NCBI GenBank assembly: GCA_018823745.1
Contig: JAHJHR010000002.1
Coordinates: 124,001-188,000, forward strand
DNA: 64,000 bases
From: Alphaproteobacteria bacterium
GTDB taxonomy: Bacteria; Pseudomonadota; Alphaproteobacteria; Oceanibaculales; Oceanibaculaceae
Reading direction: 5' to 3'
Shown in pieces: positions 1 through 64,000 of the stretch; position 1 is the stretch's first letter; each line of letters begins with the position of its first letter. The notes under the pieces were generated by a model that was given only the letters and a program-made list of their open reading frames with translations, was not told where the DNA came from and made no database searches. The position numbers and the translations under genes were made by a program.

Positions 1-127
1 AGGGCAGGCTGTCGGACGGGTCGATGGCGTAGGCACCGCCGGAGATGATGCCGCTTTTCAGCCAGCCCTCCAGCAGGGCGCCGCCCATCTTGCCACAGCC
101 GACCAGCAGCAGCGGTCGTTCCATCAT
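1..127 (-). CDS. proC: pyrroline-5-carboxylate reductase, N-terminal fragment (3' end outside window)
   Basis: Reverse-complement translation MMERPLLLVGCGKMGGALLEGWLKSGIISGGAYAIDPSDSLP: Rossmann GCGKMGGALLEGW motif typical of ProC; absent from the ORF track because truncated. Confidence 0.85.
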   Translation of the reverse strand, partial: MMERPLLLVGCGKMGGALLEGWLKSGIISGGAYAIDPSDSLP

Positions 128-199
128 CGCCTCATCCCCCGGTTCGTTTATTGAACCGGCGTTATACGCGATGCTGCCGGGGGAGGAAAGACGAGGCCG

Positions 200-703
200 T
201 CAGGCCTCGCCCACCGTATCCAGCATGGCGGCATCCAGCGCCTCAACGGCGGTCTTGCCGCCCCAGAGGACAAACTGGAAGGCCGGGTAGAAACGCTCGC
301 ATTCGGTCACGGCAACATCGACCAGATCCTCGATCTGCTCAACCGTGGCCCCGCGCGCCCCGCGCAACGGCACGGTATGGCGGAACATCGGCATGCCATC
401 TTCCGAGGACAGATCGAAATGACCGAGCCAGAGGCGTTCATTGGCCAGCGCCAGAAGCGCATTCGCCTCGGTGCGTTTGGCCGGTTGGACCTTGGTGTCG
501 AACACGCAGGAGAAATGCAGCGCGCTCATATCCTCGCGCCACACGAAAAACAAATGGTAGTCGCACCAGCGCCCGGTGATCTCTACCGCAAGCTCATCGT
601 CCCGAGAGCGGTCGAAAGCCCATTCATTGGCTTCAACCAGTTCTTCCACCAGATCGAGTGGGTTAATGACGGCGGTTTCGCTGTGAGTTTCGATATCTAG
701 CAT
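200..703 (-). CDS. YbjN domain-containing protein
   Basis: ORF 200..766, likely start MLDIETHSETAV at 703; YbjN-like sequence; located directly upstream of proC on the same strand. Confidence 0.75.
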   Translation of the reverse strand: MLDIETHSETAVINPLDLVEELVEANEWAFDRSRDDELAVEITGRWCDYHLFFVWREDMSALHFSCVFDTKVQPAKRTEANALLALANERLWLGHFDLSSEDGMPMFRHTVPLRGARGATVEQIEDLVDVAVTECERFYPAFQFVLWGGKTAVEALDAAMLDTVGEA

Positions 704-941
704 CGAACCTGCACCTCCTTGGCAGGAAGGGTTAACGTGCAGGGCTGGCGTGGTCTGCAAAGCCAACCAAGATTTAGTATGCTCTGCACCTAGTCACCAC
801 CACGAAAAGTAGCCTGCCAAATGCGCCGGGGGGACGCAACACTAGATTTCGTGTTCATCGTTAAATAATTACGACGATCTGGTAGCAGCCAGTCCCCATG
901 GCGGGTTTCGGTCAAGGCCAGCCCGGCCCTGTCAGTCTTAC

Positions 942-1292
942 CTAGACGCCCTGTGCCGGCACAGAAGCAGCCTTGCGGCGCGGTGCTGCCGGCTTCTTGG
1001 GCGCTACCTTTTTAGCCGCCTTGGGGGCCGCCGGTGCGGTCCCGGTAAGCGCAGCCTCCAGCGCGGTCAGGCGGGCCGCCAGCGCCTCATTCTCCAGCCG
1101 GGCCTTCTCGGCCATGGCGCGAACGACGTCATGCTCCTCGCGGGTCACCAGATCCATGTCGCGGATGATGCGCTCGAATTGCTGCCGGAACATGCCCTCA
1201 ACCTCGCCGCGGATACCGGCGGCGGCGCCCAGCGCCCCGTTCGCCACGCGGGCCAGATCGTCAAACAGGCGGTTCTGTGACTGCATCGCCAA
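942..1292 (-). CDS. ubiK: UbiK/BMFP-family accessory factor
   Basis: 116 aa; FDDLARVANGALGAAAGIRGEVEGMFRQQFERIIRDMDLVTREEHDVVRAMAEKARLEN resembles the YqiC/BMFP family; Lys/Ala/Pro-rich tail. Confidence 0.75.
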   Translation of the reverse strand: MAMQSQNRLFDDLARVANGALGAAAGIRGEVEGMFRQQFERIIRDMDLVTREEHDVVRAMAEKARLENEALAARLTALEAALTGTAPAAPKAAKKVAPKKPAAPRRKAASVPAQGV

Positions 1293-1396
1293 TACTCCTC
1301 GGCATGTTAGGGGCGGCTCGCTTGCCCGTCCCCTCTAGGCCAACTATAACTCGCCGGACCAAAGATCAACTCCGAAGTCACCGAAAGGTTCGTTTC

Positions 1397-2380
1397 ATGA
1401 TCGTGGTGACGGGTGGTGCCGGCTTCATCGGCTCCAACCTCGTGGCGGCGCTGGAAGACAGCGGCCGGCGCGATATCGTGGTTTGCGACTGGCTTGGCAG
1501 TGACGATAAATGGCGCAATATCGCCAAACGCGACCTGGCCGACCTGATCGTGCCGGAAGCCCTTTCCGGCTTTCTCGACTCCCGGCGCGGCAGCATCGAG
1601 GCGATCTTCCATATGGGGGCCATCTCCGCCACCACGGAGACCGATGCCGATCTGATCGTGCGCACCAATATCGATCTGCCGCAGCGCCTGTGGCACTGGT
1701 GCGCGGAAAACAATGTGCCTCTCGTCTATGCCTCCTCCGCCGCCACCTATGGCGATGGCGCGGCCGGCTTCCTGGACGATGACTCCCCGGCTGGCCTGTC
1801 CCGGCTGCAGCCGCTGAACCCCTATGGCTGGAGCAAGCTGGCCTTTGACCGCCGCGTCGCCCGCTTCGTCGCCGATGGCGTGGCCCCGCCACAATGGGCC
1901 GGCCTGCGCTTCTTCAACGTCTATGGCCCGAATGAATATCACAAGGGCGGCCAGATGAGCGTCGTGCCGCAGATCCATGCCCGCGCAACGTTGGGCGAGC
2001 CGGCCCGGCTGTTCCGCTCGCACCACCCGGATTACGCGGATGGCGGCCAGCTGCGCGACTTCATCGATGTCGAGGATTGCGTGCAGGTGATGCTGTGGCT
2101 GCTGGACAATCCCTCGGTCTGCGGGCTGTTCAACTGCGGCACCGGGTCGGCGCGCAGCTTTAAGGATCTGGCCGTCACGGTTTATACGGCGATGGGGCTG
2201 GAGCCACAGATCGAGTATGTCGATACGCCGGTGGCGATCCGCGCCCGGTACCAGTATTTCACCCAGGCCGACAGCGAGAAGCTGCGCCGGGCCGGCTATG
2301 ACCGGCAATTCACCTCCCTGGAAGCCGGCGTGACGCGCTATGTCTCCGACTTTCTCGAATCCGACGATCCCTATCGCTAG
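1397..2380 (+). CDS. hldD: ADP-glyceromanno-heptose 6-epimerase
   Basis: MIVVTGGAGFIGSNLVAALEDSGRRDIVVCDWLGSDDKWRNIAKRDLADLI; extended SDR with YGWSK. Confidence 0.9.
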   Translation: MIVVTGGAGFIGSNLVAALEDSGRRDIVVCDWLGSDDKWRNIAKRDLADLIVPEALSGFLDSRRGSIEAIFHMGAISATTETDADLIVRTNIDLPQRLWHWCAENNVPLVYASSAATYGDGAAGFLDDDSPAGLSRLQPLNPYGWSKLAFDRRVARFVADGVAPPQWAGLRFFNVYGPNEYHKGGQMSVVPQIHARATLGEPARLFRSHHPDYADGGQLRDFIDVEDCVQVMLWLLDNPSVCGLFNCGTGSARSFKDLAVTVYTAMGLEPQIEYVDTPVAIRARYQYFTQADSEKLRRAGYDRQFTSLEAGVTRYVSDFLESDDPYR

Positions 2381-2393
2381 GAGACGGCATAAA

Positions 2394-3191
2394 GTGCTTC
2401 CCGTCATCGCCTTCCCGACCATCGACCCGGTTGCCCTGGAACTGGGCCCGCTGGTCATCCGCTGGTATGCGCTGGCCTATATCGCCGGGCTGATCGGCGG
2501 CTGGCGCTATGCGCTGCGGCTGGCCCGGCGGGAGCCGGTCTATTTCGAGGCCCAATTGCTGGATGATTTCGTCGTCTGGGCGACGCTGGGCGTGGTGATC
2601 GGCGGGCGGCTCGGCTATGTGCTGTTCTACCGGCCGGAGTATTATTTCGCCGACCCGGTCCAGATCCTGATGGTCTGGCAGGGCGGCATGGCCTTCCATG
2701 GCGGGCTGCTCGGCGTGCTGGTCGCCACCATCCTGTTCGCCCGCAAGAACACGGTGCCGCTGCTGCCGCTGGCCGATATCGTCTGCGCTGCCGCCCCGAT
2801 CGGCCTGTTCTTCGGGCGGATCGCCAATTTCATCAATGGCGAGCTGTTCGGCCGCACCAGCGACGTGCCCTGGGCGATGGTGTTCCCGCATGGCGGGCCA
2901 ATTGCGCGCCATCCCAGCCAGCTCTACCAGGCCGGGCTGGAGGGTCTGGCGCTGTTCATCGTGCTGGCCTTGCTGATCTTCGTCTGGCGCGCGCGCGACA
3001 AGCCGGGGCTGGTCGCCGGCGCCTTCTTCCTGGGCTATGGCATTGCCCGCTTCATCGGGGAGTTCTTCCGCCAGCCGGATTCCTTCCTGGGCTTCCTGAC
3101 CTTCGGGACGACCATGGGCCAGCTTTTGTCCCTGCCGATGATGCTTCTGGGGCTGTGGCTGATCCGCCACGCGCTGAAACGCCCGGCATGA
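2394..3191 (+). CDS. lgt: prolipoprotein diacylglyceryl transferase
   Basis: Likely GTG start at VLPVIAFPTIDPVALELGP; GGRLGYVLFY, GGMAFHGGLLG, FGRIANFINGELFGR motifs. Confidence 0.93.
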   Translation: MLPVIAFPTIDPVALELGPLVIRWYALAYIAGLIGGWRYALRLARREPVYFEAQLLDDFVVWATLGVVIGGRLGYVLFYRPEYYFADPVQILMVWQGGMAFHGGLLGVLVATILFARKNTVPLLPLADIVCAAAPIGLFFGRIANFINGELFGRTSDVPWAMVFPHGGPIARHPSQLYQAGLEGLALFIVLALLIFVWRARDKPGLVAGAFFLGYGIARFIGEFFRQPDSFLGFLTFGTTMGQLLSLPMMLLGLWLIRHALKRPA

Positions 3192-4306
3192 GCGCCGGCC
3201 CGGCCGCTCCCTCGCCCGGACAGAAGGGGCCGCTCGCCGAATTGCTGGCGCGGCGGATTGCCGCCAATGGGCCGATCACGCTGGCCGAATACATGGCCGA
3301 TGCGCTGGGCCATCCCGAGCATGGCTATTACCGCAGCCGCGACCCGCTGGGCGCTGCCGGCGATTTCACCACCGCGCCCGAGATCAGCCAGATGTTCGGC
3401 GAGATGATCGGGCTGTGGGCAGCCATCGCCTGGCAGCAGATGGGGTCCCCCGACCCGGTCCGGCTGGTCGAGCTGGGGCCGGGGCGCGGCACGCTGATGG
3501 CCGATTTCCTGCGCGCCGCCAAGGGTGCCGCCGGCTTCCTGCCGGCCATCGATTTGCATCTGGTGGAGACCAGTCGGCCGCTGCGTGAACGCCAGCGACG
3601 GGCGCTGCTGCCCAGCGGCATCGAGGCGCGCTGGCATGAGGATATCGGATCGGTGCCCGATGGACCAATGCTGCTGGTCGCCAATGAATTCTTCGACGCC
3701 CTGCCGATCCGCCAGTTGCAGCGCCTGCCCGATGGATGGCACGAAAGGCTGGTGGACAGAAGCGAGGGCCAGGCGGAATTCCGCGTCGTCGTCTCCCCCG
3801 GCCGCTCGACCGGGTCCGCATTGCTGCATCCCCGCGTGCGCGACACCGCGCCGATTGGCGCCATTGCGGAAATCTGCCCGGCTGGTCTGGGCATCATGGA
3901 TGCCATCGGCCGGCGGCTGGCCAGCCAAAGTGGGGCCGCGCTGATCATCGATTATGGTGCTGCCCAGAGCGCACCGGGCGACAGTTTCCAGGCGGTGAAG
4001 GCACATCGCTTCCACGATCCGCTGGCCGATCCGGGGGCCGCCGATCTGACCGCCCATGTCGATTTCGAGGCCCTGTCCACCGCCGCCCGACAGGCCGGCG
4101 CAGTACCGCATGGGCCGATTCCCCAGGGCGCCTTCCTGACGGGACTGGGCATCGAGGCGCGGGCCGAGATGCTGCGCAAGGCCGGTGCCAGCGACGTTGA
4201 TACCAGCCTGCGGCGCTTGCTTGATGCCGCAGAAATGGGCAATCTATTCAAGGTTTTGGCGCTGACTGCCCCGGCCGCTCCGACGCCTGCGGGTTTCGAG
4301 GCCTGA
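3188..4306 (+). CDS. class I SAM-dependent methyltransferase, MidA/NDUFAF7 (DUF185) family
   Basis: ITLAEYMADALGHPEHGYYRSRDPLGAAGDFTTAPEISQMFGEMIGLWAA, LVELGPGRGTLMADFLRA; ATGA overlap with lgt. Confidence 0.88.
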   Translation: MSAGPAAPSPGQKGPLAELLARRIAANGPITLAEYMADALGHPEHGYYRSRDPLGAAGDFTTAPEISQMFGEMIGLWAAIAWQQMGSPDPVRLVELGPGRGTLMADFLRAAKGAAGFLPAIDLHLVETSRPLRERQRRALLPSGIEARWHEDIGSVPDGPMLLVANEFFDALPIRQLQRLPDGWHERLVDRSEGQAEFRVVVSPGRSTGSALLHPRVRDTAPIGAIAEICPAGLGIMDAIGRRLASQSGAALIIDYGAAQSAPGDSFQAVKAHRFHDPLADPGAADLTAHVDFEALSTAARQAGAVPHGPIPQGAFLTGLGIEARAEMLRKAGASDVDTSLRRLLDAAEMGNLFKVLALTAPAAPTPAGFEA

Positions 4307-4349
4307 GTTTGGCGGCAGCGCACCCGGATTTGCGCGAAAGGCCGCCGCA

Positions 4350-5111
4350 GTGATCACCCTCGATGAGCTGGAAATTCCCGGCATCCGCCACGCCTTTTAT
4401 GGCCGTCGCGGCGGCGTGTCCGGCGGGCTCTACACCTCGCTGAATTGCGGGCTGGGATCGGGCGATGACCGCGAGAAGGTCACCGCCAACCGCAAGCGCA
4501 CCATGGCCGCCCTCGACCTGCCGGACGAGGCGCTGGTGACCTGCTACCAGCATCACAGCATCGATGTCGTCACCGTCAACGAGACCTGGGCGCCGGATGC
4601 CGCCCCGAAGGCCGATGCGCTGGTCACCGCCGCGCCGACCATCGCCATCGGTGTGCTGACCGCCGATTGCGCGCCGGTGCTGTTCGCCGATCCCGATGCC
4701 AAAGTGATCGGCGCCGCCCATGCCGGCTGGAAAGGCGCCAAGGGCGGCGTTGTCGAGGCCACGGTGCGCGCCATGATCGAGCTGGGTGCCCGGCCCAGCA
4801 ACATCATCGCCGCCATCGGCCCCTGCATCGGCGTCGAATCCTACGAGGTCGGCCCGGAATTCCCGATGCCCTTCCTGGAGGAGGACCGCTCCAACGCGCT
4901 GTTCTTCTCGGCCGGCAAGCAGGACGGCAAATACATGTTCGACCTCGGCGGCTATGTCGCGCGCCGGCTGAACCAGCTGAAACTGGGCGAGGTGCTGCGG
5001 CTGGATCGTGACACCTGCGGCGATTCAGCGAATTTCTTCAGCTATCGCCGGGCCTGCCTGAAAGGCGAGAAGGATTATGGCCGCGCCCTCGCCGTGATTG
5101 CCCTGGCCTAG
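4350..5111 (+). CDS. pgeF: peptidoglycan editing factor PgeF / polyphenol oxidase (YfiH) family
   Basis: ADCAPVLFADPDAKVIGAAHAGWKGAKGGVVEATV and AIGPCIGVESYEVGPEF motifs. Confidence 0.9.
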   Translation: MITLDELEIPGIRHAFYGRRGGVSGGLYTSLNCGLGSGDDREKVTANRKRTMAALDLPDEALVTCYQHHSIDVVTVNETWAPDAAPKADALVTAAPTIAIGVLTADCAPVLFADPDAKVIGAAHAGWKGAKGGVVEATVRAMIELGARPSNIIAAIGPCIGVESYEVGPEFPMPFLEEDRSNALFFSAGKQDGKYMFDLGGYVARRLNQLKLGEVLRLDRDTCGDSANFFSYRRACLKGEKDYGRALAVIALA

Positions 5112-5245
5112 AGTGCTGGACTCGCCCCGGCCTAACCGCCATATGCATGCCTATTCACTGCCGTTTTCCTTTCCCGCTGAAGAGCAGGCCATGCCGCACC
5201 TCATCATCTTCACGATGCTCTGCCTGCTCGGCCTGATGGTGAGCT

Positions 5246-6115
5246 GTGTTCTTTAAAACCGTTTCGCGTGCGCTTGCGGCCTGTCTGCTGATGCTGGCCG
5301 TGGCGGCCTGCCAGCCCTTGCCGCAGCCCTTCCAGCCGGAAAACAAGGACCTCGTCGCCAATCCGCTGCTCGCCTTGCCGGGCAGCGTCGGTGTCCAGGT
5401 CCGGCTGATCCAGGGAGCGCCCGAGCCGACCGCCAGCGCCCTGGCAGCGGCCATCGCGACGGCGTTGCAGGATGAAGGCCTGCCGGCCAGCACGACGGGT
5501 AATGCCGGCAGCTATGTGCTGCTGGGCGCCGCCCGGCTGGTGCAGCAGGAGGCCGGCCGCGACCAGGTCGAGATCGGCTGGTCGCTTCTCGACCCCACCG
5601 GCATTGAGGTGAAGCGTCACGAAAACCGCTGGTGGGTGAACCAGCCGCACTGGCAGCTCGGCACGCCGGAGACTCTGAAGACGATGGCAGTGGAAGCCGC
5701 TCCTGCGCTGGCCCACGCCATCCAGGGCGATCCAGTGCAGCAGGTCGCCCCGAAAGTCGGCGGCGTGACCGTCTGGGCCGTCGATGGTGCGCCGGGCGAC
5801 GGCAATACTGCCCTGCGCCGTTCCATCATGCGCATCCTGCGCCAGCGCGGCGTCACTTTGGTGCCGGAAGTCGGTGACGATACGCTGGTGGTGCTGGGCA
5901 GCGTGGCGATGGACGATCTGCGCGACCGCAAGCAGCAGGTCACGGTGCGCTGGACGGTCATCCACCCCGATGGCAGCGAGGTTGGCGTGGTCGAGCAGTC
6001 CAATGCTGTCCCCGCCGGCTCGCTGGACAATGCCTGGGGGCCGGTTGCGCTTTATGTCGCCGAGGCTGCGGCCGATGGCATCACTGCCCTGATCGAGACG
6101 GTGAACCGGCGCTGA
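5246..6115 (+). CDS. conserved lipoprotein of unknown function
   Basis: GTG start; signal peptide with lipobox LAVAACQP; 289 aa with two similar halves. Confidence 0.75.
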   Translation: MFFKTVSRALAACLLMLAVAACQPLPQPFQPENKDLVANPLLALPGSVGVQVRLIQGAPEPTASALAAAIATALQDEGLPASTTGNAGSYVLLGAARLVQQEAGRDQVEIGWSLLDPTGIEVKRHENRWWVNQPHWQLGTPETLKTMAVEAAPALAHAIQGDPVQQVAPKVGGVTVWAVDGAPGDGNTALRRSIMRILRQRGVTLVPEVGDDTLVVLGSVAMDDLRDRKQQVTVRWTVIHPDGSEVGVVEQSNAVPAGSLDNAWGPVALYVAEAAADGITALIETVNRR

Positions 6116-6280
6116 GCAGCCGGCATTATGACGACAAGATGGCAAACGCATTTACAGCGCGATGACACGTTGATAAAGTCCGCCCGCTTCTCGCGATGGC
6201 TGTTCGCGGCCGCGCAAAACGGTGTTCAATCACACCGGTAATCTCGCAGAATCCTTCGGATAGCAGACAGGTCCAAGTCG

Positions 6281-7213
6281 ATGAAAGTGCTGACGGGAAA
6301 CAGCAACAGGCCGTTGGCCGAGGCCATCTGCGCCTATCTCAATATCCCGTTGACGAATGCCAGCGTGAAGCGCTTCTCCGATATGGAGGTCTTCGTCGAA
6401 ATCCACGAGAATGTCCGCGGCGAGGATGTCTTCGTGGTCCAGTCGACCTCCTATCCGACCAATGACAATCTGATGGAATTGCTGGTCACGCTGGACGCGC
6501 TGCGCCGCGGATCGGCCCGCCGCGTGACCGCGGTGATCCCCTATTACGGCTATGCTCGCCAGGACCGGAAATCCGGCCCGCGCACGCCGATCTCTGCCAA
6601 GCTGGTGGCGAATCTGATCACCGTCGCCGGTGCCGACCGCGTGCTGACGCTGGATTTGCATGCCGGCCAGATCCAGGGCTTCTTCGATATTCCGACCGAT
6701 AATCTGTTCGCCGCCCCGGTATTCATCAAGGACATCGAGGAGCGTTTCACCGGCGAGGAGCTGGTCATCGTCTCCCCCGATGTCGGCGGCGTGGTCCGCG
6801 CCCGCGCGCTGGCCAAGCGGCTGGATGCCGATCTGGCGATCATCGACAAGCGGCGTGAGCGCGCCGGCGTGTCGGAAGTGATGAATGTGATCGGCGAGGT
6901 GAATGGCCGGCACTGCATCCTGGTCGACGATATCGTCGATTCCGGCGGCACGCTGTGCAATGCCGCTGCCGCGCTGATGGAAAAGGGCGCCACCTCGGTC
7001 GAGGCTTATGTTACCCATGGCGTGCTGTCCGGCGGCGCCGTGGCGCGCGTCACCTCCTCGGCGCTGGCCAGCCTGGTCACCACCGACAGCATCATGCCGA
7101 CCGAGGCGATGCGGGTGGCCCGCAATATCCGGCAGATCTCCATCGCCCCGCTGATCGCCGAGGCGATGCAGCGCATCAGTGACGAACGCTCGGTCTCCAG
7201 CCTGTTCGACTGA
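6281..7213 (+). CDS. prs: ribose-phosphate pyrophosphokinase
   Basis: [20 protein letters not shown]..., [38 protein letters not shown]. Confidence 0.95.
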
Positions 7214-7354
7214 GGGCTGCCGACCGTCATCGCGCCTCAAACGGTCAAGGCTGATTGGTTCTAGCCATATTCAGCCAATTCGGTATATAACCCGGCCTCC
7301 CAACCGTCTTTCGGCGGCGTGGGGCCGTGCCGGCACCCTTGGAGGCCGGCCTGA

Positions 7355-7380
7355 GGGGCTGCGATGGTCGCCGCCCCTTT
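7355..7380 (+). terminator. terminator/attenuator-like hairpin in the rplY leader
   Basis: GGGGC-T-GCGA-TGG-TCGC-C-GCCCC-TTT about 22 nt before the rplY start. Confidence 0.5.
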
Positions 7381-7402
7381 GCCATTCGTAAGGAGTTTCA
7401 AT

Positions 7403-8026
7403 ATGGCAGACGTGTTGAAGATCAACGCGACGCTGCGCGAACGGGCCGGTAAGGGGGCCGCCCGCGCTGCCCGTCGTGACGGCAATGTGCCGGCTGTGAT
7501 CTATGGTGATAATCAGCCCGCGCTGATGATCAACTTCAATTCCAAGGAACTGGAGCGCGAGCTGCGCCGTCCGGGTTTCTTCTCCCACCTGTATGAAGTC
7601 ACCGTCGACGGCAAGGCGCATCGCGTCCTGGCGCGCGAGCTGCAGCAGCATCCGGTGACCGACCGCGCCATCCATGTCGATTTCCTGCGCGTCTCTAAGA
7701 ATGTGAAGGTCGAGGTCGAGGTGCCGGTCCACTTCATCAACGAAGAGAAGTCGCCGGGCCTGAAGCGCGGCGGCGTGCTGAACATCGTCCGCCATGAAGT
7801 CGAGCTGTATTGCTCGCCGGAATCGATCCCGGAAGAGCTGGTGGTCGATCTGACCGGCTATGAAGTGGGTGATTCGATCCACATCAGCGCCGTGACGCTG
7901 CCGGACGGCGTTGCGCCGACCATCACCGACCGCGACTTCACCATCGCCACCATCGCCGCCCCGTCCGCGCTGAAGAGCGAAGACAATGCGGCCGGCGGTG
8001 ACGACGAGGAGAAGGAGGAGGAGTAA
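7403..8026 (+). CDS. rplY: 50S ribosomal protein L25/general stress protein Ctc
   Basis: MADVLKINATLRERAGKGAARAARRDGNVPAVIYGDNQPA; acidic C-terminal tail. Confidence 0.93.
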   Translation: MADVLKINATLRERAGKGAARAARRDGNVPAVIYGDNQPALMINFNSKELERELRRPGFFSHLYEVTVDGKAHRVLARELQQHPVTDRAIHVDFLRVSKNVKVEVEVPVHFINEEKSPGLKRGGVLNIVRHEVELYCSPESIPEELVVDLTGYEVGDSIHISAVTLPDGVAPTITDRDFTIATIAAPSALKSEDNAAGGDDEEKEEE

Positions 8027-8064
8027 TCCCCCTCTTTCGCGTTTCGTAACGGGGTGGGATTGCC

Positions 8065-8712
8065 ATGCTGCTTCTTGCCGGCCTCGGCAATCCCGGTCCG
8101 GGCCATGCGAACCAGCGTCACAATATCGGATTCATGGCGGTGGACGAGATTGTCCGCCGCCATGGCTTCGGCCCGTGGCGCGCCCGCTTCCAGGGGCTGA
8201 TGGCCGAAGGCAGCATCGCCGGCGAGAAGGTGCTGGCGCTGAAACCACTGACCTACATGAACAATTCCGGCCAGTCGGTCGGCGAGGCGCGGAACTTCTT
8301 CAAGATCGCGCCGCAATCCGTCTTCGTCATCCATGACGAGCTCGACCTCGTGCCCGGCAAGATCAAGGTCAAGCTGGGCGGCGGGCATGGCGGGCATAAT
8401 GGCCTGCGCTCCATCGACGCCGCCATCGGCAAGGAATACTGGCGCATCCGCCTGGGCATCGGCCATCCCGGTGACAAGGACAAGGTCCTCGCCTGGGTGC
8501 TGAATGATTTCGCCAAGGTTGAACAGCAGACCTGGCTGGTGCCGCTGCTGGATGCCGTGGCCCGAAATTTCGATATTCTGCTGAAAGGCGATGACGGCCA
8601 CTTTATGAGCAAAGTCTCTGCCGCCGTCTTTCCGCCTCCCCCGAAAAAGCCAAAACCGGAGAAGCCTGTGGCAGAGTCCGAATCGGCTTCCCCCTCCGAC
8701 AGTCAGGAATAG
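8065..8712 (+). CDS. pth: peptidyl-tRNA hydrolase
   Basis: [71 protein letters not shown]. Confidence 0.95.
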
Positions 8713-8717
8713 CGCAG

Positions 8718-9818
8718 ATGGGTTTCAATTGCGGCATCGTCGGCCTCCCCAATGTGGGCAAGTCGACCCTGTTCAACGCCTTGACCGCGACCGCCGCCGC
8801 CGAGGCCGCGAATTACCCGTTCTGCACCATCGAGCCGAATACCGGCCGGGTGGCCGTGCCGGACCCCCGGCTGGATGCCATCGCCAAGCTGGCCGGCTCA
8901 GCCAAGATCCTGCCGACGCAGCTTGAATTCGTCGACATTGCCGGGCTGGTGCGCGGCGCCAGCAAGGGCGAAGGGCTGGGCAACCAGTTCCTCGGCAATA
9001 TCCGTGAAGTCGATGCCATCGTCCATGTGCTGCGCTGCTTCGAATCCGGCGACATCACCCATGTCGAGGGCTCGGTCGACCCGATCCGCGATGCCGACAC
9101 GGTCGAGACCGAGCTGATGCTCTCCGACCTCGACAGCCTGGAGCGCCGCGCCCTGCCCCTGTCCAAGAAGGCGAAGAGCGGCGAGAAGGACGCCAAGGCG
9201 CAGATGGAGCTGATCGAGCCGCTGCTGGCCGCCCTGCGCGAGGGCCTGCCGGCCCGCACCGTGAAATTCGCCGAGACCGAGCAAAATGCGGTGAAGCAGT
9301 TGCAGCTCATCACCTCCAAGCCGGTGCTCTATCTGTGCAATGTCTCGGAAGACGATGCCGCCACGGGCAATGCGCTGTCCGAGAAGGTCGCCGCCAAGGC
9401 CAAGGCCGAAGGGGCGAGCAGCGTCGTCATCTCGGCCGCCATCGAAGCCGAGATCGCGCAGATCAAGGACCTCGCCGACCGCGAGGAATTTCTGTCCTCG
9501 CTGGGTCTGGAGGAGGCCGGGCTGGCCCGCGTCATCCGCGCTGGCTATTCGCTGCTCGACCTATTGACCTTCTTCACCGCCGGCCCGAAGGAAACCCGCG
9601 CCTGGACCGTCCGCAAGGGCGCCAAGGCCCCAGAGGCCGCCGGCGTGATCCACAGCGACTTCGAGCGCGGCTTCATCCGCGCCGAGACCATCGCCTATGA
9701 GGATTTCATCGCCTGCAAGGGTGAGCAGGGCGCCAAGGATGCCGGCAAGCTGCGCATCGAAGGCTCGGAATATTTCGTGAAGGATGGCGACATCTTCCAC
9801 TTCCGCTTCAACGTCTAG
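8718..9818 (+). CDS. ychF: redox-regulated ATPase YchF (Obg-like GTPase family)
   Basis: MGFNCGIVGLPNVGKSTLFNALTATAAAEAANYPFCTIEPN; TGS-type C terminus. Confidence 0.95.
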   Translation: MGFNCGIVGLPNVGKSTLFNALTATAAAEAANYPFCTIEPNTGRVAVPDPRLDAIAKLAGSAKILPTQLEFVDIAGLVRGASKGEGLGNQFLGNIREVDAIVHVLRCFESGDITHVEGSVDPIRDADTVETELMLSDLDSLERRALPLSKKAKSGEKDAKAQMELIEPLLAALREGLPARTVKFAETEQNAVKQLQLITSKPVLYLCNVSEDDAATGNALSEKVAAKAKAEGASSVVISAAIEAEIAQIKDLADREEFLSSLGLEEAGLARVIRAGYSLLDLLTFFTAGPKETRAWTVRKGAKAPEAAGVIHSDFERGFIRAETIAYEDFIACKGEQGAKDAGKLRIEGSEYFVKDGDIFHFRFNV

Positions 9819-9924
9819 CCTGTCGGGTCAGCCCTCCCTTTCTTAACGAAAAACTTTGCCTTACCCTGCGGCGGACTATGTTTTCCGAAAGCAGGAGCTG
9901 TTTTCCGTGACGAAGGACGCCCCC

Positions 9925-10590
9925 ATGAAAAAATGGATCGAGCTGACCGCCGCCGACGGCCATAAATTCGACGCCTACACCGCTGGACCGGAGGGCAAGC
10001 CCAAGGGCGGGCTTGTCGTCATCCAGGAGATTTTCGGCGTCAACAACCACATCCGCAATGTCTGCGACGGCTTTGCCGCCGATGGCTATCTGTGCATTTC
10101 TCCGGCGCTGTTCGACCGCACCGAGCGCAAGGTGGAGCTGGGCTATGACCAGGCCGGCATCCAGCGCGGCCGCGACCTGCGCGCCAAGGTCGACTGGGAG
10201 CAGGTGATGCTCGACATGGCGGCCTCGGTCGATGCCGCCGCTGCCGCCGGCAAGGTCGGCACGGTCGGCTATTGCTGGGGCGGTTCGATCTCCTTCCTCT
10301 GCGCCACGCGGCTGCCGGTGCAGGCATCCGTGGTCTATTACGGCGGCCAGATCGTGCCGTTCAAGGACGAGGCGGCCAAGGCCCCGCTGATGATGCATTT
10401 CGGCGAGACCGACCAGAGCATCCCGATGGCCGATGTCAGCGCGATCAAGCAGGCGCAGCCGCAGGCGACGGTGTTCACCTATCCCGCCGGCCACGGCTTC
10501 AGTTGCGACGAGCGCGGCTCCTATGAGGCGGTCAGCGCCCGCATCGCCCGCGAGCGCACCATCGGTTTCTTCACCCAGCATATCGGCTGA
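9925..10590 (+). CDS. dienelactone hydrolase family protein
   Basis: MKKWIELTAADGHKFDAYTAGPEGKPKGGLVVIQEIFGVNNHIR; GYCWGGS nucleophile-elbow region. Confidence 0.87.
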   Translation: MKKWIELTAADGHKFDAYTAGPEGKPKGGLVVIQEIFGVNNHIRNVCDGFAADGYLCISPALFDRTERKVELGYDQAGIQRGRDLRAKVDWEQVMLDMAASVDAAAAAGKVGTVGYCWGGSISFLCATRLPVQASVVYYGGQIVPFKDEAAKAPLMMHFGETDQSIPMADVSAIKQAQPQATVFTYPAGHGFSCDERGSYEAVSARIARERTIGFFTQHIG

Positions 10591-10597
10591 CCGCGAA

Positions 10598-10632
10598 CAG
10601 GCGTGGGACGCAGGTAACGCGTCTCACGCCTG
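10598..10632. terminator. hairpin between convergent genes
   Basis: CAGGCGTGGGACGC-aggtaac-GCGTCTCACGCCTG, 14-bp arms with one mismatch (G:U possible); no strong T tract; overlaps the stop codon of the minus-strand gene. Confidence 0.45.
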
Positions 10633-12150
10633 GGTCAGCAGGCCGCGCAGCTCGGTTTTCAGGATCTTGCCGTAATTGTTTTTCGGCAGGGCCTCGATCA
10701 CCCGGTAGCGCTTCGGGCGCTTGAACCGGGCGATATTGGCGAGGCAGAGCGCATCCAGCGCCGCCTCATCGACGCGCTGGCCCGGCCGGGCGACGATGAA
10801 GGCGACGACCTCCTCCCCCCAATCGGCATGCGGGTAGCCCACCACCGACGCCTCGGCGACGGCGGGGTGGGTCAGCAGAACCTCCTCCACCTCGCGCGGG
10901 TAGATGTTCGAGCCGCCGGAGATGATCACGTCCTTGGAGCGGTCGCGCAGCGTCAGATAGCCATCCGCATCGAAGCTGCCCATATCGCCAGTGTGCAGCC
11001 AGCCGCCGGCCAGAGTCTTCGCCGTCGCCTCCGGGTTGTTCCAGTAGCCCAGCATGACCGAATCGCCGCGGCAGACGATCTCGCCCACCTCCCCGGCCTG
11101 CAGCGGAGTGTCGTCCTCGTCAACCACCCGCACCTCGCAGACGGTCTGCGCCTGCCCGGCCGAGGCGATACGGTCCTCCCAGCGCGGATGGTCGCGCATC
11201 GCATATTGCGCCTTGCTCATACCGGTGATGGTCATCGGGCTCTCGCCCTGGCCATAAAGCTGCGCCAGCCGGTTGCCCAGAACGTCGAGCGCCTGCTTCA
11301 GATCGGCCAGATACATCGGCGCGCCGCCATAGATGATGGTCTTCAGATTGCTCAAATCGGCATTTTCTATGCCGGGGTGCTGCACGAAGCGTTTCACCAT
11401 GGTCGGTGCGGCGAACAGGCTGAGCCCCGGATGATGCGGCAGGATATCCAGCATCTCCGCCGGATCGAAGCCGCCTGATTCCGGCACCACCTGAATTGCC
11501 CCCGCCGCCATATGCGGCAGGATATAGAGGCCGGAGCCATGCGACATCGGGGCTGCGTGCAGGATGCTGTCGCCCGGCGCGATCGGGTCGATATCGATGA
11601 AATAGCTGAGGCTCATCGCCATCAGATTGCGGTGGCTGAGCATCGCGCCCTTTGGACGCCCGGTGGTACCGCTGGTGTAGAATAGCCAGGCGAGGTCATC
11701 GGGTGCCGTCTCCGCCAGGCCGATGGCTTCCGCCTGCATCAGCCGGTCATGCGCCGCCGTGCCGACGCAGAGGATGCGCTCCAGCGCCGGCAGATCATCG
11801 GCCAGCGGGGCGATGGTCTCGACCAGATCCTTCGTGACGAAGCAGACCCGGCTGCCGCTGTTTTCCAGGATGTAGTGAAACTCGCGGGCATGCAGCTTGC
11901 CGTTGATCGGCACGGCGGCGAACCCGCCCTGCCAGATGCCGAACAGGATTTCCAGATAGTCCGGACAGTTCTTCATCGCCAGCGCCACCCGGTCACCCGG
12001 CTTCAACCCCAGCGCCCGCAGCCCGCCGGCCACAATGCCTGCGCGCCGCGCCAGATCGCGGAAGCCCAGCACACTCCGCGCACCTTCCGCCACGGCTGTA
12101 CGGTCACCCAGACGCTGCGCCGCGCGCACCAGCAGCCCTGCCAGATTCAT
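10624..12150 (-). CDS. AMP-dependent acyl-CoA synthetase/ligase
   Basis: Start MNLAGLLVRAAQRLGDRTAV; LFYTSGTTGRPKGAMLSHRN, GWLHTGDMGSFDADGYLTLRDRSKDVIISGGSNIYPREVE. Confidence 0.92.
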   Translation of the reverse strand: MNLAGLLVRAAQRLGDRTAVAEGARSVLGFRDLARRAGIVAGGLRALGLKPGDRVALAMKNCPDYLEILFGIWQGGFAAVPINGKLHAREFHYILENSGSRVCFVTKDLVETIAPLADDLPALERILCVGTAAHDRLMQAEAIGLAETAPDDLAWLFYTSGTTGRPKGAMLSHRNLMAMSLSYFIDIDPIAPGDSILHAAPMSHGSGLYILPHMAAGAIQVVPESGGFDPAEMLDILPHHPGLSLFAAPTMVKRFVQHPGIENADLSNLKTIIYGGAPMYLADLKQALDVLGNRLAQLYGQGESPMTITGMSKAQYAMRDHPRWEDRIASAGQAQTVCEVRVVDEDDTPLQAGEVGEIVCRGDSVMLGYWNNPEATAKTLAGGWLHTGDMGSFDADGYLTLRDRSKDVIISGGSNIYPREVEEVLLTHPAVAEASVVGYPHADWGEEVVAFIVARPGQRVDEAALDALCLANIARFKRPKRYRVIEALPKNNYGKILKTELRGLLTQA

Positions 12151-12240
12151 GGTTCCTCCCAGCCTCTTCTCATTTTGCCGGAAGTGTTGCAGAGGCCGGC
12201 GGAAGCGGCAAGGCGCTCCTCCCGTCTCCCCTCTCTCCTT

Positions 12241-12466
12241 CGTCATTCCCGGACTTGTCCCAGGAATCCAAGGTTCAGCCCACTCGACCGACATCCAGTA
12301 AGCGGAAGCCTGGACCCCCGGCACAAGGCTGGGGGTGACGGACTGGAGAGGTTGCACCAAAGAAACTCGTCATGGTCGGACTTGATCCGACCATCCATTG
12401 ACCGAGCGAAGCGCACGGACGGATGGACCCCCAAGTGCTATTGGCGGGTCAAGCCCGAGGGTGACG
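12241..12466. repeat. two adjacent palindromic intergenic repeat units (family A)
   Basis: Unit 1 CGTCATTCCCGGACTTGTCCCAGGAATCC...CTGGACCCCCGGCACAAGGCTGGGGGTGACG; unit 2 CGTCATGGTCGGACTTGATCCGACCATCC...GGCGGGTCAAGCCCGAGGGTGACGA; intergenic. Confidence 0.7.
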
Positions 12467-12482
12467 AGGTTATTGAATGCCC

Positions 12483-13874
12483 CTACCCCCGCTTCCAGCT
12501 CGTGCCCTGGGGGCCGTCTTCCAGCACGATGCCGGCATCGGTGAGCAAAGCGCGGACGCGGTCGGCCTCGGCGAAATCCTTGGACTGGCGGGCGGTGCGG
12601 CGGGCCTCGATCAGCGCGTCGATCTCGGCATCGGACAGGCCGGCCTGCTCGCCCTCGGCCTGCCAGCGGAACCAGCTTTCTGGGTCTTCGCCGAGCAGGC
12701 CCAGCAACTGGCCGGCGGCAAGCAGCTGTTCTGTCGCGGCGGTGATCTGGGAGTCGGTCTTGGCCTTGTTCACCTTGGTCGCCAGCTCGTGCAGATGGGC
12801 GAAGGCCAGCGGCGTGTTCAGATCATCCTCCAGCGCCGCCAGCACCTCGAACGGCACCTCGTCGGCGGGGGCGATATCCTCATCGACGCTCAGGCCCCGC
12901 CGTACGGCGGTATAGAGCCGGTCAAGCGCGGTCTTGGCCTCGCGCAGATGCGCGCTGCTCCAGTTCAGTGGCTGGCGGTAATGCCCGGCCAGCAGGGCAT
13001 AGCGGATCGCCTCCCCCGGCACGTCGCCGCGCAGCTCGCGCACGGTGACGATATTGCCGATGGATTTCGACATCTTCTCGTCTTCGACGGTGAGATAGCC
13101 ATTATGCACCCAGTAGCGCGCAAAAAGCTGCGTGCCGCTGGCGCAGCGCGACTGCGCGATCTCGTTCTCATGATGCGGGAAAATCAGATCCAGCCCGCCG
13201 CCATGGATGTCGAAGGTCTCGCCGAGATATTTGGCGCTCATGGCAGAGCATTCGATATGCCAGCCGGGCCGGCCGCGTCCCCACGGGCTGTCCCAGCCGG
13301 GGATGTCCGGCTCCGACGGCTTCCACAGGATGAAATCGGCGGCGTCGCGCTTGTAGGGGGCGACCTCGACGCGCGCACCGGCGATCAGCTCGTCGCGGTT
13401 GCGCCGGGACAGCGCGCCGTAATCCGGCATGGAGGGCACGCTGAACAGCACATGGCCATCCGCCGCATAGGCATGGCCCTTTTCGATCAGCGTCTCAATC
13501 ATCGCGATCATCTCGGCGATATGCTGGGTGGCGCGCGGCTGCACGTCCGGCTCCAGCACCCCCAGCGCGCCCATATCCTGCAGATAGGCCTCGGTCGTGC
13601 GCGCGGTGATGGTGCCGATATCCTCGCCCGTCGCCTTGGCCTTGGCGTTGATCTTGTCGTCCACATCGGTGAAGTTGCGGACATAGGTGACAGTCGGATA
13701 CAGCGCCTTCAGCACGCGGTACAGCACGTCGAACACCACCGCCGGGCGGGCATTGCCGATATGGGCATAGTCATAGACCGTGGGGCCGCAGACATACATC
13801 CGCACATTGCCCGGATCGAGCGGCTGGAAGTCTTCCTTCTGGCGGGTCAGCGTATTGTGCAGGTAAAGCGGCAC
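12483..13874 (-). CDS. cysS: cysteinyl-tRNA synthetase
   Basis: Likely GTG start [58 protein letters not shown]. Confidence 0.94.
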
Positions 13875-13921
13875 GGGCGGTCTCTTCGATAATCGGACAG
13901 GGATGGGCGGAACGGCGCGGA

Positions 13922-15244
13922 TCAGCGTCGACAGAGCCGTTCCAGCACGCGCTTGCGCCCGATCAGCGGTAGCAGATTGGCAAGCTCCGGTCCATGCTCG
14001 CGACCGGTGAGCGCCAGGCGCAGCGGCAGGAACAGCGCCTTGCCCTTGCGGCCCGTGGCCTCCTGCACCGCTTTGGTCCAGCCCTTCCAGGTGGAAGCGT
14101 CCCACGGCTCTGGCGGCAGCAGCGTTGCGGCCGCGTCCAGCAGATCGGCATCCGCCGCCGGCTGCCCATCAAGCTGCCCGGCGACAATGCTCAGCCAGTC
14201 CTCCACCTCGGACAGGTGCTGGATATTGCCCTTCACCGACTCCCACAGTGCCGCGTCGGCACCCTCGGGCAGGCGGTCGGCCACGGCCTCGTAGGGCAGG
14301 GCGTGCAGCAGTCTGGCGTTCATCGCCAGCAGCTCGTCTTCCGACAGGCGCGGCGTGGCATGGCCGAATTTGGCGATGTCGAAGGCTTCGACCAACGCTT
14401 CCCAATCGGTGCAGATTTCCGGCGGCTCGCCCTGTCCCAACCGCAGCAGCAGCGAGGCGATCGCCAGCGGCTCCAGCCCGCTGTCGCGCAAGCCCTGCAG
14501 CGACAGGCTGCCGATGCGCTTCGACAGGCCCTGCCCCTCGGCATCGCTGATCAGTGGCAGATGCGCAAAACCGGGCGGCGGGAAGCCCAGCGCCTCGAAA
14601 AGCTGGATCTGCACGCCCGTGTTGGAGATGTGGTCGGCGCCGCGGATGACATGGGTTACACCCATCTCACCATCATCGACCACCGAGGCCAAAGTGTAGA
14701 GCGGCACGCCATCGGCGCGGATCAGCACCGGGTCGCTCATGCTGGCAATCGAGATATGGCTGTCGCCCTGCACCAGATCGGTCCAGGCGGGATCGTCGCC
14801 TTGCAGCTTGAAGCGCCAATGCGGGCTTATGCCCTGCGCCTCCAGCCCCGCCTTCTCGGCATCGCTCAGAGCCAGAGCAGCGCGGTCATAGAGCGGCGGC
14901 TTGCCGGCGGTCAGCTGCGCCTTGCGCTTCAGCGCCAGCTCCTCCGGCGTCTCGTAGCAGGCATAGAGCCGGCCCGCCGCCTTCAGCTTTTCGATGGCGG
15001 CGTCGTAGCGCTCCAGCCGGTCGGACTGCCGGGCGAAATCATCCCAGCGGATGCCCAGCCAGGCGAGATCGGATTCGATGCCGGCGGCGAATTCCGATGT
15101 CGACCGCTCGCGGTCGGTATCGTCGAGACGCAGCAGGAAACGCCCGCTGCTCTTCTGCGCGAACAGGGAATTCACCAGCGCGATAAAAGCATTGCCCAGA
15201 TGCAGCCGGCCGGTCGGGCTGGGCGCGAAGCGGACCAGTGTCAT
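13922..15244 (-). CDS. gltX: glutamyl-tRNA synthetase
   Basis: MTLVRFAPSPTGRLHLGNAFIALVNSLFAQ, LLRLDDTDRERS, GLSKRIGSLSL. Confidence 0.93.
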   Translation of the reverse strand: MTLVRFAPSPTGRLHLGNAFIALVNSLFAQKSSGRFLLRLDDTDRERSTSEFAAGIESDLAWLGIRWDDFARQSDRLERYDAAIEKLKAAGRLYACYETPEELALKRKAQLTAGKPPLYDRAALALSDAEKAGLEAQGISPHWRFKLQGDDPAWTDLVQGDSHISIASMSDPVLIRADGVPLYTLASVVDDGEMGVTHVIRGADHISNTGVQIQLFEALGFPPPGFAHLPLISDAEGQGLSKRIGSLSLQGLRDSGLEPLAIASLLLRLGQGEPPEICTDWEALVEAFDIAKFGHATPRLSEDELLAMNARLLHALPYEAVADRLPEGADAALWESVKGNIQHLSEVEDWLSIVAGQLDGQPAADADLLDAAATLLPPEPWDASTWKGWTKAVQEATGRKGKALFLPLRLALTGREHGPELANLLPLIGRKRVLERLCRR

Positions 15245-15257
15245 GACGGCACGGCCA

Positions 15258-16928
15258 TCACGTGCCCTGAAACGCGTTGGTGATCGGGTAGCGGCGTTCC
15301 CGTCCGAAGGAGCGCCGGGTGATCTTCACGCCTGGCGGGGCCTGGCGGCGCTTGTATTCGGCGCGGTCCAGCATGCGCCAGATGCGCATGACGAGGTCGC
15401 GGTCCATGCCGTTTGCCACGATCTCCGACACCGGCATCTCGTCCTCGATCAGATGGCCGAGGATGGCGTCCAGCACCGGATAGGGCGGCAGGCTGTCCTC
15501 GTCCTTCTGGTCGGGCTTCAGCTCGGCCGAGGGCGGCTTGGTGATGATGCGTTCGGGCATGACGGCACCGCTCGGCCCCAGCAGACCGATGGGCAGGGAA
15601 TCGACATCCGCCTGGTTGCGCCAGTGGCACAGATCGAAGACGGCGGTCTTGTAGACATCCTTCAGCGCATTGTAGCCACCGCACATATCGCCATAGAGCG
15701 TGGCGTAGCCGACCGACATCTCCGACTTGTTGCCGGTGGTCAGCACCATATGGCCGAATTTGTTGGACAGCGCCATCAGCGTGACGCCGCGAGCGCGGGA
15801 CTGGATGTTTTCCTCCGTCGTGTCCGGCGGCAATTCGTCGAAGACCGGGTGCAGCATGGCGTCGAAGGCCTGCATGGCCGGGCCGATGCTGATGCTGTCC
15901 AGCCGGGCGCCCAGCAGGCGCGACGCCGCCGCCGCATCCTCCAGGCTCTCGTCGCTGGTGTAGGGCGAGGGCATCATCACCGTCCACACCTTGTCGGCAC
16001 CCAGCGCATCGACGGCAATCGCCGCCGTCAGCGCCGAATCGACGCCGCCCGACATGCCGATGACGACGCCGGGAAAGCGGTTCTTGCGCACATAATCGCG
16101 AACGCCCAGCACGAGGGCCTGATAGATCGTCTCATGCCCGACAGCCGGGGCGGTCATCTCGCCCGGCGCGCAACTCCAGCCATCCGCCGTTCGCGTCCAG
16201 CGGGTGAGCGTCACCTGCTCCGCCCAGGACGGCATCTGCAGGGCCAGCGAGCGGTCGGCATTCAGCACGAAGGAGCCACCATCGAAGACCAGCTCATCCT
16301 GCCCGCCCAGCTGGTTCAGATAGACCAGCGGCAGGCCGGATTCGACGATCCGCGCGGTGGCGATGTTCAGCCGCTCATCCTGCTTGTCCGATTCAAAGGG
16401 CGAGCCATTCGGCACCAGCAGGATCTCGGCGCCGGATTCCTCCAGGCACTCCACCACTTCCGGCGTCCAGATATCCTCGCAGATCGGCACGCCCAGCCGG
16501 ATGCCGCGGAAATTCACCGGCCCCGGCAGCGGCCCGGCGTCGAAGACGCGCTTTTCATCGAACACGCCGTAATTCGGCAAATCATGCTTGAAGCGCAGCG
16601 TCTGCACCGTCCCCGCCTCCAGCAGCGCCATGGCATTGTGCAGCCCACTCTCTGCCCGCCAGGGCGTGCCCAGCAGAACCGCCGGCCCACCATCGGCGGT
16701 CTCCCGGGCGAAGGCCTCCACGGCCTCCATACAGGCCGCGACGAACTGGCGCTTCAGCACCAGATCGTCCGGCGGATAGCCGGAGAGGAACAGCTCCGTC
16801 GTCAGCACCAGATCGGCGCCCTGTTCGGCCGCCTCGGCGCGCGCATGGCGCAGCTTTGCGAGATTGCCGTCGATGTCGCCGACGGTCGGGTTCAACTGCG
16901 CAAGCGCAAGGGAGAGCGTGTCTGTCAT
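15258..16928 (-). CDS. nadE: glutamine-hydrolysing NAD+ synthetase
   Basis: N-terminal nitrilase-like domain (LALAQLNPTVGDIDGN) and C-terminal synthetase with GMSGGVDSALTAAIAVDALG. Confidence 0.94.
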   Translation of the reverse strand: MTDTLSLALAQLNPTVGDIDGNLAKLRHARAEAAEQGADLVLTTELFLSGYPPDDLVLKRQFVAACMEAVEAFARETADGGPAVLLGTPWRAESGLHNAMALLEAGTVQTLRFKHDLPNYGVFDEKRVFDAGPLPGPVNFRGIRLGVPICEDIWTPEVVECLEESGAEILLVPNGSPFESDKQDERLNIATARIVESGLPLVYLNQLGGQDELVFDGGSFVLNADRSLALQMPSWAEQVTLTRWTRTADGWSCAPGEMTAPAVGHETIYQALVLGVRDYVRKNRFPGVVIGMSGGVDSALTAAIAVDALGADKVWTVMMPSPYTSDESLEDAAAASRLLGARLDSISIGPAMQAFDAMLHPVFDELPPDTTEENIQSRARGVTLMALSNKFGHMVLTTGNKSEMSVGYATLYGDMCGGYNALKDVYKTAVFDLCHWRNQADVDSLPIGLLGPSGAVMPERIITKPPSAELKPDQKDEDSLPPYPVLDAILGHLIEDEMPVSEIVANGMDRDLVMRIWRMLDRAEYKRRQAPPGVKITRRSFGRERRYPITNAFQGT

Positions 16929-16974
16929 GGGTGGTAGAATGGCCCCGAAACCGGTGGTGTCAATTGCCGGTAGC

Positions 16975-18192
16975 TCAAATCACCTTCGCATCCTTCAGGG
17001 TGGCGCGCTGGTCGGCGGAGAGGCCGAGCAGATCGCCATAGATGGCGTCGTTATCAGCGCCCAGAGCCGGGCCCAGCGTCTCGATCCGGCCCGGCGTGTC
17101 CGACAGGCGCGGCAGGACATTGGGGATCACCACCTCCCCGACCAGCTGGTCGACGAGGGTGATCATGTTCTTGCGTGCCTCGAAATGCGGATCGGAAACG
17201 ATATCGGCGATGGAGTTGATCGGACCGCAGGGCACTTCGCCGGCAACGCAGGCGGCCATCACCTCATCGCGGGTCATGGAATGCATCCAGGCAGCGACGA
17301 TGCCATCGACCTCCTTGTGGCGGGCAAGGCGCTGGCGCGTGGTCCTGAACACATCTTCGGCTGCCAGTTCGGGCCGCCCCATCACCTGGGCCAGCCGCTC
17401 GAACATCTTGTCCGAGGTGCAGGCGACCGCGACGAACTTGCCATCGCCGCAGCGGAAATGGCCATGCGGGCAGGCATTGGTGGTGCCGGTGCCCTCGGGC
17501 TCGCGCAGCTTGCCGATGCGGTGATAGGCCGGCGCCAGCTCGTCCAGCGCCCGGAAGACGCTTTCATACAGGCCGATATCGACCCATTGGCCGGCCCCGG
17601 TCTTCTCGCGCTGGCGCAGCGCCAGCAGCACGCCGATGGCGCCGAAAAGCCCGCTCATGTAATCGGCCAGCGAGGTCGAACCCGGCGTCACCGGCAATTC
17701 GCCGGGCATGCCGGCCAGATAGGTCAGGCCGCCAAAGGCATGCGCGATACGTGCAAAGCCCGGCCGGTCACGATACGGCCCGTCCTGGCCATAGCCGGAC
17801 ACCCGCAGCATGACGAGGCCGGGGTTGATCTTCTTCAGCTCTTCCCAGCCCAGCCCCCATTTTTCCAGCGTGCCGGGGCGGAAATTCTCGCACAGCACAT
17901 CGGATTTCGCGATCAGCTGGCGGAAAATCTCCGCGCCCTGCTTGTCGCGCAGATTAAGGGTGACGCTCTTCTTGTTGCGCGCCTCCGACAGCCAGGCCAG
18001 CGTGTCGCGCTCGACCGGCGTGCCGAATTTGCGGAACGGATCGCCCTCGCCCGGCTGCTCCACCTTGATCACCTCGGCCCCGAACTCGCCCAGTATGGCG
18101 GCGGTATAGGGGGCGGCGATGAATGTCGCGCAATCGAGCACGCGAATGCCGGACATCGGCAAATCAACGGCAGGTTTGGTCATATCAGGCAT
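16975..18192 (-). CDS. CaiB/BaiF family CoA transferase
   Basis: GIRVLDCATFIAAPYTAAILGEFGAEVIKVEQPGEGDPFRKFG; LCENFRPGTLEKWGLG. Confidence 0.92.
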   Translation of the reverse strand: MPDMTKPAVDLPMSGIRVLDCATFIAAPYTAAILGEFGAEVIKVEQPGEGDPFRKFGTPVERDTLAWLSEARNKKSVTLNLRDKQGAEIFRQLIAKSDVLCENFRPGTLEKWGLGWEELKKINPGLVMLRVSGYGQDGPYRDRPGFARIAHAFGGLTYLAGMPGELPVTPGSTSLADYMSGLFGAIGVLLALRQREKTGAGQWVDIGLYESVFRALDELAPAYHRIGKLREPEGTGTTNACPHGHFRCGDGKFVAVACTSDKMFERLAQVMGRPELAAEDVFRTTRQRLARHKEVDGIVAAWMHSMTRDEVMAACVAGEVPCGPINSIADIVSDPHFEARKNMITLVDQLVGEVVIPNVLPRLSDTPGRIETLGPALGADNDAIYGDLLGLSADQRATLKDAKVI

Positions 18193-18262
18193 GGGGAATT
18201 CCGCGTTTCCGGGCGTTTTCTAGTTTTCTTCAGCCGAAACCTAACGGCCGGCCGGAAGCCGA

Positions 18263-18961
18263 TCAAGCGACCAGTGAGTTGGCAAAGATATCCTCGCCGG
18301 CCAGCCAGGCCTCGGCCGCATCGTCGCGGTCCAGCGCCACGCCAAGGGCCGCCGCCAGATCGAGCTGGGCATCCCGGTAGCCGGCGCGCGACAAGCCGCT
18401 GACCATCCCGCGGGTCAGCGCGCCACCAACCTCGAAGGGGATCGGATAGCCTTCCATGTAGAAATCATCGGCCTTTTCGAGGATTTCCGTGCGGCAGGCT
18501 TCCGCATCGAAGGAATTGAAGCTGCGGCAGATCAGCGGCCGCGCCTCATAGGCGATGCACTGCCTGTCTTCCAGCAGCGGGCAGGCCTTGCGGAAATGCC
18601 GGCGGGCCTTGCTGTCCAGCGGCAGAAGCTGCGCCTGCCGGGTGCTGATCCGGGCCCGCAGCGCGTCGATTGCCTCCGGCGAGAAGGTGGTGCGGATGTA
18701 ATGCGCCAGCCGCAGCACGGTGATCGCCTCGGTCACCACCGGCATGTGGCAGCAATGGTCGCAGCCGGCGGCGCAGGCGATCTCCTTCGTCGGCGGCAGC
18801 GAGGGCATCAGATTGGTCACGCCGCCATCATGGATATCGGCAGCGCCCTCGGCCAGGGCATAGACCATGGCGGGGGTACGGTTCTGGGGCAGCTGGCTGC
18901 AGCTATCCTGCATCACCTCTGTCAGCTGCTTCATGAGGTCATTCAGCGGAATGCCGGTCAT
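18263..18961 (-). CDS. YkgJ-family cysteine cluster protein
   Basis: CAAGCDHCCHMPVVTEAITVLRLA...RRHFRKACPLLEDRQCIAYEARPLICRSFNS. Confidence 0.8.
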   Translation of the reverse strand: MTGIPLNDLMKQLTEVMQDSCSQLPQNRTPAMVYALAEGAADIHDGGVTNLMPSLPPTKEIACAAGCDHCCHMPVVTEAITVLRLAHYIRTTFSPEAIDALRARISTRQAQLLPLDSKARRHFRKACPLLEDRQCIAYEARPLICRSFNSFDAEACRTEILEKADDFYMEGYPIPFEVGGALTRGMVSGLSRAGYRDAQLDLAAALGVALDRDDAAEAWLAGEDIFANSLVA

Positions 18962-20169
18962 ACGGTCCCCGAGGCCGGGGCCAGTTCGGCCTCCTGCAGC
19001 AGGCTTTCCCAGCGCTGGGTCAGGAATTCGCGGCCCAGCTTCACCATCGGCTTGCCGTCATAGGCGATGATATCGGCCGTGGCATAGGTCTCGCTCCATT
19101 TTTCCGGCAGGAAGGAGCCGGTGCCGATCACATCGACCGGCGCTTCAGAGGTCGCCATCATCCGGCATTTGGCCGGCGAGAAGCCGCTGGAGGCGACGAT
19201 CTTCACCTTGGGGAAGCCGGCCTTGTTCAGCTCCTCGCGGATATGCCAGATGCCGGCCGCCGAGACGCCGGTGCCGATCAGGTAGCGCAACTCCTGCTCG
19301 GTGCGGTAGCCCCGGATCGCCTGCGGGCAGTTGCGGTCCAGCACGGCATAGCTCTGCGCCATGTCCAGCCCCTCGACATGGCGCCCGCCATGGGTGTCGA
19401 GCCGGACGGCAAGCTGGCCGGACGCCGCCAGATCGGGGAAGCGCCGGCATACCGCCAGAGCATCGGTGACTTCCTGGCCGAAATAATCGACCAGCACGGT
19501 CATCGGCTCCTCGGGAAAGGTCTCGTGCAGCATCTCGGCCGCGCGCACGGTCGATCCGGCATAGCCGATCAGTGCATGCGGCATGGTGCCGAGGCCGACG
19601 CTCTGGCCGAAGAAATGCGCCGTCGCATCCGTGGCATTGCCGACAAAGCCGATGGCGCCAGCCTTCTTCTTGGCCTTTTCGGAGCCGACCGAGGCGCCAT
19701 AGGCCATCTGCTCCATCATCTCCTGGCCGGCGCAATGACGCGCATCCATCGCCAGGAAGGCGACCTTCGGCAGATCGGAACAGATGGTATAGGCGTTGTA
19801 CGCGGCAACGCAGGCCGCGCCGATCTTCTGCAGGAACAGGGTTTCCAGATCGACCAGATGGAAGAAGGAACCGGTGATGTACATCATCGGCTCGCCCGCG
19901 CCGACCCAGGCACCTTCCTTGAAGGTCAGCCGGATGTCGAAGCTCGTACCGCGTGCCTGGGCTACCGCATTCAGCCAGTCAACGGCCAGCCGGGGGGCGA
20001 AGGTGACCGGGCGGCGCATGAACACGCCATAGGTCACCTGAGCATCGCCAAAGCGGCGGACTACTTCCTTGCTCTTCAGGAAATATTTGTCCGTCAGTGT
20101 CGGAATGGCAGTCAGATCGGGGGTCATCATCCTCCATGACCGGCCGTTTCTCGCGACGGCGTCTGTCAT
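18958..20169 (-). CDS. nicotinate phosphoribosyltransferase family protein
   Basis: TLTDKYFLKSKEVVRRFGDAQVTYGVFMRRP; VRLDTHGGRHVEGLDMAQ; ATGA overlap with the downstream YkgJ gene. Confidence 0.82.
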   Translation of the reverse strand: MTDAVARNGRSWRMMTPDLTAIPTLTDKYFLKSKEVVRRFGDAQVTYGVFMRRPVTFAPRLAVDWLNAVAQARGTSFDIRLTFKEGAWVGAGEPMMYITGSFFHLVDLETLFLQKIGAACVAAYNAYTICSDLPKVAFLAMDARHCAGQEMMEQMAYGASVGSEKAKKKAGAIGFVGNATDATAHFFGQSVGLGTMPHALIGYAGSTVRAAEMLHETFPEEPMTVLVDYFGQEVTDALAVCRRFPDLAASGQLAVRLDTHGGRHVEGLDMAQSYAVLDRNCPQAIRGYRTEQELRYLIGTGVSAAGIWHIREELNKAGFPKVKIVASSGFSPAKCRMMATSEAPVDVIGTGSFLPEKWSETYATADIIAYDGKPMVKLGREFLTQRWESLLQEAELAPASGTV

Positions 20170-20227
20170 GCCTCTCCTGAAGGCCGCTCCCGGGCCGAAG
20201 CCCGGGACCAGCCATGTTGCACGCTGA

Positions 20228-21607
20228 CTATTGAGCCGCCTGGACCCGCCGGTCGATGGTCCGGGATTCCTTCAGTTCCGCCGCCAGCAGGAAAGCCAGC
20301 TCCAGTGCCTGCGAGGCGTTGAGACGGGGATCGCAATGCGTGTGGTAACGGTCCTGCAAAGCTTCCTCGGTGATCGCCTGGGCGCCGCCGATGCATTCGG
20401 TGACGTCCTGGCCGGTCATCTCGAAATGCACGCCGCCGGCATGGGTGCCCTCGGCCTGGTGCACATCGAAGAAGCGCCGGACCTCGGTGAGAATCTGGTC
20501 CACCGGCCGGGTCTTGTAGCCGGTCGAGGATTTGATCGTGTTGCCATGCATCGGGTCGGACGACCAGACCACCTTGTGGCCCTCCCGCTCGACCGCGCGG
20601 ATCAGCGGCGGCAGGTGCTTTTCGACCTTGTCATGGCCCATGCGCGCGATCAGCGTCAGGCGGCCGGCCTCATTCGCCGGGTTCAGGATATCGATCAGCC
20701 GCAGCAGATCGTCGGTCGGCAGGCTGGGGCCGCATTTCAGGCCGATCGGGTTCTTGATGCCACGGCAGAATTCGACATGCCCGCCATCCGGCTGGCGCGT
20801 CCGGTCGCCGATCCACACCATATGGGCGGAGCAGTCATACCAGTCGCCCGTGGTTGAATCGACGCGGGTCAGCGCCTGTTCATAGGGCAGCAGCAGCGCC
20901 TCATGCGAGGTATAGAAATCGGTCTCGCGCATCTGCGGCACGCTGTCGGCGGTGATGCCGCAGGCATTCATGAAGGCCAGGCATTCATCGATCCGGTCGG
21001 CGATCTCGGCATAGCGCTCGCCTTGCGGGCTGCGCTCCACGAAGCCCAGATTCCAGCGATGCACCGAATGCAGATCGGCGAAGCCGCCCTGGCTGAAGGC
21101 GCGCAGCAGGTTCAGCGTCGATGCCGACTGGTTATAGGCGCGCAGCATGCGCTGCGGGTCGGGCTGACGGGCCTCGGCCTCGAACTCCATGCCATTGATG
21201 ATGTCGCCGAGATAGCTCGGCATCGACACGCCACCGATCTCCTCGGTGGGGGAGGAACGCGGCTTGGCGAACTGGCCGGCCAGACGGCCGACCTTCACCA
21301 CCGGCACGGCGCCGCCGAAGGTCAGCACCACCGCCATCTGCAACAGCACCTTGAAGGTGTCGCGGATATTGTTCGGATGGAATTCCTTGAAGCTCTCGGC
21401 GCAATCGCCGCCCTGCAGCAGGAAAGCCTTGCCTTCCGACACCTTGGCCAGCGCCTTTTTCAGCTTACGGGCCTCGCCGGCAAAAACCAGCGGCGGATAG
21501 ACCGAGAGTTGCTGTTCAGCAGCCGTCAGCGCCTCTGCATCCGGATAGGATGGCAGATGCTTTACCGGCATCGTGCGCCAATTCTCAGGCGACCATTTCT
21601 CGGTCAT
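20228..21607 (-). CDS. class II 3-deoxy-7-phosphoheptulonate synthase
   Basis: [80 protein letters not shown]. Confidence 0.95.
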
Positions 21608-21800
21608 GTCAGTACTCCCGCCGCAGAACGCAAAACGCGTTCCAGATTCCGTTCACCATGCCGTCACTCGGCATTTATCCACAAGTGGGGGGTCTTGTTT
21701 AGCAGCGTCAAGCCATGCATGCCAGAAAAACGGCGCGCTGCGGTGCCGGACAGGCGCAGGGGAGCCATGCCCCCAGGGGACTTGTAGCAGCCTTGAAGCC

Positions 21801-22148
21801 TCAGGGGTGCGGGTCTGGAAAGCCGTGGCGTTCCGACAGGGTGGCCAGAATGTCGTCCTTCCCGGCGACGAGGCTTCTCCCCCTGTAGGACCCGGTCGCG
21901 TGGACTGATGTCCCGCCCTCCGCCAGCACGAGCAGCGGCACGGACTGGTTTTCCGGCCCGGCCAGATCGATGACCGGCTGCCTGGGCCGGGGCCAGGCGA
22001 TCCGCACGACATCGAGGCGTTCGGCCAATTCCGGGAAGGACGCCAGAACACCCTCCATAAGCGCGCAGTGCCAGCAATAGAAGCGCTGGCCAGGATAGGC
22101 CGGGTCGGTGAAATCCGGGCGCAGCAGGAACAGCGTGTCGCGAATCAT
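21801..22148 (-). CDS. DUF3088-like small protein
   Basis: MIRDTLFLLRPDFTDPAYPGQRFYCWHCALMEGVLASFPELAERLDVVRIAWPRPR; divergent from the arsR-like gene. Confidence 0.65.
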   Translation of the reverse strand: MIRDTLFLLRPDFTDPAYPGQRFYCWHCALMEGVLASFPELAERLDVVRIAWPRPRQPVIDLAGPENQSVPLLVLAEGGTSVHATGSYRGRSLVAGKDDILATLSERHGFPDPHP

Positions 22149-22188
22149 CCTCACCCCCAGTCGCCTAAAACTGCGGTCATTTAAACAT

Positions 22189-22244
22189 TCAACAAAGTGG
22201 TTGACTATCGAAAAAACATCTTCATATTTAACCGTATGGTTGAA
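22189..22244. promoter_or_regulatory. candidate ArsR-type operators (two inverted repeats)
   Basis: TCAAC-AAAGTG-GTTGA (22189..22204) and TTtAACC-GTAT-GGTTgAA (22227..22244), the second spanning the ATG of the regulator. Confidence 0.55.
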
Positions 22245-22619
22245 CATGAAAACATACAGCTGGACACGGTGTTCCACGCTCTCGGCGATCCCACGCGGCG
22301 GCAGATGCTGCAGGCACTGGCCGGGGGTGAGCGCACAGTGAGCCAGCTGGCCGACCCCTTCGACATTTCGCTGGCGGCGGCCTCCAAGCACATCAAGGCA
22401 CTGGAAAGGGCCGGGCTGATCCGCCGCGAGGTGCGCGGCCGGACTCATCTCTGCCGCCTTGAGCCCGGACCGCTGGCCAGCGCGCATGAATGGCTGGGCT
22501 TCTACCAGCGCTTCTGGACCGAGCGTCTGGACATCCTTGAGCGCCTGCTGCGCGAGGAAGATGACCGCAAATCCCCCTTGCCCCCTACATCCAAGACCCC
22601 GGAAGGAGACGAAAAATGA
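22236..22619 (+). CDS. ArsR/SmtB-family winged-helix regulator
   Basis: MVEHENIQLDTVFHALGDPTRRQMLQALAGGERTVSQLADPFDISLAAASKHIKALERAGLIRREVRGRTHLCRL. Confidence 0.92.
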   Translation: MVEHENIQLDTVFHALGDPTRRQMLQALAGGERTVSQLADPFDISLAAASKHIKALERAGLIRREVRGRTHLCRLEPGPLASAHEWLGFYQRFWTERLDILERLLREEDDRKSPLPPTSKTPEGDEK

Positions 22620-23167
22620 GCGACACATTGACCCTGGATGCCTATGGCAGCCTGATCGAACCCGCCACGCTGAAGATCCAGCGTCTACTGCCCGGCCCTG
22701 CCGAGCGTATCTGGGCCTATCTGACGGAGAGCGATTTGCGCCGCCAGTGGCTGGCCTCGGGCGCGATGGAGAAGATGCCCGGCACCAGCTTCGAGTTTGT
22801 CTGGCGCAATGACGAGCTGACCGACCCGCCCGGCCAGCGACCGGCGGATATGTCCGGCGAGCACCGGATGACCTGCACCATCACCGAGTGCGACGCGCCG
22901 CACCGTCTGGTCATCACCTGGGGCGAGAAGCAGACCGGCGAGGTCACCTTCGAGCTGGAGAAGATGGGCGACAAGGTGATGCTGACCATCATCCACCGCC
23001 GCGTCCCCAGCCGGGACATCCTGCTGAACGTCTCCTCCGGCTGGCATGCGCATCTCGACGTGCTGGTCGCCCGCCTGACCGGCACGACCCCCGCGCCGCA
23101 TTGGGACCACTGGGCATATTTGCGCGTGGAGTATGACAAGCGCCTGCCGGCCTGCCCGGGAAACTGA
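22616..23167 (+). CDS. SRPBCC/AHSA1-family protein
   Basis: IQRLLPGPAERIWAYLTESDLRRQWLASGAMEKMPGTSFEFVWRND; overlaps the arsR-like gene by 4 nt. Confidence 0.88.
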   Translation: MSDTLTLDAYGSLIEPATLKIQRLLPGPAERIWAYLTESDLRRQWLASGAMEKMPGTSFEFVWRNDELTDPPGQRPADMSGEHRMTCTITECDAPHRLVITWGEKQTGEVTFELEKMGDKVMLTIIHRRVPSRDILLNVSSGWHAHLDVLVARLTGTTPAPHWDHWAYLRVEYDKRLPACPGN

Positions 23168-23179
23168 ATACAAAGCTTC

Positions 23180-23278
23180 TGTCACCCCCGGGCTTGACCC
23201 AGGGGTCCAGGGGCGGTGCCCTGCCTGTGACGTCTCAGCAAGCCGCGCTGGATTGCCGGGTCAAGCCCGGCAATGACA
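23180..23278. repeat. palindromic intergenic repeat (family A)
   Basis: CCGGGCTTGACCC (23188..23200) and GGGTCAAGCCCGG (23258..23270), perfect 13-bp inverted arms, flanked by TGTCA...TGACA. Confidence 0.7.
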
Positions 23279-23354
23279 GCATAATTGCAGTCATACGGAG
23301 GCTCCCCCACGCTTGACAGGCCCTGGCTCCCTGAGTACCGTCCGCCCCGTCATT

Positions 23355-23507
23355 GGGGAGTAGCCGTCCCCCTTTCGCGGAAACGCGGTTGAGGGGAGGT
23401 CGCGTCAACAGACTTGGCATTGCCTGCAAAGGCGGTGACATGGCGCGAACAGCCAGCGGAGCCGGATTAGCCGGTCCCCCGCACCCGGTTTGGCGAGACC
23501 TTTGGCA
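23355..23507 (+). ncRNA. yybP-ykoY family (manganese) riboswitch, candidate
   Basis: GGGGAGTAGCCGTCCCC at the 5' end and GGCGAGACCTTTGGCA at the 3' end, the conserved internal-loop segments of the family, about 80 nt upstream of a TMEM165/GDT1 ORF. Confidence 0.82.
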
Positions 23508-23585
23508 TCGACAGCCGCGAACCCGGGTCGGGACGGCGGGCTGACGATGTCGAAGTGTGTCCGCCGTCCGACCCGATGCGACTTC

Positions 23586-24155
23586 ATGGAAGCCTTTCTC
23601 GTTTCGACCGGTGTGGTCGCGCTTGCCGAAATCGGTGACAAGACCCAGTTGCTGGCTCTGTTGCTGGCGGCCCGCTATCGCCAGCCGGTACCAATCCTGC
23701 TGGGGATCTTTGTTGCCACTTTGGCCAATCACGCCCTGGCCGGCCTGTCCGGCGCCTGGCTTGCCAGCCTGTTCGAGCCGGCTTTGCTGCGCTGGATCAT
23801 CGGCCTGTCCTTCCTGGCCGTGGCCGGCTGGATGCTGATACCCGACAAGCTCGACGAGGATGATTCGCCGCGCCTCGGCCGGAGCGCCTTCATCGCCGCA
23901 ACGGTCTCGATGTTCCTGGCCGAGATGGGCGACAAGACGCAGATCGCCACCATCGTGCTGGGGGCGCGCTTCGATGCGCTGGTCGCCGTGGTCGCCGGCA
24001 CCACGCTGGGCATGATGATCGCCAATGCCCCGGCCGTGCTGCTGGGCGAGGCCGCCGCCCGGCATGTGCCGCTGAAGCTGGTGCATGGTGCCGCCGCCGC
24101 AATTTTCGCGGTGGTCGGCATCACTGTCCTGCTTGGCTTCGGCACCCTGTCGTGA
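23586..24155 (+). CDS. TMEM165/GDT1 (UPF0016) family cation transporter, probable Mn2+ exporter
   Basis: MEAFLVSTGVVALAEIGDKTQLLALLLA and second copy FLAEMGDKTQIATIVLGA: the paired E-x-G-D-K-T-Q motifs of the family; alternative in-frame ATG at 23547. Confidence 0.92.
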   Translation: MEAFLVSTGVVALAEIGDKTQLLALLLAARYRQPVPILLGIFVATLANHALAGLSGAWLASLFEPALLRWIIGLSFLAVAGWMLIPDKLDEDDSPRLGRSAFIAATVSMFLAEMGDKTQIATIVLGARFDALVAVVAGTTLGMMIANAPAVLLGEAAARHVPLKLVHGAAAAIFAVVGITVLLGFGTLS

Positions 24156-24201
24156 CAGGCTGTCAAAGTAATCATCTATCCTTACAGCTTGGAGACCAAT
24201 C

Positions 24202-24501
24202 ATGGCCGATTATCCTGCCGCGACCGCAACCCAACAGGCGGATAACGAGCGGGTCTGCGTGACCGAATGGCGCTTTCCGCCGGGCCATGCGACGGGCTGG
24301 CATCGCCATGGCTATGACTATGTCGTGGTGCCGATGACCGATGGCGTGCTGACGCTGCAGCACCCGGACGGCACGACCACCGAGGGGCCGATCACCATGG
24401 GTCAGTCCTATTACCGGAAATCCGGCGTCGAGCACGATGTCATCAACCTGACCGACCGCGAGATCGTCTTCGTCGAGATCGAGTTCAAGACGCCGGGCTG
24501 A
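24202..24501 (+). CDS. cupin domain-containing protein
   Basis: VTEWRFPPGHATGWHRHGYDYVVVPMTDGVLTLQHPDG. Confidence 0.8.
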   Translation: MADYPAATATQQADNERVCVTEWRFPPGHATGWHRHGYDYVVVPMTDGVLTLQHPDGTTTEGPITMGQSYYRKSGVEHDVINLTDREIVFVEIEFKTPG

Positions 24502-24625
24502 TCCGCTTTTCTGCCGTTTCTGCTAGAGCCGCCTGCCCCCGGAATGCCCGGTCCGGCAGGCGGCTTTGACATTAGTTAAATATGTTGATATCAACTCTTA
24601 TTATTTGAAGCAGGAGTTGAACGTG

Positions 24626-25123
24626 ATGAGCCCATTGGACGACAAGCCCTCGACGAGCGTCACCCAGCATTTGTGGTTCGAGAAGGACATGGAGGCGGCG
24701 ATCCGCTTCTACACGGACCTCATTCCCGGTTCGTCGATCAGCTGGATCTCGGCCCTGCCGGCCGAGTCGCCCAGCGGTCCGGCGAACAGCGTGCGCCTGG
24801 CCGGCTTCACCCTCGGCGACCAGCGTTACCAGGCTATTGAGGCCGGGCCGCTCGACCCGTTCAACCACAGCTTTTCGATCATGCTCACCTGCGACGACCA
24901 GCCGGAGATCGACCGGTTGTGGGAGGCGCTGAAACAGGGCGGCAGCGTCGAGCAATGCGGCTGGCTGCGCGACCGCTGGGGCCTGTCCTGGCAGATCGTG
25001 CCCCGGCGGCTGGGCGCGCTGATGAGCGATCCCGATCCGGATAAGGCCCGCCGTGTCGCCGAGGCGATGCTGGGCATGGTGAAATTCGACATTGCCGGGC
25101 TGGAGGCCGCAGCGGCCGGCTGA
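24626..25123 (+). CDS. VOC-family (PhnB-like) protein
   Basis: VTQHLWFEKDMEAAIRFYTDLIPGSSISWI...WGLSWQIVPRRLGALMSDPDPDKARRVAEAMLGM. Confidence 0.9.
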   Translation: MSPLDDKPSTSVTQHLWFEKDMEAAIRFYTDLIPGSSISWISALPAESPSGPANSVRLAGFTLGDQRYQAIEAGPLDPFNHSFSIMLTCDDQPEIDRLWEALKQGGSVEQCGWLRDRWGLSWQIVPRRLGALMSDPDPDKARRVAEAMLGMVKFDIAGLEAAAAG

Positions 25124-25126
25124 TGC

Positions 25127-26011
25127 CTACCGCGCCAGAACCCGGCCCGCAACGGCGTCCAGCCTGGCCACCAGCGCCGGATCGCGTTTCTCTGGTGCGG
25201 TGATCAGCGCATGGTCGAGGGCGGTGTGGCAGCCTTTGGCGCATAGCCCGTCGCGGCCCTGCAGCAGCGGCACGGCAGCCCGCACCAGGCTGCGGGCGCG
25301 GTCGGCATTGGCGAAGAGCACCTTCACCACCTGCTCGACCGTCACATGGTCATGGTCCGGGTGCCAGCAGTCGAAATCCGTGACCATGGCGATGCTAGCG
25401 TAGCAAAGCTCGGCCTCGCGGGCCAGCTTCGCCTCGGGCATGTTGGTCATGCCGATCACGTCGCAGCCCCAGCCGCGATACAGCCGGCTTTCCGCCAGAG
25501 TAGAGAATTGCGGCCCCTCCATCGCCAGATAGGTGCCGCCCTCCACCATATCCACGCCGGCCGCCTGTGCTGCCTGCAGCAGATGCCCGCCGAGCCGCCC
25601 GCAGGTCGGATGGGCGACCGATACATGGGCGACGCAGCCCTCGCCGAAGAAGCTTTTCTCCCGTGCGAAGGTGCGGTCGATATACTGGTCCACCAGCACG
25701 AAACGCCCCGGCGGCAGATCCTCGCGCAGGCTGCCCACGGCGGAGAGCGAGATGATCTCGGTCACGCCGGACCGCTTCAGCGCATCGATATTGGCGCGGT
25801 AATTGATGGTCGTCGGGCTGTGCGGATGACCGCGCCCATGGCGCGGCAGGAAGACCACCGGCGCGCCATCCAGCCGGGCGAACAGCAGATCGTCGGAGGG
25901 CGGGCCCCAGGGTGTATCGACCCGGCGCCATTCCTTGTCGGTCAGCCCCTCCAGATCATAGACCCCGCTGCCGCCGATAATGCCGATGACCGGCTGATGT
26001 CCCTGAATCAT
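25127..26011 (-). CDS. mtnP: S-methyl-5'-thioadenosine phosphorylase
   Basis: IGIIGGSGVYDLEGL, PRHGRGHPHSPTTINYRANI, TYLAMEGPQFSTLAESRLYRGWGCDVIGMTNMPEAKLAREAELCYA. Confidence 0.93.
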   Translation of the reverse strand: MIQGHQPVIGIIGGSGVYDLEGLTDKEWRRVDTPWGPPSDDLLFARLDGAPVVFLPRHGRGHPHSPTTINYRANIDALKRSGVTEIISLSAVGSLREDLPPGRFVLVDQYIDRTFAREKSFFGEGCVAHVSVAHPTCGRLGGHLLQAAQAAGVDMVEGGTYLAMEGPQFSTLAESRLYRGWGCDVIGMTNMPEAKLAREAELCYASIAMVTDFDCWHPDHDHVTVEQVVKVLFANADRARSLVRAAVPLLQGRDGLCAKGCHTALDHALITAPEKRDPALVARLDAVAGRVLAR

Positions 26012-26205
26012 TGCCCTGCCCTGCTGGTTACGTCCGTCTTTCTTCCTTCATAATCGCACACTCCCTGCCGCGACACCCTAAAGGGCGCGCGAAATGGCGC
26101 CGGCGTAACAATATTGCGCAACCCCCTCCTGCTCGCGTCATGTCTGGCAATATCCGGATGGCTTCGCCATATTCTTCTGATTGATTTCTAGCAGGAGAGA
26201 CACCC

Positions 26206-28599
26206 ATGGCCAGCAAGGCGGAGCTGACGCTGATCTCGACCGGAGCCCAGGATGCCCCGGCCGACAGGCTGGCCTATCTGAAGGCGCTGGAGCGCCGCGT
26301 GCTGTGGCTGTCGCATTGGCTGATCCATAACGCCAACCACATCCGCCCGTCCCGCGACGGGCTGAAGGTCGGCGGCCATCAGGCCTCCTCGGCCTCTGTG
26401 GCGACACTGATGACCGCGCTGTATTTCGACATTCTGCGCCCCGAGGACCGGGTGGCGGTAAAGCCGCATGCCAGCCCGATCTTCCATGCCATCCAGTATC
26501 TGATGAGCCGGCAGGATCGCGACGCGCTGGAGAATTTCCGCGCACTCGGCGGCGCGCAATCCTACCCGTCGCGCACCAAGGACAAGGACGAGGTGGATTT
26601 CTCCACCGGCTCCGTCGGCCTCGGCGTGGCGATGACGCTGTTCGGCTCGATCACCCAGGATTATGTGCGCCAGCATTTCCCGGAAAAGGAAAAGGCTGCC
26701 AAGCCGGGCCGGATGATCGCCGTGATGGGCGATGCCGAGCTGGATGAGGGCAATATCTACGAGGCCCTGCTGGAAGGCTGGAAATACGACATCCGCAATA
26801 CCTGGTGGGTGATCGACTATAACCGCCAGAGCCTGGACGGCGTGGTGAACGACCAGCTGTTCCAGAAGATCAAGGGCTTCTTCGCCGCCGTCGGCTGGAA
26901 GGTCGTGGTCATCAAATACGGCATGCTGCTGGAAGAAGCCTTCAAGAAGCCGGGCGGCGACGCGCTGCGCGGCTGGATCGATGATTGCCCGAATGATCTC
27001 TATTCCGCGCTGGTCTACAAGGGCCAGAACGGCGATCCCAGCGGCTGGCGCAAGCATGTGCTGGCCGATCTGGCCGGGCATAACGGCATTCCGCAGCTTC
27101 TCGCCGAGTATGATGATGACGGGTTGCACAAGCTGATGACCAATCTGGGCGGCAATGACATGGCCGCCGTGCTGGAAGGCTTTGCCCAGGCCGAGGACGA
27201 TCTGCCGCATTGCTTCATCGCCTATACCATCAAGGGCGCGCAGACACCGCAGGCCGGCCATAAGGACAATCATGCCGGGCTGATGAGCGTGGAGCAGATG
27301 GACAGCTTCAAAAGCCAGATGGGCATCGCCGATGGCGCGGAATGGGAACCGCTGGACGACCGCGATCTGCCGATCGCCAAGCTGCAGGATTTCATCGCCA
27401 AAGCCCCCTTCAACCAGCCGGGCAGCCGTATCAAGGAAAGCGCCCCGGTCGCCATGCCGGATGATTTTCCGACCGTGAAGGCCGACCGAATTTCGACCCA
27501 GGCGGCCTTCGGCCATATCCTGAACGCCCTCGGCAAGGGCCAGAGCGATCTGGGCGGGCGCATCGTCTCGACCTCGCCTGACGTCACCGTCTCGACCAAT
27601 CTGGGCGCCTGGGTGAACCAGCGCGGCATCTTCAGCCGCCGGGCGCGCGACGATATCTTCCGCACGGAAAAGGTGGTCTCGGCGCAGAAATGGGCGCGCT
27701 CCCTGACCGGCCAGCATATCGAGCTGGGCATCGCCGAGAATAATCTGTTCATCATGCTGGCGGCCCTCGGCCTTGCCGGGCCGCTGTTCGGCGAGAAGCT
27801 GCTGCCGGTCGGCACGCTGTACGACCCCTTCATCGCGCGCGGCCTCGATGCGCTGAACTATGCCTGCTACCAGGATGCCCGCTTCATGCTGGTTTCCACC
27901 CCGTCGGGCATTACTCTGGCGCCGGAGGGCGGGGCGCATCAGTCGATTTCCACCCCGCTGATCGGCATGGGCCAGCCCGGCCTGACCTATTTCGAACCGG
28001 CCTATGCCGACGAGCTGGCGGCGATCATGCGCTGGGGCTTCGGCCATATGCAGGCGGCCGATGGCGGCTCGCTCTATCTGCGGCTCTCGACGCGCGGGCT
28101 GGACCAGCCGCAACGCCCGCTTGCCGGTGATTTCGCCGATCAAGTCGTGGCCGGTGCCTATTGGCTGGTCGAACCCTCGGCCGACTCCGAAGCGGCACTG
28201 GTCTATTGCGGTGCCGTGGCCCCGGAAGTGATGGAGGCGCATGCCGCGCTGGCCGAGGATATGCCCGGCCTGGGCGTGCTGGCCGTCACCTCGCCGGACC
28301 GGCTCTATACCGACTGGCACAGGCAGACTGAGGCGCGGCGCAAGGGCCAGCCGGTGCAGCCGACCCATCTCGACCGGCTACTGGCACAGGCACCGGCTGC
28401 TTCGCTGGTGACAGCGCATGACAGCCACCCCGCCGCCCTGTCCTGGATCGGTTCTGCGTCCAACCGGCCGGTGCAGTCGCTCGGCGTCACCAAATTCGGC
28501 CAGTCTGCCGACCTGCCCGACCTCTACCGCGTCCACGGGCTGGATGCCGACGCCATCATCGACGCGGTGGCAACCGCGTGTCTGGGGCGTCTGAACTGA
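26206..28599 (+). CDS. transketolase / pyruvate dehydrogenase E1-like thiamine diphosphate enzyme
   Basis: 797 aa; GGHQASSASVATLMTALYFDILRPEDRVAVKPHASP, VMGDAELDEGNIYEALLEGWKYDIRNTWWVIDYNRQSLDG. Confidence 0.85.
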   Translation: MASKAELTLISTGAQDAPADRLAYLKALERRVLWLSHWLIHNANHIRPSRDGLKVGGHQASSASVATLMTALYFDILRPEDRVAVKPHASPIFHAIQYLMSRQDRDALENFRALGGAQSYPSRTKDKDEVDFSTGSVGLGVAMTLFGSITQDYVRQHFPEKEKAAKPGRMIAVMGDAELDEGNIYEALLEGWKYDIRNTWWVIDYNRQSLDGVVNDQLFQKIKGFFAAVGWKVVVIKYGMLLEEAFKKPGGDALRGWIDDCPNDLYSALVYKGQNGDPSGWRKHVLADLAGHNGIPQLLAEYDDDGLHKLMTNLGGNDMAAVLEGFAQAEDDLPHCFIAYTIKGAQTPQAGHKDNHAGLMSVEQMDSFKSQMGIADGAEWEPLDDRDLPIAKLQDFIAKAPFNQPGSRIKESAPVAMPDDFPTVKADRISTQAAFGHILNALGKGQSDLGGRIVSTSPDVTVSTNLGAWVNQRGIFSRRARDDIFRTEKVVSAQKWARSLTGQHIELGIAENNLFIMLAALGLAGPLFGEKLLPVGTLYDPFIARGLDALNYACYQDARFMLVSTPSGITLAPEGGAHQSISTPLIGMGQPGLTYFEPAYADELAAIMRWGFGHMQAADGGSLYLRLSTRGLDQPQRPLAGDFADQVVAGAYWLVEPSADSEAALVYCGAVAPEVMEAHAALAEDMPGLGVLAVTSPDRLYTDWHRQTEARRKGQPVQPTHLDRLLAQAPAASLVTAHDSHPAALSWIGSASNRPVQSLGVTKFGQSADLPDLYRVHGLDADAIIDAVATACLGRLN

Positions 28600-28614
28600 G
28601 CGTGCCGCCGAACC

Positions 28615-28648
28615 CTTCGAGACGCCGGCATACGCCGTCGTCTCGAAG
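28615..28648. repeat. palindromic intergenic repeat (family B)
   Basis: CTTCGAGACG...CGTCTCGAAG perfect 10-bp arms; same arms as at 62191..62298. Confidence 0.65.
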
Positions 28649-28705
28649 CATAGGGCCGGCCACTCGAACACCGCTTCCCTTGGCTTTCGCCCGCCGAAAT
28701 GCTAC

Positions 28706-28742
28706 GTCTGACCTGTAACAAGAACTTACAAATAAGTCAGAC
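28706..28742. promoter_or_regulatory. inverted repeat upstream of ald, candidate operator
   Basis: GTCTGAC ... GTCAGAC separated by a 23-nt AT-rich spacer, ending 17 bp before the ald ATG. Confidence 0.35.
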
Positions 28743-28759
28743 CAAGGGAGTTGCCTGCC

Positions 28760-29878
28760 ATGCTTGTCGGTGTGCCGAAGGAAGTAAAAATCCATGAATA
28801 CCGGGTCGGGCTGGTGCCCTCCTCGGTGCGCGAGCTGGTCGAGTATGGGCATGAGGTCGTCGTCGAGACCATGGCCGGCCACGGCATCGGCTTTGACGAT
28901 GCGGATTACATGGCCGCCGGGGCAACGATCCTCGGCAGCGCCGCTGACATCTTCGCCAAAGCCGAGATGATCGTGAAGGTGAAGGAGCCGCAACCCGCCG
29001 AGTACAAGCTGCTGCGCGAGGGCCAGCTGCTCTTCACCTATCTCCATCTCGCCCCTGACCCCGTGCAGACCAGAGGGCTGATGGAGTCGGGCTGCATTGC
29101 CATCGCCTATGAGACGGTGACCAACCAGCGCGGCGGGCTGCCGCTGCTCTCGCCGATGAGCGAGGTGGCCGGGCGCATGTCGATCCAGGTCGGCGCGCAT
29201 TGCCTGGAGAAGGAACGCGGCGGGGCCGGCATTCTGCTGGGCGGCGTGCCCGGCGTGCCGGCGGCCAAGGTGACCGTGCTGGGCGGCGGCGTCGCCGGCA
29301 CCAATGCGGCGCGCATGGCGATGGGGCTGGAGGCGCATGTCATCGTCATCGACAAGAGCCTGGACCGGCTCTACCAGCTCGACGAGCGCTTCGGCGCGGA
29401 ACTGCACACCATCTTCGCGACGCGCGACGCCATCGAGCAGCATGTGCTGTCCAGCGACCTCGTCATCGGTGCCGCCCTGGTGCCGGGTGCCGCCGCACCG
29501 AAGCTGGTGACCGCCGACATGGTGAAGCGCATGAAGCGCGGCTCTGTGCTGGTGGATATTTCCATCGACCAGGGTGGATGCTTCGAGACCTCGCGCCCTA
29601 CCACCCATGCCGATCCCACCTATGTGGTGGACGAGGTGGTGCATTACTGCGTCACCAACATGCCGGGTGCGGTCGCCCGCACCTCCACCGTGGCGCTGAA
29701 CAACGCCACTTTGCCCTTCGCCTTGGCGCTGGCCAACAAGGGCTACCGCAAGGCGCTGGCCGACGATGCGCATCTGCGCAACGGCCTGAACGTGCATACC
29801 GGCCGGGTCACCTACAAGGCCGTGGCAGACGCGCTGAAACTGCCCTATACCCCGGCCGAAGACGCGCTGGCGCTCTAG
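28760..29878 (+). CDS. ald: alanine dehydrogenase
   Basis: [80 protein letters not shown]. Confidence 0.95.
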
Positions 29879-29894
29879 GGCGAACCTCCCTCTC

Positions 29895-29925
29895 CGTCAC
29901 CTTCGGCCTTGTTCCGGGGGTGACG
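29895..29925. repeat. short palindromic intergenic repeat (family A-like)
   Basis: CGTCACC...GGTGACG with CCTTGTTCCGGGGG interior. Confidence 0.45.
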
Positions 29926-29965
29926 CAGGAAAATGGACGGGTGGCAATCCCCGCCCGTCCATGGC

Positions 29966-30949
29966 ATGAGTGCCCGCATCATGACAGCCACCCCGCCGCA
30001 AGCCCCCAGGACAACACCGCAATCCGCCACAGCCCCCGTCAGTACCGCCGCCGGCATGGCGGAGGAGCGGGCGAATGCGCTGGGGGCGATCTACATGCTG
30101 GGCGCGATCCTCGCCTTTTCGGTGATGGATGCGACGATCAAATGGCTGGCCCTGACCTATCCGGTCATACATCTGGTGTTCTTCCGCAATTTCTTCGCCT
30201 TCATCCCCATCGGGCTGATGCTGGCCGCCCGCCGCGACCGCCTGGCGGCGCTGAAGACACGGAACTGGAAGGGCCATGCGCTGCGCGCCTTTCTCGGGCT
30301 CAGCGCCATGATCCTGTTTTTCTACGCCTTCGCGCTGATGCCACTGGCGGAGGTGGTGGCCATCGCCTTCTCCGCGCCGCTGTTCATCACCGCGCTGTCG
30401 GTGCCGCTACTGGGCGAGCGGGTCGGCCCCCGGCGCTGGGCCGCCGTGGTGGTCGGCTTCGTCGGCGTGCTCGTGATCCTGCGGCCGGGGACGGAGCTGT
30501 TCCAGCCGATCGCGACCCTGCCACTGCTGGCCAGCGTGTTCCTGGCACTGTCGATGATCCAGGTGCGCAAGCTGACCCGCACTGAGACCAACCTGGCACT
30601 GATGACCTATGTGACCGCGGCTGGGGTGCTGCTGACAGCCGGCTTCCTGCCCTTTGGCTGGATCTGGCCGGCAGCGATGGACTGGCCACTGATCGTCGGC
30701 ATGGGGATTGTCGGCGGCGGCGCGCAATACCTGCTGACCCAGGCCTTCCGCCATGCCCCGGCAGCGCTGATCGCGCCGCTGGAGTATTCCGGCATCATCT
30801 GGGCCGGTCTGCTGGGCTACTGGCTGTTCGGTGAATTGCCCGATGTCTGGGTCTTCATCGGCTCGGCCATCGTGATTGCCAGCGGGTTGTACATCCTGCA
30901 CCGCGAGACCCGGCTGAGCGGCTTGCGGCACAAGCCGGAACAGACGTAG
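29966..30949 (+). CDS. DMT-superfamily (EamA) transporter
   Basis: Ten-TM-like sequence; ANALGAIYMLGAILAFSVMDATIKWLALTYPVIHLVFFRNFFAFIP. Confidence 0.88.
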   Translation: MSARIMTATPPQAPRTTPQSATAPVSTAAGMAEERANALGAIYMLGAILAFSVMDATIKWLALTYPVIHLVFFRNFFAFIPIGLMLAARRDRLAALKTRNWKGHALRAFLGLSAMILFFYAFALMPLAEVVAIAFSAPLFITALSVPLLGERVGPRRWAAVVVGFVGVLVILRPGTELFQPIATLPLLASVFLALSMIQVRKLTRTETNLALMTYVTAAGVLLTAGFLPFGWIWPAAMDWPLIVGMGIVGGGAQYLLTQAFRHAPAALIAPLEYSGIIWAGLLGYWLFGELPDVWVFIGSAIVIASGLYILHRETRLSGLRHKPEQT

Positions 30950-30985
30950 ACTCCAACAGCGTTCCCTTACAGGTCAGGCCAGATC

Positions 30986-31339
30986 ATGCGTTCCCGGTTT
31001 TTCTTCCTCGCCCTCGCCGCCGGTATCGCAGCGACCGTGTTGCCCCTGAGCACTGCCGAGGCGGTCTGCGTGCGCAACCAGCTTTCCAGCCCGGTCATCG
31101 CCACGCTGGCGGGTCCCTTCGCCTGGGAAGAGACGGTGACCTCGGGTTACCAGCTCTGCACCAGCCCCACGCTTGACCAGAAGGCCTCCGCCCTCTCGCC
31201 AAAGGAACGTCTGTCGCTGAAGATCGTCACCGCAGACGCTGCCAAACGGGTGGTCTGTAACGGCAAGGTGAAGGTCGGTGGTCTGGTGATGCTCTATATG
31301 GAGCCTGACGGCAAGACGCTGCGCTGCGACGCTTACTGA
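30986..31339 (+). CDS. small exported protein of unknown function
   Basis: Signal peptide MRSRFFFLALAAGIAATVLPLSTAEA then VCVRNQLSSPV...CNGKVKVGGLVMLYMEPDGKTLRCDAY. Confidence 0.65.
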   Translation: MRSRFFFLALAAGIAATVLPLSTAEAVCVRNQLSSPVIATLAGPFAWEETVTSGYQLCTSPTLDQKASALSPKERLSLKIVTADAAKRVVCNGKVKVGGLVMLYMEPDGKTLRCDAY

Positions 31340-31537
31340 CACAGCAAGCCGCTTCCTGGGAAAAAGACTATGTCGCCCCGAAGGCTGTTTCCGGGGACGG
31401 CAAAGCGGCATAGTCGCCGGCGATTCGATTGTCACCGTGACAGCTGCACGCGCAGGGCGGGCATACCCTTGCATCAGTGGCGCGTCATCGCTGCTCCGGT
31501 AATATCAACGTAATTCCAGCGGCCAGGAGTGCCCGAA

Positions 31538-32785
31538 ATGACTGACAAAACGATGGCTCCCGCCGTGGCACCTGGGGGCAGCTGGCACTTGCCGCTGGCC
31601 GTGATCATGCTTTGCGGCAGCCTGATTGTCGCCCTGTCCTTCGGCGTGCGATCCGCCTTCGGCCTGTTCATGGTGCCGATCTCCGGCGAGCTGGGCTGGG
31701 GCCGTGAAATCTTCGCTTTGTCGATTGCCCTGCAGAATCTGCTCTGGGGTCTGGGCCAGCCCTTCGCCGGCGCCCTGGCCGACCGGTTCGGCTCGATGAA
31801 GGTGCTGATCGCCGGCGGGCTGCTCTATTCGGCAGGCGTATTGCTGATGTCGGCTTCCACCACGCCGGCGCTGTTCCATCTGTCGACCGGCGTGCTGGTC
31901 GGCTTTGGCCTGTCGGGCACCGGCTTTTCCATCGTGCTGGCCGCTGTCGGCAAGGTGGTCGCGCCGGAGAAGCGCTCCTGGGCGCTGGGCATCGTCACCG
32001 CTGCCGGTTCCTTCGGGCAATTCGCCATGGTGCCGCTGGGCCAGGCCTTCCTGTCAGCCTATGGCTGGCAGACCACGGTGCTGATCCTGGGCATCTCCTC
32101 GCTGGCCATGCTGCCGCTGGCGCTGGCCTTCCGGGGTGTGGGACAGGGTGGTGCCGCCGGGCCGGTGAATACCCAGAGCCTGGGCCAGGCGCTGCGCGAG
32201 GCCAGCCGACACAAGGGCTTCCTGCTGCTGACCGCCGGCTTCTTCGTCTGCGGCTTCCATGTCGCCTTCATCGCTGCCCATTTGCCCTCCTTCGTCATCG
32301 ACCGGGGGCTGGACCCGCTGCTCGGCGCCTGGGCGCTGGGGCTGGTCGGGCTGTTCAACGTCATCGGCTCCTACACGGCCGGCGTGCTAGGCGGGAAATT
32401 CACCAAGAAATATTTGCTGAGCTATCTCTACGTCGCCCGCTCGGTCGTCATCGTGCTGTTCATCTCCTTCCCGATGACGGCGACCACGGTGCTGCTCTTC
32501 GCGGCTGCCATGGGCCTGTTGTGGCTGTCCACCGTGCCGCTGACATCGGGCATCGTGGCGCAGGTCTTCGGGCCGAAATACATGTCGATGCTGACCGGCA
32601 TTGTGTTCTTCAGCCACCAGATCGGCAGCTTCCTGGGCGTCTGGGGCGGCGGCTATCTGTATGACACCACCGGCTCCTATGACATTGTCTGGTACTGCTC
32701 CATCGCGCTCGGCATCTTCGCCGGCATCGTGCACTGGCCGATCGACGAACGCCCGGTTATCCGCCCGGTGGAAGCAAAAGCCTAA
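31538..32785 (+). CDS. MFS transporter
   Basis: FGVRSAFGLFMVPISGELGWGREIFALSIALQNLLWGLGQPFAGALADRFGSMKVLIAGG. Confidence 0.9.
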   Translation: MTDKTMAPAVAPGGSWHLPLAVIMLCGSLIVALSFGVRSAFGLFMVPISGELGWGREIFALSIALQNLLWGLGQPFAGALADRFGSMKVLIAGGLLYSAGVLLMSASTTPALFHLSTGVLVGFGLSGTGFSIVLAAVGKVVAPEKRSWALGIVTAAGSFGQFAMVPLGQAFLSAYGWQTTVLILGISSLAMLPLALAFRGVGQGGAAGPVNTQSLGQALREASRHKGFLLLTAGFFVCGFHVAFIAAHLPSFVIDRGLDPLLGAWALGLVGLFNVIGSYTAGVLGGKFTKKYLLSYLYVARSVVIVLFISFPMTATTVLLFAAAMGLLWLSTVPLTSGIVAQVFGPKYMSMLTGIVFFSHQIGSFLGVWGGGYLYDTTGSYDIVWYCSIALGIFAGIVHWPIDERPVIRPVEAKA

Positions 32786-32786
32786 G

Positions 32787-34994
32787 TCAGGCGTCGATCT
32801 CGCTGTGGATTTCGACGGTCTCGTCGGGATCGACAAAGGGCAGCGGCGGGAAATGCGGTGTCGACTGAAAGCTGACCTGCCCTTGCAGGCCGACCCGCTC
32901 CGCCGTCTCGACGAACAGCGCGTCGATATCGCGGCGGATCTCGACCGGCAGGCGGCGATGGGTGCGCACGATCAGATCCAGCCTCTCCTTGCGGGCCAGC
33001 CCGTCAAGCTGGAGCGGGCCGATGCGCGACAGATCGAGGTCGATCAGGAAGCGATGGCCGGATCCGGTGCCATCCGCCCCGGCCTCGCCATCCTCGTTCT
33101 GGCCGCGCAGGAACAGCCGCAATTGCTGTAAGTCCTGTCCATCGAAAACCGGAATGTAAAAGGCGCGCCACTCCGTGCCGGCGGAATCCGGCGCCGTGCG
33201 GGTCATCCGCCCCATATCCTCCGACAACCGGCCCAGAAGCGGCGCGCGGCCATCGCGCCCGCCCAGGGCGCGCATGGCCGGTTCGCCAAGGAAACCACGC
33301 AGATCACCGCCGCGCAGCGCGGCCATGAAGAACAGCAGCGCCCCGGCCATCTGCGTGCCCGGCTTCGGGATGGAGGATTGCACCAGCGCCTGCGCCATCG
33401 CCGGGTTCAGCTGCGCCAGCGCCTCCTGCAAAGCCGGCCATTGCCGGCCCAGCCCGCCCGGCAGTGCCGATTTGCCGGAAACAACCCCGCCCTGCGCCTC
33501 GCGGGCCAGTGCCTCCAGCCCGCGCAGGGCATCCGGGGACAGCCCCATCGTCACCGTGCTGCCGACCGGCAGGCCCTGCGCGCCCTGCACCGTCACCAGC
33601 CCGAAGGATGTCTGCAACAGCGGCTGGCCCGAGGCACCGGCCCCGACCACCGTGCCGGTCAGGGTCGCCCCGCCGCCCGGCAGCGATTGCAGGCCGAGCG
33701 GCAAGGGCTGCGGCTGACCGGCGGCTGGCGGCGGCTGGATATTGGTGATCGACAGGGGTATCTGGCTGCCTGTCGGCAGCGCCTGCAGTATCTGCGTTGC
33801 ACTGGCGCCCACCGGCAGGGGCGGGGCGGCGCTGGCAGAGGGGATGGCGGGTGCCGGCGGTGCCGCAGCCCCGGCCTGTCCTGCCGGGGCCTGCGAGATG
33901 GCCGTCAGCTGCGCCGCCGACAGGATGGGTGCCGCCGGGGTCATGGCTGCGGGAGCCGCTCCGGCGGGGGTTAGCGTTGGCGTTACGGCAGGCGTTGCCG
34001 CTGGGGTAGCTGCGGGCGTCCCCGCCGGCGGCGTTGCTGCGGGTGCATTGGGCAGGGGCTGGACAGCAGGCTGGGTCGCCCCTGTAGACGCAGCGGGAAT
34101 TAGCGTCGCCGAAGACGGCGTCCCGCCAGCCCCGGACTGCACCGGCAAGGTCGCTCCGGGCTGTGGCGGCGTAGCGGGCTGGCCGGTCGCCATGGCCGGG
34201 GCCGGAACCGGGGCTTGTCCCGGAACCGGCGTGGCTGTCCCTGCCCCACCCGGTTGAGGTGTGATCTGGGTGGCGAGCTGCGGCGCCGCGGGCTGAGCTG
34301 CCTGTGCTTGTGGCCCGGCCGGCTGTGCGCCCAGCGCCTGCAGGAGGATCGCCTGAACACTCTGGCCGGCCTGCAAGGGCAGCAAGGGTTGGGCCGGCAT
34401 CGCCAGCGCCGGGGAGCCGGACACGGTCACCGCCGGGGCCGCCGGGGCCGGTGTGCCTGGTAGTGCCGGCGCGGAAGGCTGCGCCGTCGTGCCCGAGGCC
34501 GGGGCTGTTGGTGCACCGGCTTGTGCGGCGGGCGCTGGTGTTGTCGGTGTGGGAGTGGGGGTGGCCGGCGTCGGCGTGGGCTGCGTCGTTGACGTCGCAG
34601 ATGCGGCAGGTGTTGCCTGCCCCTGAACCGGTGGCTGGACGGCGGGCGCTGTGGCCGGTTGCTGCGCGCTGCCGGCCGGTGGCAGCGCCGGTGCCGCGCC
34701 CTGGCCCCGCCCGGTGGACAGGATCACCACTTGCAACTGATCACCGGCGACCCGCATCTCCATCGTCACCTGGGTGCCGGGGCGCAGGTAGTTCGGCGTG
34801 CGCACCGCGACCATGCCCTGGTCGGTGCGGATCATCAGATTGCCCTGCCGGTCGCGTCCTTCGACGGTGCCGCGCATGACCGTGCCGGCATCGGCATTGC
34901 GGATAAAGCCCGGCGGATCGATCACCGTGCCGACCGTGGGCGCCGTCGCCTGGACGGCACCGCCTATAGGTGCGGTCGGCGGAACCGAACTCAT
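32787..34994 (-). CDS. Pro/Ala-rich protein, probable flagellar hook-length control (FliK)-like
   Basis: 735 aa; low-complexity P/A/Q-rich middle; ordered C-terminal domain (GHRFLIDLDLSRIGPLQLDGLARKERLDLIVRTHRRLP); first position of the flagellar block. Confidence 0.6.
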   Translation of the reverse strand: MSSVPPTAPIGGAVQATAPTVGTVIDPPGFIRNADAGTVMRGTVEGRDRQGNLMIRTDQGMVAVRTPNYLRPGTQVTMEMRVAGDQLQVVILSTGRGQGAAPALPPAGSAQQPATAPAVQPPVQGQATPAASATSTTQPTPTPATPTPTPTTPAPAAQAGAPTAPASGTTAQPSAPALPGTPAPAAPAVTVSGSPALAMPAQPLLPLQAGQSVQAILLQALGAQPAGPQAQAAQPAAPQLATQITPQPGGAGTATPVPGQAPVPAPAMATGQPATPPQPGATLPVQSGAGGTPSSATLIPAASTGATQPAVQPLPNAPAATPPAGTPAATPAATPAVTPTLTPAGAAPAAMTPAAPILSAAQLTAISQAPAGQAGAAAPPAPAIPSASAAPPLPVGASATQILQALPTGSQIPLSITNIQPPPAAGQPQPLPLGLQSLPGGGATLTGTVVGAGASGQPLLQTSFGLVTVQGAQGLPVGSTVTMGLSPDALRGLEALAREAQGGVVSGKSALPGGLGRQWPALQEALAQLNPAMAQALVQSSIPKPGTQMAGALLFFMAALRGGDLRGFLGEPAMRALGGRDGRAPLLGRLSEDMGRMTRTAPDSAGTEWRAFYIPVFDGQDLQQLRLFLRGQNEDGEAGADGTGSGHRFLIDLDLSRIGPLQLDGLARKERLDLIVRTHRRLPVEIRRDIDALFVETAERVGLQGQVSFQSTPHFPPLPFVDPDETVEIHSEIDA

Positions 34995-35809
34995 GGCGTA
35001 TCGAGCAGGTTTTCCATCAGCTTTTCGATATCGCGCGCCGCATCGCAGGTCGGCGAGCGGGTCAGCAGCGACGTCTGATGGCGGATCGCATCGGCCACCT
35101 TGCGATCGCGGCGGATGATGCCGGCCAGCGGCGGCGACATCTTCAGGAATCCCTGACAGGCCTTCAGCAGGGTCTGATAGGTCCGCTGGCCCTCGGAAAC
35201 GCTGTCCACCATGTTGATGGCGACGCGGATATCCGCCTTGGGATCGGCCTGCGTCGTCAGCTTGATGAAGGCATAGGCGTCGGTCAGCGAGGTCGGGTCA
35301 GGCGTTGCCACGACCAGGCTGGTGGCGGCCCAGCCGGACAGTGTGCGCACGGTGCGGTCGATGCCGGCACCGAGATCCAGGATCACCCGGTCATAGCCGC
35401 GCGCCAGTTTCAGCAATTCATCGCCCAGATTGACCAGACGCTGCGGCGGCAGCATGGCCAGGCTGCCAGAGCCGGAGCGCCCGGCAATGACGTCGAAGCC
35501 ATATTCCTCATGCGGGGTGATGGCCTGCTCCAGCAGCAGCTTGCCCTCGATGAAGCCGCCGAGATCGCGCTTCGGCATCAGGCCCAGCTGGACATCGATA
35601 TTGGCGAGGCCCAGGTCACCATCAAACAGCAGCGTGCGGCGGCCCATCCGCGCCAAAGCGTGGGTCAGGGTGACTGACAGCCAGGTCTTGCCGACACCGC
35701 CCTTGCCCGAGGCGACGGCGATCATATTGGGGGCCTTGCCAACCGAACTGGGCAGCCGGGCCGGCGGGTTATCGCCCGAGACGCTGCTGGGCGGGAATGC
35801 GTTGCTCAT
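34991..35809 (-). CDS. flhG: FlhG/FleN-type MinD-like ATPase
   Basis: IAVASGKGGVGKTWLSVTLTHALARMGRRTLLFDGDLGLANIDVQLGLMPKRDL; next to flhF. Confidence 0.88.
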   Translation of the reverse strand: MSNAFPPSSVSGDNPPARLPSSVGKAPNMIAVASGKGGVGKTWLSVTLTHALARMGRRTLLFDGDLGLANIDVQLGLMPKRDLGGFIEGKLLLEQAITPHEEYGFDVIAGRSGSGSLAMLPPQRLVNLGDELLKLARGYDRVILDLGAGIDRTVRTLSGWAATSLVVATPDPTSLTDAYAFIKLTTQADPKADIRVAINMVDSVSEGQRTYQTLLKACQGFLKMSPPLAGIIRRDRKVADAIRHQTSLLTRSPTCDAARDIEKLMENLLDTP

Positions 35810-36789
35810 CCGAAGGCCCTGTCGCCATAGTGAGGGGAATCAATGCCTGTCTGTGCAGGAAGCAACAAACGTGCCAGTGAAACCGGGTTTATCGGGGCCA
35901 ATCCTTCCGCCACTTGTGGCGAGGTGCTGACGTAAGAGAAGCGAAACTGGCCGATTTCTGCGGCCACCAGCATGAAGCCGAGACGCCGGGCCATATCGAG
36001 CCGGGTTGCCAGCAGCCGGGTGATGGACAGGGTTTTCAGGCTGTCGGCAATTTCTGCCGCCTCGCCCGCATCGCAGCCTGCCGGCAGGACCAGCACCACC
36101 TCAGCGCCCACCGCGTCGATCATCGCCTTCAGCCCGGCGACATCATCCTTGTCGAACGGGTTGATGCCCGCCGTGTCGATCAGTTGCAGGCGGTCGGCCC
36201 GGGCGCCGCAGAAGCGCTTCAGATCGGCCGGGTTATGCGCGGTGTTCAGATGCAGCTTCAGGACGGAGGTCAGCGCCTGCAACTGCTCCACACCGCCGGC
36301 CTTCACCACATCGGTGGTGATCACATTGACCTGGCGGCGGCTCATCACCGCGCGGGTGGCCAGCTTCGCGATGGCCAGGGTCTTGCCGGCGCCAGGCGGG
36401 CCGATCAGCATGACCGGGCGGCGGAAATCATTCTCCGGCAGCGGCGCGAAGCGAAAATGCGTGTCCAGCGCACCGGCCAGCGCCAGCACCGGATCGCCGG
36501 AATGCAGGCTGCCGGCGGTACGCAGCAGGCGGTCGGTCAGCCGGCCCGGCACATTGTGCCGCTCCAGCGCTTCCGCCAGCAGATCGGCCATGTCTTCCGT
36601 CACCGGCCCGTGATGGTGGTCCATCACCGGATCGTCCAGATCGTCGATCATGTCCAGCGCAGCGGTCACGCGCACCCCGCCATTCTCGCCCTTCTGGGTC
36701 GAGACGATGATGGCTTCCTCGCCAAGCTGCTCGCGGATCGTCCGCATGGCCTCCGCCATTGTGGGGGCATTAAATGTCTTAAGCCGCAT
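35806..36789 (-). CDS. flhF: FlhF-type SRP-family GTPase
   Basis: MRLKTFNAPTMAEAMRTIREQLGEEAIIVSTQK; MLIGPPGAGKTLAIAKLATRAVM; IDTAGINPFD. Confidence 0.88.
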   Translation of the reverse strand: MRLKTFNAPTMAEAMRTIREQLGEEAIIVSTQKGENGGVRVTAALDMIDDLDDPVMDHHHGPVTEDMADLLAEALERHNVPGRLTDRLLRTAGSLHSGDPVLALAGALDTHFRFAPLPENDFRRPVMLIGPPGAGKTLAIAKLATRAVMSRRQVNVITTDVVKAGGVEQLQALTSVLKLHLNTAHNPADLKRFCGARADRLQLIDTAGINPFDKDDVAGLKAMIDAVGAEVVLVLPAGCDAGEAAEIADSLKTLSITRLLATRLDMARRLGFMLVAAEIGQFRFSYVSTSPQVAEGLAPINPVSLARLLLPAQTGIDSPHYGDRAFG

Positions 36790-36857
36790 CTATGGCCCCG
36801 GTTTCCCCGTCATACATATGCATCCGCCCCTGCCTCCGGAACCGGTTCCGGTAAAAA

Positions 36858-38987
36858 TCAGATCTGACCCAGGGTCTTGATCTTCGCCTTCGGATGAATC
36901 TCGTTCTGCGACAATACCACTGTTGCGGGCCGGAACCGCTCAATGATCGAGCGGACATACGGCCTGATCACCGGGCTGGTCAACAGGACAGGCGCTTCCC
37001 CAAGGGTTGCCATCTGTTCGAAGGTCTGGCGCACCGAGGCGATGAACTGCTGCAGCTTGGTCGGCGGCATGGAGAGCTGCTTGTCCTCGCCCTGGCCGAC
37101 GATGGAATCGGCGAAGGCCTGTTCCCAGTCCGGTGACAGCGTGACCATCGGGATATGCCCCTCCTCATTGGTATATTGCTCGCTCAACTGGCGCGCCAGG
37201 CGGGACCGCACATGCTCGGTGATGGTCGTCACGTTGCGGGTGTAGCCATGCGCCTCGGATATACCCTCCAGAATGGTCGGCAGATCACGGATCGATATCC
37301 GTTCGGTCAACAGATTCTGCAGAATGCGTTGCAGGCCGCCGACGGATATCTGCCCCGGCACGACATCGGCCACCAGCTTCTGGTGCGAGCCCGACAATTC
37401 ATCCAGCAGCTTCTGGGTCTCGGTATAGGACAGAAGATCGGCCATGTTGTCGCGCACGATCTCGGTCAGATGCGTGGTGATGACCGTCGGCGGGTCGACC
37501 ACCGTATAGCCCCGGAACAGCGCTTCCTCCCGGTGGCTGGGATTGATCCACATTGCCGGCAGGCCGAAGGTGGGTTCCCGCGTCGCCTCGCCCGGCAGGT
37601 CGATCTTCTGGCCGCGCGGGTCCATGACCAGAAGCATGTTCGGGCGGATATCACCCCGCCCGGATTCGATTTCCTTGATCCGCAGCAGATAGGTATTCGG
37701 CGCCAGCTGCAGATTATCCTGGATGCGCACCGAGGGCATGATGAAGCCCAGTTCACTGGCCAGCTGGCGGCGCAGCGCCTTGATCTGGTCGGTCAGGCGC
37801 TGGCCATCGGTGCTGTTGATCAGCGGCAGCAGGCCATAGCCCAGCTCCAGCCGGATCAGGTCGATATGCAGCGCGGTCGAGATTGGCTCCTCGGCAACCG
37901 GCACGGGCATCGTATCGGCGGCCACGGCCTCGGCCTTGCGCACCACTTCCTTCTTCTGGCTGCGCGTCATGAAATAGGCAGCCGCACCGGTAACCGCCGA
38001 CAGGATGAAGAACGGCACGAAGGGCAGGCCGGGCAGCACGCCCAGCACCAGCATCAGGAAGGACGACAGGCCCAGCGCCGTCGGATAGCCGCCCAGCTGT
38101 TTGATCAGTTGCTTGTCGGCGGTGCCGGGCGTTCCGGATTTCGACACCAGCATGCCCGCCGCGGTGGAGACGATCAGGGCCGGAATCTGGCTGACAAGCC
38201 CGTCACCGACGGTCAGCAGCGTATAGGTGCGGGCGGCATCGCCGAAGGTCAGCCCCTGCTGCGCCACGCCGATGATCATGCCACCGATCACATTGATGAA
38301 GGTGATCAGCAAGCCGGCAATGGCGTCGCCGCGCACGAATTTCGAGGCACCGTCCATGGCGCCGAAGAAGGTGCTTTCCTCCTCCAGCTCCTTGCGCCTG
38401 ATACGCGCGTCATCCTCATTGATCAATCCCGAGGAGAGATCGGCGTCGATTGCCATCTGCTTGCCGGGCATGGCATCCAGGCTGAACCGCGCGCCAACCT
38501 CGGCGATGCGGCCGGCACCCTTGGTGATGACGATGAAATTGACCAGCACCAGAATGGCAAAGACGATGACGCCGATGACGTAATTGCCACCCATCATGAA
38601 GGCGCCGAAGGAGGCGATGACATCGCCCGCCGCCTGCGGGCCGGTATGTCCCTCTGACAGGATCAGTCGCGTCGAGGCCAGATTCAGTGCCAGCCGGAGC
38701 ATGGTGGCGATCAGCAGGATAGTCGGGAAGGCGTTGAAATCCAGCGGCCGGTGAATAAACATCACCGTCATCAGGATCAGCACGGAGAAGGTCAGCGACA
38801 GCGCCAGCGCGATGTCCAGCAGCCAGGTCGGCATCGGCAGGATCAGCACCGACAGGATGCTGATCATGCCCAGGGCGACGGCAATATCCGGGCGATTGAA
38901 AATGCCGCCATAGCGGCTCAGCAGATCGCCCATGGACCCGCCGCCGCCACCGCCTCCCGGACTGCCCTGCTGCGAAGTATCCGCCAT
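36858..38987 (-). CDS. flhA: flagellar biosynthesis protein FlhA
   Basis: 709 aa; PMPTWLLDIALALSLTFSVLILMTVMFIHRPLDFNAFPTILLIATMLRLALNLASTRLILSEGHTG. Confidence 0.96.
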   Translation of the reverse strand: MADTSQQGSPGGGGGGGSMGDLLSRYGGIFNRPDIAVALGMISILSVLILPMPTWLLDIALALSLTFSVLILMTVMFIHRPLDFNAFPTILLIATMLRLALNLASTRLILSEGHTGPQAAGDVIASFGAFMMGGNYVIGVIVFAILVLVNFIVITKGAGRIAEVGARFSLDAMPGKQMAIDADLSSGLINEDDARIRRKELEEESTFFGAMDGASKFVRGDAIAGLLITFINVIGGMIIGVAQQGLTFGDAARTYTLLTVGDGLVSQIPALIVSTAAGMLVSKSGTPGTADKQLIKQLGGYPTALGLSSFLMLVLGVLPGLPFVPFFILSAVTGAAAYFMTRSQKKEVVRKAEAVAADTMPVPVAEEPISTALHIDLIRLELGYGLLPLINSTDGQRLTDQIKALRRQLASELGFIMPSVRIQDNLQLAPNTYLLRIKEIESGRGDIRPNMLLVMDPRGQKIDLPGEATREPTFGLPAMWINPSHREEALFRGYTVVDPPTVITTHLTEIVRDNMADLLSYTETQKLLDELSGSHQKLVADVVPGQISVGGLQRILQNLLTERISIRDLPTILEGISEAHGYTRNVTTITEHVRSRLARQLSEQYTNEEGHIPMVTLSPDWEQAFADSIVGQGEDKQLSMPPTKLQQFIASVRQTFEQMATLGEAPVLLTSPVIRPYVRSIIERFRPATVVLSQNEIHPKAKIKTLGQI

Positions 38988-38998
38988 GCGCTAGCCTA

Positions 38999-40369
38999 TC
39001 ACCCCTGCGCCGCTTCCGCTTCGCCCGGCATTGGCACAGGCACGCCCTCATCCGTATATTGACGCAGCTTGTTGCGCAGGGTGCGGATCGAGATGCCCAG
39101 GATATTGGCCGCATGGGTGCGGTTGCCCAGGCAATGCTTCAGCGTGTCGATGATCAGGTCGCGCTCGACATCAGCCACGGTGCGGCCGACCAGCGTCGCC
39201 AGCCCCAGCGCCTCGGCTGCGGCATCGCCACCCGCAGCCCCCTCGGCCGAACCGGCACCGGCCTGCGGCTGTTCGCCGGTCAGCATGATTGCCTCAGGCG
39301 TGATCTCGTCACCGCTGGCCAGCAGCACGGCGCGGTGCAGGGTGTTTTCCAGCTCGCGCACATTACCCTTCCAGTGGTGGCCCTGCAGGCGGGTCAGCGA
39401 TTCGGCCGAAATCGGCCGCAGCGGCACGCCGTTCAGTTCGGAATATTTCTTTGTAAAATGCTCGGCCAGCGCCTTCACGTCCTGCGGGCGCTTGCGCAAC
39501 GGCGGCAGCGCGAGGTTGAACACGTTCAGGCGGAAATACAGATCCTCGCGGAAATTGCCGTTCTTCACCTCCTCCTCCAGATTGCGGTTGGAGGTGGCGA
39601 CGAGGCGGACATTCACCTTTACCGGCGTGGTGCCGCCGACGCGGTCGATCTCGCGCTCCTGGATCACGCGCAGCAGCTTGGCCTGCAAACGCGGGTCCAT
39701 CTCGCTGATTTCGTCGAGCAGAAGGGTGCCGCCATTGGCTTCCTCAAACTTGCCGACGCGGCGCGCGATGGCCCCGGTGAAGGCCCCCTTCTCATGCCCG
39801 AAAAGCTCGGATTCCAGCAGATTCTCGGGAATTGCCGCGCAATTGACGGCAACGAATTTCTGGTTCGCCCGGCGGCTCTTGGCGTGGATGTAGCGCGCCA
39901 TGACCTCCTTGCCGGTGCCGGATTCACCGGTCACCAGGATGCTGGCATCGGAGGGCGCGATCTGGTCGGCCAGCTTGATCACCTGCGCCATCACCACATC
40001 CTTGAAGATGAGGGCGTTGGATTCCTCGGCCACCGCCTGGAGAACGGCGGCAATCAGCTCCGCATCGGGCGGCAGGGGGACATATTCCTTCGCCCCGGCC
40101 TTGATCGCGCGCACCGCCGTCTCGGCATCCGTGCCGGTGCCGCAGGCGACCACGGGAATGGTGATCCGCTCCGCCTTCAGGCTTTCGATCAGCCGGGCAA
40201 TCGGCAGCTTCACGTCGATCATGATCAGATCGGCACCCTGCCCGGTGCGCAGCGCGTGCAAGCCCTTGTCGATGGTGTCGGCGTGGTTGACCTTCGCCCC
40301 GCGCGCCAGTGCGATCTGGCTTGCCGTGGTCAGATGGCCTTCAAAACTGCCGAGAATAAGCAACCGCAT
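38999..40369 (-). CDS. flbD: FlbD-like sigma-54-dependent transcriptional regulator
   Basis: GESGTGKEVMARYIHAKSRRANQKFVAVNCAAIPENLLESELFGHEKGAFTGA; Fis-type C-terminal HTH; degenerate receiver; flagellar context. Confidence 0.85.
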   Translation of the reverse strand: MRLLILGSFEGHLTTASQIALARGAKVNHADTIDKGLHALRTGQGADLIMIDVKLPIARLIESLKAERITIPVVACGTGTDAETAVRAIKAGAKEYVPLPPDAELIAAVLQAVAEESNALIFKDVVMAQVIKLADQIAPSDASILVTGESGTGKEVMARYIHAKSRRANQKFVAVNCAAIPENLLESELFGHEKGAFTGAIARRVGKFEEANGGTLLLDEISEMDPRLQAKLLRVIQEREIDRVGGTTPVKVNVRLVATSNRNLEEEVKNGNFREDLYFRLNVFNLALPPLRKRPQDVKALAEHFTKKYSELNGVPLRPISAESLTRLQGHHWKGNVRELENTLHRAVLLASGDEITPEAIMLTGEQPQAGAGSAEGAAGGDAAAEALGLATLVGRTVADVERDLIIDTLKHCLGNRTHAANILGISIRTLRNKLRQYTDEGVPVPMPGEAEAAQG

Positions 40370-40405
40370 GACTGGTCTCCGTACGGCCTGGCCGGGCTAT
40401 CCCGG

Positions 40406-41290
40406 TCAGTCGAAAAAATTCACCCGCTTGGCAGGCGGCAGGATGGTGTTCAGCTGCATCTCCAGCCGGCGCGGATGCTCCTGCCGGGCGATGGACAGCG
40501 CCCCCAGCAGATAGATCTGCCCGACCATCTGTTCCTCGCCCAGATTGCGCTCCAGCTTGGAGGCAAGCGGGGCGAAGACCATGTAGGCCAGCACCGCACC
40601 ATAGAAGGTGGTCAACAAGGCCACCGCCATGGCCGGCCCGATGCTAGACGGATCGTTCAGATTGCCCAGCATCTGCACCAGACCAACCAGCGTGCCGATC
40701 AGCCCCATGGCCGGCGCTATTTCCGCCGCCTTGCGCAGCACGCCCGCCGTCTTGGTCTGGCGGGCGACGGTGGAGGCCATTTCCTGGCGCAGGATGCGTT
40801 CCACTTCTTCCGCCGGCGAACCATCGACCACCATCTGGACGGCACAATGCAGATAGGATTCGCGGCGCATCTGCTCCAGATAGCGTTCCAGCGCCAGCAC
40901 GCCCTGCGCCCGCGCCGTTTCCGACAGATGGAGCATCCAGGTCGCCGCCCCCTGCGGGTCGCGCGCCACCCGGAACAGCGTGCGGTACAGCACGTCGCGG
41001 GTCTGCAGCACCTCCTGCAGGGAATAGCACACCAGTGTTACCGCCAATGTGCCGCCCAGCACGATCAGCACCGCGGGAATGTCGATGAAGGATGCCGCAG
41101 CACCGCCAATCGACATTGCAGTGCCGATCAGCGCAAAACCGCCGACCAGACCGATCAGCGTCGCCAGATCCAGTACGGTGCGCGAGCCCGGCGGCACAAC
41201 ATCCACCTGGCTGGAGACGACCCGCGCCTGATCCGTACCTGCGGCACGTGCCGCAGCTGCAACGCCCGCCTTGCCGAAAGCGTCCGACAT
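40406..41290 (-). CDS. motA: MotA/PomA-like motility stator protein (MotA/TolQ/ExbB family)
   Basis: DLATLIGLVGGFALIGTAMSIGGAAASFIDIPAVLIVLGGTLAVTLVCYSLQEV; MGLIGTLVGLVQMLGNLNDPSSIGPAMAVALLTTFYGAVLAYMVFAPLASKL. Confidence 0.82.
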   Translation of the reverse strand: MSDAFGKAGVAAAARAAGTDQARVVSSQVDVVPPGSRTVLDLATLIGLVGGFALIGTAMSIGGAAASFIDIPAVLIVLGGTLAVTLVCYSLQEVLQTRDVLYRTLFRVARDPQGAATWMLHLSETARAQGVLALERYLEQMRRESYLHCAVQMVVDGSPAEEVERILRQEMASTVARQTKTAGVLRKAAEIAPAMGLIGTLVGLVQMLGNLNDPSSIGPAMAVALLTTFYGAVLAYMVFAPLASKLERNLGEEQMVGQIYLLGALSIARQEHPRRLEMQLNTILPPAKRVNFFD

Positions 41291-41322
41291 CTGCCCCTGT
41301 TCCCCCTGAACCGGCGTTGCGA

Positions 41323-41673
41323 TCAGCTTGAGCGATCAGACTTGATGATTTCCGTCATGGTCACGCCGAGGCGTTCATCGACGATGACCACCTCGCCACG
41401 CGCAACCAGACGGTTGTTCACATAGATGTCGATCGCCTCGCCGACCTTGCGGTCCAGTTCGACGACAGCGCCGCGGCCCAGTTTCAGCAGCTGGCTGACC
41501 TGCATGGTCGCCTTGCCGAGCACGGCCGAGACCTGGACGGGAATGTCGTAGACGGCTTCCAGATCGCGGGCGCTGCGCTGGGTCTCGTCATCCTTCGCCC
41601 CGTCTTCGGCACCGAAGGGCTGTTCCTGGCCTTCCAGCTCGGACAGTTCCAGATCGTCGTCTTCGTTGGCCAT
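41323..41673 (-). CDS. fliN: flagellar motor switch protein FliN
   Basis: YDIPVQVSAVLGKATMQVSQLLKLGRGAVVELDRKVGEAIDIYVNNRLVARGEVVIVDERLGVTMTEII. Confidence 0.95.
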   Translation of the reverse strand: MANEDDDLELSELEGQEQPFGAEDGAKDDETQRSARDLEAVYDIPVQVSAVLGKATMQVSQLLKLGRGAVVELDRKVGEAIDIYVNNRLVARGEVVIVDERLGVTMTEIIKSDRSS

Positions 41674-41692
41674 CACTCTCTCCTCTGCTCTT

Positions 41693-42454
41693 TTACGATG
41701 CCGTTTCCGGCGTTATCTCCGCAGGCTCTTCCGGTTCATCTTCCACCGGCGCCGCTGTCGCTTCGTGCAGGACGGGGGCATGCCCCAGCAGGCGCTCCAG
41801 CGCGGCCTCGATCCGGCGCCACAGATCGCTCGTCAGCCGCTCGGCGCCGCCATCGGCCCATTCCAGGCGGCAATCCCCATCGCTCAAAGCCGCATCACCG
41901 CGCAGTTGCACCTGACCTTCGAAGCTGTTGCGCGCCGCGATGTCCTCCAGCTTTGGTGAAATCCCCTCCACCATATCCGGATGCACGCGGATAACCACCT
42001 TCGGCTCGTCACGCAGATTGCCGAAAACCTCGGCAATGACGGTTTCAATCTCCAGCAGCCCGCCCTGTTTGGCCAGGCCGGGCGACAGGCGCCGCACCAT
42101 CGTATAGGCCAGCTCCACCACTTCGGCCGACAGAAGTTCCAGCGTTGCCTGCTGTGCACGGAACAGGCCATCGATCCGGTCGCCGATGGCCTGCAGCGAA
42201 TCACTCTGGCGCTGTTCGATGCCGGTCATGGCTTCCGCCCGGCCTTGCGCAATCCCGCGCTGGAAGGATTCCTCGGCCAGCTGGTCGAGTTCCTCCTGGC
42301 TGTAGGTCGGCGGCGGCGGCGGTGGCGGCTCGGCTGTGGACCGGGCCTCTGCCTCCAGGCGGGCCTTCTCCGCTTCCTGGCGCTGACGCTTGACCACCGC
42401 CGGGTCGACGTTGAAATCCCGCTCGAACAGGAATGGTTTCATTGCCCGCGACAC
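41693..42454 (-). CDS. fliH: FliH-like flagellar assembly protein
   Basis: 253 aa; ELAYTMVRRLSPGLAKQGGLLEIETVIAEVFGNLRDEPKVVIRVHPDMVEGI; between fliG and fliN. Confidence 0.85.
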   Translation of the reverse strand: MSRAMKPFLFERDFNVDPAVVKRQRQEAEKARLEAEARSTAEPPPPPPPTYSQEELDQLAEESFQRGIAQGRAEAMTGIEQRQSDSLQAIGDRIDGLFRAQQATLELLSAEVVELAYTMVRRLSPGLAKQGGLLEIETVIAEVFGNLRDEPKVVIRVHPDMVEGISPKLEDIAARNSFEGQVQLRGDAALSDGDCRLEWADGGAERLTSDLWRRIEAALERLLGHAPVLHEATAAPVEDEPEEPAEITPETAS

Positions 42455-42475
42455 AGCAGCCCTCGCTTCGCCGGA

Positions 42476-43492
42476 TTAATAGACAAGCTGGTCGTCGCCA
42501 CTGCCTTCGGAAATGACGATTTCGCCGCGGTTCGACAGATCCTTGGCGGTCTGCACCATCGCCATCTGGGCTTCCTCGACATCCTTCAGCCTGACCGGGC
42601 CGAGCGACGCCATATCCTCGCGCATCAGCTTTGCCGCGCGTTCGGACATGTTGGAGAAGAACAGGTCGCGCAATTCCTCGGTCGAGCCTTTCAGCGCGAT
42701 GGTCAGCTTGTCCTTTTCGACGGTGCGCAGCAATGTCTGCACGCCGCCCGGGTCCAGCCGTGCCAGATCCTCGAAGGTAAACATCAGCGCCTTGATCTTC
42801 TCGGCCGAATCGCGGTTGCGTTCCTCCAGCGCCGTGACGAACCGGGTTTCGGTCGCCCGGTCCAGGCTGTTGAAGATATCGGCCATCATCTCATGCGCGT
42901 CACGACGGTTGGAGCGCGCCAGATTGCTCATGAACTCGGTGCGCAGCACGCGCTCGACGTCGCTCAGGATATCCTTCTGCACCGCCTCCATGCGCAGCAT
43001 GCGCATGACGACTTCCATCGCGAAATTCTCCGGCAGCAGCGCCAGCACCTTGGCGGCATGGACCGGGGTGATCTTCGACATCACCACCGCGACGGTCTGC
43101 GGATATTCGTTCTTCAGGTAATTGGCGAGCACCAGCTCGTTCACATTGCCCAGCTTGTCCCACATGGTGCGACCGGCGGGACCACGGATCTCCTCCATGA
43201 TGTCGCCGACCCGATCCGGGTCGAGCACCTTGTTCAGCAGGCGCTCGGTCGAATCGAAGCTGCCGACCAGCGAGCCGGTGGAGGAAAGCTGCTCGGCAAA
43301 CTCGACGAACAGCCGCTCGACGATGTTCGAGCTGACCGTGCCGAGATTGGCCATGACCTGGGAGACTTCCTTGATCTCCTCGTCATCCATCAGCGAGAAC
43401 AGCTTGGTAGCATGTTCCTCGCCCAGGCTCATCAGCAGGATCGCGGCTTTTTCCGGTCCGCCCAGAGAGCGATAATCTTCGCGCACCCGCAT
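42476..43492 (-). CDS. fliG: flagellar motor switch protein FliG
   Basis: [70 protein letters not shown]. Confidence 0.96.
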
Positions 43493-43548
43493 CTCGCCTA
43501 TCCTCCGTTCCGTAACGGATCCAACGTGAAACTATCGACGGACCGCTA

Positions 43549-45255
43549 TCAACCCTGTTCCTGGTACATCCAGTTGCGCAGAATGGCGACCGCCTCTTCC
43601 GGATGCTTGTCGACGATCTCGCCGATCTTGCGCAGCGAGGAGGCCCGCACCCGACCTTCGACACGGCTGATGTCGATCATCGAATCGAGAATATCGTCTT
43701 CCTCGTCTTCCGGCGGTGCCAGGGCAGCCATGCCCTCCAGCCCGCCGCCCATGCCCGGCCCCATGCCGCCCATGCCAGGACCGGCCAGCGCCGCAGCGGC
43801 ACCCGACTGATCACGCAGCAGGCCTGCCGGGCCGCTGAGGATCGCCCCTGCCGCCGGCAGGGATTCGAACAGGCGGGTCAGCACCGGACGGACCACCAGC
43901 AGGATGACCAGCAGGCCGACCACCGCCAGCACGATGATCTCGGCCAGTTGCAGGAAATCATTCTTCGACAGGCCGAACAGCGTGGAATCAGCGCCCATGC
44001 CGATATCGTCGAGCGGCGCGAACTGCATGTTCACGACTTCGATGGCATCGCCGCGATTGGCGTTGAAGCCGATGGCGGAGCGCACCAGCGCCTCGATCTG
44101 CTCCAGCTGCTGCGCGCTGCGCTCTGTATAGACCGGCGAGCCGCCGTCGCCGCGCACATAGGTGCCGTCAACCAGAACGGCGACGGTCAGCCGCCGTACG
44201 CTGCCGGTTTCCCGCGTCGTGTTGCTGACGGTGCGGGTGATCTCGTAATTCACCGTTTCCTCGGTGCGGGCCGTCTGGTTCTGCGAACCGGCACCGCCCG
44301 GCGCCTGCTGGCCCTCCGGCAGATTGGTCTGCACGGTGACGGCCTGCTCGCCCTGATTCTCGGTCGAGCTGCTGTTCTCGTCGACATTCTGCGTCGAGCG
44401 CACGACCTGGCCGTTCGGGTCATATTCCTCGCGGTTGGTGACGACCCGGTCGAAATCCAGATCGGCATGAACCTCAGCGCGCACCTTGCCAAAGCCGACG
44501 CTGCGCTCCAGCAGTGTCTCGATGGCGCGCGCGGTGCGGTTCTCATAGGCGATGCGGCGTTCCTCGGCATTTGCCGACATGGTTTCCGCACTGTTCGGGT
44601 CATCGGCGCCCCGGGCCAGAAGACTGCCCTTGTCATCGATGATGGAAATCTTCTGCGGCGTCAGATCGGGCACGGCGGCCGCGACCAGATACTGGATCGC
44701 CTTGATCTGCTCGCGGTCGAGGCGCTGGGCGCCCTGCATGCGCAGCGCGATGGAGGCGCTGGGCTGCTGGCGCTCCCGGCTGAACAATTCACGGCGCGGC
44801 AGCACCAGATGGACACGCGCCGAGCGGATGCCCTTGATCGAGCCGATGGTCCGCGACAGCTCGCCTTCCAGCGCACGCAACTGGTTGATGTTCAAGACGA
44901 AATTGGTCGTCCCGAAACCATCCGACTTGTCGAAAATCTCGTAGCCGAGATTGCCTTCCGACGGCAGGCCGGCCTGGGCCAGCGACATGCGCAGGCGGGT
45001 CACCTGGTCACCCGGCACGAAGACCTGGTTCCCGGTCTGGCCGCGCAGCTCATAGGGCGCGCCAATCTGGGCCAGATGGGTGACGATCTCCTTGGAATCC
45101 GCCGGATCAAGGTCGGAATACAGCAGCTGCATGCTGGGCGAGGCCAGCCGGCTGGTCAGGAAGAACAGGAAAGCGATCAGCGCGACGGCTACGCCGCCGA
45201 GTACGGCAAGCCGCACGACGCCAAGATTCCGGAAGAACTGCATTACTGGATTCAC
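43549..45255 (-). CDS. fliF: flagellar M-ring protein FliF
   Basis: MQLLYSDLDPADSKEIVTHLAQIGAPYEL; ARVHLVLPRRELFSRERQQPSASIALRM. Confidence 0.96.
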   Translation of the reverse strand: MNPVMQFFRNLGVVRLAVLGGVAVALIAFLFFLTSRLASPSMQLLYSDLDPADSKEIVTHLAQIGAPYELRGQTGNQVFVPGDQVTRLRMSLAQAGLPSEGNLGYEIFDKSDGFGTTNFVLNINQLRALEGELSRTIGSIKGIRSARVHLVLPRRELFSRERQQPSASIALRMQGAQRLDREQIKAIQYLVAAAVPDLTPQKISIIDDKGSLLARGADDPNSAETMSANAEERRIAYENRTARAIETLLERSVGFGKVRAEVHADLDFDRVVTNREEYDPNGQVVRSTQNVDENSSSTENQGEQAVTVQTNLPEGQQAPGGAGSQNQTARTEETVNYEITRTVSNTTRETGSVRRLTVAVLVDGTYVRGDGGSPVYTERSAQQLEQIEALVRSAIGFNANRGDAIEVVNMQFAPLDDIGMGADSTLFGLSKNDFLQLAEIIVLAVVGLLVILLVVRPVLTRLFESLPAAGAILSGPAGLLRDQSGAAAALAGPGMGGMGPGMGGGLEGMAALAPPEDEEDDILDSMIDISRVEGRVRASSLRKIGEIVDKHPEEAVAILRNWMYQEQG

Positions 45256-45405
45256 GATCCACCCACCCTCGCCGCTGTCTGGCTAAAATCATCCGGCCCC
45301 GGATCCAACCGATCTATCGGTTGCCTGCCCATTCTGGGCAGTCCGGGGCCAAGCCCCCGCTTACGGCATCTCGGATTGTGCAATGGGTGGCACTCGCCGC
45401 CCTCG

Positions 45406-45452
45406 ATAAGTCGCAATTTAGATAAAATTTTATCTTAAATGAAGCGACTTAT
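45406..45452. repeat. 47-nt palindrome upstream of fliF
   Basis: ATAAGTCGC-AATTTAGATAAAATTTTATCTTAAATGAA-GCGACTTAT: 9-bp perfect outer arms enclosing a perfect 16-bp AGATAAAATTTTATCT palindrome. Confidence 0.75.
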
Positions 45453-45499
45453 TAGCGCCCGCTCCTAATACCTGACGATCTTAGTCCGACTGTTGCAAC

Positions 45500-45516
45500 T
45501 AGGCAACTTTTGCCTA
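45500..45516. promoter_or_regulatory. 17-nt inverted repeat upstream of fliF, candidate operator
   Basis: TAGGCAA-CTT-TTGCCTA, perfect 7-bp arms. Confidence 0.35.
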
Positions 45517-45618
45517 TGGCAGGTATAACAGACGAATCAATGAGAGAACAATACTTTATGGAGCGTTGTTGGATTCAGACATGAATTTCAGCGGAAGATT
45601 GCCGGGTTTATCGCCGGC

Positions 45619-46038
45619 TCACTCAGTGTTTTTTCGACGGAACATGGCCAGCCCCATCTCGTCCAGCGAGTCCTGTTCCCGCCGATTGGCCTCTTCCTGG
45701 GCCTGACGATCCCGGTTTTCCTGGGTGATCTCGTATTTCTTCAGCTCGGCAAAGGCCTCGGCGACCTCGTCATGCGCCTTGCGGGCCTCGTCCTGCAGCA
45801 TCTTGATACAGGCCTCGATGACCGCGCGGCGCAGCCGGGCCTCCGCCAGATAGGCCCCATAGGTATAGGTGCTCTCATAGACATCGCGGGCCTGCTGCAG
45901 CTCCGTCGCCATCTCTTCATCAAGCTGGACCAGATCGGCCTGCGCCTTGGCCAGGCGCTCTTCCGCCGCCGCCAGCGCCTGGCGCTTGCCGTCCAGCTGA
46001 TGGCCATGCAGCCGGATCAGGGTGGCGAGCGCCTTCAT
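45619..46038 (-). CDS. fliJ: FliJ-like flagellar export chaperone
   Basis: 139-aa coiled coil (LIRLHGHQLDGKRQALAAAEERLAKAQADLVQLDEEMATELQQA) immediately downstream of fliI. Confidence 0.83.
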   Translation of the reverse strand: MKALATLIRLHGHQLDGKRQALAAAEERLAKAQADLVQLDEEMATELQQARDVYESTYTYGAYLAEARLRRAVIEACIKMLQDEARKAHDEVAEAFAELKKYEITQENRDRQAQEEANRREQDSLDEMGLAMFRRKNTE

Positions 46039-46048
46039 AAGACAAGCA

Positions 46049-47392
46049 TCACGCTATAGGACCGGGTGCCGGATCACCCAGTATCGCGGCCAGCTGGTCA
46101 TAGCCATCCTGCAGGCCCGCGCGCTCATTGCTGTCCTGGCGCAAGAACTCCTCCAGCGGCTCATGATAGCGGATCGATTCATCGACGCCGGGATCGGTGC
46201 CAATGCGATAGGCGCCGAGGCGGATCATCTCCGCCATATCCTCATAGGACGACATCAGCCGGCGCGCGCGGTAGAGCAGCTGGTTCTCGCCCGGCGTGTT
46301 GCAGTTCGGCAAAGCGCGCGAGACGCTGCGCAGGATGTTGATGGCCGGATAGCGCCCCCGCTCCGCAATCTGGCGTTCCAGCACGATATGCCCGTCCAGA
46401 ATGCCGCGCACCGCATCGGCGATGGGCTCGTTATGGTCGTCGCCTTCCACCAGCACGGTGAACAGGCCGGTGATGGTGCCCTCGCCCATGCCCGGCCCGG
46501 CGCGCTCCAGCAGGCGCGGCAATTCGGCGAAGACAGTCGGCGTATAGCCTTTCGAGGCCGGCGGCTCACCGGTCGACAGGCCGATCTCGCGCTGCGCCAT
46601 GGCAAAGCGGGTGATGCTATCGATCATGCACAGCACGTCGCGGTCGAGATCGCGGAAATACTCGGCGATGGACAAGGTGATCTGCGCCGCCTGCCGGCGC
46701 ATCAGCGGCGATTCATCGGAGGTCGCGACCACCACGACGGAGCGCGCCAGCCCCTCGGGGCCAAGCTGCTCATGGATGAACTCGCGCACCTCCCGGCCCC
46801 GCTCGCCAACCAGGCCGATGACGTTCACATCCGCCTGGGTGAAGCGCGCCATCATCGACATCAGGATCGACTTGCCGACGCCCGACCCCGCAAAGATGCC
46901 CATGCGCTGGCCACGGCAGGTCGACAGGAAGGTGTTGATCGCCCGGATGCCGAGATCGATCTTCGCGCCGATAGGCTGGCGGGCATGCGGCGAGGGCGGC
47001 TTGTTGCGCAGCAGCACCGCGAGTGGCCCCTGGGGCAGCGGCCCCTTGCCGTCCACCGGCTCGCCCAGCGCATTCACCACCCGGCCGAGCCAGCCTTCAT
47101 GCGGATGAATGACCGGCTCGGAATCCTCGATCTCCGCCTTACAGCCGATACCGATGCCATCCAGCGTGCCGAATGGCATCAGCAGCGCGCGCTCCGAGCG
47201 GAAGCCGACAACCTCGCAGGGCACGCGGGAACCCTGGCGGGTCACCAGATGGCAGCGATCACCAATGGACAGGCTGCGATGCGCGCCGCGCACCTCGACC
47301 ATCATGCCCTGCACGGCCGAGACGCTGCCATAGACGGTATAGCCGGGCAGCCGCTCCAGCTCCTTGTTCAGATGGCGCAGTGGCGTTTCCAA
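46049..47392 (-). CDS. fliI: flagellum-specific ATP synthase FliI
   Basis: RMGIFAGSGVGKSILMSMMARFTQADVNVIGLVGERGREVREFI; SLYRARRL-like C terminus. Confidence 0.96.
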   Translation of the reverse strand: METPLRHLNKELERLPGYTVYGSVSAVQGMMVEVRGAHRSLSIGDRCHLVTRQGSRVPCEVVGFRSERALLMPFGTLDGIGIGCKAEIEDSEPVIHPHEGWLGRVVNALGEPVDGKGPLPQGPLAVLLRNKPPSPHARQPIGAKIDLGIRAINTFLSTCRGQRMGIFAGSGVGKSILMSMMARFTQADVNVIGLVGERGREVREFIHEQLGPEGLARSVVVVATSDESPLMRRQAAQITLSIAEYFRDLDRDVLCMIDSITRFAMAQREIGLSTGEPPASKGYTPTVFAELPRLLERAGPGMGEGTITGLFTVLVEGDDHNEPIADAVRGILDGHIVLERQIAERGRYPAINILRSVSRALPNCNTPGENQLLYRARRLMSSYEDMAEMIRLGAYRIGTDPGVDESIRYHEPLEEFLRQDSNERAGLQDGYDQLAAILGDPAPGPIA

Positions 47393-47489
47393 GGCTTCTC
47401 CAGACGCAACGAACCAATACCGATGATGCCGCCTTGCGGGGGCTACAATCCAGCGACTTTTTCATTTACCTTAATCGAGGGAGCGAAAC

Positions 47490-47531
47490 GTTAACCTTCT
47501 TTTTAGGCTTTTCGTGTTAACCAAGGTTAAC
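47490..47531. promoter_or_regulatory. candidate CtrA half-site cluster between fliI and ctrA
   Basis: GTTAACCTTCTTTTTA (TTAA-N7-TTTA) and GTTAACC-AA-GGTTAAC (47516..47531) in the divergent intergenic region. Confidence 0.5.
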
Positions 47532-47574
47532 GGCGGGCGTCAGACAACCCGCCGCGGTGAAGGAGACCCTGGAT

Positions 47575-48291
47575 ATGCGCGTATTGTTGGTCGAAGACGA
47601 CGAGAACCTCGCCCGCAGCATCGAAATGATGCTGAAATCCGCCGGCTTCGTGGCCGATCTCACCGAACTCGGCGAGGATGGCCTGGAGATCGGCAAGCTC
47701 TACGATTACGACATCATCATTCTGGATCTCATGCTGCCCGACATGGATGGCTATGAAGTCCTGCGCCGCCTGCGCCAGGCGAAGGTCGAGACGCCGATCC
47801 TGATCCTTTCCGGCCTGGCCGAGATGGACAACAAGGTGAAGGGCCTGGGCTTCGGCGCCGACGACTACCTGACCAAGCCCTTCGACAAGCGCGAGCTGAT
47901 CGCCCGCATCAACGCCATCGTCCGGCGTTCCAAGGGCCATGCCCATTCCGTCATCAAGACCGGCCGCATGGTGGTTGATCTGGACGCGCATTCGGTCGAG
48001 GTGAACAACCAGTCGGTGCATCTGACGGCGAAGGAATATGGCATCCTGGAATTGCTGTCGCTGCGCAAGGGTACGACGCTGACCAAGGAAATGTTCCTCA
48101 ACCATCTCTATGGCGGGATGGACGAGCCGGAACTGAAAATCATCGACGTCTTCGTGTGCAAGCTGCGCAAGAAGCTGAGCACGGCGCTGGGCGGCGACAA
48201 TTACATCGAGACGGTCTGGGGCCGCGGCTATGTCCTGCGCGACCCGGAAGAAGCCGCTACCACCGGCAAGAAATCGACCAAGGCCGCGTAA
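47575..48291 (+). CDS. ctrA: cell-cycle response regulator CtrA
   Basis: [67 protein letters not shown]...[50 protein letters not shown]. Confidence 0.96.
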
Positions 48292-48312
48292 GGCACCGGT
48301 ACACAAGCAAAC

Positions 48313-48350
48313 AAAAAGGCGACATCCCTGAGGGTGTCGCCTTTTTTGTT
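48313..48350. terminator. bidirectional intrinsic terminator between ctrA and cheR
   Basis: AAAAAGGCGACATCCCTGAGGGTGTCGCCTTTTTTGTT: GC stem with A tract and T tract on either side. Confidence 0.92.
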
Positions 48351-49258
48351 CAGCGCCCCACGGTACGGGCGGGAAACGGTGGTGGTGCCGGCTTTGCCGG
48401 GCTGGCGGTCGGGCTGGCCGGTGAAGACTTCGTCCCGCCGGTCGCCAGATCGGTCAGCGTATAGAGGCCGCGTTCGCCGGGCATCGGCTGGAACCGGTCA
48501 GAAATGCCGAGCACGGTCTCCGCACCGCCCAGATAGAGAATGCCATCCGGCGCCATGCGCTTGGAGATCGCCTCCAGCACCTTGGCCTTGGTCGGCTGGT
48601 CGAAATAGATCAGCACGTTGCGGCAGAAGACGATGTCGAACTGGCCCAGCGGCGACAGATCATGCAGCAGATTGTAGGTCTTGAACTGGATGTTCTCGCG
48701 CAGCGCCGAATCGATGCGCCACTTGTCGCCATCCTGTTTGAAATACTTCACCAGATAATTGATCGGCAGGCCGCGCTGCACCTCGAACTGGGAATAGACG
48801 CCGGATTTGGCGCGTTCCACCATTGCCAGCGACAAATCGGTGGCGAGGATGTCGAATTTCCAGCCGGCGGAGAGGCGCGTCTCCTCCTTCAGCATCATGG
48901 CGATGGAATAGGGCTCCTGGCCGCTGGAACAGGCCGCGCTCCAGATCCGCATGCGGCGGGTCGACTGGCGCTTTTCCATCAGCCGCGGCAGCACCAGATC
49001 CTTCAGCTGGTTGAACGGCTTCATGTCGCGGAAGAACAGCGATTCATTGGTGGTCATGGCATCGACCACCGCCTTCACCACCTGGCTGTCATTGCGCTGG
49101 CGGATGATCTGGACCAGCTCCTCCAGCGTCTTCAGGTTGAAGCTGCGGGCGACCGGCATCAGCCGGCTTTCCAGCAGGTAAATCTTCTCCTGGGTCAGCA
49201 CGAGGCCGGACTGGTCACGCACCAGATTGGCCAGCAGGGTGAAATCCTCGGGCTTCAT
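48350..49258 (-). CDS. cheR: chemotaxis protein methyltransferase CheR
   Basis: RMRIWSAACSSGQEPYSIAMMLKEE; FDIVFCRNVLIYFDQPTKAKVLEAISKRMAPDGILYLGGAET. Confidence 0.95.
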   Translation of the reverse strand: MKPEDFTLLANLVRDQSGLVLTQEKIYLLESRLMPVARSFNLKTLEELVQIIRQRNDSQVVKAVVDAMTTNESLFFRDMKPFNQLKDLVLPRLMEKRQSTRRMRIWSAACSSGQEPYSIAMMLKEETRLSAGWKFDILATDLSLAMVERAKSGVYSQFEVQRGLPINYLVKYFKQDGDKWRIDSALRENIQFKTYNLLHDLSPLGQFDIVFCRNVLIYFDQPTKAKVLEAISKRMAPDGILYLGGAETVLGISDRFQPMPGERGLYTLTDLATGGTKSSPASPTASPAKPAPPPFPARTVGR

Positions 49259-50430
49259 GCCGCTGACCTCATCGCCCGCTCGCACATATAGCTGGCCATC
49301 CGGTCGATCGGCAGAACGGCGCTGCACAACCCGGCGGTGGCAACCGCCCCTGGCATGCCCCAGACAACGCTGGTCGCCTCGTCCTGCGCGGCGATGATGC
49401 CGCCGGATTTCACCACGACTTCCGCGCCTGCCTGGCCATCCTTGCCCATGCCGGTCAGCATCAGCACCAACATGCGGCTGCCATAGATCTTGGACAGGCT
49501 GCGCAGCATCGGATCGACGGAAGGACGGCAGAAATTCTCCGGCGGGGTCTGGGTCAGGCGGATCACGCGGCGCGTGCCGTCAGCCTCCACCACCATGTGA
49601 TAATTGCCCGGTGCGATATACATGCGATGCGCCTGCACCACCTCGCCATCCTTGCCCTCGCGACAATCCCAGCCGCTGCTGCGCGACAGATGCTCGGCCA
49701 GGATCGGCGTGAAGGTCGCCGGCATGTGCTGGGTGATGAAGATCGGCTGCGGCAGATCCTTGCGCAGATTGCCCAGCAGCTTCAGCAGCGCCTGCGGCCC
49801 GCCGGTGGACGCACCGATGGCGATGATCTCCGGCGCCACCTTAAGATCCGTCGACCGCAGGGTGATCGGCATGGCCGCCGGCTTGGCGGCCGGTGCCGGG
49901 GCGGCTGTGCGCTTGTCGGCGCTGAAGCGGGGCGCCTGCACGACGCGGCTGGTGGTGCCGGCGCTGCGGCGGCGCGCTGCACCCAGCGCGCGGATTTTCA
50001 TCACCAGATCGCGCTTGAAATCATCGGCCGACATCAGCGCGCCGGTACTGCTCGGCTTGGCGAGATATTCCTTGGCCCCCGATTGCAGCGCCCGCAGGCT
50101 GATATCCGCATTCTTCTGGGTCAGGGTGGAGGACATGATGACCTGAAGCGTCGGGTCGATCTTCAGTAGCTGCGGCAGGGCAGTCAGCCCGTCCATGCGC
50201 GGCATTTCGATGTCCAGGATGGTGACCTCGACATCGTAGCGCGGCAACTGGCGCAGCGCCATTTCGCCATCACCCACCGAGGCCACGATCTCGATATCCG
50301 GCTCAGCCGACAGCACCTTTGTGTAGAGTCCCCGGATCACCGCGGAATCATCCACCAGCATCACGCGATAGGGTGCCTGATCAGCGCCCTTGGCCGATGC
50401 CGAACTCGCGGTGGGGGGAGAAAGCGTCAT
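49255..50430 (-). CDS. cheB: chemotaxis protein-glutamate methylesterase CheB
   Basis: Receiver (VMLVDDSAVIRGL) and esterase domain (IAIGASTGGPQALLKLLGNLRKDLPQPIFITQHMPATFTPILAEHL). Confidence 0.95.
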   Translation of the reverse strand: MTLSPPTASSASAKGADQAPYRVMLVDDSAVIRGLYTKVLSAEPDIEIVASVGDGEMALRQLPRYDVEVTILDIEMPRMDGLTALPQLLKIDPTLQVIMSSTLTQKNADISLRALQSGAKEYLAKPSSTGALMSADDFKRDLVMKIRALGAARRRSAGTTSRVVQAPRFSADKRTAAPAPAAKPAAMPITLRSTDLKVAPEIIAIGASTGGPQALLKLLGNLRKDLPQPIFITQHMPATFTPILAEHLSRSSGWDCREGKDGEVVQAHRMYIAPGNYHMVVEADGTRRVIRLTQTPPENFCRPSVDPMLRSLSKIYGSRMLVLMLTGMGKDGQAGAEVVVKSGGIIAAQDEATSVVWGMPGAVATAGLCSAVLPIDRMASYMCERAMRSAA

Positions 50431-50795
50431 CAGATCAGCCCGACCTGTTCGAATTTCGACTGGATAATATCGCTGTCAAACGGCTTCATGATGTATTCGT
50501 TGGCCCCGGCCATCAGCGCTTCCTGGATGCGCGACATTTCATTTTCAGTCGTGCAGAACACGACGACGGGCTTATCCCCGCCGGGCATCTGGCGCAAGGC
50601 GCGCAGGAATTCGATGCCATTCATCACCGGCATGTTCCAATCAAGCAGAATGGCGTCGGGCATATGCTTCTCGCATGCCTCGACGGCCGCCTTGCCATCG
50701 GCTGCCTCGTCGATGGCGAATTCAAGCTGTTCCAGGATTTTCCGGGCGACCATGCGGACAACCCGAGAATCATCGACGATAAGACAGGATTTCAT
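50430..50795 (-). CDS. cheY: chemotaxis response regulator CheY
   Basis: MKSCLIVDDSRVVRMVARKILEQLEFAIDEAADGKAAVEACEKHMPDAILLDWNMPVMNGIEFLRALRQ; single domain. Confidence 0.93.
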   Translation of the reverse strand: MKSCLIVDDSRVVRMVARKILEQLEFAIDEAADGKAAVEACEKHMPDAILLDWNMPVMNGIEFLRALRQMPGGDKPVVVFCTTENEMSRIQEALMAGANEYIMKPFDSDIIQSKFEQVGLI

Positions 50796-50900
50796 TGCAA
50801 TTTTCTCGCCTGCACGACGCGTCCACTATCGGATATCGACATCACGTTACACGAAATCGCCTGGAAGGGCGACGCCGCCAGACCGGACAGCCGCTATCGG

Positions 50901-51398
50901 CTAGGCCGCCTGGGAACGCGAGAAATCGAGCAGCCTGTCGACATCGATCAGCACGAGGAGCTGCTTGTCGAGGCGATAGATGCCGCTGGAAACCTCCCGC
51001 CACATCGGATCAAGCGTCGAGGGGTTATGCTCGAACGCCTCATGCGACAGGTTCAGCACCTCGCCCACCTGATCGACCATCAGGCTGTACAGTTCGCCCT
51101 GGCACTCGACCACGACGCTCATTCCCTTGCCGGTGCCCTCTTCGGCCGGCGGCAGGCTGAGCCGGCGGCGCATATCCACGGCTGTAACGATCCGGCCGCG
51201 CAGATTGAGCGAACCGGCCACTTCCGGCGGCGACAGGGGAATGCGCGTAATGCGCTGCGGCCCCAGCACGTCATGCACGTCCAGCACCGGAAAACCGAAC
51301 ATCTGGTTGGCGACGAAGACCGTCACATACTGCTGGGCTGCCTCATTGGACACATCCACAGCCTCGCTGGAACGGCGGGTCACGAGATCGTTAGCCAT
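50901..51398 (-). CDS. cheW: chemotaxis coupling protein CheW
   Basis: QYVTVFVANQMFGFPVLDVHDVLGPQRITRIPLSPPEVAGSLNLRGRIVTAVDMRRRL. Confidence 0.94.
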   Translation of the reverse strand: MANDLVTRRSSEAVDVSNEAAQQYVTVFVANQMFGFPVLDVHDVLGPQRITRIPLSPPEVAGSLNLRGRIVTAVDMRRRLSLPPAEEGTGKGMSVVVECQGELYSLMVDQVGEVLNLSHEAFEHNPSTLDPMWREVSSGIYRLDKQLLVLIDVDRLLDFSRSQAA

Positions 51399-51406
51399 GT
51401 CTCACC

Positions 51407-54124
51407 TCACGCTACGCTGATGGATTGCGACAGGGTCTGCAGAAGCGCGTCCCGATCGTCCTTGGCAACATAATCATTGAACCCGGCGTCACGGCCGCGA
51501 TCCAGATCCTTGGCGCTGGTATGGGAGGACAGCGCCACCATCGGCACCTCCTGCCAGCGGCCGCCGCGTACCGCCCGGGCGAAATCGAAGCCGTTCATAC
51601 CCGGCATCTCGATATCGCTGACGATCACGTCGAAATCGCGCCCCTCCTCGCAATAGGCGAGAGCAGTAGAGGCATTGTCGGCCGTGGTGACGTCATAGCC
51701 GGCGACGGTCAGCAGGGGTGTCAGCAGATTGCGGAAGAACGGGCTGTCATCGACCAGCAGAACGCGCTTGCCGATCTGGTTGGCCGTGACTTCCTGCTGC
51801 GATTCCGCGTCGAACCAGTCGGCGAAGGCCTGCTGCAGGTAATAGCCGGCATCGACCACCTCGGTCGCCTTGCCACCAATGATGGCGCTGCCCATCAGGC
51901 CCGGCCGCTCGGTCTTCATGTTGATCTCGATGCGGTCCTCGACGATATCGACGATCTCGTCGACCATCAGGCCCATCGAGCGATCCTGGTCGGCGAAGAC
52001 CAGAACCGGCTGATGACCGCTGCGCTTCACCTCATAGCCCGGCACGATCGGCACCAGCGGCATCAGGCGGCCGCGATACTGCACCACCGGACGGCCATCC
52101 GACCATTCCATCTTGTTGCAGTCGATTTCCTCCAGCCGGGCCACCAGGGCCAGCGGCACCGCCTTCGGATTCTCATCACCGGCGCGGAAGATCAGCAACG
52201 AGGTGCGGGTGCGCGAGGCCATGATCTCGGTGGCGATGGCGTCGGCGCGGTTTTCGTCCTGGGCGACACCGATCTCGCCGGTCGCAGCCGCAATACCGTT
52301 CGGGTCCAGGATCATGATGACACTGCCATCGCCCAGGATGGTATTGCCGGAGAACAGCGAGATGGAGCGCAGGATCGGCGCCACCGGCTTGACCACGATT
52401 TCTTCGGTGTCGAACACCTTGTCGACGATGATGCCGAAGGTGTAGGTGCCGACCTGGGTGACGACGATGAAGCTGTCCGAACCGGCCTCGGCGGGCTGGT
52501 CGTCCAGATTCAGCATCTTGGCCAGCGAGACCAGCGGCAGCAGCCGGTCGCGCAGGCGCAGCACCGGCACATTGTTCAGCTTCTCGATCTGATGCTCGGA
52601 ATTATTCGAGGCGCGCACCAGCTCAACCACGCTGATCTGCGGGATCGCGAAGCGCTCGCCGCGGCAGGCCACGACCAGAGCCGAGACAATAGCCAGGGTC
52701 AGCGGGATCTTGATGGTGAAGCTGGAGCCCTTGCCCTCGCGGCTGTTCAGCTCGATGGTGCCGCCGATCTTCTCGATATTGGTGCGCACCACATCCATGC
52801 CGACGCCGCGGCCGGAAACGGAGGTGACCTGCGCCGCCGTGGAGAAGCCGGCCTTGAAGATGTATTGCTGGATTTGCTGCAGCGGCATGCCTTCCAGCTC
52901 TGCCTCGGAAGCAAGGCCGTTCTGGACCACCTTCTGCTTGATCTTCTCGATGTTCAGGCCCCGGCCATCATCGCTGATCTCGATGATGATGTGACCGCCC
53001 TCGTGATAGGCGTTCAGCGTGATCGTACCGGTATCGGTCTTACCGGCGGCCAGACGGTCTGCAATGCCCTCAATGCCGTGATCGGCGGAATTGCGGACCA
53101 TATGGGTCAGCGGGTCCTTGATCAGCTCCAGCACCTGGCGATCCAGCTCGGTGTCGGCGCCCAGCATCTTCAGGTCGATCTTCTTGCCCAGTTCATGGGC
53201 CAGATCGCGCACGATGCGAGGCAGCTTCGCCCAGGCATTGCCGATGGGCTGCATGCGGGTCTTCATGACGCCGTCCTGCAGTTCCGACGTGACCTGCGAC
53301 AGGCGCTGCAACGGCACGGTGAATTCGGAATCCTTGTAGCGCCGCATGATCTGCAGCAGCTGGTTGCGGGTCAGCACCAGTTCGCTGACCATCGTCATCA
53401 GGTTTTCCAGCAGCTCGACCGAGACGCGGATATTCTGGTTGGCAACCGCCGAGTCCGCGGTCTCCGCAGAGGTCATGCCGCCGCCATTCTTGGCGACCAG
53501 ATCATTGCCGGCAGGCTTGGCCACCGGCGCCGGGGCCGGGGTTGCCGCAGGGACCGGCGCGGCCGGCGCGTCTTCCGGGCCGGGGGTCGACTGGAAAATC
53601 GCCTCAAGCTCATCCAGCGAGACTTCGCCGGGGCGGGTGCCGATCTCGGAAGAGATGGAGTCATCCATGCCGGCATCGGCCGCTTCGGCAGCCTCAAGAG
53701 CGGGTTCCGGCTCGGGAGCGGCGGTGGTGGCAATGGTCGCGGTGGTTTCGCCGGCGGCCATGGCGTCCAGGGCGGCGATCAGGTCGCCATCCTGGCCTTC
53801 CGGCTCAGCCTCGGTCTGCTCCAGCACGGAGACGATCATCTTGATCCGGTCGAGCGAGGCCAGGATCAGCGTGACAGCCTGCGGCGTCACCTCCAGCTCG
53901 CCATCGCGGAACCGGCCCAGCACATTCTCCGAGGCATGGGCGACAGCCTCAAGCCGGGGCAGGCCGAGGAAGCCGCAGGTGCCCTTGATGGTGTGCACGA
54001 GGCGGAAGATATTCCCCAGCAGCGACGGATCGTTGGGATTCTGTTCCAGCCGGACGATTTCCACGTCGAGCGTTCCAAGATTTTCGACGGTCTCCGTCAG
54101 AAATTCGCTGAGCAGATCATCCAT
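51407..54124 (-). CDS. cheA: hybrid chemotaxis histidine kinase CheA with C-terminal receiver
   Basis: Hpt (IFRLVHTIKGTCGFLGLPRLEAVAHASENVL), HATPase (HMVRNSADHGIEGIADRLAAGK, ISDDGRGLN), CheW-like region(s), receiver (RVLLVDDSPFFRNLLTPLLTVAGYDVTTAD). Confidence 0.95.
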   Translation of the reverse strand: MDDLLSEFLTETVENLGTLDVEIVRLEQNPNDPSLLGNIFRLVHTIKGTCGFLGLPRLEAVAHASENVLGRFRDGELEVTPQAVTLILASLDRIKMIVSVLEQTEAEPEGQDGDLIAALDAMAAGETTATIATTAAPEPEPALEAAEAADAGMDDSISSEIGTRPGEVSLDELEAIFQSTPGPEDAPAAPVPAATPAPAPVAKPAGNDLVAKNGGGMTSAETADSAVANQNIRVSVELLENLMTMVSELVLTRNQLLQIMRRYKDSEFTVPLQRLSQVTSELQDGVMKTRMQPIGNAWAKLPRIVRDLAHELGKKIDLKMLGADTELDRQVLELIKDPLTHMVRNSADHGIEGIADRLAAGKTDTGTITLNAYHEGGHIIIEISDDGRGLNIEKIKQKVVQNGLASEAELEGMPLQQIQQYIFKAGFSTAAQVTSVSGRGVGMDVVRTNIEKIGGTIELNSREGKGSSFTIKIPLTLAIVSALVVACRGERFAIPQISVVELVRASNNSEHQIEKLNNVPVLRLRDRLLPLVSLAKMLNLDDQPAEAGSDSFIVVTQVGTYTFGIIVDKVFDTEEIVVKPVAPILRSISLFSGNTILGDGSVIMILDPNGIAAATGEIGVAQDENRADAIATEIMASRTRTSLLIFRAGDENPKAVPLALVARLEEIDCNKMEWSDGRPVVQYRGRLMPLVPIVPGYEVKRSGHQPVLVFADQDRSMGLMVDEIVDIVEDRIEINMKTERPGLMGSAIIGGKATEVVDAGYYLQQAFADWFDAESQQEVTANQIGKRVLLVDDSPFFRNLLTPLLTVAGYDVTTADNASTALAYCEEGRDFDVIVSDIEMPGMNGFDFARAVRGGRWQEVPMVALSSHTSAKDLDRGRDAGFNDYVAKDDRDALLQTLSQSISVA

Positions 54125-54218
54125 CTTGAAATTTCCCCGTCCCGTTGTGGCTGTCTTGCTGTACCGGCAGTCGAGAGACCGCCCGTTGATCATGGGCCCC
54201 ATGAATAGACGCCGAGAT

Positions 54219-54233
54219 TTAAAACTTAGTTAA
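54219..54233. promoter_or_regulatory. CtrA-type box TTAA-N7-TTAA upstream of cheA
   Basis: TTAA-AACTTAG-TTAA, 95 bp upstream of the cheA start codon, between chpT stop and cheA start. Confidence 0.6.
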
Positions 54234-54274
54234 TGATACCGCGAAATTTTATGCGGCGCTGCCACGACGTGACA

Positions 54275-54928
54275 TCAGCGCACTTCCGGCACGGTCAATC
54301 TAAGCTGCACCCGATCCGTTTCCAGCCCACACTGGACTGGCGTGCCCAGCCGCCGGGCCAGAAGCCCCGCGATGAAACCAACCACGGCGCGGGAATCAAG
54401 TTCGGCCGGCGCCTCCTCGGCAGCCAGGGCCGCGACCGTCCCGGCATCAAGCCTGGCGCCAACCCCGCGTGCCTCAACGGTGATGGACAGCCCATCGCCG
54501 TCCGATTGCGAGGCGATTGTGAGGCTGCCGCCCCGGGGCAGCGCCTCGGCACCGACCACCGCCAAGGCCAGCATGATGCGCAGCACGCCCGGCCCCGCCC
54601 CTTGCGATTCCAGCCGCGCATCAGGGCGCCAATCCAGCACGACCTTGCCGTCCTGCAGGTAATCGGCCAGCAATTTGCGGCCATCGCTGAGCGGGTGATC
54701 ATTGCGCTCGCCGGCGATGCCGAAGGCTATGCGGTACAGGCTGAGCCGGGCCGCCGCCTGGCGGGCGCTGCGGCCGACCAGTTCCAGCGCCTCGTCCGAC
54801 ATCTCGCCCGGCCCCATCTCCTCGATCAGTTCGAGACCGTTCACGATGGCACCCGCCGGGCTGATCAAATCATGGCAGAGACGAGAGACCAGTAGGTCCA
54901 TAACCCTTATCTCGACGTGCATCCGCAT
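54275..54928 (-). CDS. chpT: ChpT-like histidine phosphotransferase
   Basis: MDLLVSRLCHDLISPAGAIVNGLELIEEMGPGEMSDEALELVGRSARQAAARLSLYRIAFG. Confidence 0.9.
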   Translation of the reverse strand: MRMHVEIRVMDLLVSRLCHDLISPAGAIVNGLELIEEMGPGEMSDEALELVGRSARQAAARLSLYRIAFGIAGERNDHPLSDGRKLLADYLQDGKVVLDWRPDARLESQGAGPGVLRIMLALAVVGAEALPRGGSLTIASQSDGDGLSITVEARGVGARLDAGTVAALAAEEAPAELDSRAVVGFIAGLLARRLGTPVQCGLETDRVQLRLTVPEVR

Positions 54929-54984
54929 CTCCTTAAGCCTTATGCTGGGCGCACCGACAATGGAAAGCAGGTGCGCAACCCGTC

Positions 54985-55194
54985 ATGAACAACAAATTCC
55001 AGTCGATGAACGCCGCCGCCCTGGAAGGTGGCCTCGCCCCCGGTGTGCTGGTTCGCCACCCGACCCAGCCTGACTGGGGGCTGGGGCAGGTCCAGTCGGT
55101 GATCGGCAACCGGATCACCGTCAATTTCGAGCATGCAGGTAAACAACTTATAAACGGCGACGTAATTGGTCTTCTTTCCGCCGAGGATGACTAG
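54985..55194 (+). CDS. DUF3553-like small protein
   Basis: GGLAPGVLVRHPTQPDWGLGQVQSVIGNRITVNFEHAGKQLINGDVIGL. Confidence 0.78.
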   Translation: MNNKFQSMNAAALEGGLAPGVLVRHPTQPDWGLGQVQSVIGNRITVNFEHAGKQLINGDVIGLLSAEDD

Positions 55195-55269
55195 ACGAAA
55201 GCCCTGCCCTGGGCTAGGGCTTGAGAAAGGAAAGCGGATCAGACCGCTTGCCAGGGAGGACACAACCGC

Positions 55270-57015
55270 ATGCCGAATGGCACGCCTGATCCGGACAACG
55301 CATCCGGTAAAGCCGTAATCACCCCCCGCCGTCCCGGGCGCGATGGAGACAAGGGACGGCGCAAGGCCAGCGCCTTCGCCAAGGGCCGGCTGGTCGATGA
55401 ACGGGCCATCGCCGAGGTGGACTGGCTGCTGACCGACCGCCTGAATCATCGCGACCTGCTGATCGAGCATCTGCACGCGATCCAGGATCACTATGGCCAT
55501 ATCTCGGTCCGGCATCTGGCAGCATTGGCCCATCTGATGCGCCTGCCGATGGCGGAGGTCTATGAGGTCGCCACCTTCTACGCCCATTTCGACGTGCTGC
55601 GGGAAGACGACGACATCCCGGAACAACTGACCATCCGGGTCTGCGACAGCCTGACCTGCGGGCTGATGGGGGCGGAGGCGATCATCGCCGAGCTGGAAGC
55701 CAACCCGCCACCCGGCAAGCGCATCCTGCGCGCGCCCTGCATGGGGGCCTGCGACCGTGCCCCCGTTGCCGCCTATAACCACGTCCAGATTCCCCGCTGC
55801 ACGGCGTCGATGATCCGCGAGGGCGGCCCCTTCGTGCTGGACGAGGCACCGCCCTATGACAGTCTCGACGCCTATATAGCGGGCGGCGGCTATGAGGAGC
55901 TGACGGATCTGCGCGAGGGCCGGCTGACGCCCGAGGCGATCATCGGGCAGCTGAAGCAGAGCGGATTGCGCGGGCTGGGTGGTGCCGGCTTCCCGACCGA
56001 CCGGAAATGGGCGCTGGTCCGGTCTCAGCCCGGCCCGAAATTCATGGCGGTGAATGCCGATGAGGGCGAGCCCGGCACCTTCAAGGACCGGTTCTACATG
56101 GAAAGCGATCCGCACCGCCTGTTCGAGGGCATGCTGATCGGCGCCACCGTCACCGGCTGCCAGGATATCTATCTCTATCTGCGTGACGAATACCCTCATC
56201 TGCGGGCGGTCCTGGCGGCTGAACTGCACCATCTGCGCGAGGCCGGGCTGCTGGGCGATATCCAGGTGCATGTGCGGCGCGGCGCCGGGGCGTATATCTG
56301 CGGCGAGGAATCGGCGATGATCGAATCGATCGAGGGCAAGCGCGGCCTGCCCCGCCACCGCCCGCCCTATGTCGCGGAGAAGGGCCTGTTCGGCCGCCCG
56401 ACGCTGGTGAACAATGTCGAGACGCTGTTCTGGGTGCGCGACATATTGCAGGACGGGCCGGACTGGTTCGCCGGGTTGGGGCGGCGCGGCCATAAAGGTA
56501 TCCGCGCCTTCTCCGTCTCCGGAAGGGTGCGGGAGCCGGGCGTGAAGCTGGCCCCCGCCGGCATCACCGCGCGCGAGCTGATCGAGGAATTTTGCGGCGG
56601 CATGGCCGAGGGCCACACCTTCAAGGCCTATCTGCCGGGCGGCGCGTCCGGCGGCATATTGCCGGCCAGCCTGGCCGACATCCCGCTGGATTTCGGCACG
56701 CTGGTCGAGCATGACAGCTTCGTCGGCAGCCATGCCGTCATCATCCTGTCCGACCGCGACAACACCGCCGATGCCGCGCTGAACCTGATGCGCTTCTTCG
56801 CCGAGGAGAGCTGCGGCCAATGCACGCCCTGCCGCCTGGGCACCGAGAAGGCGGCCCAGCTGATGGCCCAGCCGGACTGGGACGAGCCGCTGCTGCGCGA
56901 CCTCGCCCGCGCCATGGCCGATGCCTCGATCTGTGGCCTCGGTCAGGCTGCGCCCAACCCGATGCTGAGCGTGCTCACGCATTTTCCCGAGGACGTGGCG
57001 GCAAGAGACTCGTGA
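55270..57015 (+). CDS. formate dehydrogenase beta subunit, fused NuoE-like and NuoF-like domains
   Basis: NuoE-type CDSLTC...CMGAC [2Fe-2S] ligands followed by NuoF-type GLRGLGGAGFPTDRKW, NADEGEPGTFKDR, GAGAYICGEESAMIESIEGKRG, ESCGQCTPCRLG. Confidence 0.9.
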   Translation: MPNGTPDPDNASGKAVITPRRPGRDGDKGRRKASAFAKGRLVDERAIAEVDWLLTDRLNHRDLLIEHLHAIQDHYGHISVRHLAALAHLMRLPMAEVYEVATFYAHFDVLREDDDIPEQLTIRVCDSLTCGLMGAEAIIAELEANPPPGKRILRAPCMGACDRAPVAAYNHVQIPRCTASMIREGGPFVLDEAPPYDSLDAYIAGGGYEELTDLREGRLTPEAIIGQLKQSGLRGLGGAGFPTDRKWALVRSQPGPKFMAVNADEGEPGTFKDRFYMESDPHRLFEGMLIGATVTGCQDIYLYLRDEYPHLRAVLAAELHHLREAGLLGDIQVHVRRGAGAYICGEESAMIESIEGKRGLPRHRPPYVAEKGLFGRPTLVNNVETLFWVRDILQDGPDWFAGLGRRGHKGIRAFSVSGRVREPGVKLAPAGITARELIEEFCGGMAEGHTFKAYLPGGASGGILPASLADIPLDFGTLVEHDSFVGSHAVIILSDRDNTADAALNLMRFFAEESCGQCTPCRLGTEKAAQLMAQPDWDEPLLRDLARAMADASICGLGQAAPNPMLSVLTHFPEDVAARDS

Positions 57016-59786
57016 TGACGACCGGGGCAATCCGTTTCACGCTGGACGGACGGGAGGTTGACGCCGCCCCCGGCGAGACCCTCTGGCAGGTCGCCCAGCG
57101 ACTGGGCACGGAAATTCCGCATCTGTGCCACCGGCCCGAACCCGGCTACAGGCCGGACGGCAATTGCCGCGCCTGCATGGTCGAGATCGACGGCGAGCGC
57201 ACGCTGGCCGCGTCATGCATTCGCCAGCCGGCGCCGGGCATGATGGTGAAGACAGCGTCTGAGCGTGCCAAGGCGTCGCGCCGCACGATCTTCGAATTGC
57301 TGCTGGCCGACCAGCCGGCACAGCCACAGGCGCATGACCCCGCCAGCACCTTCTGGCACTGGGCCGAGGCAATGGAGATCGCCGACAGCCGCTTCCCGAA
57401 GCGCGCCGCCCGCCCGAAGCCGGACTCCAGCCACCCCGCCATCGCCGTGAACATGGATGCCTGCATCCAGTGCAATCTCTGCGTCCGCGCCTGTCGCGAG
57501 GTGCAGGTGAACGACGTGATCGGCATGGCCGGGCGCGGCCATAATGCCGAGATCGTGTTTGATTTTGGCGATCCGATGGGCGACAGCACCTGCGTTGCCT
57601 GCGGCGAATGCGTGCAGGCCTGCCCGACCGGCGCGCTGATGCCGGCCAGCCTGCTGAATGAGGCCGGACTGCCCGGCAAGCAGCCGGAGCGCGCAGTGGA
57701 CAGCCTGTGCCCCTATTGCGGCGTCGGCTGCCAGCTGACCTTTCAGGTCGCCGACAACCGCATCCTGGCGGTCGATGGCCGCGACGGGCCGGCCAACCAC
57801 AACCGGCTCTGCGTGAAGGGGCGCTACGGCTTCGACTATGTGCACAGCAAGGAACGGCTGACCAAACCGCTGATCCGCCGCGAGGATGCACCGAAGGATC
57901 GTTCGCTGGACATCGACCCCGCCAACCCGCTGACCCATTTCCGCGAGGCAAGCTGGGAGGAAGCGCTGGAGCGTGCGGCAACCGGCCTCGCCCGCATCCG
58001 CGACACGAACGGGCCGAACGCGCTGGCCGGCTTCGGCTCCGCCAAGGGCTCGAATGAGGAAGCCTATCTGTTCCAGAAGCTGGTGCGCACCGGCTTCGGC
58101 ACCAACAATATCGATCACTGCACAAGGCTGTGCCACGCCTCCTCGGTCGCGGCGCTGATCGAGGGCATCGGCTCCGGCGCGGTGACAGCACCGTTCTACG
58201 AATGCGCGAATTCCGACGTCATCATCGTCATCGGCGCGACGCCGACGGTGAATCACCCGGTCGCCGCGACCTTCATCAAGAATGCCGTGAAGCGCGGCGC
58301 CAGGCTGATCGTCATCGACCCGCGCGGCCAGGGGCTGACGCGCCACGCCGATCTGCATCTGCAATTCCGGGGCGGCACCGATGTCGCGCTGCTGAACGCG
58401 ATGATCCACACCATCATCGAGGAAGAGCTGACCGATACCGGTTACATCGCCCGTCACACCGAGGATTTTGCGACGCTGAAAGCCCGCGTTGCGGAATACA
58501 GCCCGGAGAAGATGGAGCCGCTTTGCGGCATCCCGGCAGAGACACTGCGCCGTACCGCGCGGCTCTATGCCGGGGCCAAGGCGGCGATGATCTTCTGGGG
58601 CATGGGCATCTCGCAGCACACCCACGGCACCGACAATGCACGCTGCCTGATCGCGCTGGCGCTGCTGACCGGCAATATCGGCAAGCCGGGCGCGGGCCTG
58701 CATCCGCTGCGCGGCCAGAACAATGTGCAGGGTGCGTCGGATGCCGGGCTGATCCCGATGTTCCTGCCGGATTACCGGCCGGTCGAGGACAGCGCCATCC
58801 GGGAGATTTTTGAGGCCGTCTGGGGAACCCCTATCGACCCGCATAAGGGCCTGACCGTGGTGGAGATCATGGATGCGGCCCATCGCGGCGAGATACGCGG
58901 CATGTACATCATGGGCGAGAACCCGGCCATGTCCGACCCGGACCAGACCCATGTCCGCGAGGCTTTGGCGAAGCTGGATCATCTGGTGGTGCAGGAAATC
59001 TTCCTGACCGAGACCGCCGCCTTCGCCGATGTGATCCTGCCGGCCACCGCCTTCCCGGAAAAGGATGGCAGCTTCACCAACACCAACCGGCAGGTGCAGA
59101 TCGGCCGCAAGGCCATCGATGCACCGGGCGAGGCGCGGCAGGATTGGTGGATCATCCAGGAACTCGCCAACCGCCTCGGCCTCGGCTGGAGCTACGGCCA
59201 CCCGCGCGACGCCTATGAGGAGATGCGCGGCCTGATGCCCTCGATCCGGGGCATAAGCTGGGAACGCCTGGAGCGAGAAGGCTCCGTCACCTATCCCTGC
59301 GACAGCGCGGATGATCCCGGCCAGGAAGTGATCTTCGGCGATGGCTTCCCGACGGAAAGCGGCAAGGCACGCTTCGTTGCCACCGATATCCGCCCGCCCG
59401 ATGAGATGCCGGATGAGGACTACCCCTTCATCCTGACCACCGGCCGCATTCTGGAACATTGGCACACCGGGGCGATGACCCGGCGCGCCACCGTGCTGGA
59501 TGCCATCGAGCCGGAGCCGTTCTGCCATGTCTCGGCCGAGGATCTTGGCCGGGCGGGCATCCTGCCGGGCGATCAGATCCGAGTGCGCACCCGGCGCGGC
59601 GCCATAGAGCTGAAGGCCCGGCTCGACCGCGACGTGCCCAGCGGGACCATTTTCATTCCGTTCTGCTATGCCGAGGCGGCGGCCAATTTCCTGACCAACC
59701 CGGCGCTTGATCCCGATGGCAAGATTCCGGAGCTGAAATATTGCGCCGCCCGGCTGGAGCGGACCAACCAGACTGCGGCAGAATAG
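57015..59786 (+). CDS. NAD-linked formate dehydrogenase alpha subunit (molybdopterin)
   Basis: N-terminal 2Fe-2S region, 4Fe-4S motifs CIQCNLCVRACREV and CVACGECVQACPTGAL, CPYCGVGC, CTRLCHASSVAAL (Cys, not Sec); overlaps the beta subunit gene as TGATG. Confidence 0.93.
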   Translation: MTTGAIRFTLDGREVDAAPGETLWQVAQRLGTEIPHLCHRPEPGYRPDGNCRACMVEIDGERTLAASCIRQPAPGMMVKTASERAKASRRTIFELLLADQPAQPQAHDPASTFWHWAEAMEIADSRFPKRAARPKPDSSHPAIAVNMDACIQCNLCVRACREVQVNDVIGMAGRGHNAEIVFDFGDPMGDSTCVACGECVQACPTGALMPASLLNEAGLPGKQPERAVDSLCPYCGVGCQLTFQVADNRILAVDGRDGPANHNRLCVKGRYGFDYVHSKERLTKPLIRREDAPKDRSLDIDPANPLTHFREASWEEALERAATGLARIRDTNGPNALAGFGSAKGSNEEAYLFQKLVRTGFGTNNIDHCTRLCHASSVAALIEGIGSGAVTAPFYECANSDVIIVIGATPTVNHPVAATFIKNAVKRGARLIVIDPRGQGLTRHADLHLQFRGGTDVALLNAMIHTIIEEELTDTGYIARHTEDFATLKARVAEYSPEKMEPLCGIPAETLRRTARLYAGAKAAMIFWGMGISQHTHGTDNARCLIALALLTGNIGKPGAGLHPLRGQNNVQGASDAGLIPMFLPDYRPVEDSAIREIFEAVWGTPIDPHKGLTVVEIMDAAHRGEIRGMYIMGENPAMSDPDQTHVREALAKLDHLVVQEIFLTETAAFADVILPATAFPEKDGSFTNTNRQVQIGRKAIDAPGEARQDWWIIQELANRLGLGWSYGHPRDAYEEMRGLMPSIRGISWERLEREGSVTYPCDSADDPGQEVIFGDGFPTESGKARFVATDIRPPDEMPDEDYPFILTTGRILEHWHTGAMTRRATVLDAIEPEPFCHVSAEDLGRAGILPGDQIRVRTRRGAIELKARLDRDVPSGTIFIPFCYAEAAANFLTNPALDPDGKIPELKYCAARLERTNQTAAE

Positions 59787-59839
59787 ACGCCTGCAGAGCA
59801 GCTGATGAAGTTTTGCCGCAGATCGCCTATATTGGCGAT

Positions 59840-60217
59840 ATGGCACCGTTGACCAACGCAATATTTGGTATCCTGCTGCTCGCCCTTGCCGGGGCGGGCA
59901 TCGGGCCGAGCCATGCCCAGCAGCAGCTGGCGCCCGGCCAGTCGGATACGCAAAAAGACCCCGACAAGCGCACCAAGCGCGCGATTGTCCCCGGCGAGCA
60001 TGAGAATACGCGCTGCTACACCAGCATTCTGCTGGATGCCTATAACCGCTATGGCGTGTTCGGAACCATCGGCAGCATGCCGACGGAATTGCTGAACACC
60101 CTGCCGGGGGGCGTCAGCGCCGTGGCGCATTACTGCAACATCAATTACCGCGCCTGCGAGCAGGCGGCACAGTCTTTCCAGTCCCGATCCGATTCGGGCG
60201 GAAGCCGCTGCAACTAG
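59840..60217 (+). CDS. small exported Cys-containing protein of unknown function
   Basis: Signal peptide MAPLTNAIFGILLLALAGAGIGPSHAQ; mature part with four Cys (RCYTS, YCNINYRACEQ, SRCN). Confidence 0.6.
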   Translation: MAPLTNAIFGILLLALAGAGIGPSHAQQQLAPGQSDTQKDPDKRTKRAIVPGEHENTRCYTSILLDAYNRYGVFGTIGSMPTELLNTLPGGVSAVAHYCNINYRACEQAAQSFQSRSDSGGSRCN

Positions 60218-60232
60218 TGTGAGGAGGCCGGA

Positions 60233-60565
60233 TCAGCGTGGCTGGCAGACGATCTGCTGGTTGCCGTCGATCAGGACCAGCTTGCCGCCGACCAGCACGT
60301 TGCTCCAGCAATTATCGCCCTGCTTGCGCGATTTGGCCTCGACCTGGACGGTCTGGTAATTACTGGGAATGGGAAATTCCATGACCCGGCCGACAGGAAT
60401 CCGCGTGAAGTCGCGCTGCCACAGCTTCATGCGCACCTGCACCTCGGTCGAGGACTGATTCTCCACCGTCACGATGCGCTTCTCCTGCGCCGAGACATCG
60501 CCCGCCAGCAGGGACATCACACAGGCCAGGCCGGCCAGCACAAGAGTATTGCCGTAGCGCATCAT
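60233..60565 (-). CDS. small exported protein of unknown function
   Basis: MMRYGNTLVLAGLACVMSLLAGDVSAQEKRIVTVENQSSTEVQVRM...CWSNVLVGGKLVLIDGNQQIVCQPR. Confidence 0.65.
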   Translation of the reverse strand: MMRYGNTLVLAGLACVMSLLAGDVSAQEKRIVTVENQSSTEVQVRMKLWQRDFTRIPVGRVMEFPIPSNYQTVQVEAKSRKQGDNCWSNVLVGGKLVLIDGNQQIVCQPR

Positions 60566-60572
60566 TTTTCCC

Positions 60573-61253
60573 CTAAGCGTTTTCTGGGTACATATTGGTT
60601 TGATTCTTCGCGTTAACCAAGAGAGAACGCTCCAGCAATGCCTGCGCCGTCGCCATTTCCTCCGGCGTATTGGCATTGAAGAACGGGTCCAGCCCCTCCT
60701 CGACCGCAAAATCGACTGTGGCCACCCGGTAGCCCGCCGTCCAGGCATCGACCTTGCGGATGCCGCGTACCACCACCGCGTCGCGCAGATCGTCCAGCAG
60801 CCGCACCGGCCACAAACCGAACACCGGATGGCTGCGCCCCTGCGAGGCCGCGCAGGCCATGTCCACCGTTCCCTCTTCTACCGCCGCCAGCATCCGGGCC
60901 ACCAGATCGACCGGCAGGAAGGGTGTATCGGCGGCGAAGCTGGCCATCCATCGGGCCTCCGGCAGGTTCTTTGCCGTCCAGTCCAGCCCGGTCAGCACGC
61001 CGGCCAGCGGCCCGGCATAGCCATCGACGATATCGCCGGCCACCGGCAGGCCATAGGTGGCGAAACGCGCCGGATCGCCATTCGCGTTCAGCACCGCCTT
61101 GTCCACCTGGCCACGCAGCCGCGCCAGCACATGCCCCAGTATCGTGGTGTCGCCCAGCGGCAGCAGGCATTTGTCGCCGCCGCCCATGCGCCGCGACAGG
61201 CCGCCGGCCAGCACCACACCAGCGATGGGCGGATTATTGCTATGCGGCATCAT
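60573..61253 (-). CDS. mobA: molybdenum cofactor guanylyltransferase
   Basis: IAGVVLAGGLSRRMGGGDKCLLPLGDTTILGHVLARL; ADTPFLPVDLVARM. Confidence 0.92.
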   Translation of the reverse strand: MMPHSNNPPIAGVVLAGGLSRRMGGGDKCLLPLGDTTILGHVLARLRGQVDKAVLNANGDPARFATYGLPVAGDIVDGYAGPLAGVLTGLDWTAKNLPEARWMASFAADTPFLPVDLVARMLAAVEEGTVDMACAASQGRSHPVFGLWPVRLLDDLRDAVVVRGIRKVDAWTAGYRVATVDFAVEEGLDPFFNANTPEEMATAQALLERSLLVNAKNQTNMYPENA

Positions 61254-62121
61254 CTTCCACACTGCCCTTGCGGCGCTGATGCCGGGATTCCTCGACCACT
61301 TCCGCCGGGTCGGCATCGAAGACCAGCCTGTCCTCGCCGGCGACAGCGACAAAGCGCCTGCCCTTGGCCCGGCCGATCAAAGTGAGGCCCGCCTTGCGCG
61401 CCAGTTCCACCCCCCAGGCGGTGAAGCCGGAGCGGCTGATCAGCACCGGGATTTCCATATGCACCGTCTTGATGACCATCTCGCTGGTCAGCCTGCCGGT
61501 GGTGTAGAACATCTTGCCCCGGGGCGAGATTTTGTTCAGGAACATGTAGCCGGCGATCTTGTCCACCGCGTTGTGCCGGCCGACATCCTCCATATAGACC
61601 AGCGGCCGGTCCTCCTCGCACAGCACGCAGCCATGGATGGCGCCGGCGGTCAGATACAGGCTGGGCGTCAGGTTGATCTTCCGCGACAGGGCGTAGATCC
61701 AGCTGGTCCGCAGTGTCGCATCGGGATCAAGCGTGATCTCCTCGAACCGCTCCATCAGATCGCCGAACACCGTGCCTTGGGCACAGCCGGAGGTCTGGGT
61801 GCGCTTGGCCAGCTTCTGCTCGTAATCAGTCTCGCGCTCGGTGCGCACGACAACGGTGTCGATATCGTCGTCATAATCGATGCCGGTCACCACATCATCG
61901 GCGCGCAGCATGTGCTGGTTCAGCAGATAGCCGACCGCCAGGTAATCCGGGTGGTCGCAGATCGTCATCGCGGTGACGATCTCCTGCCGGTTCAGATAGA
62001 TCGTCAGCGGCCGCTCGACCGGCACGCGGATATCGACCCGGTTGCCCTCGTGATCGAGGCCGCTCACCGCCTCGCTCAGCCGGGGGTCGTCCGGCGTCGG
62101 CCTGATGGTAAATTCCTGCAT
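61240..62121 (-). CDS. fdhD: formate dehydrogenase accessory sulfurtransferase FdhD
   Basis: ICDHPDYLAVGYLLNQHML; GAIHGCVLCEEDRPLVYMEDVGRHNAVDKIAGYMFL; FYTTGRLTSEMVIKTVHMEIPVLISRSGFTAWGVELARKAGLTLIGRAKG. Confidence 0.95.
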   Translation of the reverse strand: MQEFTIRPTPDDPRLSEAVSGLDHEGNRVDIRVPVERPLTIYLNRQEIVTAMTICDHPDYLAVGYLLNQHMLRADDVVTGIDYDDDIDTVVVRTERETDYEQKLAKRTQTSGCAQGTVFGDLMERFEEITLDPDATLRTSWIYALSRKINLTPSLYLTAGAIHGCVLCEEDRPLVYMEDVGRHNAVDKIAGYMFLNKISPRGKMFYTTGRLTSEMVIKTVHMEIPVLISRSGFTAWGVELARKAGLTLIGRAKGRRFVAVAGEDRLVFDADPAEVVEESRHQRRKGSVEDDAA

Positions 62122-62190
62122 GCCGCAATTATGGGGCAGCAGCGATGGTGCGGCAAGGAGGCTTCAGCGCTTGTCTTTCTGCCGCCCTAC

Positions 62191-62298
62191 CCTTCGAGAC
62201 GGGCTACGCCCTCCTCAGGGTGAGGGTCATTCCAGGACCCACCGAAGGTGCCGCTCGCTCCCTCATGCTGAGGAGCCTGCGAAGCAGGCGTCTCGAAG
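62191..62298. repeat. palindromic intergenic repeat (family B)
   Basis: CTTCGAGACG (62191..62200)/CGTCTCGAAG (62289..62298) with nested CTCCTCAG (62210..62217)/CTGAGGAG (62268..62275). Confidence 0.7.
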
Positions 62299-62423
62299 CA
62301 TATGGCCGCGTAAAGAACCCCTCGAAAACCTATGGGTGAAATCCGGACGGTGGCGTTCTATATTCCAGGGTCACTGGTAAGACCAAAAAGCGCGGCACAG
62401 CGCGCTGGAAAGTTGAAAAGTCC

Positions 62424-63416
62424 ATGATCGACCCATTCGGCCGCACCATCGACTATCTGCGCGTCTCGGTCACTGACCGCTGCGATCTGCGCTGCGTCTA
62501 TTGCATGGCGGAGGACATGACCTTCCTGCCGAAGGCCGATGTGCTGTCGCTGGAGGAGTTGGATCGGCTGTGCAGCGCCTTTGTGCGCCAGGGCGTGCGC
62601 AAGCTGCGCCTGACCGGCGGCGAGCCGCTGGTGCGCCGGAACATCATGAGCCTGTTCCGCAGTCTGGGCCGGCACATCACGGCCGGCGATCTGGACGAGC
62701 TGACGCTGACCACCAACGGCACCCAGCTCGGCAAATATGCCGAGGAGCTGTATGCCGCCGGCGTGCGCCGGGTGAATGTGTCGCTGGACACGCTGGACCC
62801 GGCGAAATTCACCGCCATCACCCGCTGGGGCAATCTGGACAAGGTGATCGAGAACATCGCCATCGCCCGCGCGGCCGGGCTGGAGATCAAGATCAACGCC
62901 GTGGCGCTGAAGGGCGTGAACGAGCACGAGCTGGGCGATATGGTCGCCTGGTGCGGCGAGAATGACTATGACATGACCATCATCGAGGTCATGCCGATGG
63001 GCGACATCGGCAATGAGGACCGGGTCGACCAGTATCTGCCGCTGTCGATGGTGCGCCAGCAGCTCGGCCAGCGCTTCACCCTGACCGACAGCGACCACAA
63101 GACCGGCGGCCCGGCGCGTTATGTCCGCATTGAGGAGACCGGCCGGCGGCTGGGCTTCATCACCCCGCTGACCCATAATTTCTGCGAAAGCTGCAACCGC
63201 GTGCGCGTCACCTGCACCGGCACGCTGTATATGTGCCTGGGTCAGGAAGACGCCGCCGATCTGCGCGCGCCCCTGCGTGCCAGCGAAAGCGACGAGCCAC
63301 TAAATGCCGCGATCCTGGAGGCCATCGGCCGCAAGCCGAAGGGCCATGACTTCATCATCGACCGCCGCCATTCCAATGTCGCCGTGCCCCGCCATATGAG
63401 CGTCACCGGCGGCTGA
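62424..63416 (+). CDS. moaA: GTP 3',8-cyclase (molybdenum cofactor biosynthesis protein A)
   Basis: [79 protein letters not shown]. Confidence 0.96.
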
Positions 63417-63439
63417 CCCTCTGAAGCTTCGGCGGGAGG

Positions 63440-64000
63440 TCAGGCAGCAATACCGCGCGGCGGGCGCTTATCCTCCAGCCCCTGGAACTCGATGAAGCTG
63501 CTCATCCAGCTCCAGACATGGTCGCCATAGGCGAACGGCTCGAAATCGGGCGCCCCCGCCAGCGGCAACGGGCGGATCACCGCATCGACGGCGGGTTCAT
63601 AGAAGAAGGGCACGGAGACGCGCTCCCGGTTCGGGCTGGCCACGCGGTGTTCCGTCGCCTTCACCCGCCCGCCGGTCCAGCGTTCCAGAAGCTGACCGAA
63701 ATTCACCGCCAGCCCATCCTCGCGCGCCGGCACGTCGAGCCAGTCTCCGTTACGGGCACGGGCATGCAGCCCGCCCAGCGCGTCCTGGTTCAGCAGCGTG
63801 ACGAAGCCCGAATCGCAATGCGCCGTGCCGACGATATAGCGCCGCTCATCTCCATCCAGAATCAGTTCCGGCGCGAGGTCCGCCAGGGCCTCGGCCGACC
63901 GCGCCGGGTAACGGATAATGCGCAGGGTGGACACGCCGTCGCGGAACGGCGCCTCGAAGAAATCCTCATTCAGGCCGAGGCCGCGCGCGATGGCGCGCAT
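63440..64000 (-). CDS. isopenicillin N synthase-like 2-oxoglutarate/Fe(II) dioxygenase, C-terminal part (5' end may lie outside window)
   Basis: AHCDSGFVTLLNQDALGGLHARARNGDWLDVPAREDGLAVNFGQLLERWTGGRVKATEHRVASPNRERVSVPFFYEP. Confidence 0.85.
   Translation of the reverse strand: MRAIARGLGLNEDFFEAPFRDGVSTLRIIRYPARSAEALADLAPELILDGDERRYIVGTAHCDSGFVTLLNQDALGGLHARARNGDWLDVPAREDGLAVNFGQLLERWTGGRVKATEHRVASPNRERVSVPFFYEPAVDAVIRPLPLAGAPDFEPFAYGDHVWSWMSSFIEFQGLEDKRPPRGIAA

Follow-up and report, generated by a model that had tools for sequence, protein, structure and literature searches.

Membrane proteins of the GDT1/UPF0016 family are known as bacterial exporters of manganese. A screen of 333 bacterial strains possessing a UPF0016 gene found it controlled by yybP-ykoY RNAs in 328 (PMC7380456), and the pairing of this RNA class with the GDT1 family is already textbook knowledge. 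In V. cholerae, Mn2+ induces mneA, whose product, MneA, exports the ion (PMC7380456). For the similarly arranged mneA of V. parahaemolyticus, RNA-seq gave no sign of termination (PMC13274385). The mechanism of these riboswitches has been described elsewhere: in L. lactis, Mn2+ stabilises helix P1.1 of the aptamer, and without Mn2+ the 3' strand of P1.1 passes into a terminator, the off-state hairpin (PMC11087558). For the Mn2+ riboswitch of E. coli mntP, activation of translation initiation is reported (PMC9603457).

Our present results concern a leader of this kind in a 64 kb stretch of alphaproteobacterial DNA (64,000 nucleotides, hereafter the window). We estimate the probability that the locus is a Mn2+ riboswitch controlling a GDT1 gene at roughly 93%. 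Its identity is supported because the covariance-model score exceeds a curated cut-off, helix P1 covaries across relatives, and the pair of RNA and gene is conserved within the genus and recurs in numerous other proteobacteria; on these same grounds the yybP-ykoY reading of the preliminary description is upheld.

The aptamer and helix P1

Searching with cmscan against Rfam release 15 gave a match to RF00080 (Manganese, yybP-ykoY) at 23343-23494 of the plus strand, on which the promoter, leader helices and transporter gene described below also lie. The match scores 48.0 bits (E 9.8e-10) and spans model positions 1-177 of 177. This covariance-model check, proposed in the preliminary description, thus clears the gathering score of 45 bits, by only 3 bits. 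RF00080 is the sole Rfam family above its cut-off across the window, and the whole genome holds a single match to it, upstream of a GDT1 gene.

Two conserved blocks had been noted in the leader at a distance of about 135 nt, and they start 137 nt apart, GGGGAGTAGCCG at 23355 and GGCGAGACCTTTGGCA at 23492. The first opens the L1 metal-site segment GGGGAGUAGCC (23355-23365), which includes the 5' strand of helix P1.2 (GCC, 23363-23365). Within L1, GGGGAGUAG shows no variation among 35 distinct aligned sequences, an invariance that is partly by construction, as the alignment rows were gathered by the L1 and GC[AG]AGAC motifs. The P3/L3 region (23401-23446), with the conserved stretches GCGUCAACA-ACUUGG and CAUGGCGC, fits the Rfam consensus. 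Both segments that form the metal pocket in yybP-ykoY RNAs, L1 (GGGGAGUAGC) and L3, are found here, aligned with high posterior probability, and the small nested helices reported between the conserved parts are present as well. By analogy with the rest of its family, the RNA would bind Mn2+.

The Rfam match stops at 23494 and leaves most of the second block outside. This block, at the 3' edge, is part of the aptamer, where it forms the second strand of helix P1. With this strand included, the aptamer annotated from cmscan and P1 covariation occupies 23343-23506, and its best boundary is 23349-23506. The sequence GGCGAGACCUUUGGC (23492-23506), second motif of the preliminary description, supplies the 3' strands of both parts of the helix. 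In P1.2, GGC (23492-23494) pairs with GCC (23363-23365); in P1.1, CCUUUGGC (23499-23506) pairs with GUCAUUGG (23349-23356), with standard pairs at six of eight positions and two central U-U. Across the 35 distinct relatives, 83.1% of P1 cells are paired, compared with 14.9-53.2% when the strands are slid one to three columns. The covariation score is 0.214 (0.138 for shuffled data), a value reached by none of 500 shuffles, and five of the eight P1.1 pairs have changed on both sides.

The RNA-gene pair and its surroundings

The gene behind the leader (23586-24155, ATG start) codes for a GDT1/UPF0016 (TMEM165-like) divalent cation transporter of 189 amino acids. Its product matches Pfam GDT1 (PF01169) with 147.1 bits against a cut-off of 27, each half giving a separate domain match of its own. 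Two E-[IM]-G-D-K-T-Q motifs correspond to the duplicated E-x-G-D-[KR]-[ST] of the family, so that the earlier assignment to UPF0016, made from duplicated E-G-D-K-T-Q motifs, was correct. Family membership suggests that the transporter exports Mn2+. The protein begins with MEAFLVSTG, a start common to the members of the genus and in agreement with homologue starts in other proteobacteria. As the GDT1 frame is open from 23490 to 24155 in the window, the gene might instead begin at TTG 23490 or at the in-frame ATG 23547, which would make the end of the leader coding and place hairpin B (described below) inside the gene. In two of four genus members, however, the ATG equivalent to 23547 is out of frame with the gene, and MEAFLVSTG is the genus-wide start; we regard such an extended gene as very improbable.

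RF00080 RNAs are present in all four compared genomes of the order, which belong to one genus, with scores of 48.0, 47.1, 45.1 and 42.8 bits; three exceed the cut-off and the last one, in G003, is just below it. Every one of them lies upstream of a GDT1 orthologue, and the orthologue of the window shares 80-84% identity with the other three. All four genomes retain the aptamer core, both strands of P1 and the two downstream helices, although their peripheral arms and spacers are of unequal length. Inside the aptamer (23343-23506), it is the P4 arm and the P2 and P3 tips whose lengths differ from member to member, around an unchanged core. A score of 48 bits at a cut-off of 45 is modest, other proteobacterial GDT1 leaders reaching 80-103 bits, and might be expected of a decayed, non-functional relic that scores by conserved sequence only. 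That the paired elements named above have all been retained in four of four genomes despite length changes in arms and spacers makes decay extremely improbable, and the variable 3' part of the RF00080 model, poorly aligned here, can account for the low score.

Beyond the genus, a sample of 20 GDT1 loci from other bacteria contained 14 with RF00080 above its cut-off just upstream. Matches occur in 57 of 387 genomes of the class, and 26 of the 29 best class loci with the motif located have a GDT1-type motif downstream. These counts fit the published pairing of UPF0016 genes with yybP-ykoY (328 of 333; PMC7380456).

A probable promoter (23313-23341) precedes the aptamer, consisting of TTGACA (23313-23318) and, after 17 nt, TACCGT (23336-23341). 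TTGACA and TACCGTCC are unchanged across the four genus genomes, and TACCGT at its 17 nt distance is invariant too. The promoter, whose second hexamer is weak, was absent from the output of a consensus scan, and for this reason we infer it from conservation. Judged from these hexamers, transcription would probably start at about 23348, close to the first base of P1.

Ahead of the promoter, the spacer (23188-23270) contains inverted copies of CCGGGCTTGACCC, a motif that occurs 10 times in the genome (0 times for a reversed control). It probably represents a palindromic intergenic repeat, or else belongs to the preceding gene's 3' end. Just upstream (22197-23167), an ArsR-type regulator is followed by an AHSA1-domain protein; the two are a common pair, probably unrelated to the riboswitch locus. 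On the other side, a small cupin-domain protein is encoded directly after the transporter gene (24202-24501) and seemingly adjoins it also in the relatives G002 and G003. We know of no link between this protein and manganese.

Predicted expression platform and level of control

Between aptamer and start codon, two further helices are predicted. Helix A, an anti-P1.1 helix, is formed by 23500-23516 and 23539-23555, paired at 16 of 17 positions. Its 5' strand overlaps the 3' strand of P1.1 by 7 nt and takes up seven of the eight bases there. Hairpin B, present in each of the four genus genomes, forms a strong and GC-rich stem in which GGGUCGGGACGGCGG (23525-23539) pairs, with one bulge, with CCGCCGUCCGACCC (23561-23574); 11 nt separate its end from the start codon. 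The two helices cross and would be mutually exclusive as full helices, 5 nt between them being too short. When partners were swapped among 37 loci, which are related and do not represent independent trials, helix A had an energy of -25.7 kcal/mol with its own partner and -17.9 kcal/mol with swapped ones (own better in 36 loci); the values for hairpin B were -27.3 and -23.4 (own better in 29). Because shuffled window sequence reaches the energy of helix A in 24 of 1000 cases, the case for this helix is built on the relatives.

Other candidates were set aside. Helix S, in which the 3' strand of P1.2 would pair directly with the ribosome site, looked attractive in some betaproteobacteria and was dropped after the same comparison (-8.5 own, -8.2 swapped, own better in 14 of 37). 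Pairing of GAUGCGACUU, located before the start codon, with the 5' strand of P3 was seen when helix A was forced; by eye it is lost in two genus members and it is not claimed. On the minus strand over hairpin B, a match to Chloroflexi-1 RNA (22.9 bits, cut-off 80) is taken as chance.

We propose that the leader riboswitch would probably turn the exporter on at high Mn2+. The ion would dock L1 with L3 and keep P1.1 (23349-23356 paired to 23499-23506) closed. In its absence, the long anti-P1.1 stem (23500-23516 paired to 23539-23555) would draw in the 3' strand of P1.1; this stem would cross, and hence exclude, hairpin B ahead of the start codon. By analogy, helix A would fill the role of the L. 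lactis off-state hairpin. Folding thermodynamics alone, omitting metal docking and co-transcriptional order, prefers a non-P1 fold by 13.4 kcal/mol.

Translation initiation is the likeliest level of control, and a reasonably probable one, because the leader is devoid of a U-tract terminator: no GC-rich hairpin with U-run (intrinsic terminator) was found in 23343-23586. With the same aptamer and gene, hairpin B or helix A might instead promote termination of transcription, intrinsic or by Rho, as termination is used by L. lactis (PMC11087558) and hairpin B offers a strong, GC-rich, genus-conserved stem. This stem is, however, followed by GATGCGACTTCATGG and not by a U-run, and the single terminator pattern found lies inside the gene, at chance level, so that control of transcription appears rather unlikely. 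As to translational control, no clear Shine-Dalgarno sequence precedes ATG 23586 among the four genus members. When P1 was forced closed in folding, the putative ribosome-site region was freed in 19 of 37 loci and closed in 6, the effect being small in three of four genus members; modelled opening of this kind lends translational control weak support.

P1.1, the anti-P1.1 stem and the pre-start hairpin may constitute a three-helix platform common to proteobacterial GDT1 leaders, here controlling translation without a Shine-Dalgarno sequence. We offer this wider idea as a doubtful one; a limited literature search found no dedicated description of such a platform.

Comparison with known systems

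The locus shares with yybP-ykoY (RF00080) RNAs the L1 segment GGGGAGUAGC, the P3/L3 consensus, the GC[AG]AGACC 3' strand of P1 and the position ahead of a manganese-handling gene. It differs from the RF00080 model in that the P1.1 3' strand lies just past the match and the score is near the cut-off, and the sequences of its downstream hairpins are lineage-specific. Proteobacterial GDT1 leaders, including those of mneA in V. cholerae and V. parahaemolyticus, combine the same RNA class with the same transporter family (PMC7380456, PMC13274385). As here, GDT1 loci of beta- and gammaproteobacteria have, besides an anti-P1.1 stem, a second one ahead of the start codon; other proteobacterial loci often carry a purine-rich site right after this second stem, whereas the four genus genomes lack it. 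The E. coli mntP riboswitch belongs to the same aptamer class, and we prefer the translational control reported for it (PMC9603457) for our locus as well; its downstream gene is of the MntP family and not GDT1, and the mechanism at our locus is a predicted one. Since RNA class and gene family were already known together, the general picture is unchanged. What is added is that an exporter, probably responsive to Mn2+, can be annotated with confidence in a genus that has received little study, together with a concrete model for how P1 could couple to expression.
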